This document shows positions 1-46,039 of a stretch of 46,039 nt of DNA, in pieces; the stretch's first letter is position 1, and each line of letters opens with the position of its first letter. The position numbers were made by a program, and so were the translations under genes. This DNA is from Myxococcaceae bacterium. GTDB lineage: Bacteria > Myxococcota > Myxococcia > Myxococcales > Myxococcaceae. Location of the stretch: NCBI GenBank assembly GCA_016793095.1, contig JAEUJQ010000049.1, forward strand, positions 1 through 46,039, in the 5' to 3' direction. The notes beneath the pieces are model-generated. The model ran no database searches, was not told the origin of the DNA, and saw only the letters and a program-made list of their open reading frames with translations.

Positions 1-441
1 GATGTACGAGGCCGAGTCGGGCTTCACCACCGACGAGGTGACGAACTGCTCGGGGATCGAGCGCTGGCTGATCATCTCCATCGTCACCACCGTGCCCTCC
101 GACACGTCCACCGCCGCCACCACCACCTGCACCAGGTTCCACCCCTTGCGAACGTCGAGCTCCTTCTTCTTCACGGCGGAGTACGAGACCACGCCAGCGA
201 CCAGCGCGAGCGCGAGCGAGACGAAGAGCGGCGCCTTGCCCCGCAGAGAGACCCGGCCGCCACCGGGGCGTGACACCGGAGGCACGTCGGACAGGGGCGC
301 GTCGCGATGCGCGGGCTTTGCTTCCGAGCGGCGTGCTGGCAGCGCTGGAGGGGGTTGATCGAAGCGGTAGCCCGACAGCTTGTCCTCGAGCTCGTCGAGC
401 TCGCGGTCGCCGCCCGGCCCGTCGAAGAGCGGATCACTCAT
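1..441 (-). CDS. cpaB: CpaB-like Flp/tight-adherence pilus assembly protein (3' part missing)
   Basis: The gene starts at ATG 441 and runs off the left edge after 147 codons. A charged cytoplasmic leader of about 70 residues with the motif RFDQPPP is followed by one membrane segment (around APLFVSLALALVAGVV). Next comes a SAF-type domain start with VVVAAVDVSEGTVVT and RSIPEQFVTSSVVKPD. This order (leader, single TM, SAF domain with an R-x-IP-x-xFV motif) is that of CpaB/RcpC proteins, which sit in the inner membrane or periplasm and help secretin and pilus assembly. Its start overlaps the sigma-factor stop by 8 bp (ATGAGTGA), so the two are probably translationally coupled. The rest of the pilus cluster should lie to the left. 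The family call is from motif memory; the C-terminal part cannot be seen. Confidence 0.72.
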   Translation of the reverse strand, partial: MSDPLFDGPGGDRELDELEDKLSGYRFDQPPPALPARRSEAKPAHRDAPLSDVPPVSRPGGGRVSLRGKAPLFVSLALALVAGVVSYSAVKKKELDVRKGWNLVQVVVAAVDVSEGTVVTMEMISQRSIPEQFVTSSVVKPDSASYI

Positions 442-1018
442 CGGAGCCCTCCTTCGGTGGCAGGCCCAGCTTCTCGCGCAGCATCGCCATGCCACGGTGC
501 AGGTTCACCCGCACGGAGCCGGGCGTGAGGCCGGTGCGCTCCGCGATGTCGGGGCCGCTGAGGCCTTCGATGAGGCGCATGGCGAGCGTCTCGCCGTAGG
601 CGTCGGGCAGGGTCTGGAGCGTCGCCAGCACCTTCCTGGCGTCTGGCCAGCCCGAGCGATCCGGCGCGACCCCTTCCTGCGCCTCGTCGAGGGACGCCGC
701 GCGCGGCCGATCTCTGAGGAACTTCGCCGCGCGGTTGCGGGCGATCTCGAGCAGCCACGCCGGGAAGGCCTGATCGTCCTCCAGCGTCGGCAGCTTCGAG
801 AGCATCAGCAGGAACACGTCCTGGGTGAGGTCTGCCGCGTCGGCCGCCGGGACCTTCGTGATGATGACCGCGTGAACGAGGCGCGCGAAGTGCTGGTGCA
901 GCCGGCCGAAGGCGTCACGCTCGTTGCGCCGCGCGCCCGCGACCCACGGCAACCAGACGGGCTTCTGCCGGCCCACCGACGGGGCAGGTGAAGACGACGT
1001 CTGGGCGACCACCGGCAC
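434..1018 (-). CDS. ECF-type RNA polymerase sigma factor
   Basis: A 194-residue sigma-70-family protein of extracytoplasmic-function size. Region 2 is seen at roughly residues 35-105 (HQHFARLVHAV, DAADLTQDVFLLML, FPAWLLEIARNRAAKFLRDR). Region 4 is at about 130-185 (LQTLPDAYGETLAMRLIEG, then the helix-turn-helix SGPDIAERTGLTPGSVRVNLHRG). There is no region 1 or 3. The GTG at 1018 lacks a Shine-Dalgarno sequence; a later GTG, giving a protein beginning MGRQKPVWLPW, is an alternative start. The gene follows the dioxygenase by 75 bp and overlaps the CpaB-like gene by 8 bp. No anti-sigma gene is visible in the window. A TGTTAA hexamer at 1057-1052 could serve as a -10 element. The target regulon is unknown; the overlap suggests a link with the pilus genes. 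Confidence 0.88.
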   Translation of the reverse strand: MPVVAQTSSSPAPSVGRQKPVWLPWVAGARRNERDAFGRLHQHFARLVHAVIITKVPAADAADLTQDVFLLMLSKLPTLEDDQAFPAWLLEIARNRAAKFLRDRPRAASLDEAQEGVAPDRSGWPDARKVLATLQTLPDAYGETLAMRLIEGLSGPDIAERTGLTPGSVRVNLHRGMAMLREKLGLPPKEGSDE

Positions 1019-1093
1019 GCTGGTGAGGAGGATGCGCCAGCCGCCCTGCCGTTAACAGTGGGGGGATTTCCACAGCGGCTGCGGCCGCTTGCG

Positions 1094-2035
1094 TCACCCG
1101 AAGTGGTACGCAGACAGGCGGAGATCGACGTAGAGATCGGCGTAGGGAATCGACGCCACCTCGTCTCCCGCCGCGCCGGCGATCACCATGAGGGGCAGCA
1201 GGTGTTCTTCACGCGGGTGCGCCGCGCGCGCGGCCGGAGCCCTCGCCCAGTCGCTGAGCCTCGCGTCACGCTCGGCGCGGGGTTGCTTCATCGTCTCTCG
1301 GAGCCAGCCGTCGAACGCCTCGGCGACCGGGCCACCGCCGCCGTTGAAGAAGGCGCGCAGGTTGTGGAACGTCATGCCGCTGCCCAGCAGGAAGACGCCC
1401 TCGTCGCGCAGCGGGGCCAGCGCGCGGCCGATGGCCAGGTGCTCTTTCGGGTCGAGTCCGGCCTTGAGCGAGAGCTGCACCGTCGGCACCTCGGCGTTGG
1501 GGAAGGCCAGCTTGAGGGGCACGAAGGCGCCGTGATCGAAGCCGCGCGCGGCGTCCTCCGCAGACGGAAGGCCGGCGGTCTCGAGCAGCGCGCGCACCCG
1601 CTTCGCCAGCACGGGGTCGCCCGGCGCCGGCCACTGCACCTCGTAGGACTCGGGTGGGAAGCCGGAGTAGTCGTAGAGCATCGGCGGCTTCGGGTTCGTC
1701 ATCACCGTCGGCACGCGCTCTTCCCAGTGCGCCGAGATGACGAGCAGCGCCTTCGGCTTCGTCTTCGGCACCCTGGAGAGGCTGACGAGGTACTCACGGA
1801 GCCGCTGCTCCTGGTCCTTCGGGCCGAACCCGACGTCGACGAAGGGCCACGGCCCACCGCCATGAGGGACGAAGGCCATCGGCATGCGGTTCGGGTTCAT
1901 CGAGCTCTCCTGTCGGGTTGCAGCGGAGTCGGGCCTGGCCCCGAGCGTCAGGGCGCCACCGACCGCGGCTGCCCCGGCCAGCCCGGCCACTGCCATCGTC
2001 GTCTCGCGCCGGGTCAGCCTCTTCTCGTCGCTCAT
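1094..2035 (-). CDS. Extradiol ring-cleavage dioxygenase-like protein (YgiD/DODA, LigB family) with a Tat-like signal
   Basis: The protein has 313 residues from ATG 2035, preceded by a strong GGAGG. Residues 1-45 look like a twin-arginine signal: R9-R10 in LTRRETTMAVAGLAGAA, an Ala/Gly-rich hydrophobic stretch, then ARPDSAA. The mature part carries family landmarks: PHGGGPWPF (H58), ISAHWEE (H103), GFDHGAFVPL (H168), GSGMTFHNLR (H224) and HPREEHLLPL (H278). By comparison with YgiD-type 4,5-DOPA dioxygenases I assign H58, H103 and H278 as metal ligands and H224 as the catalytic His. Such enzymes open catechol rings with O2 and are normally cytoplasmic, so an export signal is unusual. The gene is the first of a probable unit with the sigma factor. 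Substrate unknown. Confidence 0.85.
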   Translation of the reverse strand: MSDEKRLTRRETTMAVAGLAGAAAVGGALTLGARPDSAATRQESSMNPNRMPMAFVPHGGGPWPFVDVGFGPKDQEQRLREYLVSLSRVPKTKPKALLVISAHWEERVPTVMTNPKPPMLYDYSGFPPESYEVQWPAPGDPVLAKRVRALLETAGLPSAEDAARGFDHGAFVPLKLAFPNAEVPTVQLSLKAGLDPKEHLAIGRALAPLRDEGVFLLGSGMTFHNLRAFFNGGGGPVAEAFDGWLRETMKQPRAERDARLSDWARAPAARAAHPREEHLLPLMVIAGAAGDEVASIPYADLYVDLRLSAYHFG

Positions 2036-2161
2036 CTCGTCCTCCGGGGAGCAGATACTCACCGCGCCGTGCGGCCGCACAAGGCCCATGGGCTGGCCAG
2101 TGTGTTGCGCGCTCGACCGTTCGGTGTGACAGCGCGCCGCCTGTCGTCGTAAGGGCGCGCC

Positions 2162-3661
2162 ATGCCGTTGCTGGACGAAGTGCACCAGGCCACCGCCCTC
2201 CTCCGCCGCCTGCTGGAGGACCGCTCGAAGCTCGACGAGCTGCCGTTGGCCGACGCCAAGGCGCTGCTCGAGGTGGCCGGTCGCCTCGCGAGCCCGCCGA
2301 AGGACGACTCCCAGCGCTTCCTGCGCCACAAGCACCGCAAGGAGTGGCTCGAGAAGCGCCTGCAGGATCGCGCCGCGCGCGCCGAGGCGGCCATTCGTCA
2401 GGCGCGCAAGAGCACCGTCTTCGTGCCGCCCCAGAACGTGCTCACCGACGGCAAGCCGCACCAGCCGCGCACCGGCCGGCTGCTCGACAAGCCGTTCCAC
2501 TGCTACGTGTGCAAGGCCGAGTTCCGCGAGGTGCACCACTTCTACGACTCGATGTGCCTCGAGTGCGGAGACTTCAACTACCTCAAGCGCTTCCAGGTCG
2601 CCCCGCTCGAGGGCCAGGTGGCGCTCATCACCGGCGCGCGCGTGAAGATCGGCTACCAGGCCTCGCTCATGCTGCTGCGCTCGGGCGCGCACGTCATCGC
2701 CACCACCCGCTTCCCTCACGACGCGAGCCAGCGCTACCTGAAGGAGCCGGACTTCACGAAGTGGGGCCACCGTCTCGAGCTCTACGGGCTCGACCTTCGT
2801 CACGCGCCCTCGGTCGAGCTGTTCGCCGAGCACCTCACGCGCACCCACGACCGCCTCGACATCCTCATCAACAACGCGGCGCAGACGGTGCGACGACCGC
2901 CGGGCTTCTATCGGCACCTCGCCGAGCTCGAGCACTCGCCGGTCCAGGCGCTCCCCGAGGCGTCTCAGCACCTGCTGCGCGGCCACTCGACGCTCGTGGA
3001 GCAGGTGAAGCCCAGGACCGGCGAGCTCGCCACCTTCCGCTCTCACGACCCGGCGGTGGGCGTGCACAGCTCGGCCGCGCTCTCGCTCGTGCCGTACGAC
3101 CTCGAGCAGGACGCGAGCCACGTGTTCCCCGAGGGTCGGCTCGACGCCGATCTGCAGCAGGTCGATCTGCGCACGGTGAACAGCTGGCGGCTCAAGCTGG
3201 GTGAGGTGGCCACCGGCGAGATGCTCGAGGTGCACCTCGTCAACGCCGTGGCGCCCTTCATCCTCTGCGGCAAGCTGCGCGGGCTGATGACGCGGCGCCG
3301 CGAGCGCTGGGGCCACGTCGTCAACGTGTCGGCGATGGAGGGCAGCTTCTCGCGCGGCACCAAGACGGACAAGCACCCGCACACGAACATGGCGAAGGCC
3401 GCCCTCAACATGCTGACGCTCACCAGCGCGCCGGACTACGCCCAGAGCCGCATCGCGATGAACGCGTCAGACACCGGCTGGGTGACCGACGAGGACCCCG
3501 CCCAGCACGCCGAGCGCAAGACGCATGAACTGGGCTTCGAGCCGCCGCTCGACATCGTCGATGGCGCCGCGCGCGTGGTGGACCCGGTCTTCGAGGCGGA
3601 GCGCACCGGCGAGGTCGTCTGGGGCAAGTTCTTCAAGGACTACAAGCCGACGTCCTGGTGA
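2162..3661 (+). CDS. SDR-family protein with N-terminal coiled coil and zinc ribbon; catalytic Tyr replaced
   Basis: A 499-residue protein, about twice the length of a classical short-chain dehydrogenase. Residues 1-85 are helical and charged. C114-x2-C117 and C132-x2-C135 form a probable zinc ribbon. The Rossmann part starts near 150 with ALITGARVKIG (TG at 157-158, the glycine motif altered to T-G-A-R-V-K-I-G) and continues with ILINNAAQ (237-240). About 110 residues are inserted before HLVNAVAPF (N361). S390 fits the catalytic Ser, but the Y-x3-K motif reads TNMAK: K412 is present and Thr408 stands where Tyr is expected. Standard SDR redox chemistry is therefore doubtful. No Shine-Dalgarno is visible; a GTCGTAAGG element ends 9 nt before the ATG. 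The gene converges with the helicase gene. Substrate unknown. Confidence 0.85.
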   Translation: MPLLDEVHQATALLRRLLEDRSKLDELPLADAKALLEVAGRLASPPKDDSQRFLRHKHRKEWLEKRLQDRAARAEAAIRQARKSTVFVPPQNVLTDGKPHQPRTGRLLDKPFHCYVCKAEFREVHHFYDSMCLECGDFNYLKRFQVAPLEGQVALITGARVKIGYQASLMLLRSGAHVIATTRFPHDASQRYLKEPDFTKWGHRLELYGLDLRHAPSVELFAEHLTRTHDRLDILINNAAQTVRRPPGFYRHLAELEHSPVQALPEASQHLLRGHSTLVEQVKPRTGELATFRSHDPAVGVHSSAALSLVPYDLEQDASHVFPEGRLDADLQQVDLRTVNSWRLKLGEVATGEMLEVHLVNAVAPFILCGKLRGLMTRRRERWGHVVNVSAMEGSFSRGTKTDKHPHTNMAKAALNMLTLTSAPDYAQSRIAMNASDTGWVTDEDPAQHAERKTHELGFEPPLDIVDGAARVVDPVFEAERTGEVVWGKFFKDYKPTSW

Positions 3662-3667
3662 CGCTCA

Positions 3668-3681
3668 CGCGCCTCAGCGCG
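3668..3681. terminator. Possible bidirectional hairpin between convergent genes
   Basis: CGCGC-CTCA-GCGCG forms a perfect 5-bp, all-GC stem with a 4-nt loop. It lies just past the SDR stop and straddles the helicase stop codon (3674-3676). There is no T-tract on either side, so this is at best a weak or Rho-assisted terminator. Confidence 0.25.
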
Positions 3682-5725
3682 AGAACGAGCGATCGTGGTC
3701 GACGTGCATGGACCGCCCGCGGATCTTCTTCTCTCGCATGGTGGCGATGACCTGGTCAGCCACGTCGCTGGCGACCTCGACGAACGAGTGCCGATCGCCG
3801 ATGGCGATCGCGCCGATCTGCTTCGACTCGATGCCCGTCTCGTTGGCGATGGCGCCCACGAGATCCTGGGGACGAATGCCGGCCGCCTTGCCGATGCTGA
3901 AGAAGAGGCGCGTCATGGCGGCGCCTGAGCGGCGGGGTTCTTCGCGTGGGGGCCTGGCGGGACGATCGCCCTGCGAGGGGAACGACGGGCGCTCCTGCTG
4001 CGGCCGGCGCGCGGGCTGATCGCCGAAGCGAGCCGCCGGGCGACGGTCTTCGAAGCGCGCCGGGCGCTCGTCGTGACGAGCTGGACGATCGACGTGACGC
4101 GACGGGCGCTCGTCGTGACGGGCGGGACGCTGCTCGTGACGCTGCGGGCGCTCCTCATGACTGGCGCGCTCGGGGCGCGTCGCGCTCGGCCTGGGCGCTC
4201 TCGGGGCGCTCGCCTTCGGAGCCTCGCCGGTTTCGCCCTTCGCCGTCCTCGGAGCCGACACCCGCGGAGCCCTCGGCGCCGACGCGCGCGCGGGCCGGGC
4301 CTCACGGGGCTCCCGGTCCTCGAAGCGCCGCTCCTTGCCGAACGGCTTTCTGGCATCGCGCTCCTTCTTCCCGGGGCCGTGGGCGGGGATCTCGGTGTCG
4401 TCCTCGTCGGACGGCGGGTGGAGCGCGTCGGCGAGGGCCACCAGCGCGGCGGCCGCGACGTCGTCGATGGAGCTCTGCCCGATCAGCTTCGCGACGACCG
4501 AACGTGCGCTGTCGAGGGCCTTCTTGCGACCCAGCGCGGCGTTCACGACGGCTTCGAGCTGCGTGAGGCGGTGCGCCCGGACCTCGTCCATCGAGGGCAC
4601 CGGCAGCAGCGTGACGCGCCCTTGCGTGGCGTGCTCGAGGCGCGACACGAGGAAGCGCTCCTTCGGCAGCACGAACGAGATGGCGGTGCCCGAGCGGCCC
4701 GCGCGCCCCGTGCGGCCGATGCGGTGAACGTACGTGTCTGCCGTGTGCGGGAGATCGACGTTCACCACGTGTGAGACGTGATCGACGTCGAGGCCGCGGG
4801 CGGCGACGTCGGTGGCGACCAGCAGCGAGATCTGCTTCTGCTTGAAGCGCTTCATCACCCGGTCGCGCTGCTCCTGCGACAGGCCGCCGTGAAGCGCCGC
4901 CACCTGGTGCCCGTTGCGCTCGAGCGTCTGCCCGAGGCCCTCGACGTCCTGGCGCGTGCGGCAGAAGATGATCGCGCTCTCGGGCTGCTCGAGCTCGAGC
5001 ACGCGCTTGAGCGCCACTGCCTTGTGGGGGAACGAGACGACGTAGCCGCGCTGCTCGATGCGGGGCTTCGAGCCCTCGGCGTCCTTCCCGCGCTCGAGCC
5101 GCACGCGCACCGGATCCTTCAGGTGGTGCTCGCCCAGGGTGGCGATGCGGGGCGCGAGCGTCGCCGAGAAGAGCGCCGTCTGCCGGGCCTCGGGCAGCTC
5201 GGAGAGGATCGCCTCGAGGTCCTCCGCGAAGCCGAGATCGAGCATCTCGTCGGCCTCGTCGAGCACCACGATCTTCACGACCGAGAGATCGAGGGTCCCG
5301 CGGCGGATGTGATCGAGCGCGCGGCCGGGCGTGGCCACCACCACGTCGACGCCGCGCTTGAGCTGCTTCATCTGCGCGACGATGTCGCTGCCGCCGTAGA
5401 CGGTGAGCACCGACAGGCGCCGCTGGGCGCCGTACTTCTTGATTGCGTCGGTGACCTGCAGCGCGAGCTCCCGGGTGGGCGCGAGAACGAGGCCCTGCAC
5501 CTGCCCGGGGCGGTTCTTGCCGGGCTCGAGGCGCTGCACCATCGGCAGCGCGAAGGCAGCGGTCTTGCCCGTACCGGTCGCGGCGAGGCCGAGCACGTCG
5601 CGGCCCTCGAGCAGCGCGGGGATGGCGGCCGCCTGGACCGGCGTGGGCGTGGTGTAGCCGAGCCCCGTCACCGTGGCGCAGAGCGCCTCGTCGAGGCCGA
5701 GATCCTGAAAAGAGACGGGTGTCAC
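3674..5725 (-). CDS. DEAD-box ATP-dependent RNA helicase with DbpA-type RNA-binding domain (CsdA/DeaD-like)
   Basis: A 683-residue helicase from GTG 5725. RecA lobe 1 shows the Q-motif region (TTPTPVQAAAIP, about 25-36), Walker A AATGTGKT (48-55), PTRELALQ, DEAD (156-159) and SAT (187-189). Lobe 2 shows ATDVAARGLDVD and HRIGRTGR (334-341). Residues about 445-600 form a low-complexity linker of Arg/Pro/His/Asp-rich repeats (RPARHDERPSRH, RPARFEDRR). The C-terminal 75 residues (from MTRLFFSIGKAAGIRPQDLV to HVDHDRSF) match the DbpA/CsdA RNA-binding fold. Such enzymes unwind rRNA or mRNA structures in ribosome assembly and cold adaptation. No Shine-Dalgarno precedes the start, while a -10-like element ends 9 nt upstream. 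I leave deaD, csdA and dbpA undecided. Confidence 0.93.
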   Translation of the reverse strand: MTPVSFQDLGLDEALCATVTGLGYTTPTPVQAAAIPALLEGRDVLGLAATGTGKTAAFALPMVQRLEPGKNRPGQVQGLVLAPTRELALQVTDAIKKYGAQRRLSVLTVYGGSDIVAQMKQLKRGVDVVVATPGRALDHIRRGTLDLSVVKIVVLDEADEMLDLGFAEDLEAILSELPEARQTALFSATLAPRIATLGEHHLKDPVRVRLERGKDAEGSKPRIEQRGYVVSFPHKAVALKRVLELEQPESAIIFCRTRQDVEGLGQTLERNGHQVAALHGGLSQEQRDRVMKRFKQKQISLLVATDVAARGLDVDHVSHVVNVDLPHTADTYVHRIGRTGRAGRSGTAISFVLPKERFLVSRLEHATQGRVTLLPVPSMDEVRAHRLTQLEAVVNAALGRKKALDSARSVVAKLIGQSSIDDVAAAALVALADALHPPSDEDDTEIPAHGPGKKERDARKPFGKERRFEDREPREARPARASAPRAPRVSAPRTAKGETGEAPKASAPRAPRPSATRPERASHEERPQRHEQRPARHDERPSRHVDRPARHDERPARFEDRRPAARFGDQPARRPQQERPSFPSQGDRPARPPREEPRRSGAAMTRLFFSIGKAAGIRPQDLVGAIANETGIESKQIGAIAIGDRHSFVEVASDVADQVIATMREKKIRGRSMHVDHDRSFSR

Positions 5726-5734
5726 CCGAAACGC

Positions 5735-5761
5735 ATTGTCACGGTTTCAGGCCCCTGTCGA
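5735..5761 (-). promoter_or_regulatory. Candidate helicase promoter close to the start codon
   Basis: Read on the minus strand, TCGACA (5761-5756), a 15-bp spacer and GACAAT (5740-5735) resemble sigma-70 -35 and -10 boxes. Only 9 nt separate the -10 from the GTG at 5725, so transcription would begin at or next to the start codon. The divergent regulator has its own TGCTAA at 5766-5771, so the two promoters would be back to back. Confidence 0.4.
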
Positions 5762-5781
5762 TCGGTGCTAAGGCAGCGCCC

Positions 5782-6162
5782 GTGGCCGCCAAGCGAATCC
5801 TGCTGATCGATGACAGTGAGATCACGCTCCAGATGGAGAAGGCCGTGCTCGAGCAGCGCGGCTACCAGGTCGAGGCGACCACCACGCTGGTCGAGTTCGA
5901 GCGGCTGCTCAAGGAGTTCAAGCCCGAGGTCATCCTCACCGACATTCACATGCCCGAGGCGCGTGGCACCGACATCTGCCGCACGCTGAAGAACGAGTAC
6001 CAGACGCAAGACATCCCCATCGTGCTGTTCAGCTCCCTCAACGACGAAGAGCTGGCGGTGCTGGCGCAGCAGGTGGGCGCCGACGGGTACCTCTCGAAGG
6101 CGCACGGGCTGGACGCGCTGGGCGAGAAGGTGGACGAGCTGGTCGAGAGCATCATCTGGTGA
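5782..6162 (+). CDS. Single-domain response regulator (CheY-like receiver)
   Basis: A 126-residue stand-alone receiver with no output domain. The acidic pair D10-D11 (LLIDDSE), phospho-acceptor D54 (ILTDIHMPEA), LFSS near 83-85 and K106 (GYLSKA) are all in place. I chose GTG 5782 because the receiver fold begins at once (AAKRILLIDD) and the upstream in-frame sequence looks non-coding. No Shine-Dalgarno is seen; TGCTAA ends 10 nt before the start. The last codons overlap the cytochrome lipoprotein start by 4 bp (GTGA), implying one transcript. The partner kinase is not adjacent. It would relay a phosphoryl signal by protein contact rather than DNA binding. Confidence 0.92.
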   Translation: MAAKRILLIDDSEITLQMEKAVLEQRGYQVEATTTLVEFERLLKEFKPEVILTDIHMPEARGTDICRTLKNEYQTQDIPIVLFSSLNDEELAVLAQQVGADGYLSKAHGLDALGEKVDELVESIIW

Positions 6163-7757
6163 GTCGGGCGGTCGCGGTCGCGGCGCTCGCCGCGGTGACG
6201 TTGGGGTGCAGTCGCGAGCTTCGCCCCGAGCCGGCGGCGGGGCCGGCGAAGGAGGCGACCCTCGTCTTCACGTCCGAGCTCAAGGGCTCCCTCGCGCCGT
6301 GCGGCTGCTCGGAGAGCATGCGCGGCGGCATCGATCGCGCGGCGTTCCAGGTCGCGCAGCTGCGGAAGACGCGGCCGGTGCTGCTGCTCGACACCGGCGA
6401 CGCGCTCTTCGGCACGAAGTCGGTCGGGGACGAGGCGGTGGCCCAGCAGGAGCGCAAGGCGAAGGCGGTCGCCCAGGGGCTGCTGGCGATGGGGCTGGTG
6501 GCCACGGCGCCGGGACCGCTCGATGACGCGCGCGGGGCGGCCTTCCGCACCGGCCTGGGCCTGCCGGAGGTGGGCCCCGACGAAGCAAAGGCCCTCGACG
6601 TCGGCGGCTTCGCGGTCGTGGTGGCGCGGTCCTCGAGGCTGGCCACGTTGGCCACGCTCGCGGGGCAGGCGCGCGCGGCGAAGGCGAGCGTCGTCGTCGG
6701 GTTGTTCGAGGGGCCGTATGACGAGGCGCTGAAGGCGGACGTCGAGGCGCTCGACCTGCTCGTCGCGACGCGAGGACGAGACGAGTGGTCGACCGAGGAG
6801 AACCGGCTCGCGATGTTCAAGACTCCGGTGGTGCAGGTGCAGAGCAAGGGGCGCTCGCTGCTGCGGGTCGATCTGCACCTGCGCGACGCGACGAGGGTGC
6901 AGTGGCTGAAGAGCCCGAGCGAGACCCAGCGGGAGCTCGAGGCGCTCGGCCAGCGCATCGAGCTGCTCCGCGCGCAGGTGAACGACCCGTCGATGGACGC
7001 CGAGCTGCGGGCGCTGAAGAAGGCCAAGCTGGAGGAGGTGGTGGCGCGACGGGAAGCGCTCGCGGCGGAGCAGGTGCCGGTGCCGGAGAGAGGAAACGCG
7101 GCGTCGGTGCGCTTCGTGCCGCTGGAGGCGTCCTTCGAGAAGCTGCCCGAGGTGACGGCGCTGGTGACGGCGTACGACCGCGATGTCGGCGAGCTGAACC
7201 TGGCGTGGGCGAAGGAGCACGGCGTCGAGTGCGAGGCGCCCGAGCCGGGCAAGCCCAGCTACACCGGGTCGGGGGTGTGCATCGGCTGCCACATGGCCGC
7301 GTGGCTCGCGTGGAAGGGCACGAAGCACCCGCACGGGTACGAGTCGCTGGCGGCGGAGGGCAAGCAGCACCACCTCGACTGCGTCGGCTGTCACGTGACG
7401 GGCTGGAAGGAGCGCGGCGGGGTGTGCCGCATCGACCAGGTCGAAGGGAAGACCGAGGTCGGCTGCGAGGCCTGCCACGGGCCGGGGAGCGGCCACGTCA
7501 GCGTGCCGGTGAAGGCGACGATCGTGCGGCCGACGACGGCGCAGGCGTGCACCGGCTGTCACGATCGCGAGAACTCGCCGCACTTCGAGTTCGAGAAGTA
7601 CCTGCCGCGCATCCTGGGGCCGGGGCACGGGCTGCCGATGCCTGACGCTGGGGTAGCGGAGCTGGACGCGGGGGTCACGGACGCAGGGGCGCCCGACGCC
7701 GGAGTGAAGAGCCGCAAGTCCCCGCGGAAGCAGCCTCGTGAGCCCAGCGGTCGCTGA
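6159..7757 (+). CDS. Lipoprotein with 5'-nucleotidase-like N-terminal region and tetraheme cytochrome c region
   Basis: A 532-residue protein with a lipobox (VTLGC, C17). Residues about 33-130 (VFTSELKGSLAPCGC, GGIDRAAF, PVLLLDTGDALF) resemble the first half of metallophosphatase/5'-nucleotidase proteins, but the His-rich metal-site motifs are not obvious. A helical charged segment lies near 250-310. Four CxxCH heme sites follow: CIGCH (374), CVGCH (408), CEACH (436) and CTGCH (464), plus extra His residues (HPHG, HH) that could be axial ligands. This part recalls cytochrome c554-type proteins. The tail carries Asp-Ala-Gly-Val repeats and ends in a basic stretch. Probably an outer-membrane or periplasmic electron-transfer lipoprotein. 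It is coupled to the receiver gene through a GTGA overlap. Confidence 0.85.
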   Translation: MSRAVAVAALAAVTLGCSRELRPEPAAGPAKEATLVFTSELKGSLAPCGCSESMRGGIDRAAFQVAQLRKTRPVLLLDTGDALFGTKSVGDEAVAQQERKAKAVAQGLLAMGLVATAPGPLDDARGAAFRTGLGLPEVGPDEAKALDVGGFAVVVARSSRLATLATLAGQARAAKASVVVGLFEGPYDEALKADVEALDLLVATRGRDEWSTEENRLAMFKTPVVQVQSKGRSLLRVDLHLRDATRVQWLKSPSETQRELEALGQRIELLRAQVNDPSMDAELRALKKAKLEEVVARREALAAEQVPVPERGNAASVRFVPLEASFEKLPEVTALVTAYDRDVGELNLAWAKEHGVECEAPEPGKPSYTGSGVCIGCHMAAWLAWKGTKHPHGYESLAAEGKQHHLDCVGCHVTGWKERGGVCRIDQVEGKTEVGCEACHGPGSGHVSVPVKATIVRPTTAQACTGCHDRENSPHFEFEKYLPRILGPGHGLPMPDAGVAELDAGVTDAGAPDAGVKSRKSPRKQPREPSGR

Positions 7758-7780
7758 GCGGGCATGAACGCCAGGTCCGT

Positions 7781-7855
7781 GTGTTCCGACGGAGGACCAG
7801 CAGCTGGAACGGCGTGATCGAGACCAACCACAAGGTGTTTCTGGACTGCGGCTGA
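7781..7855 (+). CDS. Candidate 24-residue small protein coupled to the next ORF
   Basis: From GTG 7781 the frame reads FRRRTSSWNGVIETNHKVF and ends in LDCG and a stop at 7853-7855. That stop shares its last base with the ATG of the next small ORF (TGATG). Nearly every third codon position is G or C, as in real genes here. The frame is closed upstream by a stop at 7739-7741, so the product cannot be much longer. I do not recognise it. It could instead be the surviving tail of a larger decayed gene. Confidence 0.35.
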   Translation: MFRRRTSSWNGVIETNHKVFLDCG

Positions 7856-7974
7856 TGACCTTCACCGACCTCCACCTGCTCCTCGCCGTCGTCTTCGTCG
7901 TGGGCTCGACCGTGGCGCTCGTCCTCGCCCTCGCTCGCCGGCGGGAGCCGGTGTGGTCCACGGTTCGCCGCTGA
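7855..7974 (+). CDS. Candidate small single-pass membrane protein (39 aa)
   Basis: The ATG at 7855 overlaps the previous stop (TGATG). The product has a polar start (TFTDLH), one strongly hydrophobic helix (LLLAVVFVVGSTVALVLAL) and a basic tail (ARRREPVWSTVRR), which predicts N-out/C-in insertion. Its third codon positions are almost all G or C. No family is recognised. The 111 bp between its stop and the transglycosylase gene hold no further gene. Moderate support only, because short hydrophobic frames occur by chance in GC-rich DNA. Confidence 0.45.
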   Translation: MTFTDLHLLLAVVFVVGSTVALVLALARRREPVWSTVRR

Positions 7975-8085
7975 CTTCGACGCCTGGCCGATGTCTTCTG
8001 GAGCCTCGGCTGAGAGCGGCATGAACCCGCCTGGTCGTGTGTTTGCGCTCGCACACAGCCTCTCTAAGCTCCTCCCGATCACCCG

Positions 8086-10035
8086 ATGCTCGCCTCCGTC
8101 GTCCTCTTCACGCTGGCCGTCCCTGACGTGCCGATGCCTCCGCCGCCACCCGGCATGCGGCTGGTCGCCCACGTCGCCGAGGTCGAGCTGGACGCGGGCG
8201 TCGCCGTCACCGCCGTCACCCCGGCGGAGCCTCCTCCGCCCCCTCCTTCCACCACGCCCCGCGCCGACGACGAAGACGACCCCGAGAGTGAGCTCGACGC
8301 CATGAAGGCGATCGAGGAAGAGACCTTCGAGGTGGCTCCGCTCAGCGGCGGTGACTCGGCGGTGCGCGCGGCGGTGCAGCAGCTCGGGGCCGGCACCCTC
8401 GTGCGCGACCGGCTCGACCAGGCGCTCGATCAAGCCGACTGGAGCGGTGAGGAGCTGCCCTTCGAGCTCGCCAGGGTCGGAGACGTCTCGACGTTCGACG
8501 TCTCGCTGGTGCGCGACCGCTACGACATCCCCGTCGAGATGCACCCGCTGGTGGCCCAGTACATCCGCTTCTTCCAGGGCCCCGGGCGCCGCTGGTTCCG
8601 CCGGTGGATGAGCCGCAGCCACCGCTACATCCCGCTGATGCAGCCGATCCTCGAGTCGAAGGGGCTGCCGCGCGACACGGTGTACCTCGCGATGATCGAG
8701 AGCGGCTTCAACACCCAGGCGAAGTCGTGGGCGCGCGCCGTCGGGCCGTGGCAGTTCATCGCCGGCACCGCGAAGATGTTCCACCTGAAGGAGGACTTCT
8801 GGGTCGATGAGCGGCGCGATCCCGTCAAGGCGACGCACGCGGCGGCCGCCTACCTCTCGCTGCTCTACCAGACGCTCGGGCACTGGTACCTCGCGTGGGC
8901 CGGGTACAACACCGGCGGCGGGCGGGTGCGGAACATGATCGAGCGCTCGGGCTCGCGCGACTTCTGGGAGCTGTCCGAGCTCAAGAAGGGCTTCGCGAAG
9001 GAGACGAAGCACTACGTGCCCAAGCTGATCGCCTGCGCGCTGGTGGCGCGGCACCCCGAGGCGTTCGGCTTCTCTCAGGACGAGTTCGACCCGGAAGGAC
9101 CGTTCGAGTTCGACGAGGTGGCGCTCACCGACTCGGTGGATCTCGAGGTGCTGGCGACGAGCGCAGGGGTGAGCATCGACGACCTGCGCGAGCTGAACCC
9201 CGAGCTCAAGCGCTGGTGCACCCCGCCGGCGACGCCCGAGCAGCCCTACGTGCTGCGCATTCCGAAGGGGCGCAAGGCGAGCTTCGACGAGACCTTCGGC
9301 AAGTACGCGCCGCAGGAGCGCCTGCACTTCAAGATCCACCGCGTGGAGAAGGGCGACACGTTGTCGAAGATCGCGCTCAAGTACCGCTCGGCGCAGGAGG
9401 CGATCATGCGCATGAACGGGCTGACGAGCGCGCGGTCGCTCAAGCTGGGGACGGACCTGGTGGTGCCGGTGCCGAGCGCGGCGGCGATGAAGGCGGGGAA
9501 GAACGACACGGCGCTCGAGCGGCAGATCGCGCGGGCGCGGCGGAGCGGGCTGGCGGCGGCGCGCCCGGAAGACGAGATCCCCGCGGGCACGCAGTCGGGC
9601 TCGGGGAAGATCGTGACGGGCGGCACGGTGACGGTCGAGACCGTGGGGGGCAAGACGAAGGTGACCTACGGGGTGGCGAAGGGCGACTCGTTGTGGACGA
9701 TCGCGCGCCGCTTCGACGTGCGGGTGGCCGAGCTGAAGACGTGGAACGAGGTGTTGACGAGCAACCGGCTGAAGGTGGGCCTCGCGCTAGTGGTGTGGCC
9801 GGGAGCGAACGCGGACCTCACCGGCTCCTCGAGCGCGACGGCGGCGAAGAACGACGCGCCGAAGCCTGCGGCGGGGGCGGCTCCGAAGGGCACGAAGCAC
9901 ACGGTGGCGTCCGGCGACACGCTCTGGTCGATCGCGCAGAAGTACGGCGCGTCGGTGGCCGACCTGAAGAGCTGGAACAGCCTGGACACCAGCAAGCTCA
10001 AGAAGGGCCAGGTGCTGGTCGTCGCGGCGCCCTGA
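8086..10035 (+). CDS. Membrane-bound lytic murein transglycosylase with three LysM domains (MltD-like)
   Basis: A 649-residue protein. A short hydrophobic start (LASVVLFTLAVP) is followed by a Pro-rich acidic stretch to about residue 80. The SLT/goose-lysozyme-like domain lies at about 150-330 and shows catalytic E205 in YLAMIESGFNTQAKSWA, then GPWQFIAGTAK, DPVKATHAAAAYLSLL and LAWAGYNTGGGRV. Three LysM repeats follow near 425-470 (VEKGDTLSKIA), 525-570 (VAKGDSLWTIARRF) and 605-648 (VASGDTLWSIAQKYG). It would cleave peptidoglycan to 1,6-anhydromuropeptides in the periplasm, with LysM domains binding glycan. The MltD architecture fits, but no lipobox Cys is seen, so anchoring is uncertain. A TCTAAG element ends 17 nt before the ATG and no clear Shine-Dalgarno is present. 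Confidence 0.92.
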   Translation: MLASVVLFTLAVPDVPMPPPPPGMRLVAHVAEVELDAGVAVTAVTPAEPPPPPPSTTPRADDEDDPESELDAMKAIEEETFEVAPLSGGDSAVRAAVQQLGAGTLVRDRLDQALDQADWSGEELPFELARVGDVSTFDVSLVRDRYDIPVEMHPLVAQYIRFFQGPGRRWFRRWMSRSHRYIPLMQPILESKGLPRDTVYLAMIESGFNTQAKSWARAVGPWQFIAGTAKMFHLKEDFWVDERRDPVKATHAAAAYLSLLYQTLGHWYLAWAGYNTGGGRVRNMIERSGSRDFWELSELKKGFAKETKHYVPKLIACALVARHPEAFGFSQDEFDPEGPFEFDEVALTDSVDLEVLATSAGVSIDDLRELNPELKRWCTPPATPEQPYVLRIPKGRKASFDETFGKYAPQERLHFKIHRVEKGDTLSKIALKYRSAQEAIMRMNGLTSARSLKLGTDLVVPVPSAAAMKAGKNDTALERQIARARRSGLAAARPEDEIPAGTQSGSGKIVTGGTVTVETVGGKTKVTYGVAKGDSLWTIARRFDVRVAELKTWNEVLTSNRLKVGLALVVWPGANADLTGSSSATAAKNDAPKPAAGAAPKGTKHTVASGDTLWSIAQKYGASVADLKSWNSLDTSKLKKGQVLVVAAP

Positions 10036-10052
10036 AGTCCCTCGACAGCCCC

Positions 10053-10430
10053 TCAGCGCGCTTCCCGAACCTGCACGCCGAAGGGCATGAGCGCGAGCAT
10101 GGCCAGCTTCACGTGCTGCAGCGCGAAGGGGATGCCGATGATGCTGACCGCGAGCCCCAGCGCGAGCGTCAGGTGCGTGATGCAGATCCAGATGCCGGCG
10201 AGCAGCAGCCAGACGATGTTGAACGGCAGGTTCACCACGCCACGCGGCCGCGAGTCGTTGAAGTCCTTCCCGAACGGGAACAGCGCGAGGCCCGCCAGCT
10301 TGAAGCACTGCACGCCGAACGGAATGCCGATGATGGTGACGCAGAGCACCAGCCCCGCGAGCACGTACTCGAGCGCCGTCAGCAGTCCGCCACCCAGCAC
10401 CGCCCACAACAGGTTGAGGATCGGCCGCAT
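10053..10430 (-). CDS. YccF-domain inner-membrane protein
   Basis: A 125-residue protein starting at ATG 10430, which follows a strong AGGAGGAG. It has two near-repeat halves. Each holds hydrophobic helices followed by the signature IIGIPFGVQCFKLAGLALFPFG (shortened here to its core IIGIPFGVQ) or IIGIPFALQHVKLAMLALMPFG (core IIGIPFALQ). These duplicated G-I-P-F motifs define the YccF family of small membrane proteins, whose function is not established. It converges with the transglycosylase gene (17 bp apart) and is divergent from the macroglobulin pair across 101 bp. Confidence 0.88.
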   Translation of the reverse strand: MRPILNLLWAVLGGGLLTALEYVLAGLVLCVTIIGIPFGVQCFKLAGLALFPFGKDFNDSRPRGVVNLPFNIVWLLLAGIWICITHLTLALGLAVSIIGIPFALQHVKLAMLALMPFGVQVREAR

Positions 10431-10531
10431 GACTCCTCCTACGTCCTGACAGGTGTCCGATTGCGGCCCGGAACTTCGCCACACTCCCGGGCGTCGGGCA
10501 TAGAGTCCCAGCGTCTTTCGAGGGGACTTCC

Positions 10532-13500
10532 ATGACTAGACACCTCCGTGGCGCCGTGCGCAAAGGTCCGCTCATCGGCGTCGGCCTGGGCCTGCTCGTT
10601 GTCGCGTTCATCGCCTCGCGCACCTGCCTGTCGACGGGCTTTGCGCACGGGCTGTGGATCGACGAGTGCCCCGATGGCGAGCTGCGGCAGATCGCCGCCA
10701 TCGACTCCGGGTCGCTCACCCGCGGCGCCGAGGGCAGCCTCACGGTGCAGGCCTTCGCCGCGTACACCGTCGGGCCCGCCGACACCCAGGAGACGGCAGC
10801 GCTCTCGCGCTTCACGCCCACGGTGTCCCTCGTCGGCCCGGGCGTGGACCAGGCGCTCCAACCGAAGGAGGGCTGGAAGCAGCAGGGCGCCGGCCGCGTC
10901 GCCACCGTCACCATCCCCACCGTGAAGGACGGCGACTACGTGCTGCGCGCGAAGGTGAACTCGTCGCTCGGCGAGACCGTCATCGACGCGCCGCTGCCGC
11001 TCTACGCGCCCGCGCGGATCCACCTGATCACCGACCGGCCCCTCTACGAGCCCGGCAACACGGTGCAGTTCCGCGCGCTGGTCCTGCACGCGGGCACGCT
11101 CTCGCCGCTCGACGGCCGGCCCGGCGTCTTCCGCGTCACGGACCCGAACGGCGAGGTGCTGCTGGAAGAGAAGGCCGCCGCCGGCGACTGGGGCGTGGTG
11201 CGCGGCAGCTTCCCTCTCGACTCGCAGGCCGAGAGCGGCACGTGGACGGTGAGCTGGTCGAGCGGCCCGGCCTCGGAGTCCCGCGCCTTCACCGTCAAGC
11301 CGTTCACCCTGCCCCGCTTTCGCGTCGAGGCGAGCACGTCGAAGCCGTTCTACCGGCGCAACGAGAAGCCCGTGCTGCGCGGCGAGGTGAAGTACGCCTC
11401 GGGCGCGCCGGTCGCGAAGGCGAAGGTGGAGCTGCGTTGGAGCTCCTCGGGCGCCTGGCCTCCGCCCACCTCGTGGGTCGACGGCTCGGCGCTGCCGAAG
11501 AACACCGAGACCGACAGGGCTGGCACCTTCGAGGTCGCGCTGCCCGCCGTACCGGAGGATCTGCAGGGCGAGGCACACCTGAGCGCCGCCATCTCCGCCG
11601 TCGATCCCTCGGGCGATCGGGTCGAGGGCTCGGCCGACGTCATGCTGTCGGAAGACGCCATCGCGGTGAGCGCGGTGCCCGAGCTGCGCGACGGCCTCGT
11701 CGAGGGCTTCAACAACCGCCTCTACCTTCGCGCGACCACCGCCGACGGCATCGTGCTCACGAACGCCGACCTGCTCGTGAAGCGGCTGTGGGAGCCGACC
11801 GACAAGGGCGTCATCGCCACCGCCGACGAAGACGGCGTCGCCAGCCTGCAGCTCGACCCGGGCCCGGCCGTGAACGTCGTCATCCCCGCGCTGCCGTTCC
11901 GCCCGCCGCCGAAGGCCGACCCGGTGACGCGCACCGAGCTGACCGACCGGCTCGCGGAGGACGAGGTGTCGCTCGCTGACCGGCTCACCTTCGATCGCGC
12001 CGAGGCCGCGCTCACCACCTGCACCCGCTACGTCGGCGAAGAGGGCGGCGCCGTCAGCTTCGGCCTGCACGTGCGCGCGTCGGGCGCCATCGCCGGGCTC
12101 GCGAGGGTGGGCGAGAAGTCGCGGCTGAGCGCCTGCGTCGAGAAGGTGCTCTCGGGGCTCTCGTTCGCGGCCGCCGGAGAGCGCCTCTTCAGCGTGGCGT
12201 TCTCGTACAACGACGAAGATCTTCCCCGCCTGTCGCACTCGGCCGAGGGCGTCCCCAACGTGCCGGTGCTGGTGGACGACGCGCTGGCCGACGCCATGCT
12301 CGAGGTGCGCGACTGCCTGCCGTCCACCGTGCAGTCAGGCCCCATGCAGCGGCAGGCGTTCTGGAAGTTCGAACCCGGCGCGAAGGAGCTCGCGCTCACC
12401 TGGGTGCCCGAGAAGAACGGCGGGCGCATCGCCGAGGCCGCCATCGGCTGCATCACCTCGCGGCTCGGCAAGGTGACGCTCACGCGCCCGAAGGCGTCGG
12501 ACGCCGAGGGCGGCGAGCAGGAGTTCCCCGCGGTAGGCGTCGTCTCGTTCGACGTCAGCGCGCCCGAGAAGTACGAGGCCGAGCGCCCGCAGGAGACGAT
12601 CATGGAGGGGTACGAGTTCCTCGTCACCGCGAAGAAGGGCGGCGAGACGCTGGGCTCGACGAAGCTGCGGCTGCGCCCCGGCGTCATCCCCGACCTGCGC
12701 CTGCGCGCCTCGACCCAGCTCGTCGATCCCGGCCAGCAGGTGACGGTGCAGCTGCTGCGCGGGCCGAACTGGGAGGGCACGCTGCCCGAGAAGCTCTGGC
12801 TGCGACAGGGCGCGCGCACGTGGGAGTCGAAGTTCGACGAGAAGGAGAAGACGGCCACCTTCACTCTGCCCACCGACGTCGAGGGCTGGTTCTCGGTGCA
12901 GTTCGAGAGCGCCGAGGTGTTCCTCTACTCGCGGCCGAGGGCGCTGCTCGGCGTGAAGGTGAAGCCCGAGAAGGAGCGCTACGCTCCCGGCCAGCTCGCG
13001 CACCTCGAGCTCGAGACGACCATCGGCGGCGTCGGCGGCGCGGCGGCGGTCGGCCTCTTCGGCGTCGATGACAGCCTCTCGCAGCTCGCGCCCCTGCCCG
13101 GCGCCGGTGAGCTCGACGGCCTGCGCCCGCGGGTGTCGAGCGACATGGCCTTCCCCGGCATCGACGCGCACGCCCTCGCCCAGGGCCGGGTGCGCGGGAA
13201 GAACGCCCAGGCCGCCACGCTGCTCAAGGTGTCGCAGCTGCCGCCGCCGCCCGAGCACGACACGCCGGTCGCCGCGAGCGGGCGCACCTTCATCGACCCG
13301 AACGAGGCGCTCGTCGACCGCTTCTACGTCGCCCTCGCCGAGCTGCACGTGCAGACCCGCGAGTGGGAAGCGAGCGCCCCCGCCGCCGAGAAGATGACGC
13401 CGCGCACGATGGCGACCCTCTGGAAGAAGTCGCTCGACGCGATGGAGAAGCGCAACGAGTCGTCGCGGGACTTCTGGGGCCGGCGGCTGCGGCTCCACCG

Positions 13501-13615
13501 CCTGCCGATGGATCTGCTCGCCCTCACCGAGCCGCGGCAGGTCGTCATCGACGGCACGCGCCTGCCGGAGGACTCCGAGAACTGGAACCTGTGGGTCGCG
13601 AAGGAGAGGCCATGA
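10532..13615 (+). CDS. Alpha-2-macroglobulin-like protein, N-terminal half (MG domains)
   Basis: A 1027-residue protein with ATG 10532 after GAGGGGAC. It has an N-terminal membrane anchor (PLIGVGLGLLVVAFIASRT) and beta-rich macroglobulin-type domains. ITDRPLYEPGNTVQFRALVL near residue 170 is the hallmark of the MG2-like domain, followed by PNGEVL and FTLPRFRVEAST (MG3-like). Residues about 490-655 hold two Cys-bounded units unlike MG domains. MG-type sequence resumes near 680 (RPQETIMEGYEFLV) and includes LRASTQLVDPGQQVTVQLL. The C-terminus (LTEPRQVVIDGTRLPEDSENW) stops where a full-length protein would continue, and the next gene overlaps by ATGA. Bacterial relatives are periplasmic protease traps or surface proteins; here the chain is split in two. 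Confidence 0.82.
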   Translation: MTRHLRGAVRKGPLIGVGLGLLVVAFIASRTCLSTGFAHGLWIDECPDGELRQIAAIDSGSLTRGAEGSLTVQAFAAYTVGPADTQETAALSRFTPTVSLVGPGVDQALQPKEGWKQQGAGRVATVTIPTVKDGDYVLRAKVNSSLGETVIDAPLPLYAPARIHLITDRPLYEPGNTVQFRALVLHAGTLSPLDGRPGVFRVTDPNGEVLLEEKAAAGDWGVVRGSFPLDSQAESGTWTVSWSSGPASESRAFTVKPFTLPRFRVEASTSKPFYRRNEKPVLRGEVKYASGAPVAKAKVELRWSSSGAWPPPTSWVDGSALPKNTETDRAGTFEVALPAVPEDLQGEAHLSAAISAVDPSGDRVEGSADVMLSEDAIAVSAVPELRDGLVEGFNNRLYLRATTADGIVLTNADLLVKRLWEPTDKGVIATADEDGVASLQLDPGPAVNVVIPALPFRPPPKADPVTRTELTDRLAEDEVSLADRLTFDRAEAALTTCTRYVGEEGGAVSFGLHVRASGAIAGLARVGEKSRLSACVEKVLSGLSFAAAGERLFSVAFSYNDEDLPRLSHSAEGVPNVPVLVDDALADAMLEVRDCLPSTVQSGPMQRQAFWKFEPGAKELALTWVPEKNGGRIAEAAIGCITSRLGKVTLTRPKASDAEGGEQEFPAVGVVSFDVSAPEKYEAERPQETIMEGYEFLVTAKKGGETLGSTKLRLRPGVIPDLRLRASTQLVDPGQQVTVQLLRGPNWEGTLPEKLWLRQGARTWESKFDEKEKTATFTLPTDVEGWFSVQFESAEVFLYSRPRALLGVKVKPEKERYAPGQLAHLELETTIGGVGGAAAVGLFGVDDSLSQLAPLPGAGELDGLRPRVSSDMAFPGIDAHALAQGRVRGKNAQAATLLKVSQLPPPPEHDTPVAASGRTFIDPNEALVDRFYVALAELHVQTREWEASAPAAEKMTPRTMATLWKKSLDAMEKRNESSRDFWGRRLRLHRLPMDLLALTEPRQVVIDGTRLPEDSENWNLWVAKERP

Positions 13616-16017
13616 AGAAGGTGCTCGTGCTGCTCGCGACCGGGTTCGCGGTGCTGGTGCTGTTCTTCCTGACGGCGACGATGGGCTCGACGCGGTCATC
13701 CTCCGCGCCGTCGATGGTGCTGGGCGTCCGGGACCTCAGCGAAGGGAGGATGGGCAAGGCCGACCGCAAGTACGCCCGCGAGGAGGCGAAGGAGTACGCC
13801 GCGGACATGCCAGCGGCCGCGCCTGCCCCGGAGCCCGTCGAGGCGCTCGCCGGAAACGCCATCGGCATCGGCGGCATCGGCACGAAGGGCCGCGGCGGCG
13901 GCGGCGGCGGCTACGGCAGCGGCGTGGGGCTCGCGAAGGCCGCGAAGCCGAAGATGAAGCAGGCGCTCGCGGAGCTGGAGAAGGACAAGAAGTCAGGCGA
14001 CGACGAGAGCGGGGGCGAGGCGGCCCCGACGCGCGCGTGGTTCCCCGAGACGTTCCTCTTCGAGCCGCTGGTGACGACCGACGAGCGAGGCCACGCCACG
14101 GTGCCGGTGAAGGTGCCGGACCGGCTCACCACCTGGCGCGTGCTGGCGCTGGCGCACTCGCGACAGGGCGGCCAGGCCGGCGCGGTGACGAGCTTCCTCG
14201 GCACGCTGCCCACCTACGTCGAGCCCGTCGTGCCGCCGATGCTGTACGCCGGCGACCAGGTGACGCTGCCGATCCAGGTGGTGAACACGACCGACCGGGA
14301 CGTCTCGAGCCCGCTCAAGCTCGAGTCCACGGGCATCCTCGCGGCGACGGGAGGCGTGGTGAAGGTCGCCGCTGGCGACAGCGTCGTGCAGAACGTCGGC
14401 CTCACGGCCACGAAGCCGGGCCCGCTCGTGGTGAAGGCGACGCTCGGCACCACCGACGCGGTCGAGCGCATCATCGACGTGAAGCCCGCCGGCCAGCGCG
14501 AGACGGTGACGCATGGAGGCACGCTGGCGCTGCCCCGTACCTTCTCACTCGAGGGGCCGGCCGACGCGCTGCCCGGGAGCGAGGCGGTGATGCTGCGCGT
14601 GTTCCCCGGCGCCCTGGGCCTCGTGCGCTCCGAGCTGTCGGCGGCGCCCGGCCGTGGCGGGGTGGCCGAAGACGCGTACCTGCTGCAGCTGCTCGGCAGC
14701 GCGCCCGCCCTGCTCCGCGCGCTCGGTGAGGAGCCGAACCAGGCCGTCATTCGCGACCTGTCGATCCTCGCCACCCAGCGCGTCATGCGGCACTCGCGCT
14801 CGCCCTCGGTGGACTCGGCCACGCTGCTCGCCGAGGCCGCCCTCGCCCACCCCGAGAACCCGGTGCTCGCGCGCCTCGGAGAGCGCCTCGTGATGCAGGT
14901 CGCCCAGGCGCAGCGGCCGGACGGCACCTGCCAGGGCGCCGACGGGTGGACGCTGCAGCGGCTGCTCGTCACGACGGGCGACTGCCTGCGCGCGGTGAAG
15001 GCCGGCCAGGGCACGCCGAAGGGCCAGCAGCGCTACACCGCCACCTCGGTGAAGGCGGCCGGCGCGTACGAGCGCAACCTCGGCCGCATCAACGATCCCT
15101 ACACCGCCGCGGCGGCGCTCGCGTCGGGCGCGGTGAAGGGCGCCGTCGCCGACAAGCTGAAGGAGCTCGTGCTCAGCGGCATCACCTCGACCGCCGACGG
15201 CGCGGCGCTGACGGTGCCGAGCGGCGTCGTGCGAGCCGACGGCCTCGTTCCCTCCTCCATCGAGGCGACGGCGCTGGCCGTGCTCGCGCTCCAGGGCGAG
15301 GCGAAGGCGCCCATGGCCGACCTCGGCACCACCCTGCTCGGCGCGTACGATCCCTTCACCGGCTGGGGCGACGGGCGCACCAACCTGCTCGCGCTGCGCG
15401 CCGTCACCACGCTCTTCAAGGACAAGGTGCCCGCGGGCGTGAAGATCTCGCTGGCCCGCGACGGCAAGGTGCTCACCACCGGCGAGCTCACGGCCGAGAC
15501 GCTCAAGAGCGTGCTGGTGCTCGAGGCCGAGGCGACGGGCTCCTCGGGAGCGCACTCGTGGAGCGTCACCGCCGAGCCGCCGGTGCCGGGCCTCGGCTTC
15601 ACGCTGGGCCTCGTGGCGTACGTGCCGTGGAGGCCGTCGACGGAGGCGGGCCTCGAGCTCGAGACGGCGCTGCCCGGGAAGCTCGAGGTGGGCAAGGCCG
15701 CCGAGCTGTCGCTCACCGCCGCGTACCCGGGGAACACCGACGTGAAGCTGCGGCTCGGCCTGCCCGCCGGCGTGCAGCACGACACGCCGTCGCTCGACAC
15801 GCTGGTCTCGGCCGGCAGCGTCACCCGCTACGAGACCGAAGACGGCGCCATCACCCTGCACCTGCCGCGGCTGAACGCTGGGGACACGTGGCAGGCGAAG
15901 CTGCGCGTCATCCCCACCCTCGCGGGCAAGCTCCAGGCGCAACCGACCACGCTGGCGCTCGAGTACCGCGCCGATCGGAAGAAGACGTTCGTGCCGAAGG
16001 CCTGGACGATTCGCTGA
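13612..16017 (+). CDS. Alpha-2-macroglobulin-like protein, C-terminal half, lacking the thioester
   Basis: An 801-residue protein from ATG 13612, which overlaps the preceding stop (ATGA) and follows AAGGAGAGG. Residues 4-25 are a membrane anchor. A Gly-rich stretch (GIGGIGTKGRGGGGGGYG, about 86-103) resembles linkers in myxobacterial AgmX/PglI proteins. RAWFPETFLFEPLVTTDERG and VPDRLTTWRVLALAHS match the region after the bait domain in bacterial alpha-2-macroglobulins. The helical thioester domain follows, but where GCxEQ is expected the sequence reads PGRGGVAEDAYLLQLL, so covalent trapping is not possible by that route. The C-terminal 200 residues are a beta-rich receptor-binding-like domain. 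It presumably pairs with the upstream gene product in the periplasm. Confidence 0.82.
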   Translation: MKKVLVLLATGFAVLVLFFLTATMGSTRSSSAPSMVLGVRDLSEGRMGKADRKYAREEAKEYAADMPAAAPAPEPVEALAGNAIGIGGIGTKGRGGGGGGYGSGVGLAKAAKPKMKQALAELEKDKKSGDDESGGEAAPTRAWFPETFLFEPLVTTDERGHATVPVKVPDRLTTWRVLALAHSRQGGQAGAVTSFLGTLPTYVEPVVPPMLYAGDQVTLPIQVVNTTDRDVSSPLKLESTGILAATGGVVKVAAGDSVVQNVGLTATKPGPLVVKATLGTTDAVERIIDVKPAGQRETVTHGGTLALPRTFSLEGPADALPGSEAVMLRVFPGALGLVRSELSAAPGRGGVAEDAYLLQLLGSAPALLRALGEEPNQAVIRDLSILATQRVMRHSRSPSVDSATLLAEAALAHPENPVLARLGERLVMQVAQAQRPDGTCQGADGWTLQRLLVTTGDCLRAVKAGQGTPKGQQRYTATSVKAAGAYERNLGRINDPYTAAAALASGAVKGAVADKLKELVLSGITSTADGAALTVPSGVVRADGLVPSSIEATALAVLALQGEAKAPMADLGTTLLGAYDPFTGWGDGRTNLLALRAVTTLFKDKVPAGVKISLARDGKVLTTGELTAETLKSVLVLEAEATGSSGAHSWSVTAEPPVPGLGFTLGLVAYVPWRPSTEAGLELETALPGKLEVGKAAELSLTAAYPGNTDVKLRLGLPAGVQHDTPSLDTLVSAGSVTRYETEDGAITLHLPRLNAGDTWQAKLRVIPTLAGKLQAQPTTLALEYRADRKKTFVPKAWTIR

Positions 16018-16019
16018 CG

Positions 16020-17492
16020 CTACGGGACGAAGAGCACCCGGCCCCAGCCGCCGAAGACGGTCGGCGTGGTGACCCCGGGGCACGTCCTCAGCCGCCTCGT
16101 CCCGGTGTGCACGAGGAGGCCGCGGCTCGACACGGCAGCCGAGGGGAAGTCAGGCGACCAGGTGGCCAGCTGCGGGCGCACCTGCATGCCGCTCACCTCG
16201 CAGCCCGGCAGGAACACGTACGGATCCGGCAGGCCCGCGTTCAGCGACTGCTGCGTCTCGACGTCGAGCAGCCGCCACGAGGTGGGCATGTCACACCCTG
16301 CCGAGCACAGGCCCAGGGTGGTGGTGTTCGCGTTGGTGAAGACGGCCCCGATGCCGGTCCCGTCGACGAGGCCCGTGATGCCGTTGACGCCGTCACCGGC
16401 CGACCCGAGCACCATGCCGTTCCAGTTCGCGCGCTGATCGCACCCCGTCGAGCACTCCCAGACCAGCGGATGGAGGTCGAGGGCCTTCACGTCCATCGGC
16501 GCCGACGCCTCGGTCGTGCCCTGGTTGAAGGCCAACAGCAGGCGCCCCGCCGGCGAGGCAGCGAGCGACACGAGCCCATCGTCGCCGTGGTAGAACAGCG
16601 GATCCGAGCGCGTCCAGCTCGCGCTCTGGGTGCAGGTGCCGGAACAGCGCTGGTACCGCAGCCCTGCCACCCAGTCGTTGTAGACGAGATGCAGGGTGGT
16701 GCCGCTGCCGGCGAGCGCGACGCGGATCTTCACGTTGGTGCGGTTCGGCAGATCGATGATGACGCCCGATTGCCAGCTCTGCGGGGAGGTGCACGTCGCG
16801 CCGCAGGTGCTCAGGCAGACGCGCCGGAAGCTGGGGTCGGTGGAGACGAACGAGAGCCGCCCGGCCGAGTCGAGCACGAGGTTCGAGTTGTTCTCCTCCC
16901 AGGCACAGTCCGGCGCGTCGAACTCGATCTGTGTCCACGCGGCGGCGGTCGTGCACCCGGCCGCGCAGGTCGCGTAGTGGTACTTCTTGCGTCCAGAGGA
17001 GTCGATCCACACGAGGTGCACGCGCCCGTCGGGGCCGACGGCGATGCCAGGCGCCACCGCGTAGGCGTTCACTTCGATCGTCACGAAGGTCCAGCTGCTG
17101 GCCTGGCCACAGCTCTGGTCGCACCGGCCGTAGAGGATGGCCGAGGGCCCCTGCCGGAAGTGAACGATGTGAAAGGCGCCAGTGGCGTCGGCGACGACCC
17201 TCGCGTGCAGCACGATGTCGTTGATGGTGAACGAGCCTGCCATCGCCCCAGAACCACCACCGCTGCCACCTGCCGCGCTGCCGCCCGCGGCTGAGCCGCC
17301 CGCGCTCGAGCCTCCGCCGACCTGGCCACCAGCGGCTCCGCCGGCAGTGCCTCCCGCGCTCACCCCGCCGCCGCTCGAGAAGCCGCCACCAGCGAGGAAG
17401 CCTCCGGCCGCGCCCCCGCCCGTGCCAGACGGGTTTCCAGTGGGGCAACCGAACAACGACAGGGCGGACGCCAGCAGGAGGACGAGTCGCAT
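16020..17492 (-). CDS. Lipoprotein with six Cys-x3-Cys-x5-Trp repeats, probable beta-propeller
   Basis: A 490-residue protein with a lipobox (LSLFGC, C16), then a Gly/Ala/Ser linker to about residue 85. Six units of 49-64 residues each end in C-x3-C-x5-W: C124/C128/W134, C176/C180/W186, C230/C234/W240, C283/C287/W293, C347/C351/W357 and C396/C400/W406. Units include GPDGRVHLVWID-like strands typical of sialidase-type or BNR-like propeller blades, so a six-bladed propeller with one disulphide loop per blade is a reasonable inference. The function is unknown; surface binding is a guess. The stop is only 2 bp from the converging macroglobulin gene. A perfect palindrome overlaps its start codon. 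Confidence 0.8.
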   Translation of the reverse strand: MRLVLLLASALSLFGCPTGNPSGTGGGAAGGFLAGGGFSSGGGVSAGGTAGGAAGGQVGGGSSAGGSAAGGSAAGGSGGGSGAMAGSFTINDIVLHARVVADATGAFHIVHFRQGPSAILYGRCDQSCGQASSWTFVTIEVNAYAVAPGIAVGPDGRVHLVWIDSSGRKKYHYATCAAGCTTAAAWTQIEFDAPDCAWEENNSNLVLDSAGRLSFVSTDPSFRRVCLSTCGATCTSPQSWQSGVIIDLPNRTNVKIRVALAGSGTTLHLVYNDWVAGLRYQRCSGTCTQSASWTRSDPLFYHGDDGLVSLAASPAGRLLLAFNQGTTEASAPMDVKALDLHPLVWECSTGCDQRANWNGMVLGSAGDGVNGITGLVDGTGIGAVFTNANTTTLGLCSAGCDMPTSWRLLDVETQQSLNAGLPDPYVFLPGCEVSGMQVRPQLATWSPDFPSAAVSSRGLLVHTGTRRLRTCPGVTTPTVFGGWGRVLFVP

Positions 17493-17516
17493 GACGCTGC
17501 GTCATAGCGCATGACG
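17489..17516. promoter_or_regulatory. Palindrome with extra half-site over the lipoprotein start
   Basis: ATGACGC-T-GCGTCAT (17491-17505) is a perfect 7-bp inverted repeat that includes the start codon of the minus-strand lipoprotein gene. The half-site GCATGACG occurs again in direct orientation at 17509-17516. A TATGAC -10-like hexamer is embedded in the same element on the minus strand. The arrangement fits a repressor operator or translational hairpin. Confidence 0.4.
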
Positions 17517-17599
17517 GGTCCGCGCAGCACCCTCGCGCCCTCACCTGTTGATGCTCCCGCCCTCTCCAACCTGCCGCCGCTGGGCCGTGGCCGGCGTCG

Positions 17600-19342
17600 T
17601 CATCGCTCCTCGAGCAGGACCTTCAGCTCGCGGATTCGCCTCGTCACCTCGTCGCGCTCGAGCTTCTGGAACACCTCGGGCAGCAGATCGCGGCTCGTGC
17701 ACTCCTGCACCGCCACCAGGTTCTGCAGCTCGATCTCCAGCGGGTAGCTGGGCGGCACGAAGTCCTTCACCACCGCCTGCACGTCCTCCACCGTCACGTG
17801 CTCGCGCCCATCGGTGGCCGCCTTGAACTTCGAGCGGATCAGCATCGCCTCGATGTCGGCGCCCGAGAACGGGTGGCCGTTGGTGAGCTTCGAGAAGTCG
17901 GGCACCTCGACCTGCACCTTCGTCTTCTTCTGCATCGCCTTGAACAGCTCGTCCCGCTCGGCATCGGTCTGCGGGTAGAAGAGGGCGAGGTGCTCCTCGG
18001 CGCGGCCCTGACGCTTCAAGTCGATGGGCAGGAGGTCGGGCCGGCACGTCAGCAGGAACCAGACGATCTTCCCGCGGAACTCGGTGTTGCCCATGAACGA
18101 GGCGATGGCGGCGAACACGCGGCTCGAGGTGCCTGAGTCTCCGCCCGCGTCGCGATCGCCCAGGAACGCGTCGGCCTCGTCGATCATCACCGCCACCGGC
18201 CACAGCGCCTTGAGCAGGTTGAAGATCTTCTCGAGGTTCGACTCGGTGACGCCCTGCCACTGGCTGCGGAAGTTGAGGAACTTCACGCAGGGAATGCCGA
18301 TCTCTCCGGCGAAGCAGGTGACGAGGAAGGTCTTGCCGGTGCCGACGGGCCCCGACACGAGGTAGCCCATGGGCATCACCTCGATGCGGCCCTTCTTCAG
18401 CATGGTGGCCGCGTCGCGCAGCATCTTCTTCGCCTTGCCGTGCCCCGCCACCACGTCGAGCGTCCACGCGGGCTCGATGAACTCGAGCAGCCCGTGGCAC
18501 TCGGCCTGGATGATCTCCTTCTTCTTCTCCTTCAGGATCTCGGGCGTGATGCGCGTGCCCGACTCGAGCGCCTCGGTGAAGAGCCGGTCGAGGTTGATGC
18601 GAGAGAGGCCCGCCGTCATCTTCGCCAGCGGCGCGATCCCCACCTCGGACACGGTGGACAGCTTCTTGCCCTCGAGCTTCCACTTCACGAAGTCGAGCCG
18701 CTCTTCCTCGTTCGGCAGGCTGATCTCGATGTTCGCGACGTAGGGGTTGCGAGACAGGCGCGCTGACACGTCGGCGAGGTTCTCGACGACCAGCACGATC
18801 GAGAGATCGCCCTGAAGGAACTGCGGGTCCTGGGCCCACTTGATGAGCGTCGCGAGGGTGAAGCGGTCTTCGGCCGACAGCGAGCCCATGTCGCCGGCGG
18901 GGGCGATCGTCTCGGCGAAGTCGATCACCAGCGCCATCGACCGGCCGTCGCTGACGCGCAGGCGCAGGTAGTTCTCGATGATCTGCAGCGCGCGACCCGG
19001 ATCCCTCGGCATCACCCGCGCGAAGTCGGTGCCGTACATCGCGTCGTACGAGGCCATCGCGCGCGAGAAGTCCTGCTGCGTCTCGGGCGCCTGCGAGCGG
19101 ATGCCCGACGATCGATCGTAGTAGAGGACGTGGTCACGCCCTCCGAACAGCTCGACCCCGAGGAACGTCTTCAGGTTCGCGAAGTCGCGACCGCCGTCGT
19201 CCTTCGTGACTGGCTGGAGATCGCGCACGGCGCCATAGACGATGAACGTCGAGACGGTGCGGGTGTAGTAGCGCTGCGCCAGCTTCTGCGCCCACGTGGG
19301 CAGCCCGGCGAGGGGATCTTCGTTCTTCCTGGTCTTGGCCAT
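17600..19342 (-). CDS. AAA ATPase with a degenerate N-terminal AAA-like half
   Basis: A 580-residue protein. The C-terminal half is a canonical AAA module: Walker A GPVGTGKT (331-338), Walker B VAVMIDEAD (384-391), a polar sensor-1 region (WFLLTCRPDLLPIDLKRQGR) and a C-terminal lid (HPFSGADIEAMLIRSKF). The N-terminal half contains a strand-helix pattern reminiscent of a second ATPase (ALVIDFAETIAPAGD, LVVENLADVSARLSRNP, ISLPNEEERLDFVKW) but has no Walker A, so it is probably a dead domain. The gene lies 9 bp downstream of the Ser/Thr kinase gene and should be co-transcribed. It may remodel protein complexes in the kinase pathway; the substrate is unknown. ATG 19342 has no clear Shine-Dalgarno. 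Confidence 0.88.
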   Translation of the reverse strand: MAKTRKNEDPLAGLPTWAQKLAQRYYTRTVSTFIVYGAVRDLQPVTKDDGGRDFANLKTFLGVELFGGRDHVLYYDRSSGIRSQAPETQQDFSRAMASYDAMYGTDFARVMPRDPGRALQIIENYLRLRVSDGRSMALVIDFAETIAPAGDMGSLSAEDRFTLATLIKWAQDPQFLQGDLSIVLVVENLADVSARLSRNPYVANIEISLPNEEERLDFVKWKLEGKKLSTVSEVGIAPLAKMTAGLSRINLDRLFTEALESGTRITPEILKEKKKEIIQAECHGLLEFIEPAWTLDVVAGHGKAKKMLRDAATMLKKGRIEVMPMGYLVSGPVGTGKTFLVTCFAGEIGIPCVKFLNFRSQWQGVTESNLEKIFNLLKALWPVAVMIDEADAFLGDRDAGGDSGTSSRVFAAIASFMGNTEFRGKIVWFLLTCRPDLLPIDLKRQGRAEEHLALFYPQTDAERDELFKAMQKKTKVQVEVPDFSKLTNGHPFSGADIEAMLIRSKFKAATDGREHVTVEDVQAVVKDFVPPSYPLEIELQNLVAVQECTSRDLLPEVFQKLERDEVTRRIRELKVLLEER

Positions 19343-19351
19343 GGTGCAGGT

Positions 19352-21343
<1,992 letters not shown>

Positions 21344-21574
21344 GGGCGGTTCCGACGTCGATGCACGATGCCGAGGCGCCGAGCGTACCCAAGGGTTCCG
21401 AAAAGGGGGGAAGGAACGGCAGCGCGCCGGGCCTGATGTGGGAGTGAGTACGCGCGCCAGCCGACCTGAGGCTCGCCGTACCCGCCGGTCACCCGCCACC
21501 CGTCAGCGGCTCGAGAAGCCAGAACGAAATGGCGCGGGTAGCGGCTGGCCACGCGAATGCAATCGGAAGCCGTC

Positions 21575-22216
21575 ATGCGCTCCCCGCTCTTCGCCGCTGC
21601 CCTGCTGTTCGCCGTGACCGCCTCCGCCGAGACCTTCCGCGGGCTCGATGTGGTGAACGTGTCGCTGGCGCGGCAGGTGATGACGGCCGAGGCGAACGCC
21701 GACCTGCGCGTCTCGGACCGCATGGTGATCGCGGTGCACGGCATCAGGCTCGAGCGCACCAGCCAGTCCTACTTCGGCAGCGCGCCGCTGGCGCTCGACG
21801 AGCCCTACATGGTGCGCGACGCGGCCGGCGCCGAGTACCGCATGTGGGTGCGCACCGTGGCGAACCGCCTCATCGTCGTCGAGATCCAGCCGCGCCAGCT
21901 CGCGGAGTCGAAGGACCCGCTGGTGGGCCGCTTCCGTGCCACCTCCATCACCATCGGCGGCAACGAGGCCCGCCCCACCTTCGGCGATCTGCGCCTGATG
22001 CCGGACGGCAGGTACTTCATGGGCGGCGCGAGAGGCCACTGGCAGTGGGCTGACGGGCAGCTCGTGCTCGACGGACCCGTCTCGTACTGGGGCAGCGGCG
22101 CCGTCTCGGCAGACGTCCGCTCCATCACCTTCACCTTCACCCGCGGCCCGGTGGAGTGGAAGGTGACGTATGAGCGCGTCGGCGAAGGCGGCGTCGATCC
22201 GGTCGCGCTGCGCTGA
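21575..22216 (+). CDS. Small secreted protein, unrecognised
   Basis: A 213-residue product from ATG 21575 (GGAAG 6 nt upstream); an in-frame ATG at 21557 would add six residues. Residues 1-19 are a signal peptide (RSPLFAAALLFAVTASAETF). The mature protein appears beta-rich (DLRVSDRMVIAVHGIRL, YRMWVRTVANRLIVVEIQP, GRYFMGGARGHWQWADGQL) and ends in ERVGEGGVDPVALR. The GHWQWADGQLVL segment recalls small periplasmic beta-barrel or lipocalin-like folds, but I assign no family. It is divergent from the kinase gene across about 230 bp. Its 3' end is partly duplicated just downstream. Confidence 0.75.
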   Translation: MRSPLFAAALLFAVTASAETFRGLDVVNVSLARQVMTAEANADLRVSDRMVIAVHGIRLERTSQSYFGSAPLALDEPYMVRDAAGAEYRMWVRTVANRLIVVEIQPRQLAESKDPLVGRFRATSITIGGNEARPTFGDLRLMPDGRYFMGGARGHWQWADGQLVLDGPVSYWGSGAVSADVRSITFTFTRGPVEWKVTYERVGEGGVDPVALR

Positions 22217-22335
22217 ACGCTGCCGGCGACTCGTGGTGACCTGTGCGGGCCTGGACGCGGTGCCGTCCGAGCGCGTGGGCGACGGCGGAGGCGCTCCGGT
22301 CGCGCTGCCATCGACTCGTGGTGACCTGTGCGGGC
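22172..22335 (+). repeat. Decayed tandem duplication of the upstream gene's 3' end
   Basis: The last codons of the secreted-protein gene and the following bases (22172-22250) recur with substitutions and a 12-bp deletion at 22269-22335. Shared blocks include GAGCGCGT, TCCGGTCGCGCTGC (22198-22211 and 22295-22308) and an identical 24-bp block (22227-22250 and 22312-22335). Offsets are 97 bp before and 85 bp after the deletion. Copy two would read ERVGDGGGAPVAL without the stop. The remaining gene-free bases up to 22524 show no other structure I can support. Confidence 0.75.
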
Positions 22336-22524
22336 GCAGACGAGCTGACGTCCGACCTGCACGTGGTGCTGCGCACGCGGCTCGAGCGCGCTCTCATCTC
22401 GGGCAGCCCCGAGGTGAACGACCTGGGACGAGCCGGGCCGAAGCACTTCTCTGGTTTGAGTCGGCTGCCGACGTCACTCACGGAGGGTGGAGCGACGCGT
22501 CAGCTGGCCCAGGAACGTCTCGTC

Positions 22525-23802
22525 TCAGCCGGCCAGCACCCGCACCGGGTCGGTCCGACTCGCGCGCCGGGCGGGAAGAAACGCTCCCGCAGCCGCCGCC
22601 GCGACCCCGAGCAGCACGCCGAACGCCAGCAACCAGGCCGGCCGCTCGAACCAGGTCTCGGGCTTGAAGGGGAACTCGGGCAGGAGCCTCGCAGCCGCCG
22701 CGTCGAGACCCGCGCCGCCCAGCACCGCGAGCGTCGTGCCCACCACCCCACCGACCAGCCCCAGCAGCAGCGCCTCGGCCAGCACCAGGCGGAACAACTG
22801 CGCGCGCGAGGCGCCGACCGCGCGCATCACGCCCAGCTCCTTCTCCCGCGCGCGCACCGACGCCGAGAAGGCGTGCGCGATGTTGAAGGCCGCCAACAGG
22901 CAGATCAGCACCGACAGAAGGGCCAGGCTCGAGGTGCTGATGGCCACCGCCGCGCCGGCGTTCTCGGCCATGCGTCGATCCTGATCGTCCACCCGCAGGC
23001 CCATGCCCTTCACCGCCGCGACGATGGCGGGCACCTGCGAGGGGTCGACGGCCTTCAGGCTGAGGGCGGTGAACGTCTTCGCGTCGAGGTTGGCCGCTGC
23101 GTTGAGCCGCTTCGCCGTCTCGAGCGGAATGGTGATGCCCGCGAGCAACCCCCGGTCCGACACCCCCACGAGCTGCCCCTGCGCCGGAATGGCCGAGGCG
23201 TTCGGCGGCGTGCTGGTGACGAAGCTGCGGTTGAAGTCGATGGGGAAGATGAAGCCGGCCAGCAGCTGCGCGGACAGCTGCGGCAGCGAGCGCTGAGGAG
23301 CGAAGCTCTTGTTGTAGATCTCGAGCAGCCGCGTGGACGCGATGGCGGGGATCGGCTTGTCCGGCCCCGGATCCACGAACTCTCCCAACATGACGTCGCC
23401 CTTCACGAAGTCGGGCTCGACGCCCACCGCGAGGATCTCGAGGCCCATGTGCAGCGGGCGCCCGAAGAAGTCGCCCCGGTAGATGGTGACGGCCGGCGCG
23501 CGCACGTTCATCTTCTTGAAGGCGCGCTCGACGCCGGGCAGCGCCTCGAGCCGGGCCACCGTCGCCTCGTCGAGCGCTCCGCCGCCCAGCAGGCCGAACG
23601 ACAGCTGCGCCGGCACCACCTCGACGAGGCTCGTGTCCACCGGGAAGATCTTCTCGCGCACGATGCGGCCGACGCCGAGCCCCAGGGACACGAAGAAGAC
23701 GAGCGCCGCCACGCCCACCGCCAGCCCGAAGGCCGAGGAGACCGCCGTCCGGCGATCCCGAGCCAGCGAGAGCTTCACCAGGGGCCAGAGCGCGCCGCTC
23801 AC
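22525..23802 (-). CDS. ABC transporter permease, FtsX/MacB type
   Basis: A 425-residue permease from GTG 23802, which overlaps the ATPase stop by GTGA. The layout is one N-terminal membrane helix (SAFGLAVGVAALVFFVSLGLG), a periplasmic domain of about 230 residues (around 55-285), then three C-terminal helices: ISTSSLALLSVLICLLAAFN, LVLAEALLLGLVGGVVGTTL and WLLAFGVLLGVAAAAAGAFL. The signature VRAREKELGVMRAVGASRAQL of FtsX-family permeases follows the second helix. It ends with PARRASRTDPVRVLAG, the typical terminus. Such proteins power lipoprotein release, envelope remodelling or efflux by mechanotransmission rather than classical import. It is the last gene of the six-gene operon. Confidence 0.92.
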   Translation of the reverse strand: MSGALWPLVKLSLARDRRTAVSSAFGLAVGVAALVFFVSLGLGVGRIVREKIFPVDTSLVEVVPAQLSFGLLGGGALDEATVARLEALPGVERAFKKMNVRAPAVTIYRGDFFGRPLHMGLEILAVGVEPDFVKGDVMLGEFVDPGPDKPIPAIASTRLLEIYNKSFAPQRSLPQLSAQLLAGFIFPIDFNRSFVTSTPPNASAIPAQGQLVGVSDRGLLAGITIPLETAKRLNAAANLDAKTFTALSLKAVDPSQVPAIVAAVKGMGLRVDDQDRRMAENAGAAVAISTSSLALLSVLICLLAAFNIAHAFSASVRAREKELGVMRAVGASRAQLFRLVLAEALLLGLVGGVVGTTLAVLGGAGLDAAAARLLPEFPFKPETWFERPAWLLAFGVLLGVAAAAAGAFLPARRASRTDPVRVLAG

Positions 23803-24479
23803 GACAGCTTGCCCCCGGTGAGCGTCAGCACCCGCGAGGCGGCGGCGCGCAGCCGGTCCTCATGGGTCACCGCGACGATGGTGAGGCCCTGCTGGTTGAG
23901 CGCCTTGAAGAGGGCCACCACCTCGTCCGCGGTCGCCGTGTCGAGGTTGCCGGTGGGCTCGTCACACAGCAGCACCCTGGGCGACGAGAACAGCGCGCGG
24001 GCGATGGCCACCCGCTGCCGCTCTCCGCCCGACAGCCGGCCAGGGGAGCGCGCCGCGTGCGCCGCCAGCCCCACCCGCTCGAGCGCCTGCCGCGCCTGCC
24101 CCTCGAGCCCGCCCACGCGCCTCGCCGAGAACCGCGCAGGCAGCAGCACGTTCTCGAGCGCTGACACGCCTGACAGCAGATGGAACGACTGGAACACGAA
24201 GCCCACCGTCTCGTTGCGAAAGCGCGAGAGCGCCGCGTCGTCGAGGCCGTCGAGGCGCAGGCCCGCCACCGTCACCTGGCCGCGATACCCGGTGTCCAGC
24301 CCGCCCAGCACGTGCAGCAGCGTCGACTTGCCGCTGCCTGAGCGCCCCACGATGGCGACGAACTCACCGGCGTTCACCTCGAGGGACGCGTCGTCGAGCA
24401 CGGTGAGCTGGCCGCGGGCGCCGTCGTCGTACGCGCGCACGAGGTGCCTCGCCTCGATCACCCGCTCGGGCCCGCTCAC
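23799..24479 (-). CDS. ABC transporter ATP-binding protein, MacB/LolD type
   Basis: A 226-residue ATPase from GTG 24479 (GTGA overlap with the lipoprotein stop). It shows Walker A GRSGSGKS (45-52), the Q-loop in VFQSFHLLSGVSALENV, signature LSGGERQR (149-156), Walker B LLCDEPTGNLD (170-180) and the switch His in VAVTHE. The ALENVLLP and DEPTGNLD wording is typical of the LolD/MacB/FtsE subgroup that pairs with FtsX-type permeases. It would energise the adjacent permease. The whole frame is clean, with no accessory domain. Confidence 0.94.
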   Translation of the reverse strand: MSGPERVIEARHLVRAYDDGARGQLTVLDDASLEVNAGEFVAIVGRSGSGKSTLLHVLGGLDTGYRGQVTVAGLRLDGLDDAALSRFRNETVGFVFQSFHLLSGVSALENVLLPARFSARRVGGLEGQARQALERVGLAAHAARSPGRLSGGERQRVAIARALFSSPRVLLCDEPTGNLDTATADEVVALFKALNQQGLTIVAVTHEDRLRAAASRVLTLTGGKLS

Positions 24480-26056
24480 TGGACCTTCGCCGCCGGCGCC
24501 GCGAGGGCGAGCGAGAGCTTCAGCGCCGCCACCACCTTGCCGTCCTTCGCGCCCGCGGTGAACGAGATCGACTCGAGATCGTCGGTCGCGTCGATCCACC
24601 GCACCGTCGTGGGCTTGAGCGCAAAGCCGCCGAGCCCCCAGGCGCTCTCGGGCAGCGCGCGCACCGAGGCGCCGAGCTTGCCGAGATCGATCGACACGTC
24701 GAGCGCGTGGGTGGCCAGCGCCTCAGCCTTCGGGGCCGCCTCCGAGGCCAGCACCGCGTCGAGCCGCTGCACTGGAGAGCCGAAGGCCACCGCGGCCCCC
24801 TTCGGGCCGAAGTGCACGCCCTGCCCCTGCGACCAGGTCGTGAAGTAGAGGTCTCGGCCGTCGCGCTGCTGCTTCTCGAGCTTCGCCCCGAAGCGCGGCG
24901 CGACCTGCGCCACCTTCTCGAGCGTGGGCATGATGACGTCGGCGCTCGTCACCGGCGCGAGGCCCGAGAGGTGGGCGTAGGCGAACGGGTTCGTCTGGCG
25001 GATGTCGAAGGACGGCACGCCCCGGTCCATCGGCGGTCGATCGGCCAGGGACAGCGAGAACACCGTGCCCGGCTGCACCCGGTCGAGCACCTCCGTCTTC
25101 AGCTCGAAGCCGCCGAGCTCGAAGGCCCGCGCGAGGTGGGGGCCGAGCAGCTCACGCGAGATCGACGCCAGCCCCTTCGCGTCGCCGCTGTAGCGCCCCA
25201 CGAGGAACGCGTCGGCCGGCAGCACCGGCGAGAGGTCAGGCGCCTTCTGCGCCGTGAGCGCCGCGAGCAGCTCGGGCTTGCCCTTCCACTGCCCGCGGAC
25301 GCGCACCTCCGCCGCCGTGTTGGACAACGAGAGCGTGACGAAGGCGTTGAGCAGCGGAGTGGCCTGCAGCACCGGGCTGCCCGAGCCGAGCCACGCGAAG
25401 ACGTCGTGGGGCCCCGCGCCCTCGAGCGCGCTCGCGAGCTCGGTGTCCTTCGACAGCCGATCGGTCTCCCCGAGCGACGCCGCCTGGCCGAGCTTCGCGA
25501 TGGTCTCGTCGCGCCCGACGAAGGCCCAGCCGTTGGCCAACGTGTAGCCGAGCCGGGGTGGCTGGCCCTGCTCGCGCGCGAACGTCTTCACCGTCACCGC
25601 GCCCTGCTGCTGCGAGGCGCCAGCGCCCGCGCCGAACCGGCTGAACGAGATGCCCTCGAGGCGGGCGTGCAGGGCCGAGGCGTCCTTCACCGGGAGCACG
25701 AGGTAGACGTCGCCCGTGAGCAGCACGGCCGCGCCGAGCCCGCGGTTGGGATCGAGCCCGGCCTTCTCCAGCTCGGCGGGGCTGCGCAGATCGACGCCGA
25801 GCTGCCGCACCACCTCGTCCGCGAACGCCTTCGCGCTGGCGAAGCCCTGCAGCGGCGCCACGAAGCCGGCCACCTTCAGCTGCTCGAGCAGCACCAGCTT
25901 CGCGCCCGAGTCCGCGAGCTTCGGCACCACCACCACCGCCACCGCGCCGCGCGGCAGCACGTCGATGAGGCCTGACTGACCAGCCTCGACCTTCTTGCCG
26001 CACTTCGAGCAGCCCGCGAGCGCGAGCGCCACCACCAGCAGCAGGCGCCGCGTCAT
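24476..26056 (-). CDS. Large periplasmic lipoprotein in the PspA/ABC operon
   Basis: A 526-residue lipoprotein: MTRRLLLVVALALAGC with a good lipobox (C16), then SKCGKK. The body alternates short strands and helices: LIDVLPRGAVAVVVVP near the start, a repeated theme of LANGWAFVGRDETIAKL and GPKGAAVAFGSPVQRLDAVL, and a beta-rich end. This pattern (lipobox, D-x-LP-x-ga-vaVV-x-P, then paired A-F-x-G blocks) resembles DUF3352-like proteins, but I am not certain. It overlaps both neighbours by 4 bp (ATGA at its start, GTGA at its end), so it is translated as part of the operon. Probably the extracytoplasmic partner of the ABC ATPase and permease. Confidence 0.82.
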   Translation of the reverse strand: MTRRLLLVVALALAGCSKCGKKVEAGQSGLIDVLPRGAVAVVVVPKLADSGAKLVLLEQLKVAGFVAPLQGFASAKAFADEVVRQLGVDLRSPAELEKAGLDPNRGLGAAVLLTGDVYLVLPVKDASALHARLEGISFSRFGAGAGASQQQGAVTVKTFAREQGQPPRLGYTLANGWAFVGRDETIAKLGQAASLGETDRLSKDTELASALEGAGPHDVFAWLGSGSPVLQATPLLNAFVTLSLSNTAAEVRVRGQWKGKPELLAALTAQKAPDLSPVLPADAFLVGRYSGDAKGLASISRELLGPHLARAFELGGFELKTEVLDRVQPGTVFSLSLADRPPMDRGVPSFDIRQTNPFAYAHLSGLAPVTSADVIMPTLEKVAQVAPRFGAKLEKQQRDGRDLYFTTWSQGQGVHFGPKGAAVAFGSPVQRLDAVLASEAAPKAEALATHALDVSIDLGKLGASVRALPESAWGLGGFALKPTTVRWIDATDDLESISFTAGAKDGKVVAALKLSLALAAPAAKVQ

Positions 26057-26874
26057 GAGCGCACCTTCACGGCCGGCGCGCCAGGCGTCGACGAGAGCTC
26101 CTCGGTGACGACCATGAACGACTCCATCTCGCGCACGGTCTCTTCGGTGGCGGCGACCTCGGCGGACAGCGCGTCGAGCTGCCGCGTCACCGTCTGCGGG
26201 TCTCTGATGGCGATGGACTGCTCGTGGGTCAGGCGCAAGAGGTCCTCGATGCTCGCGAGTTGATGGCTCACCACTTCCCGGCTCTCTTCGGCCTGGACGA
26301 AGCGCGTCAGCCGTTTCTTCAGGATGTCCACGCGACGGGCCTTCACCTCTCTGAGCCGCTCGTTCTTCTCGGCCTCGAGCTCGGCCTCGAGCTCCTCGAG
26401 CTCCTTCCCGACGGCCTGCCGGTCGGCGGCATTCAAGAACTTCCGGTAGCTGTTGAGGGTCGTGACGAGCCGCAGGAACGAGGTGAGGAGCGTGTCGAGG
26501 CGCTGCTCGCTCGACGCCTGCAGCACACCGCCGCCGGGCAGCTTCCCGTACTCGTCGAGGATCCGCCCCTTGAGGGCGCGCAGCTGCTCGTAGTGCTCGC
26601 GTTGGCTGGGCGCGAGCTCTGCCAGCAGGCTCTCGACCTCTTCCGGGCTCGCGACGTCGCCCGACGTCTGCGCCTCGGAGTTCGCGCGCACGGCCCGCCG
26701 GAACGAGGGCATGGTGGAGAGGAAGGCCAGGTACGCCGCCGAGGCCCCACCGGCCGCCGCGAGCGGCACCCAGTCGCCGATGATGAGCGAGGCCACCCCG
26801 CCCGCTGCGAGGGCGAAGAGGTTGGCCGGCATCAACAGCGCGGCCTTCAGGTAGTTGGGCGATCGTGTGCTCAC
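26053..26874 (-). CDS. Membrane protein with long cytoplasmic coiled coil
   Basis: A 273-residue protein from GTG 26874. Two hydrophobic segments lie near the N-terminus (AALLMPANLFALAAGGVASL and VPLAAAGGASAAYLAFL). The remainder is highly charged and helical (for example KELEELEAELEAEKNERLRE), with heptad-like spacing over about 100-260. No enzyme motif is seen. The gene overlaps the substrate-binding-like gene by GTGA at its start and the lipoprotein gene by ATGA at its end. In the context of PspA, also a coiled-coil membrane protein, it may tether PspA or sense membrane state; this is inference. Confidence 0.8.
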   Translation of the reverse strand: MSTRSPNYLKAALLMPANLFALAAGGVASLIIGDWVPLAAAGGASAAYLAFLSTMPSFRRAVRANSEAQTSGDVASPEEVESLLAELAPSQREHYEQLRALKGRILDEYGKLPGGGVLQASSEQRLDTLLTSFLRLVTTLNSYRKFLNAADRQAVGKELEELEAELEAEKNERLREVKARRVDILKKRLTRFVQAEESREVVSHQLASIEDLLRLTHEQSIAIRDPQTVTRQLDALSAEVAATEETVREMESFMVVTEELSSTPGAPAVKVRS

Positions 26875-28010
26875 GGGCGCTGCGTGGCGGAAACGTACTT
26901 CAAGGCGCCGAGGTCCGCAGTCTCCTCGGCGGTCGGGACGGTGGAGGGGCCGGTGAGCTTCTGCGCGAGCGCCACGGCCGACTGGTACAGCTCGGCGTAG
27001 GTGACGGGCGCCTCACCCGACAGCCCGAAGAAGGCCAGGTTCTCGCGCATCGTGGCGGGAGGCGCCGCGAGGATCGCCTCGCTCGGATCTCCGAGCTGGG
27101 GCGCGAAGGAGCCCAACACCCGCGCAGCCTCCTCGGGCGCCTTCACCACCAGCGCGCCGGCGTCGAGCGCTCCCCGCAGCAGCCGCCGCACCGCGTCCGG
27201 GTAGCGCGCGGCGAAGTCACCCCTGGCGACCAGCACCGTGGCGAGCAGGTGCGGTGCGTCGGCCGTCGTCGCCATGATCGAGCCTCCCAGCTCGCGCACC
27301 ATGGGGTGCACGTCACCCACCAACCCCGCCACCACGTCCGCCTTCCCGCTCTGCAGCGTCGCCCCTGCCTGAAGCGACGACTCGAGGGGCACCCACGTCA
27401 CCTCGCGCATCGACAGGCCAGCCCGCGAGAGCACCCAGAGGGCGAAGTAGTGCCCGGGGCTGCGCGGCTCGGTGGCGAGGCGGCGGCCCTTGAGCTGGGC
27501 GGGGGTGAGCGTGCCGCTCCGCGTGGCCAGCACGTCCTGCCCGCGGCTGCGGCCGAGCAGCAGCACGGTGCGAGGCGCCGCGTCGCGCAGGGGCGCCGCG
27601 GACATGCCCAGCGTCGAGACGGACAAGGCGGCGACATCGACCCCGCCGTTGTCACCGCCCTTCACCAGCGCGCGGCGCAGGCCGTCCTCGGTGTCGAAGC
27701 GCACCACCTTCACGTCGAGCGCGTAGGCCGACCGGAACAGCCCGGGGCGCTCCGCGTCACCGGCAGCCCACACCAGCGGCGCGATGGTGCCCCTCGGGGT
27801 CACTCCGACGAGGAGCGGTCGCGTGGGAATGGAGGCGACGTCATCGACCGGCGCGGTGACCCCGGCGGGGAAGTCACCGGCGGTCAACCTCGGAGCGCGG
27901 CCCTGCACCCGGTCGCGTAGCCGCTCGACGTACCCGAGCCGCAGCGCCAGCAACGCGCCAGCGCCCAGGCTGAGGAACAACACGGTGGCGACGAAGCGAC
28001 GCCCGCGCAT
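26871..28010 (-). CDS. Periplasmic substrate-binding-like protein (NMT1/SsuA type)
   Basis: A 379-residue protein with an N-terminal anchor or signal (RFVATVLFLSLGAGALLALRL). The fold pattern is that of type-2 periplasmic binding proteins of the NMT1/taurine group. LVWAAGDAERPGLF, VKVVRFDTEDGLRRALVKG, VDVAALSVSTLGM, then LKGRRLATEPRSPGHYFALW, ALSMREV-like strands and ATLQSGKADVVAGLVGDVHP are seen in order. Such proteins deliver small organic solutes to ABC importers, but the operon's permease is of FtsX type, so the usual importer partner is missing. A sensory role is possible. It lies 7 bp after pspA and overlaps the next gene by GTGA. Confidence 0.8.
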   Translation of the reverse strand: MRGRRFVATVLFLSLGAGALLALRLGYVERLRDRVQGRAPRLTAGDFPAGVTAPVDDVASIPTRPLLVGVTPRGTIAPLVWAAGDAERPGLFRSAYALDVKVVRFDTEDGLRRALVKGGDNGGVDVAALSVSTLGMSAAPLRDAAPRTVLLLGRSRGQDVLATRSGTLTPAQLKGRRLATEPRSPGHYFALWVLSRAGLSMREVTWVPLESSLQAGATLQSGKADVVAGLVGDVHPMVRELGGSIMATTADAPHLLATVLVARGDFAARYPDAVRRLLRGALDAGALVVKAPEEAARVLGSFAPQLGDPSEAILAAPPATMRENLAFFGLSGEAPVTYAELYQSAVALAQKLTGPSTVPTAEETADLGALKYVSATQRP

Positions 28011-28017
28011 GGGGCCG

Positions 28018-28752
28018 TCACTTCACCTCGACCTTCTTGCCGATGGTCTTCTCGCCGGTGGGCGAGACCTCCGAGACGGGCGCGGGGCTGTCGAGCCCCA
28101 TCTCCATCTTGAACTGCTTCACCAGCTCGGCGGCCTGGAGCTGCTCGGCCTCCTCTTCGATCTTGATGCGCTCGTGATCGACCGACTCCAGCGCCATCTG
28201 CATGCGCGCCTCGTTGACGGCGGTCTGCTCCTCGACCTTCCGCAGCATCTCGTCGTGGGTCGCGTCGATGCCGGCCACCTCGAACGACTCCATGGCGTCG
28301 GCCACCTTCGCCTGCCACTTGGCCCGCCGCGCGTCCCGGATCGCCGACATCGCCTCGGCGGTCTTCTTGTCCTTCTCGCGCATGAACGCCTTCTTGACGT
28401 TCAGCGCCTTGTCGTAGGCGGCGCGCGCCGTCTGCAGCTGCGCCTCGTTGCGGGCCAGCGCGCCCTTCTCCATCTGGAGGCGGGTCGCGTACTGCGCCGC
28501 GAGATCGTCACGCCCGCCCTGAATGGCCGCCTTCACCTTGGCCGTGAGATCGTTGACCTCGGTCTTGTACTTGGAGTTCTCCTTCTCGAGGAGCGTGACG
28601 TTCGCCCGAACCATGGCGATCGACTCGTTCATCTTGGGGACCTGGTCGTTCAGATCCCTGATGTTCTGCTCGAGGATCAGCTCGGGGTCTTCGATGGTGC
28701 TGACGAAGAACCCGACGAAGCTCCGCATCGCCCGCTTGAAGCGTTGCCACAT
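28018..28752 (-). CDS. pspA: PspA/IM30-family membrane-stress protein
   Basis: A 244-residue coiled-coil protein from ATG 28752 (GGGAGA upstream). It opens with WQRFKRAMRSFVGFF, an amphipathic helix that would bind membranes. IEDPELILEQNIRDLNDQV follows, matching the PspA signature of an acidic pair then Q-x-I-R-D-L. Helices run to about residue 225 with the usual alternation of Glu, Lys and Ala, and the C-terminus is a flexible stretch (SEVSPTGEKTIGKKVEVK). PspA proteins form ESCRT-III-like assemblies that stabilise damaged inner membranes. It is the first gene of a six-gene operon. No sigma-54 -24/-12 promoter or pspF-like gene is apparent, so control differs from enterobacteria. Confidence 0.88.
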   Translation of the reverse strand: MWQRFKRAMRSFVGFFVSTIEDPELILEQNIRDLNDQVPKMNESIAMVRANVTLLEKENSKYKTEVNDLTAKVKAAIQGGRDDLAAQYATRLQMEKGALARNEAQLQTARAAYDKALNVKKAFMREKDKKTAEAMSAIRDARRAKWQAKVADAMESFEVAGIDATHDEMLRKVEEQTAVNEARMQMALESVDHERIKIEEEAEQLQAAELVKQFKMEMGLDSPAPVSEVSPTGEKTIGKKVEVK

Positions 28753-28837
28753 GATGGCTCGATCTCCCTGATCTGCCGGGCCTGTGAGTGGCCCGACCAC
28801 CCCTGCACTCTACCGCCCTTCGCTCAACACGTCTTGC

Positions 28838-28864
28838 GTTCAGGTGCGATTGCGTCGCCTGAAC
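28838..28864. promoter_or_regulatory. Inverted repeat upstream of pspA
   Basis: GTTCAGG (28838-28844) and CCTGAAC (28858-28864) form a perfect 7-bp inverted repeat; an extra CGA/TCG pairing after a bulged base lengthens it. It lies 86 bp before the pspA start and 72 bp past the end of the preceding minus-strand gene. No T-tract follows. It may be an operator or a weak terminator of the upstream gene. Confidence 0.35.
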
Positions 28865-28935
28865 CACGAGGAGCCAACACCCCGACGACCCGCTCCGTTC
28901 CCGGACGGGCAACGGGGCGGAAACACACCGACGGG

Positions 28936-30954
28936 CTACTCGCCGGCGCCGTCGACGTCGATGTCGGGGCCGGCGTTGAGCCTGGGACCGAACGGGGCCT
29001 CGCCCCAGGCCGTGCCCTCGACGCCGCCGCGGTTGATCACGAAGTCGAGCTCGTACTCCCCGCGAGGCACGCGCAGGCGGTAGTTCGGCAGGCCTCCGCT
29101 GAAGCCCCACTCGTAGGTGCGCCCATCAGAGCGCCGGAGCTTGAGGCCGACCTCCTCGCCGCCGATGCGCTTCTGCACCACCTGGCCGGCGACCCGGATG
29201 GGGCCGGTCACGAGCACCGTGTTGTAGTGCAGGTCGTCGTTGATCATCGCGTCCTGCTCGATGAGGAGCTGGGTCGCGATGAGGCGCCAGCCGGCGGCGT
29301 ACTCCGGGTAGAGGTCGCGCTCGATGACGAAGTAGGCGTCGTAGTTGCCCACCGGCAGGCGAATGCGGAACTGGCCGTCCTCGGCGGTGACCAGGCGGCG
29401 CCGGAAGAAGCTGTTCCGGTACTCGGGCGAGCGGTTGGCGAAGAAGAACGTGCCCGCCACCACGCCCGCCGGCGGGGGCTGCCCGTCGATCAGCACCCGC
29501 CCGCTGTAGTAGCCCGTCTTGATGTCGATGGGCATGCGCGTGGGCCCCTGCACCTGCTTGAAGCGGTCCACCACGAACCAGCCGTCGACCAGGTCCTCGG
29601 CGAACTCGTCGGACAGCTGGAGGACCGTGAAGTAGTTCCCCGAGAACGCCCGCAGCTGGAATGACGCTGACTCGAGGGGCACCTTGTACTCGAGGAAGTT
29701 CTGCGCCGTGGCCTGCCCCGAGAAGCCGTACATGAACATGTTCCAGCTGTAGTTGGGCTTCGGCCGCACCGGCACGCCGTCGATGCTGATGCTGCCCTCG
29801 ATGAACACCGTGCCGAGGTTGGCGGTCAGGCGTCGATCGGCGCGCAGGTCGATCGCCCCCACCAGCGGCACGTTGTAGATCTCCGAGGGGTAGGTCTTGT
29901 CTGGCACGCCCTGGAAGCTGAGCGTCACGCCGTACTCGGCCTTCGGCACCATGCCGGTGATCGTTCGGAAGCCGCCCTCGTGGTGCGTGATGACGGTCGC
30001 CTCCCGCTCACCGGGGATCGTGTAGTTCAGCATGAAGTCGGAGCCCTGCCGGCGGTCGGGCAGCGGCTGGCCGTCGAGCAACACCTCGCCCTCGAAGGTG
30101 GCGGTGGGGATGTCGATGTCGAGCGCCTGATCACGATCGAAGAGGATCTGCGCGGGGGTCACCATGAAGCGGCGCAGCTCGGTGCCGTAGAGCGCGGCCG
30201 GGGGCGCGTTCAGGAAGACGGCGAACTGGCCCTCGAGCAGCTTGAGCTCGTACGCACCGGCCTGGCTCTGCGCGCTCACCCGCTGCGCGGCCGCGAAGTT
30301 GAGCCGCGAGGCCCCGTAGGTCTCGAGGCCGGTGTCGAACGGCGTGCGGGTGGGCGTGAACGGGAGGCCGCCGAAGAGCGCGGCGCCGGCGAGCGTGTGC
30401 GTGCGGCCCTCGAGGCGGCGGGTCTGATCCTCCCGCAGATCGAGGCGGCCGGTGTCGATCTGCCCCTCGTGGGTGACGAAGACGCCCGACGGCTGGTAGT
30501 AGAAGATGTCGTAGTTGCTTCGGAGCGCCTTTACCGCGTACTGGCCGGTCGGCGGGAGCAGCTGCTCGTACTCACCCCGCACGTTCGCGCCCTTGAGGTC
30601 GAGCCGGAACCCGGGCGCGGGCCGACCGTCGAGCAGCGCCTGACCCGAGACCGTTCGCAGCGCGGCGCAGAGCCCGAAGACGATCGCGCCGTCCGGGGTC
30701 TCTTCAACGCCGCCGTCGTCGAACACGAGCCGCCCGAAGGACTCGGGAGGACAGGGCTCGCCGGCGACCCACATCGGCGCGGGCGGTCCAGCGTCCTCCA
30801 CGGTCATGACCGGGCGACCCCCGTCTCGCGCGGGCCGATTCACCTGCACCTCGTAGGCGGGATCCGGTACGGCTGTGGTCGCCGGACCGGGGCACGCCAC
30901 CAGCGCCGCGGCGAACACCGCTGCCACCATCGCGATTGACGTTCGGCTCACCAC
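28936..30954 (-). CDS. Large lipoprotein with six carboxypeptidase-regulatory-like repeats
   Basis: A 672-residue lipoprotein from GTG 30954 (a second GTG follows directly; GGGAG 9 nt upstream). The lipobox is ALVAC (C21). About 100-residue units start near residues 104 (GQALLDGRPAP), 190 (GAALFGGLPFT), 289 (GEVLLDGQPLP), 387 (GSISIDGVPVR), 485 (GRVLIDGQPPP) and 592 (RVAGQVVQKRI). Each begins with a G-x-(V/A)-x-(L/I)-DG-x-P-x-P turn and continues as beta strands ending in a G-x-Y or G-x-F (for example PVGNYDAYFVI, PRGEYELDFVI). This looks like serial CarboxypepD_reg or transthyretin-like sandwiches. Probably a surface or periplasmic structural lipoprotein; function unknown. A hairpin lies directly upstream of the Shine-Dalgarno. 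Confidence 0.82.
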   Translation of the reverse strand: MVSRTSIAMVAAVFAAALVACPGPATTAVPDPAYEVQVNRPARDGGRPVMTVEDAGPPAPMWVAGEPCPPESFGRLVFDDGGVEETPDGAIVFGLCAALRTVSGQALLDGRPAPGFRLDLKGANVRGEYEQLLPPTGQYAVKALRSNYDIFYYQPSGVFVTHEGQIDTGRLDLREDQTRRLEGRTHTLAGAALFGGLPFTPTRTPFDTGLETYGASRLNFAAAQRVSAQSQAGAYELKLLEGQFAVFLNAPPAALYGTELRRFMVTPAQILFDRDQALDIDIPTATFEGEVLLDGQPLPDRRQGSDFMLNYTIPGEREATVITHHEGGFRTITGMVPKAEYGVTLSFQGVPDKTYPSEIYNVPLVGAIDLRADRRLTANLGTVFIEGSISIDGVPVRPKPNYSWNMFMYGFSGQATAQNFLEYKVPLESASFQLRAFSGNYFTVLQLSDEFAEDLVDGWFVVDRFKQVQGPTRMPIDIKTGYYSGRVLIDGQPPPAGVVAGTFFFANRSPEYRNSFFRRRLVTAEDGQFRIRLPVGNYDAYFVIERDLYPEYAAGWRLIATQLLIEQDAMINDDLHYNTVLVTGPIRVAGQVVQKRIGGEEVGLKLRRSDGRTYEWGFSGGLPNYRLRVPRGEYELDFVINRGGVEGTAWGEAPFGPRLNAGPDIDVDGAGE

Positions 30955-30966
30955 GGCTGGCTCCCG

Positions 30967-30993
30967 AAGAGGTGGGTGAAAGACCTGCCTCTT
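30967..30993. promoter_or_regulatory. Leader hairpin before the repeat lipoprotein
   Basis: AAGAGG-tg-GGT and ACC-tg-CCTCTT flank a short GAAAG loop, giving a 9-bp stem with one 2-nt internal mismatch. It ends 12 nt before the GTG at 30954, immediately 5' of the GGGAG ribosome-binding site on the minus strand. It could modulate translation or mRNA stability, or bind a protein. Confidence 0.3.
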
Positions 30994-31048
30994 GTGCTCG
31001 CGCGATCAAGCAAACGCAACGCCATGAAGCAAGTCCCCGCGCTTCTTT

Positions 31049-31112
31049 GAGAATCCGCGCGGCCAGATCGAGCGTTCCCGGCCATCGACAGGAAAATACC
31101 GCCGCGATTCTC
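31049..31112. repeat. Long-loop inverted repeat in the intergenic region
   Basis: GAGAATCCGCGCGG (31049-31062) and CCGCCGCGATTCTC (31099-31112) pair over a perfect 7-bp GAGAATC/GATTCTC end plus further G-C pairs, with a 36-nt loop. It lies between the amidohydrolase stop and the lipoprotein promoter region, in the most AT-containing stretch nearby. It is either a terminator-like structure or an operator pair. Confidence 0.3.
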
Positions 31113-31132
31113 ACGGTTTGGCGAACGCCTGG

Positions 31133-32464
31133 TCAGCCCAGACGCTCGAGGAGCCGGGCGGCGTGGGCCCTGGCGGCTCTCCGGACGGCGGTGGGATCCA
31201 TCGTGGTGGGCTGGCGATCGCGCAGCACGACCTGACCGTCGATGACGACGTGTCGAACGTCTCGCGACTGGGCCGAGTAGACGATCGTCGCGACGGGGTC
31301 GTCGGACACGGGCGTCAGGTGGGTGCCGCCGACGTCCACCAGCGTGAGATCGGCCTTCTTGCCTACCTCGATGGAGCCGACCTCATGCTCGAGCCCCAGG
31401 GCGCGGGCGCCGTTCACCGTCGCCAGCTCGAGCGCCTGCATGGCCGGGAAGCCGGTGGGGCCCACGCGCGGCAGGTGAATGAGCGCGGCGAGCCTCAGCT
31501 CGTGGAAGATGTCGAGGGTGTTGTTGCAGGGGGCTCCGTCGGCGCCGAGGCCCACGGTGACGCCCTGCTGCACGAGCTCGGGGATCTTCGCGAGGCCCGA
31601 GGCCAGCTTGAAGTTCGCGCTGGGGCAGTGGCAGACGCAGGTGCGCGTCTCCCGCAAGAGGCGCTGCTCTTCGGTGGTGAGCCACACGCAGTGCGCGAGC
31701 GTCGTCTGCGGGCCGAGCAGCCCCAGCTCGTTGAACCAGGCGACGTTGTCGTAGCCGGTCTTCTCGCGCACGAGATCGCACTCGGTCGGGTTCTCGCTCG
31801 CGTGCGTGTGAATGCGCACGTCCTTCGCCCTCGCGAGCTCGGCCACCCTGCGCATCAACCCCTCGGTGCACGACAGCACGAAGCGGGGCGCGAAGGCGTA
31901 GGTGAGCCGGCCGTTCTCGGTGCGGTGCCACTTCTCGAGCAGCCGAACGCTCTCGGCGAGGCTGTGCTCCGTGGACTCGCGCAGGCCCGAGGGCACTCCC
32001 TGCCCAGCGTCCATCATGCACTTGCCGCCCACCAGCCGGATGCCGGCGTCGCGCGCCGACTCGAACACCGCGTCGTAGTGACGCACCGAGCCCATGTCGA
32101 GGCAGGCGGTCGCGCCCGACGAGATGAGCTCGAGGAAGGTGAGGTCGGCCGAGGCGCGCATCGAGGCGGCGTCGTGCGAGGCCTCGAAGGGCCAGATGCG
32201 CTCGCGCAGCCAGTCGAGCAGCTCGAGCCCGTCGGCGTGGTTGCGGCACAACGTCTGGCACGCGTGCAGGTGGGAGTGGATGAGGCCCGGCAGCACGACG
32301 AGCCCGCGGCCGTCGATGACGCGGGTGGCGTGGCGGCGGCGGGCGCGCGAGTGAGGGCCCACCGAGGCGATGCGGTTTCCGTCCACCAGCACGTCGGCGT
32401 CGCGCAGGACCTCCCGCGAGGCGTTCATGGTGACGACGGTGGCGTTGCGAATGAGCAGCTCCAC
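31133..32464 (-). CDS. mtaD: Amidohydrolase, S-adenosylhomocysteine/5'-methylthioadenosine deaminase type
   Basis: A 443-residue protein from GTG 32464, where the typical start VELLIRNATVVTMN begins. Metal-site motifs of the amidohydrolase fold are intact: PGLIHSHLH (H65, H67), HTHASEN (H219, H221, E224), LAHCVWL (H258) and GLGADGAPCNN (D309). The C-terminal ALEHEVGSIEVGKKADLTLVD-type segment (core GSIEVGKKADL) rebuilds the small beta domain. This motif set fits the MtaD/DadD group, which deaminates MTA, SAH or 5'-deoxyadenosine in the SAM salvage pathways; related guanine or chlorohydrolase-like enzymes cannot be excluded. It is divergent from the membrane winged-helix gene with only 46 bp between starts, and no ribosome-binding site is visible. 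Confidence 0.85.
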   Translation of the reverse strand: MELLIRNATVVTMNASREVLRDADVLVDGNRIASVGPHSRARRRHATRVIDGRGLVVLPGLIHSHLHACQTLCRNHADGLELLDWLRERIWPFEASHDAASMRASADLTFLELISSGATACLDMGSVRHYDAVFESARDAGIRLVGGKCMMDAGQGVPSGLRESTEHSLAESVRLLEKWHRTENGRLTYAFAPRFVLSCTEGLMRRVAELARAKDVRIHTHASENPTECDLVREKTGYDNVAWFNELGLLGPQTTLAHCVWLTTEEQRLLRETRTCVCHCPSANFKLASGLAKIPELVQQGVTVGLGADGAPCNNTLDIFHELRLAALIHLPRVGPTGFPAMQALELATVNGARALGLEHEVGSIEVGKKADLTLVDVGGTHLTPVSDDPVATIVYSAQSRDVRHVVIDGQVVLRDRQPTTMDPTAVRRAARAHAARLLERLG

Positions 32465-32476
32465 GGCGCAGGCATG

Positions 32477-32504
32477 TTGGCTCACGCCGCGGCAGAGGTA
32501 CACT
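32477..32504 (+). promoter_or_regulatory. Candidate promoter for the membrane winged-helix gene
   Basis: TTGGCT (32477-32482), a 16-bp spacer and TACACT (32499-32504) resemble sigma-70 boxes. The -10 ends 6 nt before the GTG at 32511, so the predicted start of transcription coincides with the start codon and the mRNA would be leaderless. The element also sits in the 46-bp gap shared with the divergent amidohydrolase gene. Confidence 0.45.
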
Positions 32505-32510
32505 TTTCCC

Positions 32511-32921
32511 GTGCTGACGCTGCGCGCCCTGACCTTCCTCATCGACCTGCCCGGCCAGCCGCCCGACTACGTGCGGCCGCCGAGCGCCACCAGCCCGCGC
32601 TACATCGAGCTGCTCGAGAACAACACGCACCTCGTCTACCCGGGCCTCGCGCTGCTCGTGCTGGTGCTGATCGTCCTCGGCATCCTCCAGGCCTGGCGCA
32701 GCGAAGACATGGACGGCCTGCAGAAGGCCGAGCTCAAGCGCGAGATCATCAAGGAGCTGCGGCGCGAGGTGCACGGGCTGACCGCCGACACGCTCTCGAA
32801 GGCCGTGGGCATTCCGTCGCTCAAGCTGCTCCGGATCCTCGAGGAGATGCAGACCGACAGCATCCTCGAGTCGCGCACCGACACGCGACGCATCACCACC
32901 TGGCGGATGAAGGGCCTCTGA
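32511..32921 (+). CDS. Membrane-anchored protein with probable winged-helix domain
   Basis: A 136-residue protein from GTG 32511. An N-terminal polar stretch (PGQPPDYVRPPSATSPRYIE) is followed by one strong membrane helix (LVYPGLALLVLVLIVLGIL). A charged helical part with AELKREIIKELRREVHG comes next. The end, LTADTLSKAVGIPSLKLLRI followed by SRTDTRRITTWRMKGL, resembles a winged helix-turn-helix: helix, turn at VGIP, recognition helix, wing with RTDTRRITTW. It could be a membrane-tethered regulator or a protein-interaction wing. No Shine-Dalgarno. Its 3' end converges with the next minus-strand gene (14 bp apart). Confidence 0.75.
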   Translation: MLTLRALTFLIDLPGQPPDYVRPPSATSPRYIELLENNTHLVYPGLALLVLVLIVLGILQAWRSEDMDGLQKAELKREIIKELRREVHGLTADTLSKAVGIPSLKLLRILEEMQTDSILESRTDTRRITTWRMKGL

Positions 32922-32935
32922 CGCCTGCGCGCTGC

Positions 32936-34669
32936 CTACTGGGCGATGGCGCGCAGGGTCGAGATGACGCAGCTGCCGCTGGTCGGGTACGGGCAGGGCG
33001 AGCCGTACGGATCGTCGGTCTCGAAGACGGCGAAGATGCGGTAGGGCGTACCGACCTGCGCCGCGACGCCGCCGTCCTGCTGGCCGAAGGCGATCTGCCC
33101 GAGCGGGCGTGAGACGGGCATGTTGGGCTGCGGGGTGCCGGCCAGCGTGGTCGGCAGGGTCGGCGGCGTCGCCCACCAGAAGAAGCGGCACGCCCCGCCG
33201 GCGCCGGGCAGGCACTCCTCGAAGGGCTCGGCGCCGGTGCCACCGTCGGCGAGGAACATGGCCTGCCAGAGCTGGGCGGCGCGGATCGTCAGCGGGGCGT
33301 CGCCGATGTTCGACAGGCCGTTGTAGCTCTGGTTCACGCTGGTCACCTGGCCGGAGAGGGTGATGTTGAGGTCCGACGTCACGCCGCGCGGGAGCAGCGA
33401 CTGGCCGGTGAGGATCAACACGGCCGCCTGGGGCTGCCGCGTGGCCGCCCCGATGGGCTCGTTCTGCCGCGTCCAGAAGATCTGCACCTGGTCGGCGCCG
33501 TCGTCACGGCAGCGCGAGGTCGGCCGATAGGTGACGGTCACGGGAGGCGCCTCCCAGCCCAGCTGCCCGCGGGGATCGGTGACCGCGTTCGGCAGCTTGA
33601 AGGTCGGCACGTTGAAGCGACCGGCGTCGGCCGACGGAGCGTTCGAGAACTCGAAGTCGATGCCCACGCCCGCGTCACAGCGCCCGCCCGCGAGCAGGTT
33701 CATCGTGAAGGCGTACGAGACCGGCGTGTTGCCCTCGTTCCGCACGGAGAGCCGGCCGGACCGCGACGACGCCAGCACGCCGCCGTCTCCGCCCGTGCAG
33801 CGCACCCCACCGTCCGCCGGGAACAGCCGGTTGTCGCACAGCGAGCCGAACGGGAACTGCAGCATCGTGTTGGCGCGATCGGCGCAGCCTTCCAGCGGCG
33901 AGTCGTCGAACTTGAAGCAGATCTTCGGCACCGCCTCGATGGCCTTGCCGCGCACGTTCACGCGCAGCGGGTCGAGCCCCCCGCCCAGGGTGACGTCGAG
34001 GGTGGCCGAGAGATCGCCCGTGGCCGTGGGCGCGAACCGGAAGCTGGTGGTCGCGCTGGCGCCGGCGTTCAGCGTCGTCTTGAGCGGGGTGAGGTTGGCG
34101 GTGAGCCCGGGCGGCGAGGCCGGCGTCAAGGCCGCGTTGGTGATCTCGAGCGCGTTCGAGCCGGCGTTGGTGACGGTGAGGTCGAGCGACTTGTCCTCGT
34201 TCACGTACACCTCTCCGAAGTCGAGGGTGCGCGGCATCACCGTGGCGACCGCCGCGATGCCGGTGCCGAAGAGGGTGAGCTGCACCATGGGCCGGCTCGG
34301 GTCGTCGGTGGTGAGCGTGACGGTGCCCATCTCGCGCAGATCCGGCTCGGTGGGCTTGAAGGTGAAGGCGAACATGTGCTCGCCGTTCTGCTCGATGGTG
34401 ACGGGGAGCGTCTCGCCGAGCCCGAACTTCTGGTTCGCGAAGGTCGCCGCGCTGAGGTTCAGCACCGCGGTGCCGGCGTTGCGCATGCGGATGCGGGCCG
34501 TCGCCGTCGAGTTGAGCTGCACCTGGCCGAAGTCGAGCGTCGAGCGATCGGCGCCCTGGTCGTCGAGGATCTCGAGCTTCGGGAAGGTGCGCCTGACCGC
34601 GGTGCCGCAGTCACACGCCGGGGTCACGGCCAGCACCAGCAGGCCAACGAAGAAACGGGAGTTCGTCAT
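32936..34669 (-). CDS. Secreted choice-of-anchor D (ASH-like) domain protein
   Basis: A 577-residue protein from ATG 34669; GTG 34675, overlapping the gpsA stop as GTGA, is the alternative start. The signal is TNSRFFVGLLVLAVTPAC, with a weak lipobox at C19. Two Ig-like units follow, each starting with the LDFG turn of choice-of-anchor D or ASH domains: STLDFGQVQLNSTATARIRM and RTLDFGEVYVNEDKSLDLTV. A third, looser beta domain is rich in Cys and Asp-Gly-Gly (RCTGGDGGV, GRCDAGVGIDF), and the end has four Cys (SPCPYPTSGSCVISTL). Similar modular proteins are common on myxobacterial cell surfaces; function unknown. It lies directly behind gpsA but no functional link is evident. Confidence 0.82.
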   Translation of the reverse strand: MTNSRFFVGLLVLAVTPACDCGTAVRRTFPKLEILDDQGADRSTLDFGQVQLNSTATARIRMRNAGTAVLNLSAATFANQKFGLGETLPVTIEQNGEHMFAFTFKPTEPDLREMGTVTLTTDDPSRPMVQLTLFGTGIAAVATVMPRTLDFGEVYVNEDKSLDLTVTNAGSNALEITNAALTPASPPGLTANLTPLKTTLNAGASATTSFRFAPTATGDLSATLDVTLGGGLDPLRVNVRGKAIEAVPKICFKFDDSPLEGCADRANTMLQFPFGSLCDNRLFPADGGVRCTGGDGGVLASSRSGRLSVRNEGNTPVSYAFTMNLLAGGRCDAGVGIDFEFSNAPSADAGRFNVPTFKLPNAVTDPRGQLGWEAPPVTVTYRPTSRCRDDGADQVQIFWTRQNEPIGAATRQPQAAVLILTGQSLLPRGVTSDLNITLSGQVTSVNQSYNGLSNIGDAPLTIRAAQLWQAMFLADGGTGAEPFEECLPGAGGACRFFWWATPPTLPTTLAGTPQPNMPVSRPLGQIAFGQQDGGVAAQVGTPYRIFAVFETDDPYGSPCPYPTSGSCVISTLRAIAQ

Positions 34670-34671
34670 GT

Positions 34672-35676
34672 TCACACCAGCTCCGACTTGGGGCTCCTCA
34701 CCATGAGGTCGAGCACCGCGGCCTTCGGGCTCTTGCCTTCGTATGCAATGCGGTACACCTGATCGCAGATCGGCAGCTCGACGGCGAGCTTCGCCGAGAG
34801 ATCCTTCGCGCTCTTCGCCGTCTTCACGCCCTCGGCGACCTGCTTCATGTCCTTCAAGATCTCGTCCAGCGAGCGGCCCTTGCCCAGCTCGAGGCCCACG
34901 CGCCGGTTGCGCGAGAGCTCGCCGGTGCACGTCAGCACGAGGTCGCCCATGCCGGACAGGCCCGACAGCGTGAGCGGGTTCGCGCCCATGCGCATGGCGA
35001 TGCGGGAGATCTCGGCGAGGCCGCGGGTGATGATGGCCGCGCGGGTGTTGTGGCCCAGGCCGAGCCCATCGGCGATGCCCGCGGCGATGGCGATGACGTT
35101 CTTCAAGCTGCCGCCCACCTGCACGCCCACCACGTCGGTCGAGGTGTACGCGCGGAACTTCTCGCTCGAGAACAGCGCCTGGGCCTTCTGCGCCGTCTTC
35201 TCCCAGCGCGAGGCGATGGTGACGACGGTGGGCATGCCCAGCACCATCTCCTTCGCGAACGACGGGCCCGACAGCACGGCGATCGACGGGTGGTAGGACT
35301 CGGGCAGGCACTGCTCGAGCACCTCGGTCATCGTGAGCAGCGTCTCGTTCTCGATGCCCTTGGCGACCGACACGACGGGCACGTGCGAGGGGACGAAGGC
35401 GGCGACCTTCGACATGAGGTCCCGGGTGGCCTGCGACGGGGTGGCGACGGCGACCAGCGTCGCGCCGGTCGCGGCGTGCTCGAGGTCGGTGCTGCCCCTG
35501 ATCTTCGGCGAGAGCTTGAGCCCGGGCAGGTAGTTGGGGTTCTCGTGCTGCTCGTTGAGCGCCGCGATGACGGCCGCGTCACGCCCCCAGAGGAGGACCT
35601 CGTCGAAGTTGTGGGCCAGCACCGAGGCGATGGCGGTGCCGAAGCTGCCGGCGCCGAAGACGGTCGCTTTCTTCAT
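34672..35676 (-). CDS. gpsA: NAD(P)H-dependent glycerol-3-phosphate dehydrogenase
   Basis: A 334-residue protein of the usual GpsA length. The NAD(P)-binding motif is GAGSFGTA (8-15). SVAKGIEN holds K106 and GGSLKNVIAIAAGIADGLGLG holds K192 of the catalytic site; HNTRAAIITRGLAEI (209-223) is the conserved substrate-binding helix. SGPSFAKE and LSGLSGMGDLVLTCTG are also diagnostic. It reduces dihydroxyacetone phosphate to sn-glycerol-3-phosphate for phospholipid synthesis in the cytoplasm. No Shine-Dalgarno is seen. The stop overlaps a possible GTG start of the next gene by 4 bp, and the upstream barrel-like gene ends 72 bp before the start. Confidence 0.96.
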   Translation of the reverse strand: MKKATVFGAGSFGTAIASVLAHNFDEVLLWGRDAAVIAALNEQHENPNYLPGLKLSPKIRGSTDLEHAATGATLVAVATPSQATRDLMSKVAAFVPSHVPVVSVAKGIENETLLTMTEVLEQCLPESYHPSIAVLSGPSFAKEMVLGMPTVVTIASRWEKTAQKAQALFSSEKFRAYTSTDVVGVQVGGSLKNVIAIAAGIADGLGLGHNTRAAIITRGLAEISRIAMRMGANPLTLSGLSGMGDLVLTCTGELSRNRRVGLELGKGRSLDEILKDMKQVAEGVKTAKSAKDLSAKLAVELPICDQVYRIAYEGKSPKAAVLDLMVRSPKSELV

Positions 35677-35748
35677 GGAGTCGGCTGCATATGCCCGATG
35701 GGGCCCTCTGGTCGAGGAGTGGGCGCGTCAGGTGGCGTCAGCGCCGCG

Positions 35749-36624
35749 TCAGAACCCGGTGATGAGCCCCACGGCGACCGTCGGCATGACGGGGCTGTCG
35801 TTGGGCCGCAGGTGCACGTCGAGCCCGAGCGAGAACAGGAACGCGGTGCGCTCGGACAGGGGCAGCTCGGCGCCCACCTTCGTCAACACGTTGTGGCCCA
35901 GGGTGAAGGTCGCCGGCACGCCCTGCAGGGGCACCTCGGCGAAGGGCTCGGTGTCCACGGCGAGCATGTAGCGCACGTCGATGAAGAGGCGCGCCGCGCG
36001 CAGGCTGGCCGCCTGGTACGAGAGGAGCACGCCGGGCGCGAAGTTGAAGTTGCGCCGGCCGGTGAGCCACCGGCTGCTGCGCTGCTCCCTGGCGGCGCGC
36101 TGGGAGAAGAAGGCCCCGCCGCCTTCGAACGAGAGCGCCACCGAGACCCCGGGCCCCTTCCCGAAGCCGTACTTCACCAGCAGCCGGACCTCGTTCATCA
36201 AGAGGTAGAAGCTGTCGTAGCCGACGCCCACGTCGAGGTTCTCGAGCAGGCCGATCGAGGCGCGCAGCTGGAAGAGCGGGAAGCCCAGCACGAAGGCCTG
36301 ACCGCGTCTCCACTGGCCGAGGGCGGGCGCTCCGAACATCGAGACGGTGTTGGGTTGTTCGCGCGGCCCCAGACGCTCCCGCACGGCCTGCACCGGCTGG
36401 GGCGTGACGATGGGCGGCTGGGTCACCATGCCGCCAGGCGCCACCAGCGGACCGCGAGGCGGGAGAGGCGGCAACGGGGGCGGCGGCGGCGGAGTCGGGC
36501 CGGGCGTCGGGGGAGCTGGCGCGTTGGGGAGCGGCTGCCAGTCCTCATCAGGGTTCTGCGCGAGCGCGCCGAGGCCCCACACCGCGGCGGCCAGGCCCAT
36601 CGTCCTCGCGAGTCCGAAGCTCAT
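35749..36624 (-). CDS. Outer-membrane beta-barrel-like protein with Pro-rich leader
   Basis: A 291-residue protein from ATG 36624 (a GTG directly before it is possible; AAGG upstream). A signal peptide (LARTMGLAAAVWGLGALAQ) is followed by a Pro-rich stretch (PGPTPPPPPPLPPLPP) to about residue 80. The rest alternates strands of 8-12 residues with aromatic girdles, such as LFQLRASIGLLENLDVGVGY, VRLLVKYGFGKG and TAFLFSLGLDVHL, and ends in VGLITGF with a terminal Phe. This is typical of a small transmembrane barrel (about ten strands), inserted by the BAM complex. Function unknown. The gene sits between the cytochrome lipoprotein gene and gpsA in the same direction. Confidence 0.75.
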   Translation of the reverse strand: MSFGLARTMGLAAAVWGLGALAQNPDEDWQPLPNAPAPPTPGPTPPPPPPLPPLPPRGPLVAPGGMVTQPPIVTPQPVQAVRERLGPREQPNTVSMFGAPALGQWRRGQAFVLGFPLFQLRASIGLLENLDVGVGYDSFYLLMNEVRLLVKYGFGKGPGVSVALSFEGGGAFFSQRAAREQRSSRWLTGRRNFNFAPGVLLSYQAASLRAARLFIDVRYMLAVDTEPFAEVPLQGVPATFTLGHNVLTKVGAELPLSERTAFLFSLGLDVHLRPNDSPVMPTVAVGLITGF

Positions 36625-36687
36625 CACCGCGACCTTCGTCGAAAGCCGCCACCGCCGCCACCGGGACGGGGCGCCGGCCGCCAGCCG

Positions 36688-38688
36688 TCAGAGGGACTTC
36701 AGGTACACCACGAGGTCGAGCTTCTCGGCCTCACTCAGGGCCGAGGTCCGGCCGTGCTGATCGTTGCGGTTGGCGAAGACGCGCACCTCGAGGGTCGCCT
36801 CGGTGCCGTCGTGCAGGTACGGCGCCGAGCGGGCGAGGCCCTTCAGCGACGGCACGTTGAAGCCCTTCGTCAACACCGGCCCGTTGTCGCGCTGGGTCGA
36901 GATGGGGCTCGAGAGGTTGACGGTCCCGACGTCGCGGTTGGAGTTGTCGGTGAAGAGCTCACCGGCGTGGCACGTCGCGCACTGGGCCTTCTCGAAGGCC
37001 GCGCGCCCACGGACGACGGCCTCGAGGTTCTTCGCGATGGGCGAGGGTGCGGTCGGCAGGGCGTCGATGAAGGCGTCGAGGTTCTGCGAATCGACGGCCG
37101 ACAACCCGACCCCGCCCATGCGCTCGCGAATGGTGTGCACGTTGAAGTCGTTGATGGTCGGGAACTCGCCGCTCCAGTGGAAGGGAGCGGTCTTCAGCAG
37201 GTCACGACCGGCCAGGGCAGGCGTCTGGCGGGGGCCGTCCGGGAACATCCACACGTGGCCGTCTTCGCGGCCTTCGAGGTGGCAGGTCGAGCAGGCGACG
37301 TTCGTCTGCGGCGAGCTCAGGTTCGGGTTGAGCGCGTCGAAGAACATCTTCCGGCCCTGCACGAGGTTGGGCGGCAGCACGTCGTCCGCCACCTTGATGG
37401 GCGCGGCCGTGTTCACCACCACCGCCGAGTCGCCCCGCCCGCTCGCGACCAGCGTCTCGACCTGGTGATCGAACTGGCTGTAGACGAACGCCTTCGAGCC
37501 GTCCTTCGTGATGGCGATGCCGTCGGCGCCCGCACCCACGCGGACCAGCGAGCGGATGGAGGTGCCGGTCGACTGGAAGTCGATGTCGGTGCCCGAGCGA
37601 CGATCGGTGGGCAGAATCGCCACGTTCTTCGACTCGCGGTTCACCACGAAGACCCACGCGCCGGTCGGGTCGGTGACCCCCACCGAGGGGCCCTGGACCG
37701 CGGCCTCCGCTCCACCCCGGCTCGAGGCGAAGGTCGAGACCGGGAAGTCGCCGCTGTCGTTGTCGTTGGTCCCCCGCGCGGCGCACGCCGTCAGATCGTC
37801 CACCAGCGGCGTCGGCTGGGGCTTCGTGGCGTCGTAGGTGACGATGCCAGCCGTCGCGACCGCGCCGATGCTGCACGGCCCACCGGCGGAGTAATAGCCG
37901 CCGAGGGACGTCGGCCGGCGCGCGATCGCGTCCTCACGAGCCCAGACGACGGGCGTGAAGGCCCGCTTGCCGTCCGGCGTGGTGATGATGTCGGCCGCGG
38001 CGCGCGGTCGGAAGCTCGACGGGGTTCCGCGCGTGGGGGTGCTGGTGGGGCTGAGCCGCGTTGCGTTCGCCTGCGTGTAGGTGGGCGCCTTCGCGGGGTC
38101 CGACGTCACCGCCTGGCGGTTGAGATCGACGGAGGCCAGCTCGCCCTGCTTGTAGAGCGACACCAGCGCCTTGTCCCCCTCCACCACCGCGACGGCGCGT
38201 GGCTCTTCGCCGACGGGGATCTCCCAGCGCTGCTCGAGCGTGCCCGTGTCGAACGAGGTGAGCACGCCGTGGGCAGCGGTGTCGCGCGCGGTGTTCGCGG
38301 TGACGAGCAGCTGCCTGCCATCAGCCGAGAGCGCCAGCCCGGTGGGCTCGAGCGCCGTCGGCAGCGTCGCCGACACCTCCTTCGCGCCCTTGCGCAGCAC
38401 CGACACCGAGTTCGAGCCGCGGTTGGCGACGTAGACCGTGTCGTCCGGGCCGACGATGACGCGCATCGGGCTCTTGCCCACCGGCACCTTCGTCATGCTG
38501 TTGGGATTGGCGAGTGGAATCACCGCCAGCACCCCGTTGTCCGTGTCCACCGCGTAGAGGATCGAGTCGTCCGTCGAGAGCGCGAGCGAACCGCTCGACC
38601 GCGACCCGTTGCCCTGCGCTGCCGGCGCGCACCCCGCCAGGAGAAGAAGTGCGGACAGTGCTCCAGGGAGAATCATGCGCCCGTTCAT
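36688..38688 (-). CDS. Lipoprotein: YVTN-type beta-propeller fused to diheme cytochrome c (MauG/CCP-like)
   Basis: A 666-residue lipoprotein (LLLAGC, C20) from ATG 38688 (AAGGGA upstream); an ATG four codons in is possible. Residues about 35-430 form propeller repeats (DDTVYVANRGSNSVSVL, DGRQLLVTAN, GAWVFVVNRESKNVAIL, DGSKAFVYS). The C-terminal part has two heme sites, CSTCH (466-470) and CATCH (570-574). NLVQGRKMFFDALN, FPTINDFNVHTIRERMGG and LKGLARSAPYLHDGTEATL, with its GLARSAPYLHDG motif, are typical of MauG/cytochrome c peroxidase relatives. It probably oxidises or senses a substrate at the outer face of the envelope. It is divergent from the histidine kinase gene across 315 bp, which may link their expression. 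Confidence 0.88.
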   Translation of the reverse strand: MNGRMILPGALSALLLLAGCAPAAQGNGSRSSGSLALSTDDSILYAVDTDNGVLAVIPLANPNSMTKVPVGKSPMRVIVGPDDTVYVANRGSNSVSVLRKGAKEVSATLPTALEPTGLALSADGRQLLVTANTARDTAAHGVLTSFDTGTLEQRWEIPVGEEPRAVAVVEGDKALVSLYKQGELASVDLNRQAVTSDPAKAPTYTQANATRLSPTSTPTRGTPSSFRPRAAADIITTPDGKRAFTPVVWAREDAIARRPTSLGGYYSAGGPCSIGAVATAGIVTYDATKPQPTPLVDDLTACAARGTNDNDSGDFPVSTFASSRGGAEAAVQGPSVGVTDPTGAWVFVVNRESKNVAILPTDRRSGTDIDFQSTGTSIRSLVRVGAGADGIAITKDGSKAFVYSQFDHQVETLVASGRGDSAVVVNTAAPIKVADDVLPPNLVQGRKMFFDALNPNLSSPQTNVACSTCHLEGREDGHVWMFPDGPRQTPALAGRDLLKTAPFHWSGEFPTINDFNVHTIRERMGGVGLSAVDSQNLDAFIDALPTAPSPIAKNLEAVVRGRAAFEKAQCATCHAGELFTDNSNRDVGTVNLSSPISTQRDNGPVLTKGFNVPSLKGLARSAPYLHDGTEATLEVRVFANRNDQHGRTSALSEAEKLDLVVYLKSL

Positions 38689-39003
38689 GTGCGGTCCCTT
38701 CGGTGGTGCGGCTGATGTTCCTCTAATGACGTGCCGCGACTCTGCTACGGCCGTGGCCCTGACTGCTACGCCCTGCTGCTGACGCCCTGCCCGTCACAAC
38801 CGACTGATGTTGCTGGAATCTGGGCCTCAGCCCCGAATCCGACCCGCGCATTTGCAGGTGGTGTGCCTTCACACGACTGCTTGAGACTCCGCAAGACGAC
38901 AGGACTGTCGTTGCCAACGGCCCTCGATCTGATCGATTCACTGTGCAGGTTTCATCCACGGCTGTGCAGCCCGCTGCGCAGCGAACCGGGGGGCACGGTC
39001 GCC
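38689..39003. other. Gene-free divergent spacer (315 bp)
   Basis: The spacer lies between the cytochrome lipoprotein start (minus) and the histidine kinase start (plus). It is less GC-rich and lacks the third-position bias of the neighbouring genes. A frame open from 38731 into the kinase is judged non-coding. It should carry both promoters, but I cannot assign boxes with confidence. No repeats or RNA genes are seen. Confidence 0.5.
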
Positions 39004-40518
39004 TTGGCCAACGCGCAGCAGACGGTGGAGTTCCTGAGCTTCCGGAGGACCTTCACGCTCCTCATTCTGCTGGTGGTGTTGCCGTCGGCCGGGCTGTCGG
39101 GCTTCGGCGTGGTGGCGATCATCAACGAGCGGGCGGCGGTCGAGAAGCGACTCGAGAGCACCTGGAGCGGGCGCCTGACGACGGTCTGGAACGGCGTGAA
39201 GGGCCGGCTCGAGCAGCTCGAGGTGACGGCTGAGGCTCCGCTCGCGCTCAGGAGCGGCGACGTGCAGCTCGTCGAGTCCACCTTCGATCTGGTGAACGGC
39301 GAGGTGGTAGCGCAGGACGCGAAGCTCGAGGCGGTGGTGAAGAGCCTGGGCGCCGAGCTCGCCTCGTTGCCGCCCCGGCCGGTGGTCTTCTCGGCCTCGA
39401 CGCCTCAGGGCGTCTTCCTGCTGGTGGCGCGCCGCACCGGCGCCGAGGTGCACGGCGGCTTCGTCTCGCTGGCCGCGGTGGAGCGGCTGGTGCGTGAGGT
39501 GGGCACGCCGGTGCTCCCGTCGGGAGAGCCGGCGCAGCTCGCGGTGCTCCCGTTGAAGCCCGTGCCTGCGGAAGGGGTGCTGGCGCGCCTCGCGTCGGGT
39601 GTCTCCGAGGTGCGTGACGCGGCGCTGGGGCCTCCGGTGCTGGCGTCGCTCCCCCTCCCCAGCCCCGTGCAGGACTATCGGCTGGTGGCGCAGGCGCTCG
39701 GAGAAGACCCCGTCGCCGAGGCCTCGGCGCGCAACCGCACCGTCTACGGCGTGCTGCTCGGCCTCTTCTACGTCACCCTCGCCCTCGGAGTGATCTTCAC
39801 CGGCCGGACGCTCTACCGGGAGGCCCGCCTGTCCCGCCTCAAGACGGACTTCGTCTCTCTCGTCAGCCACGAGCTGCGGACGCCGCTCACCTCGATCCGC
39901 ATGTTCATCGAGATGCTGGCCACCAACCGCGTCCAGGATCCGAAGGAGATGGAGACCGTGCTCGGCCTGTTGATGAAGGAGACGACGCGGCTGTCCACGA
40001 TGATCGAGACGGTGCTGGACTTCTCGCGCATCGAGTCGGGCAAGAAGGTCTACGACAAACACCCGGTGCCGGTGGCCGAGGTCGTCGCCGACGCGGTCGC
40101 GGCCTTCAAGGCCCAGCGGGTCGGCGCGGCGCTGCAGCTGCTGGTGAAGGTGCAGGAGGGGCTGCCGACGCTGCTGCTCGACCGGCACGCGCTCGCCGGC
40201 GCGGTGCTCAACCTGCTGCAGAACGCGTTCAAGTACACCGGCGACGACAAGCGCCTCGAGCTGCGGGCGCTGATCGACGGCGCCGACGTGGTCATCGAGG
40301 TCGAGGACAACGGTGTCGGGATTCCGCGGCGCGAGCTCAAGCGGGTGTTCGACCGCTTCTACCGGGTGGACTCGCTGCTCACGCGGAGCACCGAGGGCTC
40401 GGGCCTGGGCCTGTCGATCGCGCAGCGCATCGTCGAAGCGCACGGCGGGCGCATCAGCGTGGACAGCGTGGTCGGCAGGGGGAGTACGTTTCGCGTTCAC
40501 CTTCCCAGAGAGACCTGA
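39004..40518 (+). CDS. Sensor histidine kinase
   Basis: A 504-residue kinase with my preferred start TTG 39004 (GGGGGG upstream); GTG 39025 is the alternative. Two membrane helices (about 17-39, LLILLVVLPSAGLSGFGVVA, and about 247-267, VLLGLFYVTLALGVIF) flank a periplasmic sensor region of about 205 residues with no recognised domain. The HisKA domain has H289 in SLVSHELRTPLTSI. The ATPase domain has NLLQNAFKYTG (N box), EDNGVGIP (G1), FDRFYRVD (F) and GSGLGLSI (G2). It autophosphorylates on His and passes the phosphoryl group to the regulator 26 bp downstream. Signal unknown. Confidence 0.93.
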   Translation: MANAQQTVEFLSFRRTFTLLILLVVLPSAGLSGFGVVAIINERAAVEKRLESTWSGRLTTVWNGVKGRLEQLEVTAEAPLALRSGDVQLVESTFDLVNGEVVAQDAKLEAVVKSLGAELASLPPRPVVFSASTPQGVFLLVARRTGAEVHGGFVSLAAVERLVREVGTPVLPSGEPAQLAVLPLKPVPAEGVLARLASGVSEVRDAALGPPVLASLPLPSPVQDYRLVAQALGEDPVAEASARNRTVYGVLLGLFYVTLALGVIFTGRTLYREARLSRLKTDFVSLVSHELRTPLTSIRMFIEMLATNRVQDPKEMETVLGLLMKETTRLSTMIETVLDFSRIESGKKVYDKHPVPVAEVVADAVAAFKAQRVGAALQLLVKVQEGLPTLLLDRHALAGAVLNLLQNAFKYTGDDKRLELRALIDGADVVIEVEDNGVGIPRRELKRVFDRFYRVDSLLTRSTEGSGLGLSIAQRIVEAHGGRISVDSVVGRGSTFRVHLPRET

Positions 40519-40544
40519 GAAGTGTTGGCCCGGGAGCCCGCCAC

Positions 40545-41240
40545 GTGACGACGACGACGGACAAGAAGCAGCGGATCCTCGTGGTCGAGGACGACCTCTC
40601 GATCCTCACCGGTCTGTCGATGAGCCTTCGCTACGAGGGCTTCGACGTCTCGCAGGCGCAGGACGGCAAGGGCGCGCTGCAGAAGGCCGTCGACGAGTCG
40701 CCCGACCTCATCGTCCTCGACATCATGATGCCGCAGCTCAACGGGTACGAGGTGCTCGAGGAGCTCAGAGCGCGGGGCAGCCGGGTGCCGGTGATCGTCC
40801 TGTCGGCGCGCGGCCAGGAGCGCGACAAGATCATGGGCCTCGATCTGGGCGCCGATGACTACCTGGTGAAGCCGTTCTCACTGCAGGAGCTGCTCGCCCG
40901 CATCCGGAGCGTGCTGCGCCGGAAAGAGCGTGACGAGCCTCAGGTGCTGGCCTTCGACGACACCCGCATCGATCTTCGCGCGAAGACGGTGACGCGCGCT
41001 GGCCAGGCCGTCGAGCTCACGGCGCAGGAGTTCAAGCTGCTCGCCCACTTCGTCGGCCACCCGGGGCGCACCTTCAGCCGCGACGAGCTGCTCTCGGCCG
41101 CGTGGGGCTACGGCTACGAGGGCACCGCTCGCACCGTCGACAACTTCGTCAGCCAGCTGCGCGCCAAGTTCGAGAAGACCCCGGACGAGCCGCGGCACTT
41201 CTCCACCGTGCGTGGGCTCGGCTACCGCTTCGATCCGTAG
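40545..41240 (+). CDS. OmpR/PhoB-family response regulator
   Basis: A 231-residue regulator from GTG 40545 with GGGAG 9 nt upstream. The receiver shows E15-D16-D17, phospho-acceptor D59 (LIVLDIMMPQ), LSARG and K109 (DYLVKPF). The C-terminal winged helix shows VELTAQEFKLLAHFVGHPGR (core LTAQEFKLL), FSRDELLSAAWG, ARTVDNFVSQLRAKF and TVRGLGYRFDP, the DNA-binding signature. It is the partner of the kinase 26 bp upstream. Its last 19 bp overlap tail-to-tail with the FHA gene on the other strand, so read-through of either could produce antisense RNA to the other. Confidence 0.96.
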   Translation: MTTTTDKKQRILVVEDDLSILTGLSMSLRYEGFDVSQAQDGKGALQKAVDESPDLIVLDIMMPQLNGYEVLEELRARGSRVPVIVLSARGQERDKIMGLDLGADDYLVKPFSLQELLARIRSVLRRKERDEPQVLAFDDTRIDLRAKTVTRAGQAVELTAQEFKLLAHFVGHPGRTFSRDELLSAAWGYGYEGTARTVDNFVSQLRAKFEKTPDEPRHFSTVRGLGYRFDP

Positions 41241-41737
41241 CCACCCGAGCGCGACTGGATCATCTTCACCAGCGCTCCGGGCGACAGGAACGTCATCTCG
41301 GCCTCGCCGAACTTCACCCTCGCGCCGTCGGTGAGGGGCACCTTCTGGTTCGGCGTCAGCCGCTGCGCGCCCAGGAAGGTGCCGTTCTTGCTCTCGGCGT
41401 CGCACAGCACCCACGTCTTCTGCTTCGCCTCGAACTGCAGCCACGCGTGGAAGCGGCTCACCGAGCCGTCATCGACGATGATGTCGTTGTTCTCGACCCG
41501 CCCGACGGTGACCCCCATCGCGAAGGGGTTGGCCCGGCCGGCCACCTTCTCGACCGGGAACACGAGCGGATCGGCGGCGGTCGGCCGCGTCTTGAAGCCG
41601 GCGTCGGTGGGGGCCCAGTCTTCGTCTTCGCTGGACTGCGACGGGGGCGCTTCCCACACCAGCACGGGCACGTTCACCAACGCCTGCCCGGGCTGGAGCA
41701 CGAGCCGGCGCATCAACTGGGACAGCGTGAGGGCCAC
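41222..41737 (-). CDS. FHA-domain protein
   Basis: A 171-residue protein from GTG 41737; an ATG eight codons later and a GTG nine codons earlier are alternatives, none with a clear Shine-Dalgarno. The N-terminal 70 residues are Pro/acid-rich (LVWEAPPSQSSEDEDW). The FHA fold runs from about 75 to 160: VGRVENNDIIV, the loop SVSRFHAWLQF, then DAESKNGTFLG, where GR, S-x-x-H and NG are the phosphothreonine-binding residues. It likely binds a phosphorylated partner of a Ser/Thr kinase such as the one in this window, but no link is shown. The 3' end overlaps the response regulator. Confidence 0.9.
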   Translation of the reverse strand: MALTLSQLMRRLVLQPGQALVNVPVLVWEAPPSQSSEDEDWAPTDAGFKTRPTAADPLVFPVEKVAGRANPFAMGVTVGRVENNDIIVDDGSVSRFHAWLQFEAKQKTWVLCDAESKNGTFLGAQRLTPNQKVPLTDGARVKFGEAEMTFLSPGALVKMIQSRSGGYGSKR

Positions 41738-41823
41738 GAGCCCAGCGTACACCGGGGGCCACACAGACCGCCCCCCGATTCGACGGGCCCGAGAGACGGA
41801 GGCGCGGGTGTAGACTCACGCCC

Positions 41824-42084
41824 ATGCACCGCCGCTACTCGATTCACCGGGACGGAGATCTGCTGGTCGAGGACCTCGACGAGACCGGCAAGCCCCTCGA
41901 CCCCGAGCCCGTCACCCCAGAGGACCGGCTGCCCATCGAGGTCACGGTCCTCGGTCCCGACGATCCGGACTCGCGCGCCGCCCTCATCGACCTGCTCGAG
42001 ATGGCCCTGGGCCTCGAGACCGACGGCCCCGAATCCACCGGGCTGCGCAAGCGGGAAGGCAGGAAGCTCGACGTGTTGAGCTGA
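41824..42084 (+). CDS. Small acidic hypothetical protein (86 aa)
   Basis: An 86-residue product, HRRYSIHRDGDLLVEDLDET at its start, Asp/Glu-rich and with many Pro, ending in GLRKREGRKLDVLS. It has no membrane segment or known motif; the central VTVLGPDDPDSRAALIDLLE looks helical. Codon usage is typical for the window (third bases G or C). There is no Shine-Dalgarno; TAGACT at 41810-41815 ends 8 nt before the ATG, so the transcript may be leaderless. Unrecognised. Confidence 0.65.
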   Translation: MHRRYSIHRDGDLLVEDLDETGKPLDPEPVTPEDRLPIEVTVLGPDDPDSRAALIDLLEMALGLETDGPESTGLRKREGRKLDVLS

Positions 42085-42124
42085 CCCTGCGACACCGTGT
42101 CGCACGAACCGGCAGGGTCCCCGC

Positions 42125-42152
42125 TTGCGGAGCACCGCCACCCTGCGCTACC
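42125..42152 (+). promoter_or_regulatory. Candidate promoter for the DUF4920-like gene
   Basis: TTGCGG (42125-42130), a 16-bp spacer and GCTACC (42147-42152) fit sigma-70-like boxes. The -10 ends 9 nt before the ATG at 42162 and no ribosome-binding site lies between, as at other genes in this window. Confidence 0.35.
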
Positions 42153-42161
42153 TCGCGGCCC

Positions 42162-42689
42162 ATGAACACTCTCCTCCTCTCCATCGCCCTCAGCTGCACC
42201 CCCGGACCCGACGGCAAGATGAGCTGTGACGGCAAGCACGACAAGGCCGCCGCCACCGAGTGCCATGGCCACTCCGCGCAGGCCGCCGCGCCCGCGAAGG
42301 CCGACGGCTCGGTGCTCGCGCGCGGTGAGAAGCTGAAGGGCCTCACCGCGGTGTCGCTCGACAAGCTCCTCGCCTCGCCCACCGACTACGAGGGCAAGGA
42401 CGTGCAGGTCGAGGCGAAGGTGCGCAAGGCCTGCGAGAAGAAGGGCTGCTGGATGGAGCTCGGCGACCAGGGCGCCGGCGTGCGGGTGACGTTCAAGGAC
42501 TACGGCTTCTTCGTGCCGCTCGACTCGGCCGGCAGCACCGCGAAGGTCGAGGGCACCGTGAAGGTCGCCGAGCTCGCCCCCGAGAAGGCGAAGCACCTCG
42601 AGGCCGAGGGCGCGAAGGTGGCGAAGGGCAAGGACGGCAAGTACCGCGAGGTGCAGCTGGTCGCGCTCGGCGTCGAGCTGCGCCGCTGA
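42162..42689 (+). CDS. DUF4920-like small secreted protein
   Basis: A 175-residue protein with a short hydrophobic start (TLLLSIALSC) and a Cys/His-rich N-terminal stretch (SCDGKHDKAAATECHGH). The core is VSLDKLLASPTDYEGKDVQV, then VRKACEKKGCWMELGD, VRVTFKDYGFFVPLDSAG and VEGTVKVAEL. The C-x4-GCWM-x-L and FKDYGFFVP features match DUF4920, an OB-like periplasmic fold of unknown role. It may bind metal through the N-terminal Cys/His, which is speculation. The next gene follows after 78 bp. Confidence 0.8.
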   Translation: MNTLLLSIALSCTPGPDGKMSCDGKHDKAAATECHGHSAQAAAPAKADGSVLARGEKLKGLTAVSLDKLLASPTDYEGKDVQVEAKVRKACEKKGCWMELGDQGAGVRVTFKDYGFFVPLDSAGSTAKVEGTVKVAELAPEKAKHLEAEGAKVAKGKDGKYREVQLVALGVELRR

Positions 42690-42767
42690 GTTGAGATCGG
42701 CCTGTGATGGGCGCCGCGGTCTGTTGGCCGTGAGGGAGCGCTCCCCCGCGGACCGCCACGAGCGCTG

Positions 42768-43292
42768 ATGCCCCGCGCGTACTCCATGAGCGGGGTGATG
42801 GGCGCGGCCGATCGCGCCGTGCGCCTCGCGACCGACTTCCTCACCTTGAAGGCCCCCGGCAGCCTCGTGCACGACGTGCAGGAGGATCCCCGCTTTCAGC
42901 ACCGCGGCGTCGATCTCCTCTGGGATCAGGGGGACGGCAAGGTGCTGGGCGTCGAGGTGAAGGGCGACCGCCAGGGGCGACGCCGCGGCAACTACTTCTT
43001 CGAGCTGATCAGCAACGCCGAGAAGGACGCGCCGGGCTGCTTCCTCTACTCCACAGCCGATCTGCTGCTCTACGTCTTCCTCGACGTGCGCGAGGTGCAC
43101 TGCCTCGAGCTCAAGGCCGTGCGTGACTGGTTCGTGCCGCGCACGAAGGACTACCCGCTCAAGGCCACGAAGACGCGCACCGGCGCGGTGCTGTACACGA
43201 CCGTCGGCGCCATCGTGCCCCTGGGCGACGTGAAGGCCGCCGTGCCGCAGGCGCTGACGGTGCACCGCTTCGCCCTCTCGACGCCGGGCTGA
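42768..43292 (+). CDS. Possible PD-(D/E)XK nuclease-fold protein
   Basis: A 174-residue protein with no signal peptide. RGVDLLWDQGDGKVLGVEVK shows the D49-x13-E63-x-K65 pattern of PD-(D/E)XK folds, preceded by a helical stretch. A conserved-looking GNYFFELISN follows, and GCFLYSTADLLLYVFLDVRE is a plausible central strand pair. The rest (AVRDWFVPRTKDYPL) is polar. Nuclease activity is inferred from this one motif. It is an orphan: no methyltransferase, helicase or toxin partner is adjacent. An ATG at 42786 is an alternative start. Confidence 0.6.
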   Translation: MPRAYSMSGVMGAADRAVRLATDFLTLKAPGSLVHDVQEDPRFQHRGVDLLWDQGDGKVLGVEVKGDRQGRRRGNYFFELISNAEKDAPGCFLYSTADLLLYVFLDVREVHCLELKAVRDWFVPRTKDYPLKATKTRTGAVLYTTVGAIVPLGDVKAAVPQALTVHRFALSTPG

Positions 43293-43368
43293 TGACTCCG
43301 CGTCAGGCGTGTAGCGTCTGCTCCACGGTCGTACCCCCGCCCTCCCATTCGGACAGGAACCTCTCCGT

Positions 43369-43401
43369 TTGACTTCGAGCCACTCGCCACGGGTCTGTTA
43401 C
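43369..43401 (+). promoter_or_regulatory. Weak promoter candidate for clpS-clpA
   Basis: TTGACT (43369-43374) and TGTTAC (43396-43401) lie upstream of clpS, but the 21-bp spacer is long. TGTTAC ends 13 nt before the ATG. I note it because no other promoter is apparent in the 122-bp gap after the nuclease-like gene. Confidence 0.25.
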
Positions 43402-43414
43402 CTTCGCGGCTGCC

Positions 43415-43752
43415 ATGGCGACGAAGCAGCGACCCGGCGCTGACGATGGCGACACGGGAGTCGCGACAGAGACGAAGAAGAAGGAGTCGCTGAAGAAGCC
43501 CCCGCTCTTTCGCGTGGTCTTCCACAACGACAACTACACGACGATGGAGTTCGTCGTGTTCGTCTTGCGCTCCGTCTTCCACAAGTCCGAGACCGACGCG
43601 GTCGTCATCATGCTCGACGTGCACAAGAACGGCATGGGTGTCGCCGGCGTGTACACGCGCGAGGTCGCCGAGACGAAGGTGCAGAAGACGCACGCGCTGG
43701 CCAAAGAGCACGAGTACCCCCTGAAGCTCAGCCTGGAACCAGAGGACCCCTG

Positions 43753-43753
<1 letters not shown>
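43415..43753 (+). CDS. clpS: ATP-dependent Clp protease adaptor ClpS
   Basis: A 112-residue protein. The Lys-rich N-terminal 25 residues (the extension needed for ClpA binding) precede the core: FRVVFHNDNYTTMEFVVFVL with the N-D-N/D-x-T-T-M-E signature that binds N-degron residues, then IMLDVHKNGMGVAGVYTREV and YPLKLSLEPE. It delivers proteins bearing destabilising N-terminal residues to ClpAP. Its stop shares one base with the clpA ATG (TGATG), the usual coupled arrangement. Confidence 0.96.

Positions 43754-46039
<2,286 letters not shown>

Follow-up and report, generated by a model that had tools for sequence, protein, structure and literature searches.

Gene content and extent of the locus

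The window, by which we mean the whole stretch of 46,039 nucleotides of myxococcal DNA that was analysed, contains a series of co-oriented genes coding for a PspA family protein and the components of an ABC system (Table 1). An earlier note, made from the sequence alone, had described six of these genes, pspA to perm, as an operon, and the coordinates bear out its layout: all six genes run in one direction, with a 7-bp gap between pspA and sbp followed by four 4-bp overlaps down to perm. Pfam searches detected no family above cut-off in Lipo and Cc, and no OmpA domain in Sbp. A LAGC lipobox was found in Lipo, and a lipobox is present in 21 of 25 aligned rows. While Sbp matches the NMT1 profile, the permease encoded beside it is of the FtsX type, not of the BPD type that pairs with SsuA/TauA. 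A search for Rfam RNAs returned 0 matches. A sigma-54 (-24/-12) promoter at pspA was rejected as a candidate, the window containing 5 weak matches compared to 14 expected, and 0 at pspA.

Table 1. Genes and sequence features of the pspA locus (positions in the window).
Feature	Positions	Strand	Description
pspA	28018-28752	minus	244 aa, divergent operon-type PspA/IM30; PspA_IM30 (PF04012), 68.1 bits (Pfam cut-off 33.9)
PspA C-terminal tail	28021-28101	minus	MGLDSPAPVSEVSPTGEKTIGKKVEVK; tail pattern; possible docking tail
sbp	26871-28010	minus	NMT1/SsuA-type periplasmic binding protein, N-terminal membrane anchor; NMT1, 34.2 bits (cut-off 20.5)
cc	26053-26874	minus	membrane coiled-coil protein, 273 aa; predicted N-terminal membrane segment(s) and long helical hairpin (AF2 model, alignment)
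lipo	24476-26056	minus	lipoprotein with predicted TP0453-like fold, 526 residues; lipobox; AF2 pLDDT 87.8
abc	23799-24479	minus	LolD/MacB/FtsE-type ATPase, GTG start; ABC_tran, 112.8 bits (Pfam cut-off 25)
perm	22525-23802	minus	FtsX-type permease, 425 aa; FtsX (PF02687), 69.1 bits (cut-off 25.5); four hydrophobic segments
kin	19352-21388	minus	Ser/Thr protein kinase, one TM segment and PEGA domain
dAAA	17600-19342	minus	double AAA+ protein; N-terminal domain without P-loop, C-terminal domain Cdc48/p97/Afg2-like
Sole P-loop of dAAA	18329-18352	minus	GPVGTGKT, residues 331-338; in the C-terminal half in 13/13 aligned dAAA

The six genes had been taken for the full unit, an account that does not survive comparison with sister genomes. 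In four of these (L032, L033, L064 and L065), kin and dAAA directly follow perm, within about 55-120 bp; in the window, about 1 kb of inserted DNA parts them from the six genes, which look like a whole unit only because this strain-specific insertion lies in between. The six-gene limit is thus an effect of the insertion, and the unit runs on into kin and dAAA.

The best phmmer matches of dAAA were Afg2 (3e-32) and Cdc48 (5e-31). Its N-terminal half is called a degenerate AAA domain because it matches p97 at 3.6e-7, not on the strength of a comparison of the two halves with each other, for which hhalign gave no alignment (probability 0.4). Judged from its sequence, dAAA combines a degenerate N-terminal AAA domain with a live Cdc48/p97-like C-terminal one. 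Since a Pfam search found only AAA and lid domains and no MIT domain, dAAA does not have the MIT plus AAA architecture of Vps4.

The absence of psp regulators noticed earlier is real at this locus. PspA is the single PF04012 match of its genome, PspB has no match there, and PspC is encoded on another contig (C47); the neighbours of pspA are genes other than pspB, pspC and pspF. The locus thus shares a PspA family member with the classical Psp system of Escherichia coli (pspF, pspABCDE) but has no pspB, C, D, E or F alongside, and its PspA belongs to another branch of the tree described below.

Conservation among relatives

Besides the window's own genome, 46 relatives were PspA-positive; we sampled window-type loci from 40 of them and counted each gene where the stretch had room for it. 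The genes kept were sbp in 31/40, cc in 36/39 (three of these 36 being short matches of 29-40 bits), lipo in 30/35, abc in 29/33 and perm in 27/33 loci. The gene order recurs over genera and families, and without sbp also in an order-level relative (L262), so that the possibility that it is confined to this strain, raised in the earlier note, fails. One locus (L035) was scored out of order solely through the sorting of stop-to-stop frames by start position; its true order is normal. An amidohydrolase gene also lies upstream in 14 loci.

The gene immediately upstream of pspA is kept in only 9/40 loci compared to 27-36 of 33-40 for the operon genes, and because of this difference the association is not attributable to chance. 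Adjacency without joint function, through slow decay of synteny, would fit the many loci drawn from one family and the recurrent amidohydrolase gene. We nevertheless regard it as very improbable, given also the overlapping genes, the equivalent units found in other phyla and the fact that sister lineages lose genes in blocks rather than scattering them at random.

These losses indicate which parts can be separated. Because sbp is absent beside pspA in 9/40 loci, and a different gene occupies its place in L037, it is dispensable in the window-type operon. Loci of family f7 have neither sbp nor a full-length cc, and four of them (L054, L056, L057 and L058) retain lipo-abc-perm. Conversely, L039 has pspA-sbp-cc-(kin)-dAAA without lipo-abc-perm. 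Family f3 includes four PspA-bearing genomes (G044, G049, G053 and G056) that retain pspA-sbp-cc without a dAAA orthologue, two of them also having lipo-abc in the stretch examined; dAAA is therefore not strictly required. Among the 18 genomes listed for family f5, 17 have no dAAA orthologue and at least 16 have no PspA at all; the one exception (G085) has both, with no pspA within 19 kb around dAAA.

An importer-type version in other phyla

In Planctomycetes, Acidobacteria, Gemmatimonadetes and other Myxococcota, the partners of PspA, Cc and dAAA are a TauBC-type importer and a binding protein of the NMT1-OmpA kind, equipped with OmpA and with a membrane anchor at its N-terminus. We examined the best 80 of 523 loci ranked by likeness to an importer-type dAAA; 6 of the 80 share contigs with loci already sampled. 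Among these best 80, which come from several phyla, all six genes are present in 37 and pspA in 65, the figure for pspA being 37/40 where the locus extends 5.5 kb or more to each side. dAAA is the gene immediately downstream of pspA in 40/65 pspA-bearing loci. FtsX and lipo on the same strand were found in 0/80, an absence that stems partly from the selection. Contig C47 of the window's own genome carries an importer operon that includes OmpA but lacks PspA.

PspA of the window's class keeps other company, namely an FtsX permease, an ATPase of the LolD/MacB type and a lipoprotein of predicted TP0453-like fold. The core of PspA, Cc and dAAA thus persists through an exchange of the ABC type, importer against FtsX. 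This swap round one core amounts to a natural experiment, in which the function of the core is separable from the transported solute.

The exchange also accounts for the NMT1-type protein beside an FtsX permease, which had seemed to be a novel partner of FtsX pumps. The odd pairing arises because the importer-type operon carries an NMT1 protein; Sbp is a piece of that version, and we rejected the pairing as a new kind of pump. A nutrient uptake system for sulfonate, taurine or nitrate-like solutes, carrying PspA by happenstance, could explain both Sbp and the TauB- and TauC-like parts of the importer-type operon. However, the window version has no importer permease or ATPase and its relatives can lose or replace sbp, while the OmpA and membrane anchor of the importer-type binding protein would be odd on a free-moving uptake protein, and we consider this explanation improbable.

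A deltaproteobacterial protein, AKJ06548.1, carries an accession of the series that we take to be that of Archangium. It is cited in PMC11237479 (Ravi et al.) and may represent the window-type version. The text of that article describes, with OGG56892.1 as an example, a neighbourhood of PspA, TM-Snf7, double-AAA+, ABC-permease and PBPB-OmpA. The general combination of PspA, a transmembrane coiled coil (there called Snf7-like), a double AAA+ protein, an ABC ATPase, a permease and a binding protein is thus already in print, briefly and from a gene-neighbourhood survey. Both the operon described there and the window have PspA, a membrane coiled-coil protein, an AAA+ protein with a dead N-terminal domain, an ABC ATPase, a permease and a binding protein, the dAAA gene of the window being set apart by the insertion. 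Compared to that operon, the window has an FtsX permease and a LolD/MacB-type ATPase in place of the importer parts, no OmpA, and in addition a TP0453-like lipoprotein and a kinase. We found no mention of FtsX/LolD-type parts, a TP0453-like lipoprotein or a kinase in the passages of PMC11237479 consulted, and in relation to these the FtsX-type form is a new version.

The lipoprotein and the ABC pair

The model of Lipo has a TP0453-like fold (Z 9.5 over 219 residues, rmsd 4.6, 9% identity); the four TP0453 rows listed scored Z 8.5-9.5 and the next other fold 4.9, with low TM-scores to TP0453 (0.27/0.49). TP0453 of Treponema pallidum has 250 residues compared to 526 in Lipo, and we know of no link between it and an ABC system or PspA. 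According to PMC5421087, TP0453 becomes embedded in the outer membrane at its inner surface and has been proposed to carry lipids.

The best NCBIfam model for Abc is LolD, at 223 bits (cut-off 307.75), while Perm reaches 52.9 bits with the LolCE-type model (cut-off 362.45). The pair belongs to the same ATPase and permease families as LolCDE, MacB and FtsEX, from which the locus differs by its single permease, scores under the family cut-offs, the company of PspA and the absence of a MacA-type adaptor among its eight genes. That Abc and Perm are the housekeeping LolCDE of this organism, as LolD being the closest ATPase model might suggest, deserves almost no credence: both proteins fall far below the cut-offs, and in the same genome Perm ranks no higher than eleventh among the LolCE matches (48.7 bits), behind a candidate on contig C9 that scores 224.3 bits, itself below cut-off.

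A pump that traffics lipid or lipoprotein is a more serious rival. Here the LolD/FtsX pair would pass lipid bound for the outer membrane to the TP0453-like lipoprotein, with PspA merely a guard sealing the inner membrane round a leaky transporter. The LolD-like ATPase, the LolCE-like permease and the fold of Lipo fit this reading, as does the retention of lipo-abc-perm in the four f7 loci that lost sbp and cc. We still think it unlikely to be the full explanation, as L039 dispenses with lipo-abc-perm and other phyla keep PspA, Cc and dAAA with a very different, importer-type ABC; because of the latter, the substrate of the pump is unlikely to define the system.

A candidate PspA-based membrane-remodelling machine

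Cc has one clear hydrophobic stretch, at about residues 14-37, and its AF2 model (pLDDT 77.4) places helices at H16-32 and H36-54, which together make an N-terminal membrane hairpin likely. We rejected a sequence relationship of Cc to PspA (hhalign probability 0.4) or to Snf7 (no Pfam match at E 0.1), and a Foldseek search with the model returned nothing under E 0.001. In fold comparison, its predicted helical hairpin scored Z about 10 with BAR domains and Z 8.1 with CdvB2, values in the range usual for helical bundles.

We propose, giving the idea an even chance, that the products of the locus make up a membrane-remodelling machine built on PspA. At the inner membrane, on its cytoplasmic face, PspA would assemble into an ESCRT-III-like scaffold, held or nucleated by the membrane-anchored Cc, and dAAA would extract PspA subunits so that the scaffold is recycled or constricted, as Vps4 does with ESCRT-III. 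The ABC module would link this machinery, across the inner membrane, to the periplasm and the outer membrane. For the majority of the phyla sampled, the module would be of the importer type, with a binding protein anchored to the inner membrane and, via OmpA, to peptidoglycan; in the window's class, the FtsX-type ATPase and permease would drive the TP0453-like lipoprotein, and its task would probably be to move or sense lipid between the inner and outer membranes. The analysis establishes the genes and their conservation, the exchange of modules, the modelled folds of Lipo and Cc and, in dAAA, one live and one degenerate AAA domain; all physical contacts, the direction and substrate of transport and the role of the machine in envelope repair are inferred. 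In favour of the proposal are the conserved gene order, the equivalent importer-type units in several phyla, the frequent position of pspA immediately before dAAA, the Cdc48-like sequence of dAAA, the joint absence of dAAA and PspA from most genomes of family f5, the TP0453-like fold of Lipo and the persistence of the core through the exchange. Against it stand the f3 genomes without dAAA, the f7 loci without sbp and full-length cc, the absence of pspA near dAAA in G085, the want of a sequence relation of Cc to PspA or Snf7, the missing tail of L221 and the low TM-scores to TP0453. The envelope-facing unit of PspA, an FtsX-type ABC system and a membrane-tethered coiled coil put forward in the earlier note thus stands as a conserved unit, but an incomplete one that missed the Cdc48-like dAAA, its likely motor. 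The dAAA beside the operon PspA is a concrete and directly testable candidate ATPase.

More tentatively, and with rather low confidence, PspA, Cc and dAAA might constitute a bacterial ESCRT-III/Vps4-type system in at least six phyla, with an ABC module that is exchangeable because it serves for ATP-driven coupling or sensing across the membrane and not for transport, and with the PspA tail as a handle for dAAA or a partner. The ESCRT-III/Vps4 systems of archaea and eukaryotes likewise have an ESCRT-III superfamily scaffold beside an AAA+ ATPase of the Cdc48/Vps4 kind; the ATPase of the window differs by its tandem AAA domains and lack of an MIT match.

In a PspA tree of 116 rows, the importer-type group (100/99) and the canonical group (100/97) were recovered, and window-type and intermediate sequences joined at 94/65, with an unsettled bootstrap and very long branches. 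Of 17 stretches taken as other PspAs, 2 proved window-like, 10 entered the tree as canonical and 5 (L209, L221, L222, L223 and L224) were dropped for want of a profile match; the tail occurs in 0/5 of those dropped. The tail pattern, which was drawn up after inspection of the same sequences, was found in 0/7 further PspAs, including L221 from an importer-type operon, in 0/11 canonical PspAs of the tree, in 2/4 intermediate sequences, in 56/63 of the importer-operon type and in 40/40 of the window type.

The operon and its extension by a kinase and a double AAA+ protein

The six-gene PspA/ABC set claimed in the earlier note was borne out, with all genes on the minus strand and the claimed spacing of 7 bp after pspA followed by four 4-bp overlaps. 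Pfam and NCBIfam concur on PspA, the NMT1/SsuA-type binding protein, the LolD/MacB-type ATPase and the FtsX-type permease; neither yielded a family assignment for the lipoprotein or the membrane coiled-coil protein. The genome (8.8 Mb, 98.65% complete) encodes a single PspA. As a unit, the six genes are real but too short a description: in four sister genomes (loci L032, L033, L064 and L065), the permease gene is followed by a Ser/Thr kinase gene and then by the gene of a 580-aa double AAA+ protein (dAAA), with gaps of ~55-120 bp each. The kinase and dAAA were overlooked because, in the window, a plus-strand gene separates the permease from the kinase. This gene and the direct repeats of the same interval are absent from five sister loci (the four above and L071).

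Coordinates of the features discussed
Feature	Location	Coordinates	Strand	Remark
Gene, 219 aa	Window	21557-22216	+	Permease-kinase interval; no Pfam match
Diverged direct repeats (53 nt, 85%; 50 nt, 84%)	Window	22162-22355		Permease-kinase interval
Six-gene PspA/ABC set	Window	22525-28752	-
Amidohydrolase gene	Window	31133-32542	-	Upstream of pspA
Gene, 265 aa	L037 (relative)	3324-4121	+	In the binding-protein position, pspA and coiled-coil gene either side
pspA-less importer-type operon	L124 (own genome, contig C47)	6917-11887

No other protein of the set is as constrained as dAAA (mean column identity of 81% over five rows), whose closest solved relatives are Afg2, Cdc48 and p97. In 13/13 aligned proteins, the sole P-loop of dAAA belongs to the C-terminal half, and a profile of the N-terminal half still finds p97 (E 3.6e-7), which indicates that the N-terminal half is, as judged from sequence, a degenerate AAA domain. 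Among the steps of the proposed mechanism, action of dAAA on PspA is the one that we would back first, and what the FtsX pump moves is the least secure.

Two sentences in section 18 of PMC11237479 describe longer operons in which a double AAA+ protein accompanies PspA and TM-Snf7 homologues, together with an ABC ATPase, a permease and a PBPB-OmpA protein; as a gene neighbourhood, the operon class is thus already known. The accessible part of that paper mentions FtsX once, in another context, and these gene associations were not found in the accessible part of a 2022 survey of Psp systems (PMC9239133). No account of the FtsX/lipoprotein version, of its tie to the importer version or of the common PspA tail was found in the accessible parts of the literature searched.

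Conservation among relatives

A search of 60 genomes, our own included, detected PspA in 47, and the surroundings of pspA were taken from 40 of the 46 others, with the loci offering enough room as denominators for the operon genes. The binding protein is kept in 31/40 loci, the coiled coil in 36/39 (three of the 36 being short matches), the lipoprotein in 30/35, the ATPase in 29/33 and the permease in 27/33; the window's immediate upstream neighbour of pspA recurs in only 9/40. Where a locus extends 6.5 kb or more downstream, all six genes stand in window order in 17/31 cases (18 if L035 is counted), and an order-level relative of the same class (L262, G150) also has the order pspA-coiled coil-lipoprotein-ATPase-permease-kinase. 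Losses are block-wise: the binding protein and full-length coiled coil are missing from four loci of family f7 (L054, L056, L057 and L058), lipoprotein-ATPase-permease from L039 and L041, and the permease from L052 and L059; pspA stands alone in L055.

The pspA-lipoprotein gap of L054, L056 and L057 holds only a short, weakly coiled coil-like gene of ~65 codons. A second homologue follows the coiled-coil gene in L046, L052, L059 and L061, an arrangement comparable to the tandem Snf7 genes that occur elsewhere. The 265-aa gene of L037 is, by eye, presumably zinc carboxypeptidase-like. A cluster resembling, also by eye, the window's amidohydrolase lies upstream of pspA in 14/40 relatives' loci.

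An importer-type version in other taxa

Other classes of the phylum (L107) carry an importer-type version, in which pspA is followed, in this order, by genes for a 586-aa binding protein with NMT1 and OmpA domains, a BPD-type permease (TauC/SaoP-like), a TauB-like ATPase, a coiled coil and dAAA. The coiled coils of the window-type and importer-type versions are related over their full length (hhalign probability 98.5). Named genomes were scanned for dAAA, and the best 80 of 523 relatives, a sample biased towards the importer-type version, were searched for genes on the dAAA strand. pspA was present in 65 of these 80 loci, the binding protein in 52, the BPD permease in 46, the ATPase in 50, the coiled coil in 47 and the complete importer-type six-gene set in 37; among the 40 loci flanked on either side by 5.5 kb or more, pspA was present in 37 and the full set in 26. 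FtsX permease and lipoprotein genes occurred on the dAAA strand in none of the 80, a sample selected towards the importer-type version. Within the same best 80 of 523, the 65 pspA-bearing loci come from Planctomycetes, Acidobacteria, Gemmatimonadetes, Myxococcota, Riflebacteria (L180) and Elusimicrobia (L198), and pspA lies directly upstream of dAAA in 40 of them; in Planctomycetes, it directly precedes dAAA. pspA was not found in the stretch around dAAA in Lysobacterales (L170, L186) or a gammaproteobacterium (L183). L180 and L198 combine importer-type genes with a window-like PspA, thereby tying the two operon versions together.

Across the phylum, dAAA was detected in 132/174 genomes at E 1e-20 (124 of the 132 at E 1e-60 or better, by a count of the list) and PF04012 in 140/174. 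Among the 18 f5 genomes listed, a dAAA orthologue is missing from 17 and PspA from at least 16; G085, the exception, encodes both, but not side by side. A strict PspA-dAAA link is argued against by four PspA-bearing f3 genomes without a dAAA orthologue (completeness 86-89% for two, 89% for G053 and 96% for G049).

Apparent relocation of PspA

In genomes of family f3, the window-type operon (L046, L052) coexists with a pspA-less importer-type operon at another site (L256, L257), and contig C47 of our own genome carries a pspA-less importer-type operon as well. Because of this coexistence, PspA, with copies of the binding protein and coiled coil, seems to have moved to an FtsX-type module, leaving the importer behind; such a move would explain the odd NMT1/FtsX pairing. 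The C47 operon encodes a 237-aa coiled-coil protein, an OmpA-NMT1 binding protein, a BPD permease, an ATPase and the coiled coil. The 237-aa protein, which differs from PspA and has no solid Pfam match, occupies the pspA position and may be a stand-in for PspA; the operon is a second member of the system. The C47 binding protein occurs in 20/60 relatives, our own genome included: 17 in f1 and three, more distant, in f3.

Structure models and the PspA tail

In the predicted model of the coiled coil (pLDDT 77), a membrane part at the N terminus is followed by a long helical hairpin; the top matches, to BAR domains and other bundles (Z 8-11) and to CdvB2 (8.1), lie in the chance range for helical bundles. 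The lipoprotein model (pLDDT 88) matched TP0453 of Treponema pallidum (Z 9.5 over 219 residues) against Z ≤4.9 for any other fold; Foldseek concurs (E 7.7e-5), with modest TM-scores.

A single pattern for the C-terminal tail of PspA, MG(L/M)..P....V....K.(L/I)G, devised only after the sequences had been inspected, fits 40/40 window-type, 56/63 importer-type and 2/4 intermediate PspAs, and 0/11 canonical PspAs, E. coli among them. Seven further PspAs lack it, including the PspA of an importer-type operon (L221), which has a different ending. In L221-L224, whose genomes carry a distant dAAA subfamily, PspA has another short tail, e.g. RTMG, KTL or KSM.
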